The notes below the pieces were generated by a model. That model had not been told where the DNA came from. It made no database searches and worked only from the letters and a program-made list of their open reading frames with translations. From Lobosporangium transversale (Eukaryota; Mortierellomycota; Mortierellomycetes; Mortierellales; Mortierellaceae): a DNA stretch of 64,000 nucleotides. The DNA is taken from positions 473,900 through 537,899 of the forward strand of contig NW_019029005.1 in NCBI RefSeq assembly GCF_002105155.1, written 5' to 3'. Numbering within the stretch: position 1 is the stretch's first letter; each line of letters begins with the position of its first letter. A program made the position numbers and the translations under genes. This document shows, piece after piece, positions 1 to 64,000 of the stretch.

Positions 1-3000
1 GACAGCGAAAATCTTTTAGTTACGGCATCGACTAGTTTCAACCATCCTTCTTCGACTTTAAACGAGTCACCTAAGACTGATTCTCCACAATTCGTGCAAC
101 AAATGGACAACTATGGGAATCAAAGCTACTGTGAAGAGTCAGATGTTGGTATAGTAGATGAGGTCCCACCCCAGAAAAAACCGTATGGCGTTAGTGCTTT
201 GGACTTTGCAAGGAAATCCATAATGCAAAGTGCCGCTGTTTCGCCACAAAATGCCATCAGGAAGATTAACCGAGTGGCAGCAACGAGCGAGGGTGTACCA
301 TCTCTCATAGATCTACTGACAGCAACAGATGCCGAGGATTTAGAACAATCTCAATTACATACTTGGCAACAAAAAGATGCGTCGCAACGGAATTCTGCAA
401 AACCAAACAGAGCTTTCATGTTGCGAACAGATCCACTACCACCGCTCCGCAAGGATACGGCACCGTCAGCATCAAAATCTTTTATACCCAATATTCCAGG
501 TGATCCAGACTCTATTGAAAATAACATGGAGGATTTAGTATCGAGACCTAACCTCGAAGAAAAACAGATCCGAACAAAGAAAGACGCTCCTGAGGCGACA
601 GAGATCACTAAGCAGGAGAACGGGCTCACAAGAGACACAGTAATGCTTGACCTAAGAGCGCCGGTAAGTACAGATTGCCTGGAATTTATGATCGAACTGT
701 AGCATGTAGGTTGCAAGGATCACTGACAGTACTTTGATGCTGCAACTCTAGAGCACGACACCCACTGGACCGGGGGTTGATAACAATAGTACTTCCCCTC
801 TCCTTTCGTTACGAGCAAGCACAATGCGCAAACCAGCACCATATACCCCTCCAACAATCAACGAACGAGCGATGTTACGTTCCAGTCGCATGTCTGGATT
901 CCGCGCCAGAGGTCTAGATCCAAAAGTCTTTATGAGTGCAGGGGATTTAGGGGTCCCGAGAATTCAAAAAAGGCCTCTCACTGTGCCTGTGTCTCCAGTT
1001 TTCAGCAAAATGCACGGTAAATCTCGGGCTATGGAGGAATCCGGGCCAGCTAGGAGCCCTTTTTTTGAACCCAAGACCACATTCAGAGCTAAAGTTAATA
1101 GCCCCGTTGTTGACCACTTTAAAAGGACAGGACCAATAAGACCGCAACTGCGTAATAACAACATTGCCACGCTCAAAAAGCCAGAGGCATCATTAAGCGC
1201 AGTAAACACTAGCTCACAAACCCAGTCTACAGGTCAGGAGTACGCTGACTTGAATAATGTTCCTACTAGTACTAGTGATGCTAGATCAATTAATACTGAG
1301 ATAGCTACCCAATTCCGGTCCGAAGCTGCCAGCCAACCAAATCTGGATGCGATAGCCGATATTGATAACGGATCAAATTACGAGGGTAGAGTAAGCAGAG
1401 TTTATGAAGGGCCTAGTCCAGTGGAGAGTCTTTCATCGAAAGCCATCTTTGAACAACCAGATGACCAGCTCTTGGATGGCCAATCCACAAGAGCAACAGC
1501 TGGGAGCCGTCTTCACGGCCCGTCGTTTTCTCGTCGTCCTTTGACGCAGCCAATTCCGTTTAAATTTGCTACAGATGAGATCCTCAGGCGGCGCCATATC
1601 ATGTTTCAACCTCGAGCTACACCGGGTCTAGGAACAACGAATGAGGGTTCTTCAAAAACGGTAGAAGATAACAGAATGAAGACTGCAGAGGTTTTAAAGC
1701 GACGGCTACCTCCACTGGTGAGTTAGTTAAACCTTTGCTGTCGCTATTCCGTTTGAAGATAATATAATATATTGATCGTTAATTTTTTTTTTTTTTCTTT
1801 CCGTTACTTTTTTTATAATTATCACTTTCATTTGGTAGAAACGCCTAACAGTCCCGTTCCTTTCCAATTTATGACCCAACGACGTGCGGAAGCACATATC
1901 CAACAACAGCAACAACAAAGTCATCATCATCAAGATGATGGCGGAGCACATATTAATGCTCATACGACGGTCACCAGAAGGCCTAGTCGACTTGCTGGGC
2001 TCTTGCCACTTCGTTCAACAACACGCGTAGATGGGGCCTCATCTAATGCAAAGGCTTCACGATTTAGGCGTACTGTACCTATTTCACCAGAACTAGGCCG
2101 CCGAGCCCATGTAAAGGCTCTTAAACCCGCTCGGTTCCTTCTCAAAAAGAGCACCAAAGAGCTGACGCAACCACATGAATTCCACTTCTACACTGATCAA
2201 GTGCTAAGGAAAGGGAAGCATTTGATCAATCAGTTAGGAGACGAGAAGAGGAATTAGCGGCACTAAATCAGCGGGAACTCAAACTGCGCAAAGTACGGAG
2301 TGTTTGTGTTAAAAGTGATCAATATCAATCACTGGTAACGATGTGTATATCTCTGATGTCTCACAAGACTGTTATTTCTTTTTCAAAAATTATAAAAAAA
2401 AAATATAAAAAAAGGGTCGGGAGCAGGGTAGTGATAGTCGACAGAACCTCGAGAGGCCGTCTCAAACGCACTCTATCAATCATTCTCGACCGATTACAAT
2501 TCATAGGCCGGTCAAACCGCTGACAGAGCCTGTGAGCCCCATGATTGGGGAGAAGCGCAAGAGGTATGAGATGGAGCAGCAACGGCATCCGTTTGAAAAG
2601 AGAAGGCAGCTAGAACCCACGAACGTTGGACAAGATAGTCTCCGTCAACCACCTGTCCGTTCTCCATACCCATCGGATCAACTATCTGAAAAGATACACA
2701 CTAATATTTCTGCTATAAATCGCGACAATAAATAATGAAGATGTTGGCCAGTCAGGTTCTTATTTGGATAGAGCTAACATGGCTAATCCAATATCATCCG
2801 CAAAGGACAATTTTTGGAGGGAATGGAAACCACTATCTATCAAAGGAGCTCTTAACGAAAGAGCTTCGGCGTATCAGCTTTGAGGCTTCGGGGTAGTGGC
2901 GAAACAGGTTATCGCAAACGTTTGAGTAACAGCCCAAGCCGCACTAATAGCAGCACTAATAGCAGCACTAAGGATGTAAGCGAAAGTGGGCGTTTAAGCT

Positions 3001-3299
3001 CTGAAGGGATATCAGCAGGCCAAGGTGGATACTACCCATTTATACGATCTCTAGCGCCAACTGCGCCCACTGTTGAATCAGCAGCTATGCCTTTATCGAA
3101 GTCAGCAGAGCCGGAACCGGGAAATCGGCGAAGAAGTGGAAGCTTTATCCCGTTAGCTCCAGTCCAAATGGCAACAAGAAATTCACCAACACAGGCATCC
3201 AGACCGCAAGGAGCTACGACGTCGGCACCGTCTGCTCAATTGAACCGTCCGAAAGGACCAATTGTGATTAACCACACACTCACACTGAATGACCTTTGA
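1..3299 (+). CDS. TPX2: TPX2-like spindle assembly factor, 5' partial
   Basis: The gene enters from the left edge, in frame from base 1, and runs over several exons. Short basic blocks typical of TPX2-family proteins recur: KRPLTVPVSPVFSK (about 970), RPLTQPIPFKFATDE (about 1535), a broken RLTVP/PFQFMTQRRAEAH (about 1845), LTQPHEFHFYTDQ followed out of frame by AKEREAFDQSVRRREEE (2160-2265), and KPLTEPVSPMIGEKRKRY (about 2510). TPX2 proteins activate Aurora A and nucleate spindle microtubules downstream of Ran/importin-alpha; this is family knowledge. Clear donors lie at 664 (gtaagt) and about 1718 (gtgagt). Reading frame breaks occur near 1853, 2210, 2730 and 2880, each a one-base slip with the family pattern continuing in the next frame. 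The C-terminal part (2880-3299) is Ser/Pro-rich without a recognised domain. An AATAAA lies at 3373. Confidence 0.72.
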
Positions 3300-3402
3300 C
3301 CAACATCGGGTCTTAGACATTTCTTTGTAATTTTATTACCGGTATTTTTACTTTATTTTTTTTATGTTATAGAATAAATTACCCAGTTTCGTTCTAATTG
3401 AT

Positions 3403-4694
3403 CTATGATAGAGACGGGGCCTGTTCTATACAGGTACTACGGAAGGCGGTTTTTGATTGAACAATGATCTCTGACAACATAAGATCAAATGCTGCCTGTG
3501 ATCCTGCGTCCTGGAACATCAACTCTTTGACCTTGTTCTCGAGTTCAAATAAATGTCGATCATTTCCTGTTGGAGCCACAGTACGTAATGAATGGGCTAG
3601 GTTAAGCAGATAGTCTCTGTTGGCACCAACTTGGTCCTAATGGGGAAGAGTGATAACGATGGTAAGTCGTTTACTTAAAGATAAAATATTGGAGGAAAAA
3701 AAAAAAAAAAAAAAAAAAAAAAACATCCCTGAAAGATCCCATACCATGTGAAATGTAGATTTGCTTTGCAATTTGCTCCAAAGGTGCAGGTCCAGCAAAA
3801 TCAGAGTTATTAGTGCTTCCAATGTATACAATCGCCTATAAAGCCATAAAAAAAATAAAATAAAATAAAAAAAACACTCTGTATTAGTAAGCAAGCTTGA
3901 TTTTAGAGAGAAAAAAAATTTTATCTCATCAAATGAGATGATCCCAATACCTTTTCCACTACAGGAATGTCACTACCAGGTTGAAAGACATCCAAAAAGT
4001 GTGTTTCGTAACCATTTTTTTCCCGATGATCCAGATATGCTTTTGTCTCTGCAACCTTGGATAATGGGATCTTGTATGCAACACCCCAGGTGATATCGTC
4101 CTGATCTGTAGAATGCTATTAGTCATTAAATAAAATAAAATATGTAAAACGTTGGCTCTGCGGGTAATTACTCAGGGGCCACTGAATACATATTAATATT
4201 TCTAATGAGCTATGATGGTACTATGTACTGTACCTTATCGAGAGTTTTGAATCGTTCTGTGAACTCTTCATAAGGAATTAAAGTGACTACACGGCCTGGT
4301 GCCTCCTCGGTGCCTCGGTGGTCCGTGCTCCTCTGCCAAAACCGGCGGACATGACCTTTGATATACCCAACCTTGCTGTAATAATACAATATTAACAAAT
4401 GTATATGTATATAAAAAAATAAAAAAATAAAAAAATAAAAAAAAATAAAAAATAAAAAAAATAAAAAATAAAAAAAATAAAAAATAAAAAACTTTTAAGC
4501 ATGTCTTTTATTGCTTCACATTATAGACAACATGACATTGGGGTTTGAATGCAATGTTAAAGGAATGGGATGGAGCATTTAAACAAAAAAGCACTGTAAA
4601 AGAATGAAAATAGAATTTTCAGAAGAGGGACGAACCTGTCTTCGTATTCCATATCAGGGCGCCAAATGAGGCTGCCATATCCAAAGAGCCACAT
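3403..4694 (-). CDS. GCG1: ChaC-type gamma-glutamylcyclotransferase, glutathione specific
   Basis: Five exons on the minus strand: 4694-4636, 4375-4234, 4100-3951, 3835-3745 and 3636-3403. The start gives [19 protein letters not shown], the glycine-rich substrate loop of the family. Exon 2 gives [20 protein letters not shown], exon 3 [12 protein letters not shown], exon 4 [18 protein letters not shown] and exon 5 [14 protein letters not shown], in the order seen in ChaC/GCG1 proteins. These cytosolic enzymes cleave glutathione to 5-oxoproline and Cys-Gly. Total length of about 225 residues matches the family. The start of exon 5 is one base out of frame: GPS and GANRDY are separated by an extra T near 3628, so the gene is intact except for one indel. 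Intron 1 holds an (A6T)n simple repeat, and the last intron a poly-A run (poly-T on the coding strand). Confidence 0.88.
4412..4491. repeat. A(5-7)T simple repeat inside ChaC intron 1
   Basis: About 80 bases of repeated A-runs separated by single T residues. The tract lies wholly inside the first ChaC intron, between the donor near 4635 and the acceptor near 4376. Confidence 0.9.
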
Positions 4695-5044
4695 GGTTTA
4701 GGATAAGGTGGTTGGTTTGGTAGAGTGTATGTTGGGTTGGTGGAAACAGAGACAAGGGTTCCGAGAAGAATAAGGAGAGAGGAAGAGAGAGAGAGAGAGG
4801 AGGATAAATTGGAGTGAAGAAAAAAGACAAAGCTTTTTTAAATTAATAGCAACAGTGAATCATGGCCCAATGCGGACATGTGGGACAATGTGGATCGTTT
4901 TTGTCATCACGCAACAATTGATAGTTGAATAAGGAGTTAAAACATATTGATTGACCTGGATTCTTACATTTACATTTACATTTACATTTACATTTACATT
5001 AACATTCTTTTAAAAGACGACATGCAGGACATACAGACACTTCC
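4695..5044. other. intergenic DNA upstream of ChaC
   Basis: This is the 5' flank of the minus-strand ChaC gene. It contains a GA-rich stretch (about 4775-4800) and a TTTACA hexamer array (4965-5003). I see no coding signal. Confidence 0.6.
4965..5003. repeat. TTTACA hexamer tandem repeat
   Basis: About six consecutive copies of TTTACA, degenerating at the right end into TTAACATT. Confidence 0.9.
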
Positions 5045-5509
5045 TTGCATGACCAACCAAGGATAAGTACTCACACAGAAATAGGAACCAAAGGAGCCAT
5101 AGGAACAAATTCAAGAGCAGGAGCATTCGAAGCAACCCCAGCTGAAATTCCAATAACTGACACAGCCTCTAATAATAATAATAATAATAACAACAACAAC
5201 ATAATGACAATATTGAAGGTCCTCTTCCATTGCAAACCCTTTGTCCCCTCTTTCCGCATCCTATGGTTCATGGACAGTACCTTCCTTTGACAGCTTCTTC
5301 TCGACGCGCCGTGCGTCTGCACTTGGAAGCCGGTATTCGAGCCTTATTTCATCACATACGTCCACGTTTATGCCCGCTGGAACTAAAATCATCACCTGCT
5401 CCCAGCGGGATGTCCGTGATGATGGATGGTGGAGGTATACAATGCAAAATAAGGCCCGTAAAAGTAAGAAAAAAAGTATTTTCGATAAAGATAACTGGGT
5501 ACTGGAATG

Positions 5510-5544
<35 letters not shown>

Positions 5545-5948
5545 CATCTTATTGCAGGAACATTAAAACATACTTTTTCTTATCTTACACAACCAGTGTC
5601 TTTACACATGTCAGAGTCGATTACAAGTGTATTGAATGACTCGTCCTTAGTGCTTTATAGAGTGAATGAGCACATTCACAAGAAAGTACCACAGTTAGTT
5701 GAGGAAAAGGTAAAAGCTTCAGTAGGTTACCAAAGAAAGAAAGAAAGAACACATCTATGGACCAGGATCTAAAAGCATTTGCACTATAATATATACATGA
5801 ATGAAAATAGCGAGCACTGGCTTCGACATGCAAGAGCGTCGAGACAGCTAACCAAGACCTAGAAGATGCACGACAGATCATCTCTAGTATGCAATGGCTA
5901 ACTGAGTTGAGCGAGATTGAGGCTCTTGTGAAGCGAGCATTGTCATGA
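5045..5948 (+). CDS. BORCS8-like small protein (possible BORC subunit); 5' part unclear
   Basis: The best supported exons are about 5559-5708 and 5813-5948. The first gives NDSSLVLYRVNEHIHKKVP followed by QLVEEK, which resembles the EPS-ALFRLQEHVRRSLP region of BORCS8/MEF2BNB. After a gtaaaa...aaatag intron the second gives DLEDARQIISSMQWLTELSE and then EIEALVKRALS and a stop, like the helical end of that family. BORCS8 is a subunit of the BORC complex, which links lysosomes to kinesin through Arl8. Upstream (5045-5450) is an open but frame-broken stretch with an Asn repeat (AAT)n and a plausible conserved-looking segment, PLTASSRRAVRLHLEAGIRA. I cannot tell whether it is the same gene. A 35-base poly-T lies in the intron before 5559. 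Confidence 0.4.
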
Positions 5949-6240
5949 TAATTGGATTAATGCCAACTATTACACAAGCTGTCTAATAAACCAATTCGCC
6001 TTTTTTTTTTTTTTTTTTTTTTAAGAAAAAAAAAGTGATCCTCTTACAAGGGGGCAAATACCATACTTTCTTCTCGCCAATACTATATGGTTGTTACGAT
6101 TGTTATGCATCCAGAGATTTATTCATAGATCTTTTTAGAACGGATATATAAAGACAGCATTTGGCGACACTCTACTACGACTACTTCCATTTTTTATTCA
6201 TAACGTCAGAATATTGTGTGACGGACATGATGAGGCCTTA

Positions 6241-8270
6241 ATAAAAGGTTCCCGCCTGCACGTCCTCCAATGTGATGTCTTTTTTTGATTAGGGAAAGTT
6301 CAGTAGTGACCTTGAAATATTCATAAGCGAAGAGATAGTGAGGTTTTTCTACCGCCTTTCCTTGTTTTATTGCCCTCGTATAATTTGAACTGGAGCCATC
6401 CTGGTCAGTTAATGGAAGAGATGTGGAGACGATAGGAATAGTCAGTGCAATCCAAGACTTCGTCTAGTGCCCTCTTCCTCAATCTTGCTGCTCTGATAGT
6501 TACATTATCCTCTCAATGTCCAGAGCCATCACCCAAATGCATAACGGTGTAATCGGTTGAGGACAACAACTGTCCCTCGGATTCGGCTTGCAACATTTTC
6601 CTTTCGTCTGCATCTATCCCGCCTTCCCTTGCCATGGAAGCCTTGTGGGACTCAATTGTTAAGGCCTGATAAGATGCTTTCTGCTATAACTGTGATCGAC
6701 CTTTGTAGCATCCTTCAAATTTCTAATTGGTGCATCTTCTTTCTTGGCATTGTGCTTTTGCATTCGTTTTTTCTGTTGCTTCTTTTTCGCCTTCCTCCGA
6801 TGGGTGAATGCATAAAACCCGGCCTCGGGTGCTCACGACAGTGATCGATATTAATTGTGGCGTGCGCTCAATATGTTCGACCTGTGAGATCTCCTGTGAC
6901 TCTAAAAGTCAAGGGGATCAAAAACTGCCTTTATTATTGTTGCCAGGCGGGAACCTTTTATGGAGGTCCCTCCATGACTGCCACACAATGTTCTGACCTT
7001 ATGAATAAAAATGGATGTTCCCCTGAGATGCACTCTCAAACCTCGATACGTGACAACTAGTCAGAAAAGATGGACCGGAACTGGTTTCTATGTGATCCTT
7101 TCGCTATATAGAATGATTGCGTATCTCTAAAGTTTTCAAGAAAGGACTAACGATTAGTACTGGACATATTTGATTTCAGGATCATAACTACGACTCGAGC
7201 TTTCTTATGTCCTGCGACGCTGCAGTCGTCCTTGATGAGCCACTTCACGGTGAAGATCCTTTCCATTGAGTTGATACCCCTTGAAGCTATCGAACTCAGT
7301 TTGATCGTGACTCTCGAATTGACGTTTGAAGGCTAGAGGTAAAGACTTCGAGAGCTACTTCGAAACTGAGGATTATTAATCAGGCCAAGCGTTTCAAGAT
7401 TCTTTGAGTAATCATTGTCTCAAATTGCACAGAGCAGTACAGATGTTGGTGAGTTCGCAAGTCAAATACATATTGATAACGTCGACCACGTCATAAGCCC
7501 TAAACTTCCGTCGACGGTGCAAAAGGGACTGCACTAGCTTGCAGACTCGTTCGTACGCAAACAAACTAGAGCCTCTTGGGTATCACAATCCTACCATTCA
7601 CCCCATCACGGTACTCTATGCATGGATCTGCTTCGTTTGCATACAGGCAGACATCGAAGACAGAGTGAAGGCCTGTTGCCAGCTGGTCCCTGTCATGGTC
7701 GCTCAGGATTGGATCTCTCGAAGGCCTTTTTGGATGCGCTTCATGGCTTGAGGACAAGTTCAAACCCCGTTCCGTGAATTTTTCTCAAAGATGCTCATAT
7801 CGTTTTCCAAAGCGTCCCTCCTCTCTGTCTTCTGGCTTGTCGTTCCGTCCTTGCTTTTTCTTTCTCGGCGCAAGGACTCTCACTAATGTGTATGGTCAGA
7901 TTGTTCGTTTTGAGAAGATCCTTCATCTTGAGAGCTAGGGACCTGCCTACATCGATGATGGGCTTGCATTTGATCTTGTATGGACTACTTTACTGTAGAT
8001 GCTATGATCGAACGTGTCAAAGAAATCTATGAGCAAAATGAGCAGAGTTTTCCGCCAAGGAAGTGCCTATGTCAGCTTCCGGAGGCGAAACCCCGCAATC
8101 CGCGAGTATTTGAAGGACTGCAGTCCTGTGGCTAATGCTTAAGCAAAAGAAAGGAAAAAGTGGCGGCAGCGATAAAAAAAACGAAAAGAGGTATTTTTTT
8201 TAAGGCTCAACATTCAGCAGAGAAGGTTGATGAAAGATACAGGAACAAGAGGGCAGTGGTAACAGAATCA
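6241..8270 (-). pseudogene. degenerate XPG/FEN1-like nuclease, copy A, without Fanzor module
   Basis: This stretch is a diverged direct repeat of 33,515-35,560, with long stretches of near identity (for example around 6270-6400 and 7540-7750). On the minus strand it keeps DQLATGLHSVFDVCLY and NEADPCI of the flap-nuclease I-region (about 7630-7690), but the Asp-x-Asp segment that follows is destroyed by a deletion and a stop. The position equivalent to the start codon of copy B (about 8130) is not ATG. Substitutions, stops and indels are spread throughout, so this is a dead copy rather than an error-ridden live one. Homology stops at its left end close to the point where the Fanzor half of copy B begins. 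The upstream flank (8150-8270) is also shared with copy B. Confidence 0.78.
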
Positions 8271-8733
8271 TTACGCCAAGATGATCATTTGAAAAAAGTA
8301 TCCCATACTATCATTGTATTATCCTCCCGCATCGTTCCTTTATTACCATCGCTACATTTGCATGCGCAGCATATTTAGTTTTCTGTTTGTTTTCACACAT
8401 CAAAAAAAAAGCTTTTATATTTATTTCCAAGGAAAATGCAGACCTATTTGCTGTATTTCCCTATCTATTTTATCCAATTAAAACTATGGTCAATGATGAC
8501 GCTTACCACGTGATAAGCCTAGCTATGCCAATAAAAACAACTTTTTCATGTACATCACTGATCATCCTTCATTTTGGCTCTTTGCATCCCATCTCTGTTG
8601 TATCTTCCTGCGTTTCTCTAAAAAAGCGCGTGGAAATACACCCATAATTCATTTATTTTCATATAGAAATCAACCCTAAATAAGAAGAAAAACAGAGTTC
8701 CATTGCTCGCGCGGCGCACACTTTTAATCTCGC
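8271..8733. other. intergenic DNA before the nucleoporin gene
   Basis: AT-rich DNA with short chance reading frames. It probably holds the promoter of the Nup153-like gene; no motif stands out. Confidence 0.5.
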
Positions 8734-11700
8734 ATGGACGCAACAATACGCGACAAAACGGTTCCAACCGTATGCGCGCACTACGCCCAGGAGACAGCAG
8801 CCACAGCCAGTCCCACGAGAAGAATGAACTTTTTCAAGTAAGGAAACCAATATCATTATCGTACTCATTTTTTTAGCCTGTCTACTCTTATGTTTATTTG
8901 TGTGTGCTATTTTTTTGCATCAATGAGTGGCTCTTTTTTTACAAATTCCGCTACCTAAAGGTGCTAATAATTTTAATACGTTCTCACTACCCGAACAATG
9001 ATTTTATATTAGAATATTCCCAGTGTGATTGTAAGCTTTGTAAAAAAGTCGCTTAGCTGGTTTGGTATTTCGGCAGATGAAGTGATTGATTCAGCACTCG
9101 GGAAGGAATTGAACACAACTCGTGGCGATTTTGAGCTCCACCCTGGTGCAGAAAAGGAAGGAGAGTCATCTACGAACAATGATGAAAACAACAAGACTTC
9201 CGCTTCATCAGAGATGAAAGAGAAGCTCTATCCGGATTTGCGAGAGTATATTACTACTTTTAAGGTATTTGAAGACATATATTATGCCATAAATTGCATA
9301 CACTTTGATTAAAGTCATCCTTTGGATGGTTACCTGACACTCGCAGTCGATCTATGCTTTTAGCCCTCGGAAACCCGATGAAGATGAGACGGATACTGTG
9401 ATGACTTCAGAGAGGCAAGCTTCTCGCAGTAAATTTCGCAAGACCCTCTCGAATATGGAACCAGGGGCCTACGATATTAATGTAAGTGCAACATCGTAAA
9501 AATTAATGCTTTGACGTGATTTTATATGATTAGGGCTTGTCCCATTATTAACAGACAAACAAACAAACAAAAACTACGCATTTGCAATGTACAGAAACAT
9601 GTCGACAACGGTAACCCTTCAATACGCGATGAAGACGTCACCATCGACGAAAGTCCTGATAAATCGTCGGATACCATCCATCCCACTAAGCATGCTCAAC
9701 CGGAAGAAGGTACATAAGCACTATTGCTTTAGCTGTCTAATGATGTGTCAGTTGTCAGCTCTGTTAACATTATATGATTTTCTTCTGAATATAGAGATCG
9801 AGGGTCTTTCTAAGGAGGAGCTTATTCTTTTAGGTCGTATTCGCAAACTCACAGAGACTCCACTTGAGGTTTGTATTGTGAAATCAAGTCATGGAAAAAC
9901 TATTAAAAACATAACAGGAACTTGGACCTTGTTGACTAATCCGACTCATTACTTTCTACGGATGTTTTCCTTAGAGAGCAAGAAAGAACGCGAGAGTGAG
10001 CGCTGGGGACCGTCTGCAAGAAGAAAAGATCGCACGCGAGTTCGTCACGCCGTACTCTCTCATTCGTGTATGTCTTTTTTCTTTTCACCTCTAACCAAGT
10101 GTATACTGGTGATCCAATTCTTGTCTGACATCTCCGTGTACATGGATTGCTCATTATAGCTTGCTCGCGAAGAACCAGAGCCAGCCCCTAAACAACCTCT
10201 CAAGCCTCTTGATACCATCATGCCTTACAATAAAGAACATAGAAAGCGACGACTCAGTGCATCGGCACGTGACGAACCCATGGATCATGGCATGGACTCT
10301 GGGGATAGCGACTTTGATGCTGATGAGTCTGACCATGTTAAACAGTTTTTCCGTGACCGCTCTCGTCAGCCTCGTCGTCGTGAAAAACCTGAGGTTACAC
10401 AGAGTTCACCAAGCAAAATGCGACGTACTTCGCGTCCTGAGGTTCACGAGGATCAGCGTACGTCTCGCGGAGGATTTCAAATCAGGTCAAATGTGACACC
10501 TAAGCGACATGTCAGGTCTATTCCAGGACGCTTCTCTGCTTTGGACTCGGATTCGGAAGAGGAAGATATTGCACAGATGTTGGCACGGAAAGTATGTCAT
10601 TGTATTCTTTTACTCATCTCTATGATCTTACAAGCTATTTTGTGTCATAGTATTGATTATAATTATCTACCTTATCCTGTCGGCCTTGCTGTAGGCAAAG
10701 CAAGCAATAGAGGGCGTAGCCTCTATGGCAGGGGTTTCATTACACCAAGAACAGGAATCATCCCAAGGTAGCTCTGGTACCAGAGTTCAACCACAGCTTT
10801 ACCCTAACCTTCAACTGGGATCCGTCAGGAAACTTTACAATTCAAAACTGGATGAAGCTCGTAAGTGGACATCCCTGCCATATGATTCGGTAACACGAGA
10901 CAAGCAGGTTGATGGAGAAGAGAGCCAAATGTCGACTATCATCTCAGAGGTTGTTTCTGCAGCGCCGGCAGTACTTGGTACCATTGCAACCGCTGCTGGT
11001 GTTGGAAGTGTCGCAAAACTTGCATCAGATTGGATTTCATCCCATAATCAGGACTCTGAGAAGGTACCTGCCAAACCTACATCATTGACGGCCAATCTCG
11101 GCTCAGATTCGACGTTAAACACAGTCAAGCTTACAGAGTCTACTATCAAGAATATGACTGCAGAGACGACTAAAGGGTTAGAAATGGCAAAGGAGCCAGC
11201 GATGGAAAAGCTGAAGTCTGTAAAGGAGCAGGAGCAGGAGCAGGAGCAGGAGAAGGAGAAGGAGAAGGAGAAGGAGAAGGAAAAAGCACCTACTTTTAGT
11301 TGGGGTGCAGGCATCAAGCTCCCTGACAATTCCAATAAGTGGAAGTGCCCCACTTGTGATGTCTGGAATGGGAATGAATTGAAAAAATGCCCATGTTGCG
11401 AAACATCCAAACCTGGCGAGAAGCCAGCAGAACAAAAACCTCCTGCCTTACCTGCCTTATTTGCTCCATCATTCGGAGCGCCATCATCATCATCATCATT
11501 ATCATCATCAATCGTTTCTTCTACAACTGCACCTCCTTCATTTTCATTCGGATCAACCCCATTGGCAGCTACAAGCGCTCCTGGTGCTACCAAACCACTC
11601 TTTTCGCCATTTGCTCCCTCTGCTAGTACTAGCGCAGCAGGTGAGGCTGACAAAGCTTCAGATAAATCTGTTGACAAACTCGCTGGGACCACAATGGACA

Positions 11701-13471
11701 AACCGACTGCTCCTGCTACTATAGCGCCCTTAGGTTGGGCAGCAACATCCATCAAAATGCCGGATACTGTGGATAAGTGGAAGTGCCCCACCTGTGATGT
11801 CCGCAATGGAAACGATTTAAGTAAATGCCCGTGCTGTGATACTCCAAAGCCTGATGGTGCTGCAGTTTCAACGTCTGCATCCCCTGCAAAAGCTCCTGCC
11901 TCTTCTTTCTTCAGCTTTAAAACGCCGACGTCAGCGCCCCCGCTGTTTGGAGCTACAGCCCTGCCACCTCAACTCCCGCAGTTACGACCACCCCCAGTTT
12001 GTTTGGTGCCCCTGCTACCACTTCCTCAACTGAGACGAAGCCCCCTACGTTTTCTTTAGCGTTCTTACCACCTCTGCACCAGCATCTACCGGCGCTGGGC
12101 AGACTACGTCGGTTAACCCACTAGCGAATCCTTTTGCTGTGAAACCGCCTGCTGTCTCTACCCCATCCTTATTCGGATCCGCATCCGTTCCTGGGATGTC
12201 TTCATCGTCGTCAGAGGTATTGATGAGACTTTCAAATAGACTAAAGTTAATTACGAATGAAAGAGAAATGAAAGGCTTGCTAATTATCCTTCTCTTACTC
12301 TTTATCTCTCGCCTTCAAAAATATGTAGGAACCAAGCAAGCCAACGTTTTCGTTCGCATCTTCCTCAGTGCCTTGTCGCGCTGCAGCAGCAACATCTACT
12401 CCTAGTTCAACTTCTGCTTCGACATCAAGCGCGGCTTCAGTCTCAGCACCTCTTTTTGCGGCTCCAGCTTCAGCTGCGCCATCATCAACGGCAGGATCTC
12501 TATTTGGAGGCGCAGCCACTATCGCGACTGCAACCACAGCAACAACAACAACTTCATCCATTTTATTTGGCACGCCTTCCAGTGCACCTGCATCTAGTAC
12601 ACTGGCCACGAACACCTCAGTGACTCCTTCGCCATTCTCCTTTGGGTCTAGCAAGCCACAAAATATCTCTTTCGGTCAACCAAATACAACTCCAAATTCC
12701 CTCACTACTGCAAGTGCTCCAGCAACTAGTGCACCGACCAGTGCACCTTTATTTTCCTTCGGCGGAGGGACATCCAGCACGCCAGCCGCATCCAGCAATC
12801 CTCCAAGCTTCGCATTTGGTCAACCGGCTACAGCTGCAAACCCCACCACTACTACAAGCGCTCCATCTTCCGCAGTGTCCACTAGTGCATCCACATTTAC
12901 ATTTGGGGCAGGAGCTACTGGTGGCTTTGGTTCAGGTCTTGGTTCAGGATTTGCAGGATTCGGCGCCTCCGCTCCCTCAACCACTACACCATCCTTCTCA
13001 TTTGCGGGAGGTGCTGCTAAACCACCAACTTTTCCATTCAGTGGGAGCAGCAATAAAACACCAACAATGGTATGATGTCGCCCACAATGACGAGCTCCAA
13101 TCCTGCAGCGCCTACCAGCACCGCCAGCACATCATTCGGCGGATTTGGCTCCTCTACAGGCACAGGCTTTGGAAGTGCACAATCTACCCCAACATTCGGA
13201 GGCTCATCCTCAACGCCTTCAGTGTCTTTTGGATCAACGCCTGCATTTGGGGGGCCTTCACAACCTGCACCTTTCGGGCAGGCATCATCAGGAGGCGCTT
13301 TTGGGGCTACAGGATCTGGTCAAATGTTCGGTGCGTCAAATACTATGAACAATGGTACCGGTGGTGTATTCAGCAGTGCTAATAGCAGCAATAACAACAG
13401 CTTCATTTCTCTTACAAACTCCGGCGGAGCGGCACCAGCATTTGGGGTGGCTTTGGAATGCAGCAGCCATC

Positions 13472-13520
<49 letters not shown>

Positions 13521-13724
13521 GGCTTTGGTGGGTTTGGGGTCAGCAGTGATGGTCAATTTGGCTTTAAGAACGTATCCAACGCACCAGGCGGTGCACAATA
13601 TGCCCAGCCGGCCCCAAGTACGCTGACAGGGGGTTTTACATTCAACATGGGTGCTGGTCCAGCTCCTGGTGAGATGCCTGCCAATCGCAAAATTGCAAAG
13701 ATGCGTCAGAAGAAGAGACCTTAA
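8734..13724 (+). CDS. Nup153/Nup1-like FG nucleoporin with two RanBP2 zinc fingers
   Basis: A multi-exon gene. Likely exons include 8734-8839, 9013-9264, 9347-9481, 9595-9709 and 9795-9868, then larger exons from about 10,160. Two nearly identical RanBP2-type zinc fingers lie at about 11,338-11,412 and 11,776-11,850. Both start KWKCPTCDV, keep the conserved Asn, and end KCPCC. Between them and after them are many FG-type repeats (LFG, SFG, FGG) in a Ser/Thr/Pro/Ala-rich sequence to about 13,560. The C-terminus is basic (RKIAKMRQKKRP), as in Nup1/Nup153. Such proteins sit in the nuclear basket of the pore and bind Ran and transport receptors. Low-complexity KE/QE repeats lie at 11,221-11,285 and a polyQ tract at about 13,465-13,517. 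The FG part is broken by at least four one-base frame slips (near 11,965, 12,060, 13,055 and 13,447). The first exon is uncertain. Confidence 0.82.
13463..13517 (+). repeat. CAG/CAA repeat encoding polyglutamine
   Basis: A CAGCAA-type tract at the end of the nucleoporin gene. It gives about 15 Gln in the frame that continues into GGFGGFG and the basic C-terminus. Confidence 0.85.
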
Positions 13725-13983
13725 AAGCGATAGGATAAGACACTATAGAACGATTGTGTCAATCTCCATCATAGACTTTTTTTGCTCCTTGCTTCCTGTA
13801 CCATAATAAAATTCAGAGCTACGTATCGTAGGCCTTAAATTAATTCCACAAACCAGTGCATAAAAATAAAAGAATGCGTATACACTTAGTTTCATAATTT
13901 CATGTTCGTCATGCAAACATAATAACTGGTTTGAATATGAGACAGATGATCTTCTTTTTTTTTTATTTTTGTCTCTCCTTTAG

Positions 13984-16367
13984 TTGCACGGACAACTCTC
14001 TCGTTCTTCCCATCCTTTTCTTTTATTCAACAGATCTTTTATGAAGACTCATGAACACATTTACCAATTCAGTAGAAAGAATAAGTTATACACTTACTGC
14101 CACATTAATAGGGCTGTGGCTGCATCTCTGCGAACACAGCAAATATTTGAATATAGACCTACTCCATCCGAGAACAAAGCAGCCAAAGATACAAGCAATC
14201 GAGTAATCAACATGCAAGGGCTTCAATCTTCTGCACTTGTACCACCGCAGCCTGCGAAGCCTGTGCAACCCGAGAACGAACAACAGTTGAATGAACCTCA
14301 GCAACGAACACAGGCAATTGAAGCATTAGCATCATCAAAAGCTAACCAATTCACACAACAGACGCAGCAACCACAATCGCAACAACAATATCAACATCAT
14401 TACCCATCGGACCCTCGACAGTTAATGCTTCCTCTCCAGCACCCACAAACCCCAATCTCCTCTGTTGATGAACATACATTTCAGAATTCCGATGTATCCA
14501 CAGAGCATTCGAGCAGATATTTCACTAGAAGCTTATCAACTTCATGGCCGCTAAGCAACAATCATAATCTTCACCAATATCAAAGTCAACGAGAGTACCA
14601 GCGTGGTGTCCCACCTACGTCCACTTCATTGACTTCAGCCTCTGGGCATCTAGCACTTCCTGCAGAGGATACTAATAACAGCAATCGCCCAAGGAGATGG
14701 TCTTTGACCGGACGATTTTTTGGTGATCGCAATCGTCGAAAAGTTTGACGGAGCCTTTTCACATACCTCACCGATGTGATAACCAATCTAGCCACGAAAA
14801 GTATCATGGACATAGTACTGAACAAAATAGTGCAAAGGATCGACGGGCTAGTTCGCCGGTCAATATCCAGAAAAACATAGTGAAGCATCGAAACACACAA
14901 ACAGTTCAGACATCAATGCGCCTTCGGCACTCATGGAGGTGAACGTAGAACCAGTATTACAGAGATCCCCCGGGCACTTCTGTCCTCTTTGCGTCGAGTT
15001 TCCATCAGTGGTTTCGGTGCTGACCCTCCACCATCTAGCAGTTGCTCCGGAAATAATGAGGCCATGGCAGCCGCCACTGCAGCCGTCTCAGCATCCATTG
15101 CTGCAGCACTCGGGACATCTCCTCGAAACAAAAACAATCAATTAGATCAATTGGGTCATTTGGATCCGGAAACGAGACAACGCATCATGAAGAAAGGCAA
15201 TGAAGAGGATCATGAGAGTTCCTCAGAAGAGGAGAGAGCTTGGCCGGGTGATAACTTCTATGTAGTCATGGCGATACCAAAGGAATCGTCACAGGATCCA
15301 ATCTCGCTTGCCAAGAGGTTACCAACCAAAAGTATTCTCAAGAAACGATTAGCAGATGCTGCCAATATTAATGCTCAAAATAACAACGTTGTTGCTCCTG
15401 CCGCCATTGCAAGAGTAGAAGCATCAAATGCACCTGTTGCAGACGTGAATGGAGCTGAGTTGATTCGCCTATTGCGACGAAATCTGAAAGGATGACTAAA
15501 TCTCCCATTCTGGGTTCAGAGGATGTACACCCTATGGCAACAGCTGACATGAGTGCAGAGGAAATCAAGAATCTGAAAATGTCGACAGACCATTATGCTG
15601 AACTGATAACCCATTCTCCTACGCCTAGTCATCCTCAGCCACAAGAGGAACGGTCAAGAAGTCCGCAGGGAGAACCATTCGCTACAATACCATCCACATC
15701 ATCACATCCTCTTTTTCGCTGTCAACTGATAGAAGTTCACAGAGACAATAGTGGATGATGCTGATCCCCGCAGCTGCCTTAATTATAACGAAGCGGCAAT
15801 GGCCATCAAAAATTGATGGGGCCCTATTCATCATCACCGAAAGGCGCAGCGATTCCTCCAGATTCCACTCCGGGAATACAATCAAATTCATCTCACCGAA
15901 GTCGACCAACAGGTGGATGGGTACAGGCGCAGTGATTCCTGAGGGGGAGAACTGTCTCAAGCAGAGATGCTCGACAATGAAATGGTTTCGATCAATCAAG
16001 GCCTCAACTACAGCAATAACTTTGACAATAATTATAGCTACAAGTTGCAACGTAATGGGACGATAGACAGTAATAGTAGCAATAATAGAGGGGAAAACAG
16101 CAGCCAGCAATTTGGTTATGATCAGATACAGGACCAAGGACAAGGACACCAGGGCAAGATAAGCGTCGATCGATTAATTTTATGGACCGAATAGAGATTA
16201 TTCCTGTGTACCGTAAGAATGAATATGATCGACAGAGTGACAAGCATGCAACGTTTTTGGTATTGACACCTGAGCTCAAGAATGAGATCCGTGAAGAACT
16301 GAACACTTATAAGCTACGAGAAATGCCAGTCCATGTGGACAGTATGAATAACACAGCATTCCATTAG
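13984..16367 (+). CDS. Bni4-like protein with putative PP1 docking motif
   Basis: A long Ser/Gln-rich coding stretch with frame slips near 14,745, 14,940, 15,490, 15,755 and 16,175. Most of it is disordered. The C-terminal 65 residues look conserved: RRSINFMDRIEIIPVYR, then EYDRQSDK, LTPELKNEIREELNTYKL and a terminal MPVHVDSMNNTAFH. From memory this pattern (a hydrophobic strand, EYDR, a helix with LTP...IKEELN, and a final His/Phe) resembles the C-terminus of fungal Bni4-type bud-neck proteins. Those recruit the PP1 phosphatase Glc7 to septin/chitin synthase sites. RSINF fits the RVxF PP1-docking consensus. The assignment is therefore family recall plus inference. A poly-pyrimidine/AG before 13,984 suggests an intron, so the true start may lie upstream; MKTHEHIYQF at 14,041 is an alternative start. 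Confidence 0.45.
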
Positions 16368-17315
16368 TTTTTTATTATATATTTATTATTGTTATTGTTA
16401 CTACTATTATTTACATGTTATGAATATTTTTTAACCAGTAAATTTAATGTGACCAATAAAATAAAACGGAATGTTAAACAGCTTCGACCTCCGCGGCATA
16501 AAGGCGGCTGGTGCACAATTCTCCAAAGCTGAACAGGGAGAACATTAAAATTAGAAGCGGTTTTAGCTCAGCCTCACCATCGACATGTTTTTTTTACATA
16601 TTTGTACTGTACAACTTTACTTCGCCAGGATGAACATGTGAACACCTGCGCCTTTTTAGCTTATGTAGATCCTCTTACACAGTTCATCTCATCTTCTGTA
16701 GCATCATGTTCAACCAAAAAAAGGGCAGTGTAAAGATATCTGAAAAGGATGGGCTTACGGAAACACTATCCCGAAGGTCGAGGCCTGTTATCCCCTAGTC
16801 CAAAGGATACGCGAACAATCCATTTTCCTGAACTACCCGCGGAAGAATACCCTCCTTAATTTTCTAGCATCCTACTTTTTTTTTTTTTTTTAAAAAAAAA
16901 TATTTATACCTACCTTTCTTTTTTGGTCCTGCTCTTCCTTACTTAGCTTATCTCCCTTACTTGAGTTGTCTTTTCCTTTTCCTTTGTGCTTCTTGTCGGC
17001 TTTTACGTGTAACTAGCCGTACTCCCCCTCCTCTACTTAGCTCCTCTTTTTTTATTCTCTTTCTTTGACTCTTGTTTGTGCAGTTGCCTATGGTCTTTAT
17101 TCATCCTCCCTACTAGCCTTCACACCCTTTTCCCCCCTTTTTTTTCATATCTTACTATTCGTGACAATCGTACAACTGTACATACCCTAACACTCCATCC
17201 TGCACGCACAGTTACACGACGCAACTGCTGGTTATCTTTTTTTGTCTATTCCTCCTTTTCCCCTCACTTCGAAGTCCTGAAGGCGATATTGACCCTTCTC
17301 ACCGTATCGCCAAAA

Positions 17316-17360
<45 letters not shown>

Positions 17361-17422
17361 CTATTGAAGATGATTATTTCAAGCATCACTGTATCGGCAT
17401 CAACTACAAGGACAACTACAGC
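16368..17422. other. intergenic DNA, strongly pyrimidine-rich toward the kelch gene
   Basis: From about 16,880 to 17,340 the plus strand is dominated by C/T, ending in a long T-run followed by an A-run (about 17,321-17,360). It is plausibly the promoter and 5' UTR of the kelch gene. I see no gene in it. Confidence 0.6.
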
Positions 17423-19102
17423 ATGTTTCTTCTCTTACTCTCGCTCCTTTCCTACATCACTAGTCCTGCCGCCGCTCAATATTATACGCCCACTACTACA
17501 TGGGGTAGTGTATCGACCTTTATAGAAGCTCAAAGGTTTATTATCCAAGGCGGTAGCGATGGCACGTACGCAATTCCGCAGACCTTTGAAATCGACCTCT
17601 CTAAATCTTGGGATACTTCCAATGTACCCTACAGACACCTCGCGGATGGCCCTCTGCATATAACCACTATGCGGTACTATTCAACGACAAGCAGAACTGG
17701 CTTATATTTGCAAATACTACCGCAATCCGATACACGATTTCACATGATACCTGGGGTACAAATATCCCAGGCACCTATCTCTGGGGTATAGGGGCTGCTA
17801 GAGATCCAAACACGGGTTATGCGTATGTCCCAAATGGACATTTGTCAAATGGGATCGGCGAAATGGTAGAATACAACCTAGTTAATGGTGAAGGCAAATT
17901 ATTCCCTATGCACCCTAATCTGGATCAAACTTTCTACTACTCTATTGCTTGGAGCGAACAGGCGAGGAAGATGATTTTGTTTGGCGGACGCTTTCAAGGG
18001 AAAACTGCCAACAGTAACCTGTATACCTGGGATAGCCGCGATGGTTGGAGTAGAATTACACCCAACGGTCCTATACCTCTCCACGTTATGGCGCATGCAT
18101 GGTCTCAGCCTATGGAGGCGCCAAAATGATTCTCTTTGGAGGATAGAAAACACAGCCCTGAGTGATATATACATCCTGGACATATCGAACATGACATGGA
18201 CGAAGGGTGCAGATGCTGGTACTCCAAGTGCGCGCGGCTATGCTGCTTGTGCAGTATCCAATGATCTATTTATTGCCTGGGGTGGTGGTGGTGGTGTGCA
18301 GATCCAGTCATACTTCCAACTTGACTGTCATTTACAACATCAAAAAGAATGCCTGGCAGTCTACTTATTCGCCCATACCTGAAACCGACCCTTCTTTTCC
18401 CAGTGGAGGAGGCAGTCCCGCTTTGGGCGCCATCATCGGTGGCGCTGTTGGGGGATTGGCCATTATTGCACTCGTCATTGGATTCTTTGTAACAGAAAAC
18501 GGCAACAAGCGAAGAAGGCCAAGGCTCCGGTATCTACATCCACACCTCAACATCCAACCAATGGTGAAATGACTGTGGCCGCAACAGGAGCAGGAGCTGC
18601 AGAGGAAGCCGCATCAGTAGATCCTGGAAAAGTAGCACAGTACGCTACATGGCAGTACCAGCATCCCCAACCCCAATCTCAACCTCAACCTACCGTCTAC
18701 TCCCAGGCACCATATGCACTATATCAGCCACCTGTTATTCATGACTACCAGCAGCCGTCGCAGATTCAACCACAAATCTTCCAGCCCCAATCAACACCGA
18801 GTCAACAACATCAACAAGCTTATGAGAACGCATATCAACAGCAAAACACCTATGTCCCTCCTTCTTCAGGCACTGCACCTGTGTACAGCCCTCAACCAGA
18901 GGCGTATCAGCAGCCTACAATCTACCAGCCTGCAGGTGGTCCAGTCACGAATATCTCGCCGTTGTTTGAGCATCACCATCAGCAAAAGTCTGAAACACCC
19001 ACGATAGTACCTAGTCAGTCTCTACACAGTCCCCAGCTCATGGCTGTATCAGACAGTTATGTAGATGGTGGTAGCCCCCGTCGGAGTCCTCAAGGCATGT
19101 AA
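17423..19102 (+). CDS. kelch-repeat type I membrane protein
   Basis: The N-terminus MFLLLLSLLSYITSPAAAQ is a good signal peptide. Kelch-like blades follow, visible as RFIIQGGSDGTY, KMILFGG, NLYTWDSRDGW, DIYILDISNMTWTKG and YAACAVSNDLFIAWGGG. A single transmembrane segment, GAIIGGAVGGLAIIALVIGF, lies near 18,430-18,490. It is followed by a Lys/Arg-rich stop-transfer stretch and a Gln/Pro/Tyr-rich cytoplasmic tail ending at 19,102. This architecture (extracellular beta-propeller, one membrane span, low-complexity tail) recalls fungal cell-surface kelch proteins; ligand and role are unknown. Frame slips occur near 17,650, 18,125, 18,300 and 18,515. In each, the blade or tail pattern resumes in another frame. 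No intron is needed to explain the pattern. Confidence 0.7.
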
Positions 19103-19550
19103 CGAAGGCCACGGCAAGGGCCGTCTTTAGGCGGCAGAGGCAAAGAAGCATATATGGTTTTTCTCGTGTATAAAGAATCCTGCAAATCTACTAAATGTCT
19201 ACAATGTCTTTACATAATTATGGCATTAGTAATAACAGTAAATGATAAAAAAAAAAAAAAAAAAAAAAAGGAATGGGATGCCTTTGGGTCTAACCGGATT
19301 AGACCTTTATATAATAAAATATATGTATGCACCAATTCCTCTGCTCCTTCCCTTTTTTATTTGTATCAAAGTTTAGTACTTTCCATTGGATGGATTGTCT
19401 CCTGTCTGGCCACCTTGTTTCCAGTGATGGCAAGTCATTTCTCTTTCTTTTTTTTAGTGTTATATTTTATTATAGCTATTAGAAAAAAGAGAATAAGAGA
19501 AAACAAACAAGTAGCATAGCCGGATGACCTATATGGTTTTTTCCTTTTTT
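19103..19550. other. convergent 3' intergenic region
   Basis: The 3' flanks of the kelch gene (plus) and cyclin gene (minus). The region holds an A-run at about 19,248-19,269 and AATAAA-like sequence near 19,313. Nothing else is visible. Confidence 0.6.
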
Positions 19551-20831
19551 TTACATGAGAGCTGCTGGAGTCGTATTCTGGAAGAAAAAGTCGCTACGGC
19601 TCTTTTTAAGCCTCAGAACACGTTTGGTTAGCTCTGCTTCCTGAGCAGCAGCACTGCTGCTGCCGCTGCTAATGTCGTCTACATCTGTATTAGAGTCTCT
19701 TGAGGACATTTTAGCAATGGTGCTGGCAGATGAATCCGCTTTGAGGGCCGATCCAAATCCGTCACTGGAAGAAACAGCGGTGGAGACAGAGGTCATGGAC
19801 GAGATAGTATGCGTGGACGCTTTCGCACTCAGCAGTGTCGCCGACAAACCCTGGAGCTCTTCAAGCGTAGCACTTGAGTATACATCCAAGTAACAGCCAG
19901 CACCTCTGCGTTCTTGCTCTTCTACTATCATAGTAGACGTATAGAAGCTTGAGCGAGCCTCGAGGCGGTCAGCCTCGCGAACGCTGAGGGGCTTAAGCGT
20001 CCACTTCCTATAACCGGCCCGACAGGCGCTTTGAGATGAAGGTTGCTAGCGAGTGAGGGGGCCGATGATGTACGAATGCCGCTAAGAGCGCTTGTGGGCC
20101 CAAGGCTGCTCATCAATCCATCGCTGGCGCTGCTGCTCCTACTGCTATTTGAACTGATGCTTGTGGATGAAATGCAACTGGCCTGGCTGTTATTCCTGAG
20201 CATTGGTGTCACCATACCCCCCATGCCTCTCCGGTTCATGCTAAGGGACCATTGGCCATAACGCTGGTTATACTGCTGCTCGCTGACATCCCTTAGGCGG
20301 AAGTAATAAGCCGCATACAGGGACCGCTTTACCGAAACATTATACTGGAGTTTAGCCATCGCGAACCGCTCCAACGCATTAACGTCCTTAACAGAAAGGC
20401 CCTCAAAGATGGCGCAAACATCCGAGTTGAAGACTGCAAGGTCCTCCCAAACTTTAATAGAAAGGATCAAGGCTCCTAACAGCAAGCGACGCCAATTGAT
20501 CGCATGGAAGGACAAGTTTCCCAACTCTGTCATACGTTCAACATAAATTAACGTGATAATGGCGTTCTCCGCACCGAGGTTCTATCAGAGTTAGTAAAAA
20601 GAAGAAAAAAAAATTAGGAAACATTTATAGATATTTGATTTAACCATGCTTTATATATATATATACCTGGCTGCAGTCAAAGATAAACCTCATAAAGTCG
20701 AATATATCTGCTTGAGTCATGGTAACCTTTTCAGATGGCACATAGGAAGACGAATTGATAATTCTTTCAGTTCTGCAGTCATTGGTCCTATGGGAATGGA
20801 GTACTTTCTCGTAAAGTACAGTGGTAACCCT

Positions 20832-20875
<44 letters not shown>

Positions 20876-23169
20876 AGAAAATGTTAGGAGTGCTGAAATG
20901 CTAAGAAGAGGTAGCTCGCAAAATTAAGTAAATAAAAAATCCTTACGCCCGCAGAGTTTATCCACATCGCTCTTGGTCATTGTACTGTCGATATATAAGC
21001 TTGAAGTTGAATTACATTTCGTTAACGAAAAGTGAGAAGCCAAGGTCCGGCCCTCAAGCGCGCTCAAAGCCCCAGGCGCAATACCAGTCATAACACTTGT
21101 TGTGGTTTGGAGCGTTAAAGGAGGTTGGTCTGCCACAGTTGTAGCAGTCTCAGTACTTGAATATTTCTTTTTCTTATCATACTTCTTTTCGGCAACAGCC
21201 GTAGCAGATACGCCATGTTGTTTTGCAGGCTCCGTAGACTCGACACCAGATGCGAGTCTATCAGCCTGGTGTTGCTGCTGGGAAGATAATGGTGACGACA
21301 AACACTTTTGCGATTGTTTGTAACAGGTAGACTGTGACGGCAAACCTTGCTCTTCTTTGACCCAGAGCCTTCCTTTGCCAGTATGCCCTCATTCGATTCA
21401 GACCTTGAACCCAGACTTGAATTTAAAAGGGTTGATGACGATGACACCATAGAAACAGAAGGCTTTATTGGATCGCCCATAGTACTCGACATGCCGCCCA
21501 AGAAGTCTTCCGCGCCACTATTCTCGTATTCAGAAACCAAGTAGGTCAAAGAGTCTTCAGAACCGATATCTTTTCCTTTACTGTTACCTAGGCTATCACA
21601 GCCAAGGGCCAGACTGAAGTCAGACTCCGAACTGCAAATAATGTCTACAATTCGCCTGTCACCGAAGTGAGCCTTTTGAAGATTCAGGAGCTTTTGCTGG
21701 CGTTGAGACATGGGGTAAAGTTTTTGTGTAGCCTTTTCTGATGGCGAATTGCTATTATGATGCTGGCGTTGGCTGGCCTTATCGTGATGCTCCTCGTCAC
21801 TGCTATCCTCTATGCTATCCTCTATGCTATCCTCTATGCTATCCTCTATGCTTTGTCGACGAAGCTTGGTTAACTTGGTTCGATGCCCAGTCCTTGATTT
21901 ATTGCCATGATCACACCTGATATAGCTGATAATACTTTCGCTACAATTTTCAGTTTTGGTTTGCCAATGAGGGTCCTGTGTAAGTCCATAGGGCCTATCC
22001 CTTCCTCAGCCTTTCCCCTCACCCCAGTCTTCCTAATCTTCTGACGAGACTTCTTTGCATTATTTGCATTATTAGTGATAATTTCATGCCTCTCTAATGC
22101 CTTACTAATTTGAGCGTCTCCCATAGAGCTCCTCTGGGCTGGCGATCCCCACCAACCTGCGTCATTTGCATCTATCGTACTTGGATCATGTCCGCAAGCG
22201 GATTCTGCTCGAGAGAAAGCAGCAAATTCGATGAAGACTCCTTCAGACCGATCGGCGAGTCGGCTTAGGCTTGTAGAAGAGACAATAACAGAGCTCCACT
22301 CACGGAGCAACTCCTTGACAACGACGACGTGGAAGAGGAGCTGGTGATAGTACTATGGCAATAGCTATCAGTATCAGGTATTTCCTCCTTCTTGGCCTTG
22401 TTTAAACGTGGCAGAAATTGCAATTGGCCTTTTTTGTTCTCAAGTTGACAAGTGATAGGAAAAAAATGACCTTTGCCTTTCTCATCATTTGAACCTTCAT
22501 TTGTGCTACTCTCATCACCGTCTTCATAAGAAGATCCACTGCTCCCAGTGCTATTGCAGCCTGGCCTCTCCTCTTGCCTTCCTCGCCCTCTTTCCATGGC
22601 AAGAAATTACGCCAGTCGTCTGCAACTCTGCGAATTGCCGAAAGTATGCAGAGCCTGGAGAACACTCGCGTAAATTTCTACGAACAATTCTTAACTGTTC
22701 TTTCGCAACTTGCTTTTCTTCTTCCGTATAAAGATTGTCTACAACAGCTGCAATAGTAGTGGTAGTGTTGGCAGGCCGTATAGACGTCCCTGTAGCTTTT
22801 TTGCGTCCAGGAATACTTCGCTTTTTTTTTGTCTTTTTCGGCTTGCAGTTGCTGCTATAGAATAATGGTCACAGCTTTGGTTTATTGCCGGCCACGGAGC
22901 CGATAACCTCGGGGTCCTTGTTGCTGTAGTTTTCTCCTGACTATATTGGCGTTCTGTTGGGATTTTGCATAGGTCTTTCCCTTCTTACTGTTACTACAAA
23001 CGCCGTCGACACTACTCGTACTGGCGGTGCTTCCAGAGCGGCGACGTTGATACTGGTGCACTGCCTGTCGAATGCTATAGAGTGGTGAGCGTGTAGGACT
23101 ATTCAATGGACGGGTCGGAAGGTAATGTTTGTAGTGGCCAACATGGTTTCCGTCAAAACCTGATATCAT
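19551..23169 (-). CDS. cyclin Y-like cyclin with long Ser-rich N-terminal region
   Basis: The cyclin box lies at about 20,720-20,250. MTQADIFDFMRFIFDCSQ precedes an intron (about 20,586-20,668). After it come LGAENAIITLIYVERM, INWRRLLLGALILSIKVWED and LERFAMAKLQYNVSVKRSLY. The pattern (ITLIYVER, KVW-D, N-LER-L--LQYN) is that of cyclin Y/Pcl-type cyclins, which bind CDK14/16- or Pho85-type kinases. The stop is at 19,551-19,553. The C-terminal tail is Ser-rich and passes a frame slip near 19,930. Upstream of the box (20,935-23,169) is a long, frame-broken, Ser/acidic region including an EDSI tandem repeat. I assign it to this gene because it is open, lacks another gene signature and abuts the box; the start MISGFDGNHVGHYKHY at 23,169 is a guess. 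Confidence 0.6.
20834..20873. repeat. poly-T homopolymer of about 40 bases
   Basis: An uninterrupted T-run between coding segments of the cyclin gene, probably intronic. It is among the longest of the many A/T homopolymers in the window. Confidence 0.9.
21801..21852 (-). repeat. 12-base tandem repeat encoding EDSI units
   Basis: About four copies of a 12-mer (TGCTATCCTCTA on the plus strand) inside the cyclin gene. Read on the minus strand it gives repeated Glu-Asp-Ser-Ile. Confidence 0.9.
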
Positions 23170-24044
23170 GCATGGAGGCCCTTCTTGAAGAGGTAGAGAT
23201 AGTAGTCGTAGAAGTAGAGACCGCACCTAGCGGTGGTGGAGGGCAGTAAGGTGCGTACGAGGATTACATGAGCCTTGTCTATAACGGTGGTAATATATGT
23301 GTGTCTTACGGCCTGTTGGGTTTAAGAAAGCGAGGACTATAAACGTAAAAAAAAAAGAAAAAAAAAAAGAAATAGGGAAAAAATCAGCATGCAAATTACA
23401 TTCTACGTGTCTTTACTTTTCGTATTTTTTTTACCAGTAGATTTTCGTGCCTTTAGATGTTGCTTTTAGTAAGCTTATTGAGCTTCCAACAAATTTGCTG
23501 TCCTAGTGTTGTTCTTGGATGAGATAGACTGTTGCTGGTGTCTCTCGTTGCTTTTGTGGAAGCTGGGATGCTCTGGTACTTGAGCATTGAAGAAGAATAG
23601 ATGTTACGGTATGTTTGCGTGTAAATTAAGTGATAGAAACAAAGGGCAGTAAAAGAACAAGAAGTGTAAGCTAGCGCTAGTGTATGGATAGACTATGGAA
23701 GATATTCAGCTGCCTGATGTTTGAAGCAAACAGGGAGTATGGTGAAAGCGCTTGTGTACAGTAGAATGAAAAGGGTTTATAGGCAAGTGAGTGAATGAAA
23801 ACGAGAAAGCAGCAAAGCAGAAAAATAAGTAATTCATAAAAGAGAAACGATTGGGAACTGTTTTTCTTCTTTACTAGAATCAAATGACAAACGAAGGGAT
23901 AATATGAAAATAAAGTGAGATAGGCACACCAATGGTAATGAATGCGTTTTGAGCCTTTTCTTTTCGCTGTTGAGATGGCATCGATGCCAGCTGAACCTGG
24001 AAGGGGACCGGTGGAAACAGAATCGACCAGCGAGAGCAGGGCTG

Positions 24045-24079
<35 letters not shown>

Positions 24080-24895
24080 GTGGAGCCGCTACAAATAAGA
24101 AAACTGGTATTATGTCACATCGATTATCAGCATGTCTGCATGATGGAACAATATCAGCATTGCATACCATAGGAGACCCTTGCATTCTTATATTCTTCTT
24201 AGCAAAACCTCTTAACTTCCTCGCTCTTCATATTAATGCCAACACAATAACTTTTTATGCAATTCTACAACTTTCAGCTAATGGTAAGCAGCGTCAAGGG
24301 ATGGCAGCAATAGTCACAACAGTAGTATGCTCATACTCTCATAGGCTCGCATAGAAAAAGAACAAAGTTAAAGAGGATTCTGATTCGATCTATGAAGCAT
24401 TTTCATTACCTTTGGTGTGCATCAGACTTTTTCTATCTTTTTTGGTAAAGGTTCTATGTAATAGCATCCGGATGCGTTGGCCGCTCTCTCTGTTCTTTTT
24501 TAGTTGCTTTGGTCAATCACTTTGGGGAGTTTATGTCATTTGGGTTTTTTTGGCCGAGAAAGAGTCGGAGAAGCAAGACCAACACACAACATTGCGGAAG
24601 TTGAATTTTTTAAAAAAAAAACTTGCCCTGTGCGTAACAACGCGTGTCAGGTCACACACGACAATCTGATCAGAAACAGAAGGCTCATTCCATTACAGCC
24701 ACTGAAGAAACAGGACCCATCCTTCCCTTCATCCCGCTCCAGTTGTACATGCTTCGTAAAGTTAGCCGCAACACAGTGACAGCAAGAAGACATATATCTC
24801 ATCTTCCCTGAAGCAGCACCAACTTTGGATATACTCCACCATTAGTTTACGCCTTAAGCGATCAAGTAAGCGAAACTATCTACTACCTCATTTTC
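23170..24895. other. long intergenic region between divergent genes
   Basis: About 1.7 kb between the minus-strand cyclin gene and the plus-strand EXD2-domain gene. It includes A-rich tracts near 23,347-23,370 and a T-run at about 24,049-24,078. Only short, compositionally unconvincing open frames are present. Confidence 0.55.
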
Positions 24896-26350
24896 ATGCT
24901 CGGAATGGCGACTGATAAAACCAGTTCCATTGACCCAAGGAAGAGCAGAATGAAACAGAGTTCATCGCATTCATTTGACTCGGAAGATGATTCTGAATCT
25001 GATCTTGAGATTGATTTGTCTCCAAATCCCAACGATCGAAAAAAAAGATCACAAAAGGAATCAATCAAAGTTCCGAAACATTTTGGCAAGAGTAACACAC
25101 AGGTTTACGACAATATCTCTGTCTACGCTCCACCGGACTCCAACCTCATTTTCAAATGCTCTCAGAAGCGTGCTAACTGGTACCTCTCTCGAAATCTTGC
25201 CCGGCCACTGTCTCCAAATTCGATCCACCTCAACTTTTCACCCGCGGGACAGGGTCCATGTAAATGATCCCCTACCTGGAAGAGCGCGAAAATAAGTGCG
25301 TTATCTGTGGCTTGACTACTGCAGAACTGGTGCGACCATGTTGCACGTAGTTCCAGAACAATACAGAAAATGGTTCCCGATTCGGCTGAAAAGCCATTCC
25401 AGTCATGATATTGTCGTTGCCTGCCCAGAATGCAATGCCAAATGGGATAAAGAAGCAGCAGTTGTGCGCAAAAAGATTGTCGGGCTCTATAGCATACCTT
25501 TAGAAGGTATTGGATGGATTAAAGACCATGAGGCAAGTGTAGCAAAGAGATCTGCCGCTGCAGTGATCACAGAATGAATCGGCGATGGTTGGAGTATCAT
25601 ACACAGTATAACCAACAGCAACAACAGCAACAACAGCAACAACAGCAACAAGAAAGCGATAAAGCCAAAAGGAAATCGATTACAAACAACATTGACTGCA
25701 AGCCCGTTACAGGAGAACCCTGGCTCGACTTCAAGAACAAGAAAGACAACAAAAATAAAATGCAGAATGTGATACCCCTTAGAAGAATGCAGGTTCTCGA
25801 GAAGAATGCTTGACTGGGGAATAGTCATCAAAAGGGTGATAAAGAACAATTGATAGAAACATCAACAATACAGAAGCGAGACTCTATGAACGATGCTGAT
25901 GACAGGAAGAGCCACGAAAAAGATGAAGGTTGATGATATTGATACTTCAATCCACTTCGCTTGTACCTTCAACAGGATTTCCAATACGAAGGAAACGATC
26001 AAAAGGCGAAAGGGGGAGAGAGGCACAGATAGAGGTCCGATTTCACCACCAGGAATACTCCACACATTAAATAGGACTATTCTAGACGGCAGCAATGGCA
26101 GCACAGGCAATATATAAAGGGCCGGACTACAAGGAACATGGCCAGTTAGTGATTGCGCGGGTGATGGCATCTTCGCCTGAGTTTTTTAGGATGCGGATGA
26201 AACTCCTGGGACGATACGTCATGGAAGGATGCTGAACCATTGGATCCTGCTCCGGTAGGATGGCAAGATATTTCGGCTTTTGTCGGTCGTGAGACAGGCA
26301 TTCCTAGAACGAGCTATGCCACAACATCTCAGTTCACAATGGAGAGTTGA
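24896..26350 (+). CDS. protein with EXD2-type C-terminal zinc/HNH-like domain, exonuclease domain absent
   Basis: After an acidic N-terminus the sequence gives QVYDNISVYAPPDSNLIFKC, KRANWYLSRNLA and IHLNFSP. Then, with frame slips near 25,265 and 25,350, come ENKCVICGL, HVVPEQYRKWFPI, LKSHSSHDIVVACPECNAKW and later YKEHGQLVIARVMASSPEFF and WKDAEPLDPAPVGWQ. This order matches the C-terminal half of EXD2-like proteins, with CxxC pairs and the His-rich SHSSHD. EXD2 proteins normally carry an upstream DEDD 3'-5' exonuclease domain, but none is visible between 23,230 and 24,896. A Gln tract interrupts the domain at about 25,614-25,652. The end at 26,350 assumes a further slip near 26,205. Function as a nucleic-acid processing protein is inference. 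Confidence 0.6.
25612..25652 (+). repeat. CAA/CAG repeat encoding polyglutamine
   Basis: About 13 consecutive Gln codons within the EXD2-domain gene. Confidence 0.85.
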
Positions 26351-26678
26351 GAATCCTGTGTAAGCATTTTAAAGAAGCCTCTGCATGTAGACTATCTATT
26401 ACATGTGTTGGTTAAAGTGTTCTTTTTCGCTATGAATGAATGAAGAGTGTCATTTTTATAGTCCTGCACAAACCCAGTGATGCCTGTTGGCTTACTAACA
26501 GTGTCTCGTTTTTGCTATGCTTGAATTAAAAGAAAAGGACGCTATTTTTGGCTCTCTTTCACCTCTTCTCAACGTCAACCTCATTCGCTCTTGTCTCTTC
26601 ATCATTCTCATTCATTCTCTCTCTCTCTTCCTCTCTCTCTCTCTCCTCTCTTCTCTCTCTCTCTCTCTCTCTTCTCTC

Positions 26679-26714
<36 letters not shown>

Positions 26715-27017
26715 GCTCTCGCTCTCTCTTCTTATTTTTTATTAATCCCCTTACCCTTTGTCACAATACCTTCAACTCTTTTGATTTAACCTCGCATCGT
26801 TCATCGCTTATTTGCGCATCCGGGATGCGTTCTCGATTTAACCGCTACTCATTGCTTTCAGTGGCAGCCACGTTGTTGTATCGCTTATCCTCTTCATAAA
26901 TCGCTCTTTCATACTCCATCCTCATCTCAACCTTGGTCTGCTAAAGTCTCTTGAGCCCTTTCTTAAAGACGTTGTTCTTTTGGCGCAGACTCGCCGTTTC
27001 ACACTCTTCCTTCGACA
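26351..27017. other. intergenic region with (CT)n tract, upstream of Hrd1-like gene
   Basis: It holds a CT-rich microsatellite (26,606-26,731) and pyrimidine-rich DNA leading to the ATG at 27,018. It is a plausible promoter. Confidence 0.6.
26606..26731. repeat. (CT)n microsatellite
   Basis: About 125 bases of CT dinucleotide with occasional TT or CC interruptions. It lies about 290 bases upstream of the putative Hrd1-like start. Confidence 0.92.
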
Positions 27018-27629
27018 ATGTTCTCAATGAGATTCTGCGTCATGGTCATCTTCATCGTAATTAAAGCAACAGCAGAAGGATGGTTTGAGTAGAATGTCAA
27101 GGACAAGGATACGTATCTGTAGTTTATTCACGATCGATACACTTCGGATCCAAAACGAACTTGTGGGAATAACAAGATTATGAGACAAGCCGATTTCTTG
27201 GAGGAGCAGCAGGTATAGGCAATGGATTCCGACCCTCAGTCTTTCAAGCAGTGGCAGAACGATACCTCAAATTCAGGACGCCATCTCCAGCTGTGCTGCT
27301 GCAGCTACAGGTCATTCTGTCCTACTTGCAGAATGAAAAGCTGTGTGTTCTGGTGAGTGAGCAAACCGCTCTTCAAACATCTGGCGACAGCTAAAAAAGA
27401 AGCTTTATTCACACGCTATTTTGTTTAGGTCTTTACAAACATGGCATTTTGTCTAGCCTTCCTCACTGGGCGACTGATCCTGAGGACTTTCTTTGGCGAT
27501 CTACGAATGATTGAACGGCAGGTAGGTGCTCTTTCCTATTTACTTGATCATTGGTAGAAGAAAGAGAATGACCAAAAGTCAAAATGAAAGGACCAACTAC
27601 AGCAGAGACAAATCAATACCCAACACCTT

Positions 27630-27660
<31 letters not shown>

Positions 27661-29781
27661 GTGAAAAAGTGAAAAAGTGAAAAAGTAGAAAGCTTATATC
27701 GAGGATCAATCCTCTTCCCGTCATGACCAGGGATACAACCACCACTTGTTCATCATGGGATTTGGTACTTTCCATTCAGAATTATCAACATCAACATGGA
27801 GAAGGGCGAGGGGAGGTTCAAATTGTGTTCCTGTCCAATTGGGTTTGATTTTATTGCTTTTTTGAAAGCACTAAAGTATCATCGTGTGACAATCCCATCC
27901 TATCCCAGTATAATTTACACTTCCCCACCTTCTCTCTCTCCCCAAAAAAAAAAAAAAAAAAAAAAAAATCATAGCACATGTATGATAGGGCACTAAACTT
28001 CCTGCTTTTTAAAGTCGTCTTTGGGGTGCCATTCTGGAGCCTCGCTGGGAAAACTTTTAATCTGGACTGCCTGGTTCACTATCCTCGGATTTCACGAGTC
28101 TTTAGCATGCTGTGCCGTGATCGGTTTGAATTTGTATGAATATGCAACAATGTTTACTGTACCAATTTCATTGTAGTCATCTGTGTAACTCTTCGCCTCT
28201 TTCAGATGCACTTTGCCAACAAACTCCTTCTTCCCTTCTTATTATAGTAACTGTATCGCCTAAATCCCCGTCATAGTCCATATCAAGATTTTGAGCATGC
28301 TCACAATGATCTTGGTCTCGAACATTGCGTGGTTTTACTCTGTATCTCGGTCTTCCGATCCATGTTACTTCCTGTCCTTTGAGGTATGTATCTAAATCTT
28401 GATTTTTTTTTTTCTTCTTCGTGAAAACACAAAAAACCAAGATTTCATAATTAACAAGCCCCGGCTAAACTTGTAACCCCTGTGTTTTGAATTCTCTTAG
28501 TGCTTCACATTGTTCCTGGACACGGTTCAGACACTTGTGAAATACATTATCCATCTTGGTGATTTATCACGTCAAGACCAGTGAATCACGAAGAATGATT
28601 CAATACTATACCGAATTTGTTACTGACACGATGATTTTGGTGACAACTTGGGACACTACTCCATTTATGGTGAGTCAACAAGAAGATCTGGTTAAAAAAA
28701 AAAAAAAAAAAAAAGTTATATCTAACATATATCTATACATCTATACATTATTTTTATTTTAATTATTTGATCAGTATTTGCATGGGATCTCATTTACACT
28801 CATTGATGCAGTGCTGTTCTTAACATGAGAAGCGTGTTCAACATTTAAGGAAAAAACTTGCCGGTCATCATGCCTACCGCCAGGCTCTCAATAACATGCA
28901 GCATTATACCCATCAGCAACAGAGAAGGAACTGGAAGATTATAGCGATGACTGTGCTATCTGCAGGGACAGTATGGCCTCAGCAAAAGTCCTTCATGTGG
29001 TCATATCTTTCACTTGTTTTGTTTCTCGGTCCTGGCTTAACATCACAGCTCGTGTCCCACATGCAGGCGGCATTGTCCGTCAAAACAGAATCAAATAGGG
29101 TAGTGAATAGTGGTTCGAATGGTATTTCTAGTCATAACGTGAACCGCGCCAATGTTGAGACAGCTGCAGCGCCTACCTTGAGCGACATCCAATATTCTAG
29201 CCGCATTGGGCCACCAACCGCTACCCCTTCGTTACAAGCTCTATCAGTGCCATCCTCTAGTTCAACCAATACTCCACATATTCTTCAGTGGGTAATCATT
29301 CATCGTCAAGTGCTCCTACCCATAATAGCGCTTCAGGCAACAATAGCAATCGTTCTAGTACAGGGCATCAATTGTTTACATTCAACTCTGAGCAGCAGCC
29401 ATGGCTGAGTCGTCTGGGCTTCCAAGAATCACAGTGGAGGTCGTAGATCCAGCACAGAGAAGAAGACCAAAGTAGCTCTGACTTATACTCTTCAATCTCA
29501 TTCGCACACCAGTACCCATTCAATCCACCAACGTCCCCTTCATAGTCTATTCCCTATTCTTCACATCAGCAACTATCGCCGAGGATGACAGTACGGATGA
29601 AGATGAGGATGAAGATTTGAGAAGAGCCATTGCTGAGAGCTTGGCTTTGAGTCAACTGACGCAATCACAAATCAACATCAAATTTGCCGTTAACAGCCTC
29701 AACAACGACAGCAGCGGCGACAGCAACAGCGACGACTATAACAGCAACGAGCGAACATTTGAGTCGGGACATCGGTCATAA
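27018..29781 (+). CDS. HRD1: Hrd1/synoviolin-like ER E3 ubiquitin ligase, heavily frame-broken
   Basis: Hydrophobic segments of an Hrd1-type membrane region are visible in pieces: FTNMAFCLAFLTGRLILRTF with FFGDLRMIE (about 27,430), MLTMILVSNIAWFYSVSRS (about 28,290), FLDTVQTLVKYIIHLGDLS (about 28,515) and YYTEFV (about 28,606). A RING-H2 domain follows at 28,915-29,090 in three different frames: DDCAICRDSM, CGHIFHL, then RSWL and SSCPTCRRHCP. All visible Cys/His ligands are kept. The tail has LFTFNSEQQPWLSRLGF and an acidic segment with DEDLRRAIAESLALSQ, a good ubiquitin-interacting motif. Hrd1 is the central channel and E3 of ER-associated degradation. Introns and frame slips cannot all be separated by eye. 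The start MFSMRFCVMVIFIVIK at 27,018 looks like a first membrane span. Confidence 0.62.
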
Positions 29782-30569
29782 ATCGTCTACAACATTAGCC
29801 GGAGCAGCGATTCTGAGTGTGGCCCTAGTCAGAGCCAAGTCGAAGAGCTAGCCTTGTGAGCGAAATTGAGTTGATCATAGGAACAGCATTGGTGGGGTAG
29901 ACGAGAGACTATGCCCACCTGTGATCTCAAAGTTGATTGAATTGAGCGAGTTACACGTAGTGTACCAAGTCAGAGAGTCTACTTTGAGTTGTGAATAACT
30001 CAAACTTGTATTTTTATTCCTTTATCTAACTAACCCTTAACTAAAGTTCAAGTGACTGTCCCTCCAAAAAAAAAAAAAAAAATAATAAACAGTCAGTGCT
30101 TGTTGCTTGCCATGTATTTTTTTTTTTTTTACCACACGCCATTATAAATCTCCCCATCCATCGTCGCATACTTCTTGTCAGTCTTCTACATTTACATAAT
30201 AATACCGACGAGGGTACGTCTTTCTGACCAATGTGTTGCTCTAATATACACATCCTAGCCTTTCGCTTTATCTCTTGAGCCCAAAAGGAGGAATAATAAT
30301 AAAAAAGAAGAGACACAATAACCAAGCTAATCATGGACTTTATCTATGTTGCAACTCATAAAAAACTGTAGTTATTGGCAGGTTATCAACCAACAATTTT
30401 GCTCATACAAAGTCAAGTAAGTCTAGGGTCCAACATAATATAGATTCATACAATATCAAAGATATAAATGTTTGGTTGATTTCATGAATAAAACCTATAA
30501 TTTTGGCCTGGTTCGGAGCACTTGTTTTGCTTCACTATATTAACTCACTTTTTTTTTCCTATTATACTT
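29782..30569. other. intergenic DNA
   Basis: AT-rich sequence with A/T homopolymers near 30,065 and 30,118. It holds the 3' flank of the Hrd1-like gene and the 5' flank of MAK16. I see no gene. Confidence 0.5.
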
Positions 30570-31340
30570 ATGCCTCATCTTATCAACGATTGGATCATTG
30601 GAAAACCAAATAAACCAAATAAAACCAATAAAAACCAATAAAAAAAAAATAAAAAAAAATCAGGACACCAACAGGGAATTTTTGCAGGAACGAATACAAT
30701 GCGACGGGTCTCTGCAACCGTCAATCCTGCCCTCTCGCCAACTCTCGATACGCTACAGTTCGTGAGCAGAATGGAGTGATCTACTTGTTTGTGAAGACAC
30801 CTGAACGAGCACACTCACTGCCAAGTGGGAGAAGATCAAGTTGTCCAAAAACTATGCACAGGCACTGGAGCAAATTGATAAGGAATTGATCTACTGGCCT
30901 AACTTTTCGATCCACAAGTGTAAGCAGCGTCTGACAGAGATTACACAATACTTGATCAAGATGCGTAAACTAAAATTGAAAGCGGATGAGAGACCCAAGC
31001 TGGTAGGGATCAAGAAAAAAGTTGAGCGGCGGGAGGCCAGGAGAGAAGCCAAGGCAGAAGCTGCAGCGAGATTAGATAAGGCGATCGAGAAGGAGCTACT
31101 GGATCGACTGAAGTCACATGCATACGGCGATGCACCCTTGAATGTACATGAAGATGTTTGGAAAGAAATTTTGGAAGGCGAGAAGGAGAACTAGAGATTG
31201 ATAGTGATCAGACCGATGAAGATGACTCACAGTCAAAGCAGAGGAGGAAGAGGAAGAGGATGAAGAACGCGAGTTTGTTTCGGATCAAAGCGAGGATGAG
31301 GAAGATATGGAAGACATGTTTGAGAAGGAATATGAGGTAG
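30570..31340 (+). CDS. MAK16: Mak16 ribosome biogenesis factor
   Basis: After a short first exon (from 30,570) and an A-rich intron, the second exon starts near 30,662. It gives [20 protein letters not shown] and [17 protein letters not shown], the Mak16 N-terminal domain with its zinc-type cysteines. After a frame slip near 30,820 come [40 protein letters not shown] and [20 protein letters not shown], and an acidic C-terminus. These are near-diagnostic. Mak16 is a nucleolar pre-60S factor that associates with Nop7-, Nsa1- and Rpf1-containing particles. Another slip near 31,190 separates the helical part from the acidic tail ([15 protein letters not shown] in the alternative frame). A possible donor (gtaggc) follows at 31,337, so the exact stop is unresolved. 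Confidence 0.85.
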
Positions 31341-31648
31341 GCAATCATTTAGTAACGCTTTTTTTTTTTCTTTTTTTTTATTCGATGCACCATCGTTTAT
31401 ATGGTATGGCTATATTAATCATAACATTTATCTTTTCAACGTAATTCTCTTAGCACGAGACTGTGGCTCTATAAACAATTTTTTTTTATCGTTTATCATC
31501 ATTTCGACAGCCATACATACATATCCATCATAGCCACCGTGAAACATATATATACATATACTGCATTGAACGACAAATAATAACATTATAGCAAACAATG
31601 GCTTAAATGGAAACAGCTTGAAATAAAAAATAAATAAAAAATAAATAA

Positions 31649-31686
<38 letters not shown>

Positions 31687-31882
31687 CATGGGAGCGTTCT
31701 GGTTGGAAATCTTGGATGTGATTTGTCTATCATTAATTTTTAACAATGAACCTTATTATCTGTTGATCTGTACGGTTTTTAAAGTTAGTCCGGAAATTCA
31801 GGGGCAAAAGATTAGAGAGGATGGAGACGAAAATAAACAGAACTTACAAATTTTTTGTGGGTGTGCCGGCCCAATATTGTGT
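31341..31882. other. 3' flanks of MAK16 and the XPG-Fanzor gene
   Basis: Convergent 3' region with an A-run at about 31,651-31,683. A short open frame (31,688-31,855) has no recognisable features. Confidence 0.5.
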
Positions 31883-34800
31883 CTAGCGTCGTGCGCGCTT
31901 TGCAGCCGGAGCAGGCGACTCTTCCGTGGGCTTGTACTTTGCAGGCCTCTCTTGTCTCTCAATTTGAGCAAGACCGATTCTTGCGATGTTTTCCGCCCCT
32001 ACTGCGTCACGGTCGAAGAATACTTACATGCCCGGCAATATTTAGAGCGAGGGTACACCGTCTCTAAAAAGCTATCCAGAGGGGTCGGGGACAGCGGGCG
32101 CTGGTGTAAAATTCGTGCGCTCCTACAGTAAGTGTCCTGCCTTTGACCTAAGTGTTTCAAATGGCAGTCGTTTATTAGCAAGGGTTCTATGGCTTTCCAG
32201 CTTTTCTTACTTTTTTAAAAAAAAGCCATACCTGTGTGACAAGATGTCTCGTTATAGCAGTGTGCTTGCTGGGAACTCCTTTACTACTTTCAAAGGACCC
32301 TAGGCCGACGACAAGCACTCCTTTATCCCCAAGCATCTTCAACACTCGCTGTACGCGTAGTCGAACGTAGCTCGTTGAGCCTTTCGTAGGTCCCATTTTT
32401 TTTTCAGGATGCCATCTGGATTCGTAGAACTCTTGAAGCACATCCAAATTCGTTGATCCTGTCTGTGTCTGAGACTCCTCGTTCATCCATTGAAAGTACT
32501 CATTATACGTATCCCTTCCAAACACAGGGATGGCGCTCTCAACCTCAATCATTCCTTTTTCACGCTTCCTTTTGTTCAACAGGTGATTGAAGCGGAGGAC
32601 GGGAGGTACAAGAACCTGCTTCTCACCTTTACCGTTTGCCGCAAGTTAGGGTTGTGAGGGTCCAGCGAGGAAAACGTAAGGGCGTTAACAATACCAGGAT
32701 CACATCCGACGATAGTTGTGGTGTTTGCGGATGGGCATCGCCCTGGTTTGTTGAATGTGAGCTCAACGTTTTCAAGCAGCTTGGAGCTCCTCTTCCAGTT
32801 TATGTTCTGTAGTCTTCATCTGTTAGGTCTTCACCGGCCGCCTTTGAACACGTCGTGTTGAGAAATCCCTGAGAAAGCTCCAGTTCTTGGCTGGGGTCTT
32901 CTTCATCTACGTCAGACTGCTGCTGTCTCTTCGTCTGGGTTGTGTCATAGGCAAGTAGATTCAGAACTAGACCGTTGGTAGAAATCGTTCCTTTGAGTTT
33001 GAACCGAGTTAGATCTTTGTCCTGTGACTGCAGGGATACTTTGTCTTGATATCCACGAACCATGCGATCACCTCCAATGTCACAAAAGAGAGCCTGTATC
33101 AAAACCCCTTTTGTTCCCTGTACACACTCATACATTGCAGTCTTGGAAGGATTATTGAGAGGCAGAATACGCTCCAGCAGCTGCTTGGTATCTTCGTTCG
33201 CCCAGAGGATGTCAACTAGGGCGTGTTCAGACAGATACACATACCCGGGTGACCAGGGGACGTAGGAAAGTCTGAGTATTTTTTCACTTTTTTGTTCTCC
33301 CGCAAAAAAAACTCAATGTCGCTCATATCTTCGTTTGTTTTCTCGACATCAAACTAGAAAAAAAAAAAAAAAAAAAAAAAAGTCTGAATAAAAAAAAAAA
33401 AAAAAAAAAAAACAAAAACCATAAAAGCTATACCATTGCGTTCCTGTAGTGCTGCCTTAATGATGTCTGTACTTGGCCCATTAGTAGCTCTGACGCTCTT
33501 GGAAATGTGATCTTTTTGGGATCAAAGCCTTGACGTCCCCCAATGTGATGTCTATTTCCTTTATTGGGGAAAGTTCAGTGGTGGCCTTGAAATGTTCATA
33601 AGCGAGGGATGTGGGGCGTTTCTACCGCCTTTCCTTGTTTTTTTGCCCTCGCGTAAGCTGAATTGGGGCCACCTTGACCACTCAAAAGAAGGGTGGCGAG
33701 ACGGAAGGAATAATCATTGCTATCCAAGACCTCGTCCAGTGCCTTTTTCCTCGACTTTGCTGCCCCTGGTAACCGCATGATCCTCTCAATGTCCAAGGCA
33801 ATCGCCCAGTATGCATAGCGGCGTAGTCGGTTGAGGACAACAACTGCCCCTCGGATCTGGCTTGCAATACTATCCCTTTCATCTGCGTCCAGTCCGCCTT
33901 TCCTTGCCATGGAGGCCTTAAGGGACCCAATTGTTAAGGCCTTGATAGGGTCTTACTGCTGTAGCTGTGATCAACCTTCGTAGCATCCTTCAAGTTCCTA
34001 ATTGGTGCACCTTCTTTTTTGCCCTGTGGGGCTTCTTGCCTTTGTGCTTCCGCTTTTGTTTTTTCTGTTGCTTCTTTTTTGCCTTTCTCCGACGTGGTGG
34101 ATGCTTAAGGCCCGGCCTATCGTGCTGACGGCAGTTACTGATATCAACTGTGCGCCCATTCAATATGCTCGCCTTGTCAGAAAAGATGGGCCGGAACTGG
34201 TTCCTATGTGACCCTTCCGCTATATAGAATGATGGTCGCCTCTACATTATTCAAGAAAGGGACTAACGATTAGTATTGGGGACGTCTGGTTTCAAGGCCA
34301 AAAACTATAGCTTGAGCTTTCTTACGTTCTGCGGCGCTGCGCTCGCCTTTGCTGAGCCATTCTATGGCGAAGATCCTTTCCATTGAGTAGACGCTGCTTG
34401 AAGTTATCGAACTCATTGTTCGATGGTAACGCTTGGGCCGACGTTTGATGGCCGGAAGTAAAAATGCGGAGAGCTACACTGAAACGGCCTTCCTCAGAGG
34501 CTACGTTCCTTCCCAACACCTTACTAGCTTCCCTTAGGTAGCCGAAGCATTTTATTGTAGTTCTGTTCCACGCAACCTTTCGAATTAATCGAAGATTATT
34601 AACGGGCCTAACGTCTCGAGGTTCCTTGAGTAGTCATTGCCTGCGATGGCACAGAATAACACCAGATGCGCGTGTGTTGGCAGTCTTAGTGCTTGGATAA
34701 CGTTGTCTACGTCGTAAACCCCAAACTTCCGTCTACGGTGCGGAAGGGGTCGCACTAGGAAGCAGACTCGTTCGTACGCAAAAAAATCAGAGTCTTGGGA

Positions 34801-35356
34801 TATCACGATCCTATCATTCTCCTCATCATGGCACCCTATGCATGGGTCCGCTTCATATGCACACAGACAGACATCGAAGACAGAACTAAGGCCTGTTGCC
34901 AGCTGATCCTTGTCCTGGACGCTCAGGGTGTGGACTTCTCGAAGACCCTTCTGGATGCGCCTCATGACTTGAGGACGAGTCCATACCCCACTCCGAGAAT
35001 TTCTCTCGAAGGTGCTCATATTGTTCTCCAAAGCGTCCATATTTTTTTGTCTTATGGCTTGCCGTTCTGTCCTTGCTTTTTCTTTCTCAGTACAAGGTTC
35101 CCCATCAATATGTATAGTCAGTTGTCCGTTGTGAAAAGATCCTTTATCTCGAGTGCCAGGGACCTTCCTACATCAATGATGGTTTCGTTTTTCATCTTTG
35201 CATGGACGACTCTGCGGAGGATGTCGTAATAGAACGTACCGAGGAGATCTAAATGAACAGAATGGTCAGGATTTGCCGCCAAGAAATGCCCACGTCAGTT
35301 TCCGAAGGTAAAACCCCGCGATCCGCAACCAGTTTGAAGAAGGACTTCAGCCCCAT
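31883..35356 (-). CDS. composite nuclease: N-terminal XPG/FEN1-like module plus C-terminal Fanzor (TnpB-like) module
   Basis: The start at 35,356 gives MGLKSFFKLVADRGVLP, typical of the XPG/FEN1 N-terminus. Next come IHIDGEPCTEKEKA (about 35,100), the I-region with YEADPCIG and SQDSDFFAY (34,860-34,775), and GNDYSRNLETLG (about 34,640). A Lys/Arg-rich segment lies at 34,033-34,100 and a helical stretch at 33,930-33,540. The Fanzor half follows: VGCDPGIVNALTFSS (RuvC-I, about 32,700), VVGLGSFESSKGVPSKH (about 32,300), a probable 84-base intron (32,148-32,231), VGAHEFYTSARCPR, YPRSKYCRACK (zinc ribbon) and DRDAVGAENIARIG (RuvC-III, about 31,980), with a stop at 31,883. Fanzors are RNA-guided DNA nucleases carried by eukaryotic transposons; XPG/FEN1 enzymes cut flaps. 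Frame slips occur near 35,250, 35,130, 34,590, 33,500, 33,290, 32,080 and 32,010. Whether this is one protein or two adjacent ORFs of one element cannot be settled by eye. Confidence 0.75.
32148..32231 (-). other. probable intron in the Fanzor module
   Basis: On the minus strand a gtatgg donor follows LVTQ, and a cttag acceptor precedes VKGRTLTVGAHEFYTS. Removing these 84 bases keeps the frame between the two RuvC segments. Confidence 0.6.
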
Positions 35357-35416
35357 GGTCAATATCTAAGCGAAAAGAGAAAGAAAAAAGGAAAAATGGT
35401 GGTATGAAAAGAAATG

Positions 35417-35451
<35 letters not shown>

Positions 35452-35560
35452 GACAAAGGTATAAAAGGATGAGCTTTTTTATGGTGTAAAGATTCAAAGC
35501 GAATAGATAAAGAATATTGAGGGAAAGATACAGGAACAAGTGGCAGTGGTAAAAGGGATG
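33515..35560. repeat. repeat copy B, partner of 6241-8270
   Basis: A direct-orientation diverged repeat of copy A. It covers the XPG-like half of the composite gene and about 200 bases of its 5' flank, including a shared block near 35,520-35,555 and 8235-8265. Confidence 0.8.
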
Positions 35561-36180
35561 GGACTTTGAAGGAGGAAGACAATGATCCCTTTTTATATCC
35601 TGGATTGATGATGAGTTTTATCATTGTCTCATATAGTTTTGATATCGATCCTTTGCTTCACAGGCCACATCAATCTTTATTCAGTTCCTTTGTTTGGATT
35701 GGGGTTTTGTCCCAGTCAATAGCAGAGATTGAAAATAAATACAAGCTCTCGCATGAACGAGATTGGAAACAATAGCATTGAGATACCAAAGTAAGCATTC
35801 GAAAAATATATATAGCATATTATACTCGGTAGTTTCTAGGTGAGGCGGACCCACCTATGACTACAAAGGGCTTTGCGCAAAGATTCTGGTTCGACAGATT
35901 AGTGGATACAAAATAAACTGAAATTAATTTTAATGACCAGTCACGTCACACCACTTGCAATAACAAGCGAGTCAATTAGCTGCCAATACATTTAAGAGTA
36001 TTCAAAAAATATAAGGGATCCCGACCAAATGGAACGGGCTATACTTTAATTTACTAGGTCACGTCTATGATGCACTAGAGATTTAAATTGTGAACTTGAT
36101 CTCTGTTCACTTCCAATTTCTTCTAGGCCTTTGCTTTCGTTTCTTTCATTTATTATATCGATATTATTTTTTGCATTGCC
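35561..36180. other. unassigned DNA upstream of the nuclease gene
   Basis: AT-rich sequence with no convincing gene. A promoter for the exon at 36,181 may lie here. Confidence 0.45.
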
Positions 36181-36540
36181 ATGGTCGCTACACGGTCCAC
36201 ACGTTCGTCGTTGTCTGCTGCGCTTTCACCTCCCACAGGGTCGACAGCCATTTCTCAGTCGAGCGGCCCATATCTGGTGTGCGACGTACCATCCGAGCAT
36301 GGCGACCCCGGCAGGTCGTCTCACATACCGCCCAAGCACAACCTGTGGGGTTTGAAGAGGAATTACCAGGCCAGTGTGTGGAGGATGCGGAGGATGAAGA
36401 GAAGCTGTATGACAGAATCTACAGCTCCATAACGAATTCGCCCTACTTGATTTCCTTGAACAAGAAAGTGAAGAGAGGGAAAAGAAAAAAATTGGAGGAA
36501 AGAAGACGTCAAGAAGAGGCAACAAGAGTTGAGATTGGAG
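36181..36540 (+). CDS. unknown protein, N-terminal fragment
   Basis: The frame from ATG at 36,181 gives MVATRSTRSSLSAALSPP and continues to about 36,355. The coding pattern then moves to another frame as EEKLYDRIYSSITNSPYLIS and a very basic end (KKVKRGKRKKLEERRR) before a stop near 36,546. I do not recognise it. It abuts the helicase remnant directly, so it may be a host 5' exon interrupted by the element, or part of the element. Confidence 0.3.
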
Positions 36541-37147
36541 CAGACTAAACCAATTGGCCACCAATATGCTCTGTAGTGCACAGCAGTCAGTCAGTTATAT
36601 TGGCCAAGATAGCCTTCAAGACCCTGAAGCAGCAGTCAAAGCCCATTATCCTGTGAAATATCTGAACAAACTTAGTCCGCCAGGCTTGCCTCTATTCAAC
36701 TGGAGCTGAGAGTCGGTCAACCTGTCATTTATTTCGCAACTTGAGCCCAAAGTGCGGATTATGTAATGGCGCCCGCATGGTTGTATGTGCGTTAGACACA
36801 GGAATGATCCAGACTGAGAATACTAATGGGCAATATCAAGGAGAGCGTGCCTTCATTCTTCCGCATACCGCTTACAACGGTCGATGACCACTCTTCCCCA
36901 ATCATGTTCTGCAGATTCCAGTTTCCAGTCAAGTCAGCCTTTGCCAAGACAATTAACAAGTCAAGGATAGACACTTAAACATGTCGGTGTTTATCTTCCT
37001 TAAGACGTTTCCTGTCATGCCCATCTCTACGTTGCCCTATCACGATGTACAGACCCAAACAATCTTGAGGTACTGATCGGAAACGGCAAGATAGAAGGCA
37101 AGGCTGGGATATACACGCGGAACATTATCTTCAAGGATGCTTTGTAG
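36541..37147 (+). pseudogene. C-terminal fragment of Pif1/Helitron-type helicase
   Basis: In three frames the DNA gives VKYLNKLSPPGLP, LELRVGQPVIYFRNLSPKCG, GLCNGARMVV, GERAFILPRIPLTTVDD, FQFPVKSAFAKTINKS and LYVALSRCTDPNNLEVL before a stop at 37,145. This is the order of the last third of Pif1-type helicases, including the TINKS-GQT and LYVALSR helicase motifs. The Gln of the GQT motif is a stop codon (TAG) and another stop follows LKHVGVYLP, so decay is real here. No Walker A/B part is visible upstream. In fungi such helicases are either cellular Pif1 or the helicase half of Helitrons; a transposon origin is inferred from the truncation and the neighbouring element. Confidence 0.68.
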
Positions 37148-38159
37148 ACGTTGCATATTTCACAGTACACGTGTTACATAAAAATTAAAATGTAATTCCC
37201 ATGTAAAAATATAATATATTACTAACGGCTGTATATCATAAAACACGCCCCATGGATACCCTATCTATAGTGCCCGTAGACAAACTTGTAGTTATACTTT
37301 GACATGGATTTGAATAAATACCCCACATCTGATTCTCACTTACTTCTACTCCCTAGCTACTAGCTTGTCTAAAATTTTTCAGTAGAGACATTGTCTTTTG
37401 ATCTTCGGTTGCTCTGCACTTCTTCATCTCGAAGTCTTTTTCAATTCACCACTCTGCTGCTACTCCGTTCAATGTTGTTTTTGCCAGATGCTCTCCCTCT
37501 TGGCTTTTATACACTTTGTATTTTGTACTTTATTATTAAATTTTCTGACGAGGCAAGACTGCACTGCTGTTTTCATCATTGTCGCTGCTAAAACGAATAT
37601 CATTTAGTTACTGTGTCTCAATAAAGATACTTTGCTCATTTGCTTAAACTCATCATCCATTCCCGGGAGCTCGATGTACTCATTTAAACGTCTCTTAGCC
37701 TCGTTTTATACTATAATTGAAAGTAACTCTCGCCTACGTCTGTTTATTTCTCAGTATACAGTATATATTTTCCTATGCTTTTGTATTATTTAAATACACT
37801 TCATGATGGCAAAGAAACATCCAATAACTCGGTGGAGCCCGCAAATGCCTTCCATGGAAAGTATACAACCAAGGGCGATGAACAATATAGGGCGTGCGAT
37901 CTAGTTGTTTTATTAAACGTATTGTCATGTTTCTGCTCCAAGTGTCAAAACTTAGTTTATTTTCCTTTCATCATCAACTACAAACGACTGCCTTACCAGG
38001 TTTGAGTGGTGGTGAGAAGATAAGGGAAAAGAATCTTAAATGGTGGCACTTGATCAATACAAAGGGTTCTATTTACTGACCTAACAATATTCAAAGTGAT
38101 TGCCACTGATATAACAAAGTCCACAACATCAAAAACAACAACGAGACTTCGTAACATTC
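37148..38159. other. intergenic, nothing recognised
   Basis: About 1 kb of AT-rich DNA. Short open frames (37,391-37,607 and 37,775-38,079) lack any motif I know. Confidence 0.45.
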
Positions 38160-38840
38160 ACGATCTCCTATCTTGAAATTGCTTAAGAGCCAATCCCAAG
38201 CCTAAGTTGTTATCTTCAAGCAAAATTTCCTGTGCTATTTTAGCTGCCTTAAGCTTCAAATACTCTTTACTTACTTCTCTATGTTGAGGTGGAGGCTTAT
38301 GGTGCAGAGATCGTGGTAGTAATAGAAGAATTTGTTGTGGGATTTTAAAGATACTTCGCTAATACTTCTCTCTGCTACGTCTGATGCATCTGGTATTTTT
38401 CGTTTGCTTCGTTGCTTTGGGATTGTGGTCTGCGAAGAAGCCGCAGCGGTATCAGGCCTTGGAAATGCTCTTTCCCAGCCTTTTCCTATTGCACCCAGAA
38501 TAAGGTGTATGTACAAAGGATCAATTAGCTATGACCAGTACAATATGATATATACAATATCAATTAGAAATCATCCAATACAACCCTCTAACTTCGTTCT
38601 GCGTCTTCATTGCCCATTCCGAAGCCATCATTTTAGTTAAAGGCTCTGGATGGGCCACCTTTAATCTTCATTAGGGTTAATCACAGACCTTGAGCTTTCT
38701 GATGAAAGTATTCTATCCTTGCACCACTCTGTATGGTCATAAAATGCCACCAATTCTTTCTTGAAATCATATACTGCTTTCAATTGGGAACTTGGTTTTG
38801 GTGTTCTCGAAAGTAGCCTGCGCCTTTGGTTGATGCTTTT
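38160..38840 (-). pseudogene. degenerate ORF, unknown, possibly transposase-derived
   Basis: On the minus strand pieces in different frames give HTEWCKD-like (about 38,740), IGKGWERAFPRP, a Ser-rich basic linker (TIPKQRSKRKIPDASDV) and a helical end EVSKEYLKLKAAKIAQEIL to QFQDRRS and a stop near 38,160. The layout recalls DNA-binding (Myb/SANT or NAM-associated) proteins of PIF/Harbinger-like elements. I cannot identify a domain with certainty and give this as description only. Confidence 0.22.
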
Positions 38841-40296
38841 AGGACCTCAGACATAGGAATGTATGTACTTAGTCATGATAATCTATGAAATGTTGTTATC
38901 TATGATTGCGTAATGGTTAGCAAACGCACTCAAGGACAACGCGAAGTTAATATGCGGAAACCGTACGCTGGGTATAAGTCATTGTATAAATGCTGGATAC
39001 CTGTACCCACACGCAACATGCACCAAGATACAGTATGTTTTGACGCGAAGGCTCCTTACAGTCTTGCTCATTTCAGAGAAGAGAGAACCCTGCTAGCTAG
39101 GACAATACAAAGTCAGTGTGCATATCGAGCCAGAAGATAAAGCATGGCATCCCTCAAATTCCTTATACAGCCTTACTTACCTTTTGAGGAAAGTACCTTT
39201 CATTAATTTAACTATCACTACCTAAATATTCGTACTTGACAAAGTGATTTTGGACAAATGGTATGCAAGTAGGGGATCATTTTGAGCGTGAGTGCCATAA
39301 ACAGTTCACAAAAAATGTATTGATTTAAAGGTGAAGGGAGGCAGAGACGCGTACAACCTTGGTCCTGTAAAGCACGTAACGAAGAAGGTCCGAAAGGCCA
39401 TTCTAATATGTCGTGGAACCCTATCATAAAGCAAATCCAGGAATATCAGCTTGTTATTGAGCAGTTGGCCCTCAGAGATCAGGAACGCGCAAGACAAGTG
39501 ATTAGCAACCTAGAAAAGTTGGAATGAAATATTGCGCAATTTTTAGCGTCCAGTAGCTTTAACATATCGCTTTCGACTTATGTATTAAAGAAATATACAT
39601 GTTTTCGAATAAGGGCCTCTGAGGAGCGTATTTCTACCGAAATCGAATCATTAATAGCTTACGAGGTGCAGAAGGTGCTTCACATCGGTCAACACACACA
39701 TATCATATGTAACGAAGAGGTAAAGGGCTATGAGGTGAGAAAGCGGATGGTGAGTATAATTAGGGAAAGCAGAGGGCAAAATAAGATTTTATTGCTTGTC
39801 CATAGTTTACGCGTTCTTCGTTGTGGTTGGCTGCAGTATGCACAGTTTGATTGTTAATCGATGTGGTGATTATATCCGCACTGTGCGCCACTGCCCCAAA
39901 CGGTAATTGTAGCGCCATTCGGCACACGCATGTCGTGGATACTTATCTGCTCCTGGCCGTAAACCTACTACAAAAAAAAAATCTTGGCAGTGTGACGTCA
40001 TTAGGCAACATTGTGCTCTAATTTGATGACCCGTGGCAGGAAAATCAGATCTGATCTTTCATCTGCTGCATCTTTTTGCCATTGTCCTGTTAGTATTTAC
40101 TGCATTTCCATATTACTCCCAGTATATCGATATTCACAGACGGAGGGCCCCCAGGAGGACACAGGAGTATAATCAAGCGACATTAGCATAAAGGACGAGG
40201 AATCGCAAGACACTCTCAGCTCAATTCTTGGATAGTTTTGTTTTATCGATCTTTGACTCGCTTTAAAGCAAAGGTATAGAAGAATATCAGGCAAGA
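38841..40296. other. region with short unassigned ORFs, upstream of U1-70K
   Basis: A small open frame at about 39,411-39,527 gives a helical sequence (WNPIIKQIQEYQLVIEQLAL). Another lies at 39,666-39,857. Neither is recognised. The last 300 bases are the likely U1-70K promoter. Confidence 0.4.
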
Positions 40297-41800
40297 ATGA
40301 ATCGTCGTCAAGGAAACCAGGATCCTGAAGGCCGTGTGGGCACAGCAGCTTTACCACCATATCTATTACGTCTCTTTGCACCTCGCCCACCACTGCCCTA
40401 TGCAAAGCCACTTGATCGTGAACCGGGCAAGAAAAATGAGTCACGGTTGATGGGCATAGCACAATACCTAGAGCATTGCAAAGACCATGATACAAATTAT
40501 GTTCCAACACTGAGTATTGCAGAGCAGAAGAAGAAGAAGGTACTTGTGCTATATCATAACTAGAAAGACCGGCACAATCGAGATATCCTATATTCTTTGC
40601 ATGTCAAGTGACATTTATCCTGTCAGGGACATCTTAAAAAATGCAGCTAATAACAAGACCTTTGGCCCTGCTTAAATAGATAGAAGAGCGCGAAAGAAAG
40701 GCACAAGAGGCACTCAAGAAAGGATTAGAATCATGTGAGGATAAACCTCGTTGTCGAGAATATGCATCTTTTTTACGCTTTTTTCATTTTTACCCTCAGA
40801 AATTTTAACATTTCAATCTATAATTTGTTATAGGGGATCCAAATAAGGACGAACTGGTTGTTGGTGATCCCTACAAGATTACATATCTCCCGGCTTGTAT
40901 GACCACTGACGAGCTCTGCTTTCAATAATTGGTCGTGTTTGGTGTTTAGTACTAACTGTGAATTTCTTTTTCTTTGGAACACATTAATGAACGGGTAGAG
41001 CTATGACTGCACAGAAAGGATCTTAGAAGAGAGTTTTCGATGTATGGGAATATTGAAAATGTAAGTCGTATTACGTTTGAGTAATCAATGTTTATACAGG
41101 TGAATGTGTACATTTGAAAAGTATTTATGATACATGTTATTTAGCATGTAACAGCTTTATATTTATACGAATTGCTCTTTCACCCACAGATTAGAGTTGT
41201 GAGAGACAAGGAAGGGAAGTCGAGGGATATGCATTTATTGAAATTTGAGCGTGAAAAGGACATGAAGGCAGCAACAAGGATGCAGATGGTATCAAAATCC
41301 TCGGACGCCGTATTGTCGTTGATGTAGAGCGCGGTAGGACAGTAAAAGGATGGAGACCCAAACGCCTTGGTAAGTAATTTTAATCGTTTATCCGGACACA
41401 TTCTGCCCTTATACCTTATCGCTAACAGACCACTGTCTATTGTTTTTTAACTTTATTCATATTTAGGAGGAGGCTTGGGTGGTAGCGTATTGGAGCACCT
41501 ATCAGAATCAGACTTCTTCAGGAAGAGACAATCGTCATGAGAGGGAACGGGAACGTTCTCGTGGAGGTGATTATCGGGATGGGCGTGGTTATGGAGGACA
41601 TGGTGATAGAGACCGGATTGATAAGCGCCGACATGATGATCGCAGTCGAGGCGGCTATAGCGATCGATCGTACGAGCGCGACTCCAAGAGACGCAAGAGT
41701 AGGAGTCGCTCTAGAAGTCCAGGCATTTCGTCAGTAGGGGGATTGGCGGAGATTATTCAAGGAGCCGCCGTGGCAGCAGGGATTGATCTCTCGGCTTGAT
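40297..41800 (+). CDS. SNRNP70: U1 snRNP 70 kDa protein
   Basis: Exon 1 (40,297-40,539) gives [20 protein letters not shown] and [14 protein letters not shown], the U1-70K N-terminus. Exon 2 (about 40,681) gives [18 protein letters not shown]. Exon 3 (about 40,834) gives [14 protein letters not shown] before the RRM. Exon 4 gives [14 protein letters not shown]. Exon 5 (about 41,191) gives [12 protein letters not shown] and, after frame breaks, [19 protein letters not shown]. The last exon (from about 41,465) gives GGGLGG and an RS/RD/RE-rich tail ending [18 protein letters not shown]. The protein binds stem-loop 1 of U1 snRNA during 5' splice-site recognition. RNP1 (RGYAFIEFE expected) reads RDMHLLKFE because of two compensating one-base slips. 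Six or more small introns fit an intron-rich genome. Confidence 0.88.
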
Positions 41801-42506
41801 CGCATTAAGGAAAGATAAGACAACGACACATAAGCTCGCTCTCTTAGCTTCTATGAAACAACCAGGCAAGCCTTAACGTCGACAGCCTTGCGACATCCTA
41901 CAAATTTTGCTCTACTCACCAAAAATATCGTCCAAATGAAACACACTCAAGTCATTGAAAAAAAAAAAAAAAAAAAAATAGGCCTATCCCCCTTCCCTTG
42001 GGCTGCTGACCTCTGCCTCTTTCTTTCTATATTGTTCATATAATGCCATCGACTGGTTTTCGGTCTCTATGCGAACCCGAGCAAAGAATGGTAATAGAAA
42101 AAAAAAAAAATGAAGAAAAGAGGCAGGTGAACTGCCAGGGGTATATTTATTTATCAATCCTGCATTCTTTTATGCAATCAAAGTATTGTCGTTGCTGTTA
42201 CTCTGTTATTGTCATTGCTGTTGCATTTCCTTATAATGTCTATACTACTGTTTCCTTGGGTAAAGTATTTCGGGTATGGTATCATTTGGATCCAACCGAG
42301 AGGTGAACTTGCCTGTCTGCTACCCAAGGTATGATCCCCGACATCGTGAAATGAATATTAAGTCGCGTAACATGGATTCATGTTTACTACTGGTGGGTTG
42401 AGTATATTTGTTTAAGGACACCACTGGCAACCTGTAGATATAGTGTCATAGTTGTTCCCATCAATATACTCCCCATGCATTGTTGTCGTTAAAACCAGCA
42501 TCGGAC
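41801..42506. other. intergenic DNA between U1-70K and ThrRS
   Basis: It holds A-runs near 41,959 and 42,099 and a short open frame (42,043-42,306) without features. It contains the ThrRS promoter. Confidence 0.5.
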
Positions 42507-45324
42507 ATGACTGCTGAAATTGAGGTAAATAATCCCTCCGATAAAAAAAAAAAAAAAAAAAAAAAAAACGCCCAGGTCCTTCACACATTCTCTTTTTACA
42601 ATTTCATTTAGCCATGTTTACATTGCAATGGAGGAGTCTAAAGCTTGGGAATGTTCCCTCTGTGCTCAAGACTAGATCAGCAATTGGAAAAGGGCAGCTC
42701 CGACTCTGTAAGACTCACTATATTAGTAGGCTTGATAAAAAGTAAAAAAAAAAAATAAGGCATTGAAAAGAACACTAACTCTCATTAGTCTGACTTTTGC
42801 TTTATTATTACTTCTGGCATGCAGCTTCAACAGTGTTCGAAAAGCGTGCTCAGGCATTTACTCAGGAGAAAGTTAGGCAGGAAGAGCTGAGAAGGAAGGC
42901 TATCAGGGATGGATCTCAACCTACCGCAATTGAAATTCTGCTTCCTGACAATATCAGAAAGATCGGCACAGCAGGATTACCACACCACTGGAGATCGCTC
43001 AAGGTTAGGATCTAGGAACTACTTAGTGAACAAGTGAAGGCAAGGTTATATGGGCAAGTCATTGACACAAATACTTTTTTAGGCATCTCTGGGAAATTGG
43101 CCAAGAACACTGGTTGCACAGCTAAATGGCACCACATACTGGGATATGACCGACCATTGGAAGAAACATGTCAATTAGAATTAATTCCCTTCCAAGAGAA
43201 TAACGACCGCCTAACTTCGCTATTCTGGCATTCATCTGCACATGTTCTTGGCATGTCTCTTGAGGCTAAATATGGACCACGCCTTCTTTTATGTGATGGC
43301 CCTTCTATCAAGCAGGGGGGTTCTTTTATGAATTTCTGTTGACAAAGCCTGGCAGGACCTTTCAAATATTCCATATCTGAATTGTTGAAACAAATTATCC
43401 TTCCCATCAATTCTCAAAAGAAGAAATTTGCCGATATCCAGAAAACTGATGCTTCAATTTGTTGCTCAGCGATTGCCATTTGAACGCTTGTCTGTCTCAC
43501 AAGAATTTGCTTACAATTTATTCCCAGAGAACAAATTCAAGCAACATTTTATTGAGAATATCCCTGCAGATAACGAAATCACGCTCTACAAATGCGGACC
43601 TTTTGTTGACCTTTGCAGAGGTCCCCATGTTCAACATACAGGACAATTACAGGCGATAGAGATCTTGAGGACTTCGAATGCTTATTTTATGCCAGAATTG
43701 GATCGGGATCCAAAATCGCCAAACACTGACTCGGATGTATGGGATTGCATTTCCTGTGCCAAAGAATTGAAACAATGGCATTATCAGAAAACTGAAGCTG
43801 AAAAGAGGGATCACCGTATTATTTGGCAAGAATCAGGGGCTATTTGCAACACATCCAACAAGTCCAGGATCTGCGTTCATGTTGCCACATGGAACTAGGA
43901 TTGTAGAGAAGCTGATGCGGTTTATGAGACAGCAATATCGCAAATATGGCTTCGAAGAAGTGATGACCCCATTGATGTACAAGAAGGAGCTGTGGGAGAC
44001 TTCGGGACATTGGCAGAACTACAAGGACGATATGTTTCAGGTCCAGCGTGGATGTAGTCATGGACATCACCATACTGGAAATTCAGAATTAGCAGAAGAG
44101 CATATGAAGTATTTGGACTCAAGCCAATGAATTGTCCTGGTCATTGTTTGATTTTTGATATGTCGAACCGATCATATAAGGATTTACCTATTCGCTATGC
44201 TGACTTTAGTGCTCTTCACAGGTATGCTGCTATCATTAGCTTTAAAGTCCTCCTCATATTTTTGGTCTTATGTTTTATTATGTTCTAACACTGCTCTTCC
44301 TTCGTCTGTATCCATTGCCACGATCTAGAAATGAGGCCATAGGCTCTTTGACGGATTGACCCGTGTTCGACGTTTTCATCAAGATGACGCCCATATCTTT
44401 TGTACTCGCGATCAAATCTTCCAAGAGATCCGTTCAACGCTATCCTTTGTTGATACTGTATACAGAACTTCCGTTTCCCATCCTATGAACTTGCACTGTC
44501 GAACACGCCGCTCACCAACTATATGGGCACGACTGAAGACTGGAATGCCGCAGAAGACTCACTCCGTCAGGCATTGGACCAATCGGGGCTCTCCTGGTCT
44601 GTTAATGAAGGCGATGGTGCGTTTTATGGACCCAAGATTGATATTCTGGTCAAAGATGCGCTCGGTCGACGGCATCAGACTGCTACGATTCAATTGGACT
44701 TCCAGTTGCCACAGAGATTTGGATTGGTATTTCAGGATCAAAAGGGTGAGAAGCAGACTCCTGTGATTGTACATCGTGCAGTGTTAGGAAGCGTGGAGAG
44801 AATGATGGCGATTTTGATTGAGCATACAGGTGGCAGGTGGCCATTCTGGATCTCACCAAGGCAGGCCATGGTTGTGCCAGTGTTTGGAGGCAAAGCTGCA
44901 GAACAGGGAACAGTAACAGTAGTGATGAAGGTTACAATGGTGAAAAAAGTGAAAGCACAACAAACCATGGCGAATCATTAATAGGATATGCCGCCTATGT
45001 CAAAGAGACCCTGGCGAAAGCAGGACGAACGCCAAGTAATACATCAAAGTATGCTATAGGCAAGCAGTTAGAAACTGGAAAAGATCCCGTTGTTGCGATG
45101 GATGACAAGCACTACTTTGTGGATATTGATCAATCAGGAGGAACACTCAACAAAATGGTCCGAGATGCACAAGTAGCTCAATATAACTTTATTTTAGTGA
45201 TTGGTGAGAAAGAGAAGGAGCGGTGCACAGTGAATGTACGGACGAGAGAAGGAGAACGATAGGTGAGATGACAATACCAGAAACTCTCAAGTTATTCAAG
45301 GAGCGTGAAGACTTGTTTATGTAG
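42507..45324 (+). CDS. THS1: threonyl-tRNA synthetase (cytosolic type), with insertion in anticodon-binding domain
   Basis: A short first exon (MTAEIE at 42,507) is proposed. The main exon from about 42,826 gives [20 protein letters not shown] and a TGS domain (IEILLPDN). Next are WHSSAHVLG, the editing-domain Hxxx[75 protein letters not shown], motif 2 ([15 protein letters not shown]), [35 protein letters not shown] and motif 3 ([19 protein letters not shown]). The end is [20 protein letters not shown] frame slip at about 45,255 hides the natural end [14 protein letters not shown] with a stop at 45,322. At least eight one-base slips interrupt the gene. Between [18 protein letters not shown] and the TLNK segment lies an insertion of about 60 residues rich in Ser, Asn and Glu relative to the human enzyme. 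An intron with gtatgctgc donor splits LHR/NEA. Confidence 0.9.
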
Positions 45325-46275
45325 ATAAAAGAAGTAATAAAATAACGTTACAATGATTACATTAAATATATACACTTTCACTCCTTTCACCTCCACTAAA
45401 GGACCCCTCAAAACCTCGGGTGTGTCCACCGTTGTGACAATCGTTTGAAGACAATGTGGATCCAATGAAGGTTGCTCTTGCATATTTCAGCAGATATTTT
45501 AAATTTCTTTTGGCTAAAAGTATGTGTTTGTCAGCAATTTTACTCCCCAAATTGGCCAAAGATTAAAATTTCCGGTGTATTTATCTAAATGATCTGGACC
45601 ACCAAACATCCCACCCAGCAAAAATGCCAATCGGGTGGTATCACCCAAGCTACTTTTGTGTAAAGCCATGTCTCTCTAATTTTGATGAAATATCAAAATT
45701 ATAAAAGCAAAGTATTCTATCCAATCAAAAAGAACTTTAATTTGAATGTAAAAACATGTATTCCTTCATACTATAATAATCTTTGCCTTCATCGTATCAT
45801 TGAGGTTTCCTAGAAAGTAGACTCTTTAAGAGATTCCAGTTGAGCTTCGTGATGACATAATCGCGAGAACGATCCCCTAAAAAGCCGTTTCATTGCCGAT
45901 AATAGCTCCAGATCATGAAAGCGAAGAGAACTGTGAAGGTGATATAAGTCAGCTAAAAGGGGACGATACACAACAGTATCAAAGGAGCCGCAATCCATCT
46001 AATTATTTACAAGAGCCTTCCTGCGTACTACTGTCGTGTAGGTCGTCCCTGCGAACTCAAAACTGGCGCGTCCTGGATACTTGTTCTTTGCGAAATTTTT
46101 GGTATCAACTAAAAGTTACCTGGCTCAAACCTCTGTGTGCATAGCTCTTTTTGAATTAAAAGTAAAAAACAAGTATTTATTTACAAAAACAAAGAACACT
46201 GTATACTACACTACACAAAAAAAACGTAATAAAAAGAAAAAGAAAAAAAAAAGAAATTGAAAAGGCAGCTTGTTC
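45325..46275. other. intergenic DNA with a perfect hairpin
   Basis: It contains the hairpin at 45,677-45,701 and unassigned short frames (45,810-46,144). No gene is recognised. Confidence 0.5.
45677..45701. repeat. 10-bp perfect inverted repeat, 5-nt loop
   Basis: TAATTTTGAT and its exact reverse complement flank GAAAT. It could be an RNA hairpin or the palindromic remnant of a transposon end. Confidence 0.8.
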
Positions 46276-47763
46276 TCAAATTTCCTCATAAACATTCAAG
46301 TCATTGTCTATAAATAAGGGCTCATCTCCGCAGCTTTCATCTTCGCCAAGGACAACACCGTTTATAGTAGTGCCAGCTCGTGCTTTTTGTGATTGGTAAT
46401 ACCGGGCAGTCTTGGATGTCGGAATCAAACCTCCTGCACTGATTCCGGCCATGGCAGCGATGCTACCTATGCTTCCGATATTGGAGAGACTTCCGGCCAC
46501 CCGTCGTTGCTGCTGTGCTATATATTGTGGCGAGCATCAGCGTAAGGGTACGCGTTCCATGTATTCTGATAGTTAAGCCACCGTCGCTTCTCGGCCCATT
46601 AGTGGTCTCACCCACTGGATTTTGGTCAATGACAAAGTCATCGTCGTCACCCATACCTGGGGTTGAGGCAGTTGTTGCTCCAGATATAGTAGGCCGCAAT
46701 GACCGCAACCCTACCTCATTGTCTTTAACATTCTTCCACGCCTCTTGCAGGACTTTAACACCATGTTCATGCTGCACACCAAAACCCTTTCGCAGCCACT
46801 CATCCTTGACTCGTACAACAACATGAACTGATGGCGAGGAACTATCCTTACTGCCAGATTTAGAAAGTGGTACAGCAATACAGCAGACAAAAGCGCCCAG
46901 TGGCGCTTCGATGAGGGTCACTAGCCCACCAAATATCGGTCAACGCTGTCTTGCTCCAGTTCTTGTACTTGAACCATCCTCCCATACCCCCACTCGAGCT
47001 TCCTCCGCCTACTTCGGATGGAAGAGTCTCAACGTCTGTGATTGATAACAATGGGATTGTTACAGGTGTATTGAGGGGGAAATAAAATGCATGAATAGTG
47101 AGATGCAGAGAACTAACTGTGATTTGATCGTCGCTGTAGAGAATTGATGGCGGTGGAGGTGGATAGCTGGATATTGATATGGATGGAGACGCGATGCTTG
47201 CTGACGCAGATGGTGAGGCGAGCAATACATCTTGACCAAGTTTTTCTTGTCGATCTTCCTTGGGTGATAATGACAAAGACGGTTGTTTTCCCGCCTTCAT
47301 TTCACTCGGTCGCTGTGTCGGCTCTGTCAGGTCAGGTTGAGCCTTTGATTGTGATGGAAGTTGCGCTCTAGGCTGTAATTGTGGCTTCGCCTGTGATTGT
47401 GGAGGTTGCGGATTTTGTGGTGATTTAGGTGGGATAGCATCTTTAGTTGTACCTGGTACTGGCTTCTGAGATGCAAAAGAAGTGGCAGCAACAGCCAGTT
47501 TTGACGGTTGTCGATAAAAACACTCATCACTATCTTGCCACATCGACAGTATGGGCTGGTTCGGTTGCATTAAAGATGACAGAGTGTCACTGTGTGTCCG
47601 AGGCTCCAAAGCTTCAGTGTCTAGTACAGATGTCAGCGGCTCCGGCATATAATGAAGTTCTTGTTGCCGAGAAATACAGGTGGAAGGGGAAGAAGAACTT
47701 GAATGAGCTTTAGGCTGATTATTTTGTTGTTGCTGTCGTTGCTGTTGTAATTGCTCTTGTTTT

Positions 47764-47827
<64 letters not shown>

Positions 47828-47836
47828 CTTGATGAC

Positions 47837-47873
<37 letters not shown>

Positions 47874-49524
47874 TTGCTGTTGTTGCTGTTGTGATGTTGT
47901 TGATGTTGTTGATGTTGTTGCTGTTGTTGATGTTGTTGCTGTTGTCGTAAAGACTGTCTTTGGGGTGGTGTCGGCGCTGGGGCTGGCATTGAGGCTGGTG
48001 TTGTAGACTCAATCTTTTCGGACTGCCCCCGTTTTACTAGCGGTGCAGGACATTGAGCATTCAGAGCCCTGACAGGAGTCTTCACCTTCAATTCCTCTGG
48101 TCCTAGAGTCGGAGCAAATTCGATTTTAGGAAACATGTTCATTGAGGATGAAGGAGACATAGAAACTCGATTAGCAGGCGATCCTGACGATGAATGTGGC
48201 AACGATGACTGCAAATCCTCAGGCAAAGTTCTTTGCAAAGAAGGAGACGTTGGCGACGCCACTGAAGCAGGCGACGATGATGGGGATGATGACGATGTGG
48301 GGATATTCCACCCCCTACTGTCCCATGCAACCCTAAAGGAGTGATCATGGATGTTGCAGGGGATGCTACCGATTCAGGTGATGGGTCTGAACTTGGCACG
48401 GCACTCTTTGCACCGCCCTGAGACGTGCTGCGGGGCGGTGTGATTCTAGCGAATGAACCTGTGCGCGCAAATACAGAGTAATCGGTTGAGACGGTTGGAA
48501 ATGCTGGTAGCTGCGCTAACGTTGAGGATGCTGATGATGAAGAGGACAAAGAGGCAGGAGAGCGCGATGATGAACGATGAGATGGCGAACTTGGTAGTGT
48601 ACTCTCTAAAGACTTGAAAAAGTCTGTAGAACTATCGTGATATTGCTGTGCCTGTCTCGTCGCTTGCTTCATCGTCTGTTGTACTTGCATTTGCTGTTTT
48701 TGTTGTAATTGCTGCTGCTGCTGCTGTTGCTGCGGCAGTGACGATAGCTGTGATGGTAGCGGTGGCTGCTGTGAAGCTGATATCGACTGTTGTTGTTGTG
48801 ATGATTGCTTGTCACGAGACGATGAGATTGATCTTTCTATCGGTCGCGTCGGTGGCATAGAAAGGGAATCAAGCGAGGGCTTGAAAAGGTCATCGAGCAT
48901 GCTCAGCGAAGGGTCCTGAGGCATATTCTGCGAAGAAAGTGTCCTTGGGGTACTGGTGTCTTGAAATCACCTAGAAGTTGTGGTGTCGTAAATGGCGTGG
49001 CCTTCTTGGAGAAGCCTCGTTTACTGGGGCTACTGTCGCTACTGAGGCTATTACTGCCACTGTTATTATCCCGGTGGTGCTGCTGGCACTACTTGCACTA
49101 CCAGTACTGCAAGTCATAGCGGTTATAGATCCGTCTCCAAAGTCTACTAAATATGGCTGAACGGGCTCCGAGTTCGTGTCGACCATGTGGTCATCCTTGA
49201 GAGCCTTAGTGAGCGTTGACTTGATGGTGCCGATGCTATTGCTGCTGTCGCTGCTGCTATTCCCAGTGCTATTGCTAAAGATATCTGAGCTATAGCCTGT
49301 ACTATTACCAGCAATGCGTTGTTGCTGTTATTGTTGCGGCTACTGACATGAGTACTACTGATAGCAAGTGTATTCTCGTGTCTTGGGTCAACGACCTTGT
49401 GATCATTCCTGTCAGGCTTGGCAATGACTGCGGATGAAGAACGGGCCACAGCTGTTTTTACGCCTGTGTTACCAGGGTGACTACGTATCCCCGAATTGAG
49501 AGTGCTTGCGCCCAAGGAGCCCAT
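46276..49524 (-). CDS. Gln-rich protein with PH-like C-terminal region, unknown function
   Basis: A long minus-strand coding stretch with slips near 49,330, 49,010, 48,320, 47,830, 46,925 and 46,525. The N-terminus (MGSLGASTLNSGIRSHPG, 49,524) is one possible start. The middle is Ser/Pro/Gln-rich with large polyQ tracts. Toward the C-terminus (47,140-46,720) a folded segment appears: SDDQITVSSLHLTIHAFYFP, IPLLSITDVETLP, GWFKYKNWSKTALTDIWWA and, after a slip, VHVVVRVKDEWLRKGFGVQH. The alternating strands and the final helix (LQEAWKNVKDNE) suggest a PH-like barrel, so membrane or protein binding is possible; this is inference from pattern only. The tail is Asp/Gly-rich and ends near 46,276. Confidence 0.5.
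47725..47935 (-). repeat. large CAA/CAG polyglutamine tract
   Basis: About 200 bases of GTTGCT-type repeats on the plus strand. On the minus strand they read mostly Gln with occasional His, Lys and Glu, interrupted by frame slips. Confidence 0.9.
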
Positions 49525-50940
49525 AATGCAAAATCCGAGTTGAGGGTGAAGGCTGGTGTTGATACTGAAACTGCTGAGGAAGCTGTGGTAGTTGAGAATG
49601 CAATGATTTAAAGGGCTGTTGTTGATGCTGGTGCTGGTGCTGTTGGTGCTGATGAGAGATATGGGAAAATGAAGGACTGGATGTAATGGGTTGGGCGCAG
49701 TACGTGGTGGACGTCTAGTGGCGGTGGAAGACTGTAAACCTGCCTCATGTCGATACTCGTGCGACTGTTTGAGCAGCCTGGCTGGATTGTTTGCACTGAA
49801 GAAAAAGGAAAAATAGATGACTAATGGGCCCAATGAGCTGTTAAAGGCCTTCTGGAAGCAAAGTATGGGATAAAACAGAGAGAATATGTCAGTGAATAGG
49901 GTACGTATGAGTGGGCTATGGCGAACAGTAAGAGAAAAAGAGTGCGAAAGAGAAATGGAATGAGCTTTTATATTGTGTGAAGACTACCCTTTTTGGCACA
50001 CATACGAAGAACTAAAGAACAGCTCCCTCTCACTCTCTGACCCCACCTTGAGGCTGAGTAGATAGCAGAACAACTGATATCGAAACAGCCGATGATGATG
50101 GGACAAAAAGGGGAGGAAGAAAAAAGAAAAAAATGCACACTTTGAACAGGATGTGAGATGTGTAATGTGTAATGTCAATTGAATTGCTTGTGTCTATGAT
50201 GCTCAATGTAAATGAAACAAAAAAAAAAAAAAAAAAAAAAAAAAAAGACTTAGTTGATATCGAACAAATTCAATGTGACCCAGGCAGGGTCAAGAGACAA
50301 GAGAGAGGAGAGGAAGAGAAGGGGCGGGAAAGGAAAGGAGAGAGAGAGGAGAGGAAAGCATGACTCTTGGATTATTACAACGGTATAATAAAAGGAACGC
50401 TATGCGAAGCATGCATAAACATGTTATTAGAAAATGCAATACAAATAATCAAAGAATATGTGCAGACACGTAGTCATGCGCTATCCTTGACGGTAATGAT
50501 GCTCTTCCATGTCTAAAAAAACTTCCTTATTTACATACTTTAAACGCACAGATCACGTCCTGGGAAAAAGCATTACGCCCAATCATAAAATCATTACTCC
50601 CAGACTACTGGATGTCACGCTCCTGCTTCTCTGGGCCCCCATATCTCCATCCTCTATCTCCTTCTTATCCTATTTTTTCCTATTTTCGTAAAATGTATCA
50701 GCTCGTCTCTGGGATTACAATGATCTTCGTCTACATTACTGTTGTCGCTGTTATATCTCAACTTCAGACCCTCATTCACTCCTCCTTACTCTAACCATCA
50801 TTATCGGTGTCGCGAAAATCTTTTGCTGTCTGAATGTTTATTCGATTGCTTTTTGAAATAAAAACGCGTTTATTCAGTCTATTCATTAGTAACAGTCATC
50901 GATAGCTACGGAAAAGGTCAAGTCTGATCACTATCATAAT
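49525..50940. other. intergenic DNA
   Basis: It includes an A-run (about 50,219-50,246) followed by a GA-rich tract to 50,360. Short open frames here are not convincing. Confidence 0.5.
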
Positions 50941-51960
50941 ATCATGTGTTGTAGAATTTGCACAAGGCCCAGATCAATATCAACAACAAACAATTAGCGA
51001 CAATCAGAAGTAGGAAGAAGAACGACCATGGGGATGTGTTTAGTTCGGCGAAACAGCCTATCAAAGTCAGCTGTTGGAATGGATTAGCATAACACTACAT
51101 CGATATTGTTCCGATCTCGAGTCAATCAAAAGTGTGAGCACCATGTGCTTCCAGGCTTTGATGCAATTCCATTACTGATTGAATACAACTCGTGCAAGTA
51201 GTAAGTAATTGTCAAGAAACATCATAGAACTAGAATTTATGGCTGGGATGACAAGGCATTGGTTAAATGACATCTCGGCAGGGATCAGACTATAGAGTTA
51301 ACACAAAGCGAAACAAGAAGACTACAATAGTTACTACAACACGGCAACTGCAATTATAAACCATCGTGATAGTATGCTTTTCGAACGGTGGCAACGGCCC
51401 TACCTTGAATTTTTAAAGCTAGGATATCAAGAGCAGTGTTATGGAATCATCTTCAAATCGACATCAACCTCTGATTGTCAATAAAATTTCCTTGCCTTGT
51501 TTTCCTCCTTCACATTTCAAGACAAAAACGCCATCGTCTTTGCCTTAAAACTGATAAAAGCCCCGTGATTGTCGTCAGCGGTACGATCTATTGTCAGTGG
51601 ATCCAGTTAGATTCAAATAACTGTCCTTCCATTTTCTTCTCAAGATGTGCAGGCATGTCCGCCACCAGCCATCACTATCATAAGAGCCATGGGATTGATG
51701 CTATCCCACATCTTATACCTCTGATAAAATTCCTGGCCAAGATAATGACATGACAGCAATGAAAAGGCCTGAAGAGAGGTGGCACTGTAATATTCACCGA
51801 CTTTCCAACTCATTCACGATATACCAAAGTTATTGGAGATGAAGTGTATAATTAAGAGGTGATGCTGATGGTGAGAGAAATGGGGTATGAATTATACCAG
51901 AGACAGGATATTGTCAAGGTATTCTATATGATTCTGATCATCTCGACTCGATTAGACTAC
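50941..51960 (+). pseudogene. degenerate gene, possibly LCAT/lipase-like
   Basis: Fragments include TDKSPVIVVSGTI (about 51,559), reminiscent of the KxPVIVVPG strand of LCAT-family acyltransferases/lipases. Further along come HSRYTKVIGDEVYN (about 51,813) and VREMGYELYQRQDI (about 51,870), resembling the YF--LV--M-- GY segment of that family. No catalytic Ser motif is legible and stops are frequent. The call is tentative; it may be two unrelated fragments. Confidence 0.22.
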
Positions 51961-52106
51961 AAGAAAAAGGAATGTATACCTCATGACATTCGTCGTTGGA
52001 TTGATTGATATGAAACAATGACAACAACACCAACAACAGACATGAAATTATGTAAAAAAAAAAAAAAAAAAAAATTTACTCAAAGTCTAGTCGCTGTCTA
52101 TTTAAT

Positions 52107-52743
52107 TTATTTACCCTTGTAGATGGGCTTCCTCTTCTCACGGAAAGCAGCAAGACCTATTTGAAACTTCATCCAAAGATTTGTAAATTCCACTTCACAG
52201 TACAACACACACTACTGAATCTATTTTGTTTCCTCACCTCCAAACGATCCTCTGAAGGCATGATTGTGCATAACAAGCCTGCTCATACTCCAATCCAGAA
52301 TCGCTAAAGAACACAGGACAATGTTAGATAGTTGATCAATTTGCATCTAATAACTTTAAAAATGATAAATATATATATCACAGCTTAATTTACATTTCGA
52401 ACTGGGTGCCTTTATCAATAGCAGACTTGCCATACGGATAGCAAGAGGTCCATGGGTAGGATCTCACGGCTATTTCCAAGGCTTTGTCATATCCTGAATC
52501 TTCCATAACAGCATGGTTCAAGATGCCTGTGTATAAAATAGAAATAAGGGTGAGAATATATTAGATTTCTAGAAGAAATAAATTAAAAAAAAAAAAAAAA
52601 AAAAAAAAGTAAACATACCATATCCTTGGCTGTGGCCGAGTCCAAGATCTTAGACGCGAAATGAGTTCCTTAGCCTTGGGGATCCCAATTAAACGGGGAG
52701 CGTGCTGCCGCCGGCTAAAAAAAGGAAATAGTCTGTAAGAATC

Positions 52744-52776
<33 letters not shown>

Positions 52777-53851
52777 GTTTTCCTTACCCAGGAATGATCG
52801 CAAGTCTTGTTTCGACTAATCCAATCTTAACTTTCTTGTTGCCACCTCCGACTCTCATGTCACAAGCAGAGTGCCATCTCGAGACCGCCTCCAAAGCAGC
52901 ACCATCAATGACAGCAATCGTGGGATGGGCAACGTCTCAAGATCACGGAAGCTATCCCTTAAATTGGCTAGGAACTGCTTCACCTCTGTCAAGTTCATTG
53001 TGGAACGTTCCTACAGAGTATAAAAAAAGGTAGAGTTAAAGAGGTGGTATGAATGATGAAAGGAATATTACTATCACTTATAAATATTCAGGCCAAACAT
53101 TGAAAACATACTCTGAGATCTGCGCCGGCACAGAACGCGCCATCTACCAGACTTCTGATGATGACGGCCCTGGCATCTCTATGATATGCATTTATATAAA
53201 GCCACCATCATGTCAGATAAATTAGTAAACAAAGTAAAATAGACAGATGTTGGCCAAATACTAATTGTTTTTGTTGATCTATTGATTACTACACGCTAAA
53301 GTAAAACAGATCTTTCATATGCTTTTGTGTATTTTTTTTTTCCTTTTTTTGCTTTCTTGTTTCCTTCGTTTTCCTACTTACTGGTCGTAACGAAGCTCCT
53401 GAAGTGCTTCACGGAATTCACGAACAAATTTACGCGAAAGAGCATTATAGGCCTTAGGACGGTTAAAGTTGATAACGGCGATACCTATAAGAAAGCGGCG
53501 TATAGATATGGTCAATGTGGAGCGCTAATTAGCTATTGGGGCTATTGACAAGAACATATTATATTTTCACGATGTGGTTGATGGTCGTGTGGTCGTGTTG
53601 GCAATTTTTTTTTTTTTTAGCAAGAGATGTTCCACCCGTGGGAAAATTTTGGTCATTGAAATTAAACGGATTGTTGATTACCAGTGTCATCTCCTCCCAG
53701 TCGCTCGAGAAACAATCTTTGTCCTCAGAATAAGTAGCTGATGATGAAGTAGTGTTAAGAAAGCGAATGCTTTGGAATGTAGCAACCTTGGCGACAGGAG
53801 CGCGAGCGATGCATTGGGTTGGACACTGCGTGCGATGAATGTGCGAAGCAT
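52107..53851 (-). CDS. AUH: AUH-type enoyl-CoA hydratase (methylglutaconyl-CoA hydratase-like), mitochondrial
   Basis: A multi-exon minus-strand gene. Its start MLRTFIARSVQPNASLALLS at 53,851 looks like a mitochondrial presequence. Following pieces are FLERLGGDDTG, IAVINFNRPKAYNALSRKFV, EFREALQELRYD, ARAVIIRSLVDGAFCAGADL, ERSTMNLTEVKQFLANLRD, FRDLETLPIP, IDGAAL, CDMRVGGG, KIGLVETRLAIIPG, PRLIGIPKAKELI, GILNHAVMEDSGYDKALEIA, KSAIDKGTQFEM and FREKRKPIYKGK with a stop at 52,107. This is the AUH/ECHDC2 crotonase pattern; AUH hydrates 3-methylglutaconyl-CoA in leucine degradation. The second oxyanion-hole segment, which should read ALGGGLEMAL, reads ALEAVSRWHS because of compensating one-base slips at 52,868-52,893. 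Poly-A/T runs sit in introns (about 52,585 and 52,750). About eight exons are visible. Confidence 0.88.
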
Positions 53852-54181
53852 GATTGCGATGTATGAAAGTGAAAAGTAAGAAAGAAAGAGGGTTTGGTGT
53901 GCAAAAAAGTAAGTAAAACTTTTTTTAGCTTTACTTTACAACCAACCGCAATTGCGTTACTTTGTAGATCCATGGTACGTATAAATCATATCTATCAATT
54001 CACCCATCCAGAGTACCTATAAAAATGATGTTTACTAAACCGTTTGCTATAAACAATATATTTCTCTTACAAGGACAAGCAACCATTCTCACCTGCCCTT
54101 TCATTTCGAAAAGTTGACTTCTAAATATTTAAGGCCTGCGCACCACCCCTTTTCGCAAGGCTTTCAAAGATGCTCTTCGCA

Positions 54182-55228
54182 TTACGGACACTGTGGACGC
54201 TCTCTTGGCTCACCACCCTTGTGGTCGTCATCATGTGTATTACAAGATCTCACAATCTCTTTGTTCCCATTCTCTGCCAGCTCATGACTCATCTTCCGAC
54301 GAGGGGTCGGTCGGAGCGATCTAGAGGCCGTCAACAACGAATATGCGCTACAGGCACCCTGGGCCTCGGCATCATTGTGTCCTCGGACCACATGTGCGAT
54401 CGTATCCTGATTCTGCTCTTCTACGTTTTTGAACTTGCGGACCATTTCCTTGACACTGCATTTACGAAATCCTCCTAGACGGTTAGGATTGGCAGCACCC
54501 CCAAAGAGCTTGATCCGCTCGGCAATAGAATCTGTTTTTGGGATCTCGACAGCAAAGCTTTGGTCGCTGCAGCTGCCTCTTCTGCAGCCTGCTTCTTCTT
54601 GAGTGCTAAACTGGCTGCTGAAAGGCTACGAGTCTGAACGTATGTGGGCGCATCAGGCTTGAATACATGGTTAGGGACGTCAGAAGCTATCAGCCCCGGC
54701 TCATTGCTCATCGCCTTGGCAGGAACAACCATCGCCATAGCCTCTTCTTCCTGTGGATCTTCGGTCAACTTGGCTGTTTTTTCAGTCAATTGACCGACGT
54801 TCTCTATGGCCTCTTCCTCCTCAATGCGCTCTTCAAGCTTAATTTCTTTTTCCTCCTCTTCTTCCACATCCTCAAGTTTTTCCTCTGCTTTTTCTTCGAT
54901 CTCCTCACTCTCCTGATCCTCTTTCTTTTCCTCCTCTTCCTCCTCTTTCGTCTCTTCCTTCTCTTCCTTTTCTTCCTTCCCTCCCTTTCTCTTTTTCTTC
55001 TTGCTCCTCTGTATGCTTGAAACCGCCCTTGGCTCCCACTTTTCCTTCTTGGTCCTTTTCCTTTGACCCCTCTGGGGCAACGACCGGTTTTTCATCCAAA
55101 GAGACAGAATTATCGATATCAGAGATCAGGAATTGGTTGTCAAAGCCGAGGCTGCCATCCGTGCTAGGACTCAAAGGAAGGGCCTCTAAAGAGCCGTTGA
55201 TGTCGTTGAAGTTGTTGTTGGCTGACAT
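54182..55228 (-). CDS. Glu/Lys-rich protein of unknown function
   Basis: The start MSANNNFNDINGSLEALPLS at 55,228 leads into SLDEKPVVAPEGSKEKDQEG. A slip near 55,010 then enters a strongly charged Lys/Glu region (54,960-54,780) that is probably coiled coil or disordered. The distal part (SLSAASLALKKKQAAEEAAA, then GGAANPNRLGGF and KEMVRKFKNVEEQNQDTI) is more regular and may be folded. I recognise no domain. The end at 54,182 is in the frame of KFKNVEEQ and could be an artefact of further slips. Confidence 0.42.
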
Positions 55229-56367
55229 ATTGAAGTATTGAATCTTGTTGTTGGAGTAGCTAGAGTAGCTAGAGTAGCTGGAGTAGCTGGAGTAGATGAA
55301 AAGAAGAATATTTAAGGGAACAAAGGGGAAGTATATGCTAGAAGAGTGCAAAGCAGGTTCGTTCTTGTTTCTTCAAATGACAGTTGCTATCTCAATTTAT
55401 ATTGTTTATTGGTTGTAGCTATACCTTTAATGCTGTTTAACTGTCTATTACCAATTCTTATTATGACTGTAGTATTGGGCAGGGAATATCGAACGTTTGA
55501 AGAGCTAGTCTGATTTTCAACCTGATGATTTTCTGAATGCATTGGGTCATGGTACATTCAACTTTTTTTTTAGTGTAAGATCGAACATTCGGCGTGGCTA
55601 CAAGTGACAACTATATCGGCTACTGTCAACCAAGGTAACCCTTATAAAACATCTTTCCAATTGGCCAGAGAAATATGATCATCATCGCTGGAATATAAGA
55701 TAAATAGAGTAAAAGAAAATCATCCTTCTAATCGTTTTTCTTTATCTATACACAGTACAAATGCCTCATCATCCGTCTATCCACCCTCAAAAAACAACTT
55801 TTTTGCGCTGTAAATAAGGATCTGCCAGAAGGGGTATTCGTCACTGGGCTAAAAAGGAGGAGGGAAGAGGACTTTATGGATATGCGTATAGAGTTATTAC
55901 TAGGATATGTACTGCTGTGAAGTAACAATTTGTCCTGAGTCCTCAAATAATCCTGAAGGAGAATACCCTTTATTGGTCTTCATGAAAGACTTCAAACATT
56001 CTGTTGTGTTTCCTTTCTTGGATGCGCCACCAAAAAAAAATACTATTTTGTAATAAGTCACAATAAAGGTATCACTCAACCTCTCTTAATGAAGCAAATA
56101 AAACTGAACTGACACAATAAGCTTGTCGAAGTTCCTTTTCTTTCGCCTTCTTCACGATCCTATACTCCTTAAGCCTCATCATAATCATCAACCTCATCAC
56201 TCTCCTTGTTTAAAACTCTTCTATATCTTACTGTTTTCCTTTCTTCACAATAAAAAATAAGTCTCTCAGACCCTCTTGATCATAACTGGGACTCTTCACC
56301 CAACCACACCGAATACCTTGAAGCTTCAAAACTTCTTTTACAGCTTAGCAACAATAACATCACTAAG
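55229..56367. other. divergent intergenic region
   Basis: It lies between the Glu-rich gene (minus) and the STUbL-like gene (plus). A nine-base tandem repeat (GAGTAGCTA-type, five copies) sits at 55,255-55,297. No gene is seen. Confidence 0.55.
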
Positions 56368-58194
56368 ATGAATGCCTCTAGTAGCAGCAGTAGTGGTAGT
56401 AGTAGTAGTAACAACAGCATGAATACGTCTTTCATGTCATCTGTTGGCGAAGTAAGAACTTGCAAGTTTGCATGCAAATTACATGTCGGAAAAAAGAAAA
56501 AGCCTTACTAATGAATTAGTTTCGCCTTTTTTTTTTTTTTTTTTTTTTCTTCTTCTTCTTCCCTTTAGTCCTCTACTAGCAATACAGTTCATCATCAAAT
56601 ATGGACAATATAATCGATTTAACAATACCTACGCCTGCTCGGATCATTCATCCCAGGACCTTACCAAGTGAAAGCGTCGAAATCATTGACATTCCAAGCG
56701 ATGACGAAGCACCACCCTTTCACTTAACTTTAACCAACGTTCAGGAACTACGGCGTCCAGATGGAATAATATTATAACCTTTATTGATGAACACGACACC
56801 ACAAATAGCGCAAGCAGCAGTTCTAGTAGCAGTGTCCCAACAACAACAACAACAACAACAACAATAATGGTGCCACCAATGTTAGATACGATGACAATGA
56901 TGATGTTCAAATTGTAGCAGAAATTCCTGGACGTTCTTTAGATCCCTCCAATCCTTCTTATGCAAATGGATCTTCTACAAGTAGGAATGCCACTAGGGCA
57001 ACCACGGCAGAAGACCTTCCCTATTCCACCTCTGTCCCTCAATCCCATCCTTTGTCTTTCCCCAGCCTCTTCGATTTCTTTGAAAACAATAGCAATCCCT
57101 TTTCTCGATCAGAAAGACCGCAACAACAAAGCGATCGACGTCGTCCATCGGAATCAAGGGTAGCTGAAGGTGTTATGGAACATCGTGATAGGATTTCAAC
57201 ACCTGAAATGGCAACATCAACTACTGCAGGAAGAAGTGGAGTAAATACTGGAGGACGTGCCTCAAGAAGATCCCCATTGCGGCCACGGACGCAAACACCA
57301 ATCGGCCGGCAAAACTATCCAGAGCATACAACACATCCTCTGTGGCCTGACCATTGGGGCGATACAGATTATTCAGACCCTTTATTCAGATGGTTTCACA
57401 TGGACAGCCTTGTCCATGGCATCAATTATAATCCATTAACATTTTCTAGACGTCCTTCTCCTCCTCGCTATCATCATCGTCATCATCATCGTCATCATCC
57501 ATTTCAAGGTGGAAACCTTCGCTACCGTCACGCTGCTTCAGATGTAAACATAGACGAATACCTTGCTAGGTTAAGCAATATATTCGACAGCTATATCACC
57601 CCCGGTATTGGTGGTCGTGGCGGCAGGGCAACGTCGTCAACCTCATCGGATAACGAATCGTACCTGAACAAACCCGCAGTTGAACCTCGACCAGGCTATA
57701 CGAAATCGCTCAACAAGAATGTGACTATAGCTTGTCCAATATGTCAAAATGAGCTCGGACATGCTGGCAAAGAGAATACAAAACTCTGGGTGCTAGTTGG
57801 CTGTGGACATGTCATTTGCGATGAATGTATCGAAGGAATCTTTATGACCAAGGTGGCGATCAAATCTAAAGTCGCATCCAATGCTGCTACGACATCAATA
57901 GGGATGGCAGCAACATCGTCACGAAGACAATCGATCTCGAAGCGATCAGTCATTAAAGGGAAGGCTAAATGGACGGCACCTATGCCTTCGCTAGCACCAA
58001 CTAATGGAGACGAACAGTACATGGAGTCAGGAGGCAAAATGACAGAGTCAAGCGTGAATGTGAATCGTGGCACTGACACTGGCCCTAGTACAGATGGCAG
58101 CGGAACGTTCAAATTGGTCAAGCGTGCTACAGGTCAATGTCCCAGTTGTAATCGTAAGATCAAGAAGACAAGCGTGCAGCAACTGTATTTGTAA
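56368..58194 (+). CDS. RING E3 with SUMO-interacting motifs (STUbL-like)
   Basis: Exon 1 (56,368-56,451) starts MNASSSSSSGSSSSNNSMN; a T-rich intron follows. Exon 2 gives NMDNIIDLTIPTPARIIHP and VEIIDIPSDDEAPP, two good SUMO-interacting motifs (hydrophobic core next to acidic/Ser residues). After a slip near 56,770 there is DVQIVAEIPG, a weaker third. From 57,052 one frame stays open for 380 codons. It covers a Pro/Arg/His-rich middle and a RING: ACPICQNEL, then LVGCGHVICDECIEGIF, then about 100 residues, and finally TGQCPSCNRKIKKTSVQQLYL and the stop. Seven of the usual eight ligand positions are easily read (C, C, C, H, C, C and the last CxxC pair). SUMO-targeted ligases such as Slx8/RNF4 have this SIM-RING order. 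The long insertion inside the RING is unusual. Confidence 0.66.
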
Positions 58195-58375
58195 AGCACT
58201 GGAAATGAAGCTAATAGTCATAGGTTTGTCGGGTCCTCCATGAAACAATAACCCGCCATATATCTATTATTCATATACAGTCTGATCCTCACTAAAACAC
58301 AGCTTATCACCAAACCAATTTTGTTCATTCATATTGTTTATTGTATTATGTGCTTTGTATTTTTCAGTACAGCGC

Positions 58376-61225
58376 TTACACAGAAGCCTCAGCAGTGGAA
58401 GCTGCATGCTGTGCAGAATATTGTGAATGCGACAATGGCTGCTGCTGTTGTTGATCCTGTCGTTCAGAATGGACAGCGGAAGAAGAAGATGAGCTACTAC
58501 TAGCCTCAGCGCTCTGGCAAGGCGGATCTATGTCCATCATCTCAGCCCCAGTTTCAAGTCTATTTCCGCCCAATCCCTCTCCGGTGATTCCATCCATACC
58601 AGCACTACTGTTGTTCGGTCGGAGAGATTGTGTCGAGGATGGAGCCGTTACTAGAGTTTTTCCAAAAACATCTCCAATAGGCTCGCCGCTCCTACCAGGA
58701 ACATGACTTTGCACCGATGGTGCTTGCAATACGCCACCATTATTACCATTCTCGTAATTCGTGTTTAATGTTCTCGATATCCCGGCAGAGCTTGATACTC
58801 CAGGCTATACCACAGAATTGGGATTTAAAGAATTCGAATTAGCACAGCACAAGCGCTATTTCTTGGATTCAAAATGCAGACAAAATTCCGAATCACATGG
58901 CTCACAGCATCAATGGACTTACATTCACAACAATAACTGTTCCTTGATGTTGAGATGACGGCGACTGCAGGACGCCAAATGAAATCGATTCTGAGCCTAA
59001 GAAAAACGCTGAAGGAGATTGCTGCGCAGATGAGGTTAATGATTGGACATCACTAAAAGTCCAGTTCCGTAGGAAGAGCATGAATGTGCACGGGCTATGT
59101 TGTTGTTACCTCTCTTGCCAATCGTGATTGTGGTGTAAAATCAGCATGGGTGATGGCCGTCGACACAGATGGCTCTGCACCATGTTGTTGTGGTTCTGCG
59201 TCTCTTCTAGTATCTGGGGCATTACAATGTCCTTGTGCTTGTCTTTGTCCTTGTCTTTGTCCTTGTCTTTGTCCTTGTCTTTGTTCTTGTTCTTGTCCTG
59301 CTATAGGCTCCGCTGGCAATAACCAGCTCTCGGGAGGTGCCCAAGGTTGAAACGTGTGTGCCAGTTCTGACGGAGGTGTAGATGCATAGGCTTCAAGCCC
59401 TTCGCAATTTCGATCATTAGAAATTTCCTCTTGTCTGCGAGTTGGATTTTCAATCGCAGCGGCCACTTCTGATTATACGGAATATCCAGAAGTAAAATAA
59501 AAAAAATCCTTGCTGTCAATCACTGAAGATTGGTAGAATGACATGTTTCACAAAAAAAGCATAAAAGAATGCGGCTGCTGTATACTGATTTTCTTTGTTT
59601 CTTTTTTTCTTTTCTTTTTTTTCTTTTTTTTTCTGTAGAGACTTGTGTGTTAATGCTAAATGCCATGTCACTTCATGATTTTTGGACAATCACCTTCGGC
59701 AAGTATTTCCTCCTCAACTGGTTCATCGATTTCGACACTGTCATCAAGATCAGCAAATGTCCTGCAGAGTGGACATAAAACCCTGGATGTTGGCCATTAA
59801 AAGAGGTCGGATGCATTTGTAATGATACACAGAGAAAAGGAGCAACAAAAAGTGACTGGAAGGATGCAATGCGGAAAAGACAGATACAACAGTCAGTGGA
59901 ACTTGCTGCATTAGCTGTTGTGAGAGACCGGATGGCCTTGAGGGTATTCATCCTAGCAACAAGGAAAAACACGTATTACATTCAACTAATGTTAAATTTC
60001 TTTCTAGGGAAGTGTATACAATCAAAATCTAATCAGTGGGATGACTATAAATTCCTGCGTACCTGAATGCATTCGGTTGCTGTTGCCATGAGCGATTTAA
60101 TTCCAAACGCATCTTTACGCATCGATAGATTTCTATAACGATGAAGTAAAGAAACAATTAATCAGTGTCGGCGAGCTAATGACTCATACAATGCCTCTAA
60201 AGCTGACTCTCTGTATATGTGGGTTTTGTGTCAAAAGCTTATGTCTTCTTGGTATATCGTTATGTGACAAGTAAATGAAAACCATCGCTTCCGTATATTG
60301 ATGAGCCTCCTTCGGCTTTCTCATTCCTCTCTTATTCAATGAGCATGCTTGGCAAAACAAGAGAATAATACCGTCTGCTTTTTTTTTTTTTTTTGTGGAG
60401 GAGGTAGTCATTGTTGTTGTTGGTTCTGTTTTGGAGTCTGCTCCTCTAGAATTAACCGCTTCAGAGCTGTAATGATAACTGTATCTAACCTTGCGTGCCT
60501 CCTTGATAATCCACACCCAATTGGACAACATCCCCATCCTTGAGCTGTGTAGGCTTTGACTCTACACCCGCAGCTGACAATCGAGTATATTTAGGAATGT
60601 TCCTGAAGATGATTTCGTATCCCGGATGTAAAACTAGACAAAGTATATAAAAGAAAGCATCATAAAATATTAGAATGTGAACTTATGAATACAACTTGTT
60701 GTAAAAAGTGAATTTAAAGAATCCTTTAGCCATTTCATTGGATATTTAAAAAGGAGATGGAAGGAAAGACCGGAAATGATAGGTGAGGGGCGAAACAAAA
60801 TTAGAAACCATTCCCAAAGATAACGCCATTCTATTGGGATATGGAGATCAAATTAATAAACAATCAATATCCTTTGCAGTAAGCAAGTTAAGTGTGTGCC
60901 CAAGACTGGCTGCTCCATCGTTGATTTGATTTCTATTGTCTATAGGATTTCCTAAAAGCTATGCTTTTACCATGTCTTGTTTCACTTTGCTTATGTGATT
61001 TTTGTATTTGCCTCATGCCGAATCAATGTCCCATTATGATAGTAAAGAAAGTTTAGAAAAGTATCCGAAATAAAAAAATAAAATTCAGGGCTGCCACAAT
61101 CTAGCCATCTCAAAAAGAACGGTAATTCACTCTGCTCCTTTGATGACGCTATGAATAAATGCTTTTCTTTTCTTTTTGGTTGAAGATGCAAAAAGTATCA
61201 TTGTTCCTGTATCCTGTCAGTCCAT

Positions 61226-61259
<34 letters not shown>

Positions 61260-61928
61260 CTGCATACTGTATGATGGGCAATGGCGAAAGGAGAAATATT
61301 TTGGCTTTTCAGAGATTGCTTTAAAAAGTGAAGTTCCAAAATCTGAAGACTGCGCTACAGTGAAAGGAATCATTAACAAACTTCACACATTGTTACACTC
61401 TGGCATGTCTATCTATCCACTCTACTGCTCGATGAATATAGCAACAATCTTCTGTACATTGTTCTTGCTGGCTCTTGCTTCTTGCTCCTGTTTCATTATC
61501 CTGCTCTTTGGTCGTTATGAGCAAATAAATAAGGGAAAAAAAAAAAAAAAAAATCTGCTGCCAAGTTTCTTCCCATTGCTCACAGAGAGATTGTTTACCT
61601 TTCCATGCTTTGTAAAAGATCTCTGCGTGCCCACGAGAGACGACCTTGGACTTGAATGTAACTCTATTGGGTAAAGATTGCTTGTCCGTGAAGCGACCGA
61701 TCTTGAGTACGAATCCCTCAGGGACGTCTTTGTCTACAACTTGAAATGAAGTGATCGTGGAGCATCTAAATGAGGAACAATGCGAATGTGCGGTACAGGT
61801 GGTGTGGGGGTAGATGAACTAGCAGAGCCAGTAGTTGGTACTGTGTTTCCTACAACGGCGGCTCCATTAGTGCTGCTGTGGCTGTGTAGAGTGCCCTGAG
61901 TATGGCGAGTATGACTCGGAGCGCTCAT
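58376..61928 (-). CDS. DMA1: Dma-type FHA-RING E3 ubiquitin ligase
   Basis: The start MSAPSHTRHTQGTLHSHSS is at 61,928. The FHA domain follows: IRIVPHLDAP, GFVLKIGRFTDKQSL, RVTFKSKVVSRGHAEIFY (to about 61,600), VYIRDTKSSSGTFLN (about 60,610) and, in another frame, LKDGDVVQLGVDYQGGTQ. Then come EIYRCVKMRLELNRSW (about 60,130) and the RING at about 59,890-59,720: DCCICLFRIASFQSLFVAP, YHYKCIRPLL and CPLCRTFADLDDSVEIDEP in shifted frames. FHA plus RING with CPxCR and an acidic end is the Dma1/Dma2 (CHFR/RNF8-related) pattern. Those ligases bind phospho-Thr partners and act in mitotic checkpoint and septin control. A long low-complexity C-terminus with Gln/Arg/Gly repeats runs to 58,376, convergent with the STUbL-like gene (182 bases apart). 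Confidence 0.8.
59231..59298 (-). repeat. 12-base minisatellite in Dma C-terminal region
   Basis: Repeated TTGTCCTTGTCT units, which read as Gln/Arg/Gly repeats on the coding strand. Confidence 0.85.
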
Positions 61929-63297
61929 GCTCTTCTTGGATACTAGATAAGGTGTTGAAAAGGAAAATTTGGCAGGAAGTGACCAATAGTCAAGAGGAAA
62001 AGGAAGAGGAAGAGAGGAGAGAAGCAAAGAGCAAGAGTGAGGTGGAAAAGTAGGATAGAGCAGAGTAAAGTATAGAGAAGGAGGGCGGAAGTGGAGTGGA
62101 GGCAAAGGAAAAATATGCTTCTGTTTCTATTAAGAATGAATAAATGTAAAATGAGACGGAGAGTGTGACAGAGGTGAAAAGGAGAACAAAAAAGATGTCG
62201 TGAGCTTGTTGTACATCTAGTACTGGGCTTGTGCGCTCTGCAATACACACTCAGACCCATTGCCTGAGAAAAAGAAGAGCCTCGAATGTGTGCAGACATG
62301 TAGTGAGGAGCTTTTGTAGTGACATCAATCAACGATCAAAGGATTTCTAACTGTACTAAAGGCATGTGGCATTAATCAAACATGTGGGGTTCTGCGTGGC
62401 CCAGCTGTGATCATAATGACATCCTCCGCTCCATATCTCCTTATTCATTCACTCGGAGAACTATGTTAAAATTTAATTATTTAATAAAGTTTTATCAGAC
62501 CAGAGGGCTCAACCTTGCGCGAGTCGGCTACAAACAAGCAAGGTTAAAACATTAACAAATCTATCTGTGTCATAGAACTTACCAAGTAACAGACTCACAT
62601 TGTCATATTGGGTGATGAATGATATAGAAACTTGACCAGACCATGAGTCTAAACGTGTGAATGTGTGAGTTACAAGAAATAGACACCAAAGACCGGCTCC
62701 CCTACAACATATGCCAGCCACCGTAAAGTTAAGCTCGCAAGCAATATCTCAGTGTCATTGAGGTACGGCGCGAACACTAACATTCTCAAGCAGCATGACA
62801 CTCTCAAAACTATTAGCGCAACTTTTTTTTATAGAGCGTCTAGATCTAGTTGATATTTCATGTTAGTGAAGTCAGTCATTTCATCGAGTTGGACGTAAGC
62901 CCTTTCGCGCTGTTCGCAAAAACATACAATCATATATACTAGTTGCAAAACACTTGAAGGAAAATCAAAAGAATAGGGAAAAGAAGCATCCATTCAGGGT
63001 GGGAGGGAAAAAAAGTCTCCAGACCTGGTTATTCAAGTCACTTTAAAGATATAAAAAAAGGCTCGGGATATAAAACGTATGAGTAAGGCTCGGGCTTGAA
63101 CTGGTGGTATATATGCATACATAGTAATGTCAAACAACCATAATACTGGGATAGATATAAATGAACGACGTTTCATAAAAAAAAGGCATTTTCAAATCTT
63201 TCGACCTCAAGCATCTTCTGTCAATTCTGATCAAGAATGTCCATGTAAAGCGACATTCCATGATATAGGAATCGTATCTAAGATAGATGCAACCGTT
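61929..63297. other. intergenic DNA upstream of the Dma-type gene
   Basis: GA-rich to about 62,110, then AT-rich DNA. Open frames here (for example 62,509-62,721) show no features. It is a probable promoter region for the minus-strand gene. Confidence 0.5.
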
Positions 63298-63305
63298 AAA
63301 AAAAA
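63298..63305 (-). terminator. Pol III terminator of tRNA-Ser
   Basis: Eight A residues on the plus strand, that is T8 on the tRNA strand, begin 13 bases beyond the tRNA 3' end. Confidence 0.75.
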
Positions 63306-63318
63306 TTCAGCAAAATCT

Positions 63319-63399
63319 CGTCACCTGCAGGGTTCGAACCTGCGCGGGAAATCCCATACACTTAGCAGGCATACGCCTTAACCACTCGGCCAAAGTGAC
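63319..63399 (-). tRNA. tRNA-Ser (anticodon GCT)
   Basis: An 81-base class II tRNA. The acceptor arms GTCACTT and AGGTGAC pair fully (one G-U). The A box (TGGCCGAGTGGTTAAGGC) and B box (GGTTCGAACC) are canonical, and the anticodon loop CTGCTAA gives GCT. A long variable arm (ATGGGATTTCCCGC) is present as expected for serine tRNA, the discriminator is G, and there is no intron. Confidence 0.96.
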
Positions 63400-63540
63400 T
63401 TCATATTTAAATTTTGTCGTAAATGACGCCTATTCATTTACCTAAATATGTTATTTCCTTTCAATTTATTTATTTCCTATCATCTATTTCTACCATTTTT
63501 AAATAGTATTTAAGTAGCTTTTCCTTCACTGCAAAACGGC

Positions 63541-63664
63541 ATCTCTCTTCTTATTATCGATGCCCTTTTGCAGGTGAGTTTATCTTCATTATTCTCATTA
63601 TGAATTCTCAGAAAATTAGCAGTTATTAAAGATCTCTCTTCTTATTATCGATGCCCTTTTGCAG
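63541..63664 (+). repeat. 33-base perfect direct repeat flanking an intron-like segment
   Basis: An identical 33-mer occurs at 63,541-63,573 and 63,632-63,664, with a 91-base period. Both copies end in CCCTTTTGCAG. The first is followed directly by GTGAGT, so 63,574-63,664 has GT-AG intron form. No coding context is visible. Confidence 0.9.
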
Positions 63665-63901
63665 CATCCTCAAAATCATTCAAAGCATTACTTAGGATCA
63701 CTATCGTATCCCAAAACCACGAGGCTCTTGCCCAATTCTTCATTTTTCATCATTACTACTAGTTTCCAGAGATCACTAGTAGATGCTCTACGACAATTTC
63801 TGTCCTAATAAGGCAACTTAGCTCACGTCCTATAACAAGTGACGTCATGGTAGGTAGGACCAGAGTATACCTATAGTGGTACCCTCAACCCACCCCGTCC
63901 T

Positions 63902-63991
63902 GCCTGGACATAGCCCAATGGCTGAGTAGTATACTCGTCAGGGCACCCTCCTGTCTAGCCCAGGGGCCGGGTTCGAGTCCTGGTTAAGGCA
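63902..63991 (+). ncRNA. tRNA-like Pol III element, probably tRNA-derived SINE or pseudo-tRNA
   Basis: An A-box-like TAGCCCAATGG (63,911) and a B-box GGTTCGAGTCC (63,970-63,980) lie within 60 bases. A good T stem (CCGGG/CCTGG) and a mostly paired acceptor (GCCTGGA with TTAAGGC, one mismatch) are present. The D arm and anticodon loop are not canonical (no U33 before a plausible anticodon). It therefore looks like a tRNA-derived element rather than a working tRNA. The window ends 9 bases later, so the 3' tail of a SINE cannot be judged. Confidence 0.45.
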
Positions 63992-64000
63992 CATAAAGTG

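Follow-up and report, generated by a model that had tools for sequence, protein, structure and literature searches.

The 64,000-nucleotide stretch of Lobosporangium transversale DNA analyzed here, referred to as the window, carries on its minus strand the decayed remains of one copy of a repeated element. The sole recognizable gene of this element joins an XPG/FEN1-like nuclease, encoded by exon 1, to a Fanzor (TnpB-like) nuclease, encoded by exons 2-4 (table 1). Fanzors are RNA-guided nucleases of eukaryotes. We put at roughly 0.6 the probability that this is a decayed transposable element whose gene specified one protein, composed of an XPG/FEN1 half, a linker, and a Fanzor half, and that a guided cut by this protein would have been followed by flap trimming and copying of the element. 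That the fusion itself is real and conserved is, judging from sequence comparison, very likely. Sequence comparison gives good support to a single gene for both halves and to the persistence of this arrangement across several families and four genera of Mortierellaceae.

A Decayed Element with Two Nuclease Modules

In the window (C48:473900-537899 of a 42.7-Mb genome), translations and profiles bear out a preliminary description of the sequence, according to which an XPG/FEN1-like module is followed by a Fanzor module on the minus strand, with the motifs of each in order. Profiles built from relatives recover the XPG part with an i-E of 2e-84 and the RuvC part with an i-E of 6.9e-39. The core of the unit delimited in that description (31883..35356) stands, but its bounds do not, as the element runs on to 31757 and upstream to about 35816. 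Similarly, the modules had been described as lying head to tail without a gap of intergenic appearance, and although they do form one unit, some of the gaps in the frame are three introns and the copy itself is a pseudogene. All three introns keep their GT and AG ends. Relative to a second copy on contig C2, to which it is 97.6% identical, the window copy has 17 non-triplet indels distributed across its four exons, and it is dead. Comparison of the entire remnant from 31757 to 35792 (minus strand) with C2 shows 26 indels, of which 24 are non-triplet, a pattern of decay that is rich in indels relative to substitutions.

Table 1. Features of the XPG-Fanzor element copy in the window
Feature	Positions	Strand	Basis or remark
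Family A XPG-Fanzor element remnant	31757..35816	-	3′ end sharp at 31757; 5′ end of a full copy missing
Exon 1, XPG/FEN1-like nuclease, broken frame; MGLKSFFKLV start at 35356	34326..35356	-	Translation, profiles
Intron 1, GTAAG...TGTAG	34242..34325	-	Same position in family B; annotated P0005 spliced alike
Exon 2, FYIAEGSHRNQFRPIF motif, Lys-rich stretch/linker, N-terminal part of Fanzor, broken frame	33434..34241	-	Translation
Intron 2	33354..33433	-	Comparison with C2 copy
Exon 3, Fanzor with RuvC-I (CDPGIVNA), broken frame	32232..33353	-	Translation, profiles
Intron 3	32148..32231	-	Comparison with C2 copy
Exon 4, alternative Glu (EFYTS), zinc ribbon (YCRACK), RuvC-III (DRDAVGAENI), broken frame	31884..32147	-	Translation, profiles
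3′ noncoding element end; candidate place of a guide RNA	31757..31883	-	Comparison of element ends

Two further features of the window may be recorded. A second and older remnant lies at 6278-8118 (minus strand) and contains the XPG part, the linker, and the N-terminal part of Fanzor; the RuvC part was not found there. An Rfam scan of the window returned tRNA only, and a tRNA-Ser with anticodon GCT is located at 63319-63399 (minus strand).

Copies, Families, and Linkage of the Two Halves

The element is abundant in the same genome, where the XPG piece has at least 111 matches and the Fanzor piece at least 152, both counts being lower bounds. We used the RuvC-I stretch of a second family, family B, as the query for a linkage count, and 56 of the 101 Fanzor matches listed have an XPG-like match 329-2204 bp upstream on the same strand (60 when three matches to the XPG exon tail, left out here, are included). 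Among the same 101 matches, the controls gave 8 on the opposite strand and 2 downstream. After neighboring matches were merged and two further XPG places were taken into account, the count became 55 of 96 Fanzor places. Among the remaining 41 places, which have no upstream XPG match, are eight whose match spans 25 aa, a set of fragments on the opposite strand close to family B, 5′-truncated copies, and family B copies that lack the XPG exon. An earlier count, made with the zinc-ribbon family and a family A XPG query, linked the two parts in 38 of 69 cases.

Family A, to which the window copy belongs, and family B are about 36% identical over the aligned protein and have all three intron positions in common. 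At least one further diverged family also has both parts (L082, L083, L073, and L006 with L071). Contiguous copies were assembled from overlapping loci. In family B, at least 14 copies contain a full-length, stop-free XPG exon at 98-100% identity, so this family multiplied recently. Three other family B copies (C2:424825, C79:191387, and C1:3024) keep no more than about the final 32 residues of the XPG exon, the pattern expected of deletion derivatives, and some copies with only this tail occur several times.

Contigs C48 and C50 (L007 and L008) contain the same copies at nearly equal spacing with a common right flank, and they look like duplicated or allelic contigs. Separately, an opposite-strand Fanzor fragment, whose identity to family A reaches 82% over 49 aa, is found about 1 kb upstream of the family B XPG exon (C37:42496-42810, C1:576095-576412, and C84:812733-813050, all on the minus strand, and others).

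Evidence That the Two Halves Form One Gene

The gene structure is best seen in the C2 copy, in which an ATG at 1288 is followed by introns at 2325-2408, 3223-3316, and 4441-4523 and by a stop near 4793. Its single frameshift, near 4265, is one that eight compared copies either lack or cannot show. The family B copy L081 has the same three introns and one frame break, in exon 2. Database searches retrieved 16 proteins, and by reading these we find parts of both halves in ten (P0001-P0004, P0006, and P0012-P0016), XPG and linker only in two (P0005 and P0007), and no XPG domain in four (P0008-P0011), all from L. transversale. The halves are thus not always separate genes among the homologs. The joined predicted proteins come from Benniella sp. 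(P0002 and P0014), Mortierella alpina (P0003 and P0015), Mortierella sp. GBA43 (P0004), Podila verticillata (P0012, 1260 aa), and L. transversale, and from one contig of 4910 bp that encodes P0013. The named sources are all Mortierellaceae, with GBA43 placed there by its genus. Given that P0013 has 1183 aa on a contig of this size, its frame is probably uninterrupted; it had no match among phage records. In each protein search the 8000 candidates with most words in common with the query were scored, so the fusion may extend beyond the Mortierellaceae.

It might be argued that there are two separate genes, an XPG-like gene followed head to tail by a Fanzor gene, which gene predictors have joined. 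In line with such an arrangement, the XPG frame of both families runs into a TAA inside the putative donor of intron 1, and the four annotated L. transversale proteins without an XPG domain could be read as products of a Fanzor gene. A TAA would be found at this place if it were a real stop codon as well as if it were part of a donor, so the donor alone does not decide between one gene and two. However, the phase and positions of the introns are equal in families A and B, and two annotated proteins cross intron 1: P0005, in the way we modeled it, and P0010, which starts with the final few residues encoded by the XPG exon, so that the crossings represent both families. Furthermore, the exon 2 motif FY.A.GS..NQFRP.F is conserved at the protein level, and in family A it lies some 110 codons ahead of that exon's first Met. 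Based on this conservation, on the joined predicted proteins, and on P0013 in particular, which fits its 4910-bp contig, we favor one protein and regard two genes as very improbable. The other structural objection, that the modules lie together in one place by chance or through an artefact of assembly, could draw on the broken state of every exon of the window copy, but it is refuted by the same arrangement in dozens of copies and in other species, and its probability is negligible. Thus, the introns common to diverged families, the joined proteins, and the linkage count all support the view, already expressed in the preliminary description, that the XPG/FEN1-like and Fanzor modules belong to one mobile-element unit and probably to one polypeptide.

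Conservation of the XPG/FEN1-like and Fanzor Halves

A profile of six XPG-like domains matches FEN1 (1a76) with an E of 1e-7 and Rad2 with an E of 4.9e-5, and the match to FEN1 is also obtained with a whole-protein profile (1.6e-6) and with the wider alignment A3 (9.5e-5). The positions of FEN1 were mapped with this wider profile alignment, and we assume the FEN1 residue numbering for the active site. On this basis the six domains show no variation at the positions of D34, D86, E158, E160 (as D), D181, and D233; at that of D179, five keep D and P0004 has N. A Lys at +7 and an Arg at +14 after the D86 position are likewise invariant in the six domains, and we take these to be the equivalents of K93 and R100 of FEN1. 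The half is diverged enough that Pfam XPG_I stays below its curated cut-off in every single protein tested, and one linked genomic copy (C13:672316) rises above it, with 25.9 versus 24.9 bits. The pattern CxC..[E][AS]D.CI at the active site of this half (residues 166-176 in the first row of alignment A5) is also invariant in the six domains, and just its last Cys has a counterpart in the FEN1 alignment.

In the Fanzor half, the DPG of RuvC-I is present in families A and B and in P0002, P0004, P0012, P0013, and P0015, and it is replaced by DSG in P0003 and P0014. The alternative catalytic Glu is found in HEFYTSARC in family A, in HEYYTSAKC in family B and P0013, and in NEFWTSAKC in P0012. Both DPG and an alternative Glu six residues before the zinc ribbon are given as fingerprints of Fanzors in a published account (PMC10711439). 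PF07282, the TNB or zinc-ribbon family, scores above its curated cut-off in family B, in P0011, P0012, P0013, and P0015, and in most of 69 places in the genome; P0004, the gene model of which ends early, has no match to it. A profile of the C-terminal half matches the mimivirus TnpB-like protein L79 (E 0.0015) and SpuFz1 (E 0.32), with unrelated Cdc45 chains following from 0.48, and the wider profile brings SpuFz1 to 0.076. Taken at the level of sequence, conservation of the predicted catalytic residues of both halves is well supported.

Selection figures were calculated from intact copies alone, since dN/dS over all copies mixes in broken frames and was dropped. For family A, the pooled pN/pS of these copies is 0.60 for the XPG exon (10 copies), 0.83 and 0.52 for the two parts of exon 2 (25 and 17 copies), 0.22 for exon 3 (8 copies), and 0.41 for exon 4 (19 copies). 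The ratio is therefore below 1 in all segments, and in this family the XPG exon is less constrained than exon 3. Pairwise comparison of P0012, P0013, and P0004 gives 34-39% identity for the XPG half and 37-49% for the RuvC half. The distances of the two halves correlate weakly (r 0.53, p 0.075), and their congruence is not significant.

Element Ends and the Search for a Transposase or Guide RNA

In family A, 23 copies have a common sharp right end, CCGTACAGATCAACAGATA, which is followed by 21 distinct flanks; in two cases a pair of copies has the same flank. Across the genome, at least 38 right ends of this kind were found at no more than two mismatches and at least 19 left ends (CCTTAAACCGTCAACCTGGC...) at no more than three, and the reversed pattern of either was found 0 times. 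Of five copies available with both ends, two have lengths of 5.74 and 5.77 kb and the others are shorter, at 4.1-5.4 kb, from which we take a full copy to be about 5.7 kb. The left end is preceded by TAT in all 18 copies, by CTAT in 16 of the 18, and by ACTAT in 12. Long terminal inverted repeats were not found, the ends having just TATC...GATA in common, and in the five copies with both flanks no target duplication is evident, the right flank being free. Six left ends (C57:20369, C100:110662, C106:161317, C53:26607, C65:265664, and C84:870897) have no listed right end nearby, and three of them, which have a common variant sequence, may be parts of another element with the same end.

No transposase was found in the element, and the 2.1 kb 5′ of the gene contain, as judged by eye, no frame common to the three copies compared. 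A frame of 237 aa on C69 was considered as a transposase and rejected, since it is broken in C2 and C101. The preliminary description had suggested a search for a conserved guide-RNA (omega-like) region 3′ of the RuvC-III end, and folding did not point to one: no fold at the 3′ end of the element is better than those of shuffled sequences (191 of 200 at least as good; z 1.34).

A Possible Mechanism and Its Alternatives

We propose that the product of the element's gene is a single bifunctional protein, about 1000-1260 aa long, in which an N-terminal XPG/FEN1-type 5′ nuclease is tethered through a Lys-rich linker to a C-terminal Fanzor1-like nuclease. The Fanzor half may be guided by RNA derived from the right end of the element and the adjoining flank, and it would cut an empty site next to CTAT or TAT, the short motif found just before the left end. 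The FEN1-like half could then trim whatever 5′ overhang or flap the RuvC cut produces, and trimming of this kind would favor repair that copies the element from an intact locus, whereby the element would be kept or spread. Trimming of flaps by the XPG half at the donor or the target, the role suggested in the preliminary description, is plausible. For trim-and-copy as a complete mechanism we would offer slightly less than even odds; the undetected guide RNA structure and the XPG-less copies speak against it. It has been suggested in print that Fanzor cuts could promote the propagation of transposons, and the fusion would add an end-processing step to that idea.

Several other readings accept a single protein and differ in what its XPG half would do. 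The half could act on RNA or on branched transposition intermediates rather than on guided-cut ends, with a part in the maturation of guide RNA or mRNA or in strand transfer, and this is compatible with the lack of a transposase in the element and with the fact that PIN-like and FEN1-like nucleases also cut flaps that contain RNA. Nevertheless, residues of FEN1 type and a helix-turn region following D233 favor DNA flaps, by likeness only, and we consider this reading rather unlikely. It is also conceivable that the half is a DNA-binding platform or a passenger whose catalysis is not needed, as the weaker constraint on the XPG exon among family A copies, the N at one metal position of P0004, and the existence of copies without XPG might suggest. 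However, the other active-site positions are invariant in six diverged proteins, and the identity among the XPG halves of P0012, P0013, and P0004 is not far below that among their RuvC halves, which makes a dispensable nuclease quite improbable. A bolder version of our own proposal makes the element, in which we found no transposase, a self-contained mobile system. One protein would combine the RNA-guided cut with the activity of a flap nuclease, and by installing or restoring the element at sites that match the guide (guided copy-in) it would do the work of a transposase. We regard this as improbable, if marginally less so than a passenger half.

Relation to Known Systems and Implications

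The preliminary description knew of no flap-nuclease partner for Fanzor, and this agrees with our searches, as no paper on an XPG/FEN1-Fanzor fusion appeared among the matches listed. Nor did the literature searched, which consisted mostly of papers free of subscription, yield any paper that joins Fanzor with XPG or Fanzor with Mortierella. Within that literature, Fanzor nucleases and XPG/FEN1 nucleases are known and the natural fusion of a FEN1-type nuclease with Fanzor is new. Published accounts give most Fanzor1 proteins a length of 600-700 aa and single out one inserted domain, FRI (PMC11423790). The Fanzor half resembles SpuFz1, GtFz1, and PpFz1 in its RuvC-I DPG, alternative Glu, zinc ribbon, and RuvC-III, and the elements resemble those of Fanzor1 in being multicopy and sharp-ended; their left end also follows a short motif, as described for Spu-1 (PMC10432273 and PMC11423790). 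Here, in contrast, a nuclease of about 330 aa resembling XPG/FEN1 precedes Fanzor, and the protein reaches about 1000-1260 aa.

With FEN1 and the XPG-Rad2 5′ nucleases the N-terminal half shares the acidic positions, the spacing of Lys and Arg, the ND..N region, and the core profile matches, whereas it differs from them in being diverged below the Pfam cut-off, fused to a predicted RNA-guided nuclease, and located on a mobile element. The element has variable 5′ regions and no recognizable inverted repeats, as do the unclassified Fanzor1 elements of Mucor, MCi-2 among them, but for the Mucor elements target duplications of 11-12 bp are reported, and one subfamily has part of a Crypton transposase; a search of that 2013 survey of Fanzor elements for XPG, FEN, and flap found none of these terms (PMC3627910). 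The absence of terminal inverted repeats, the lack of a visible target duplication, and the fixed left-end motif recall IS200/IS605 elements with TnpB. This likeness concerns the ends only, as our element is eukaryotic and has an extra nuclease domain, and no TnpA (Y1 HUH) was seen by eye in the 5′ part of three copies.

The pairing of a guided nuclease with an end-trimming nuclease has a counterpart in the recruitment of an exonuclease to Cas9, although the latter is reported to be man-made and noncovalent (PMC9226073), whereas the fusion described here is natural. It would also supply, ready-made, a guided nuclease with end trimming of its own, the combination that engineers assembled for Cas9. 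The fusion also makes the natural role of Fanzor testable. That a covalent FEN1-type partner has been kept across genera suggests that selection has favored the processing of guided-cut ends in these elements.
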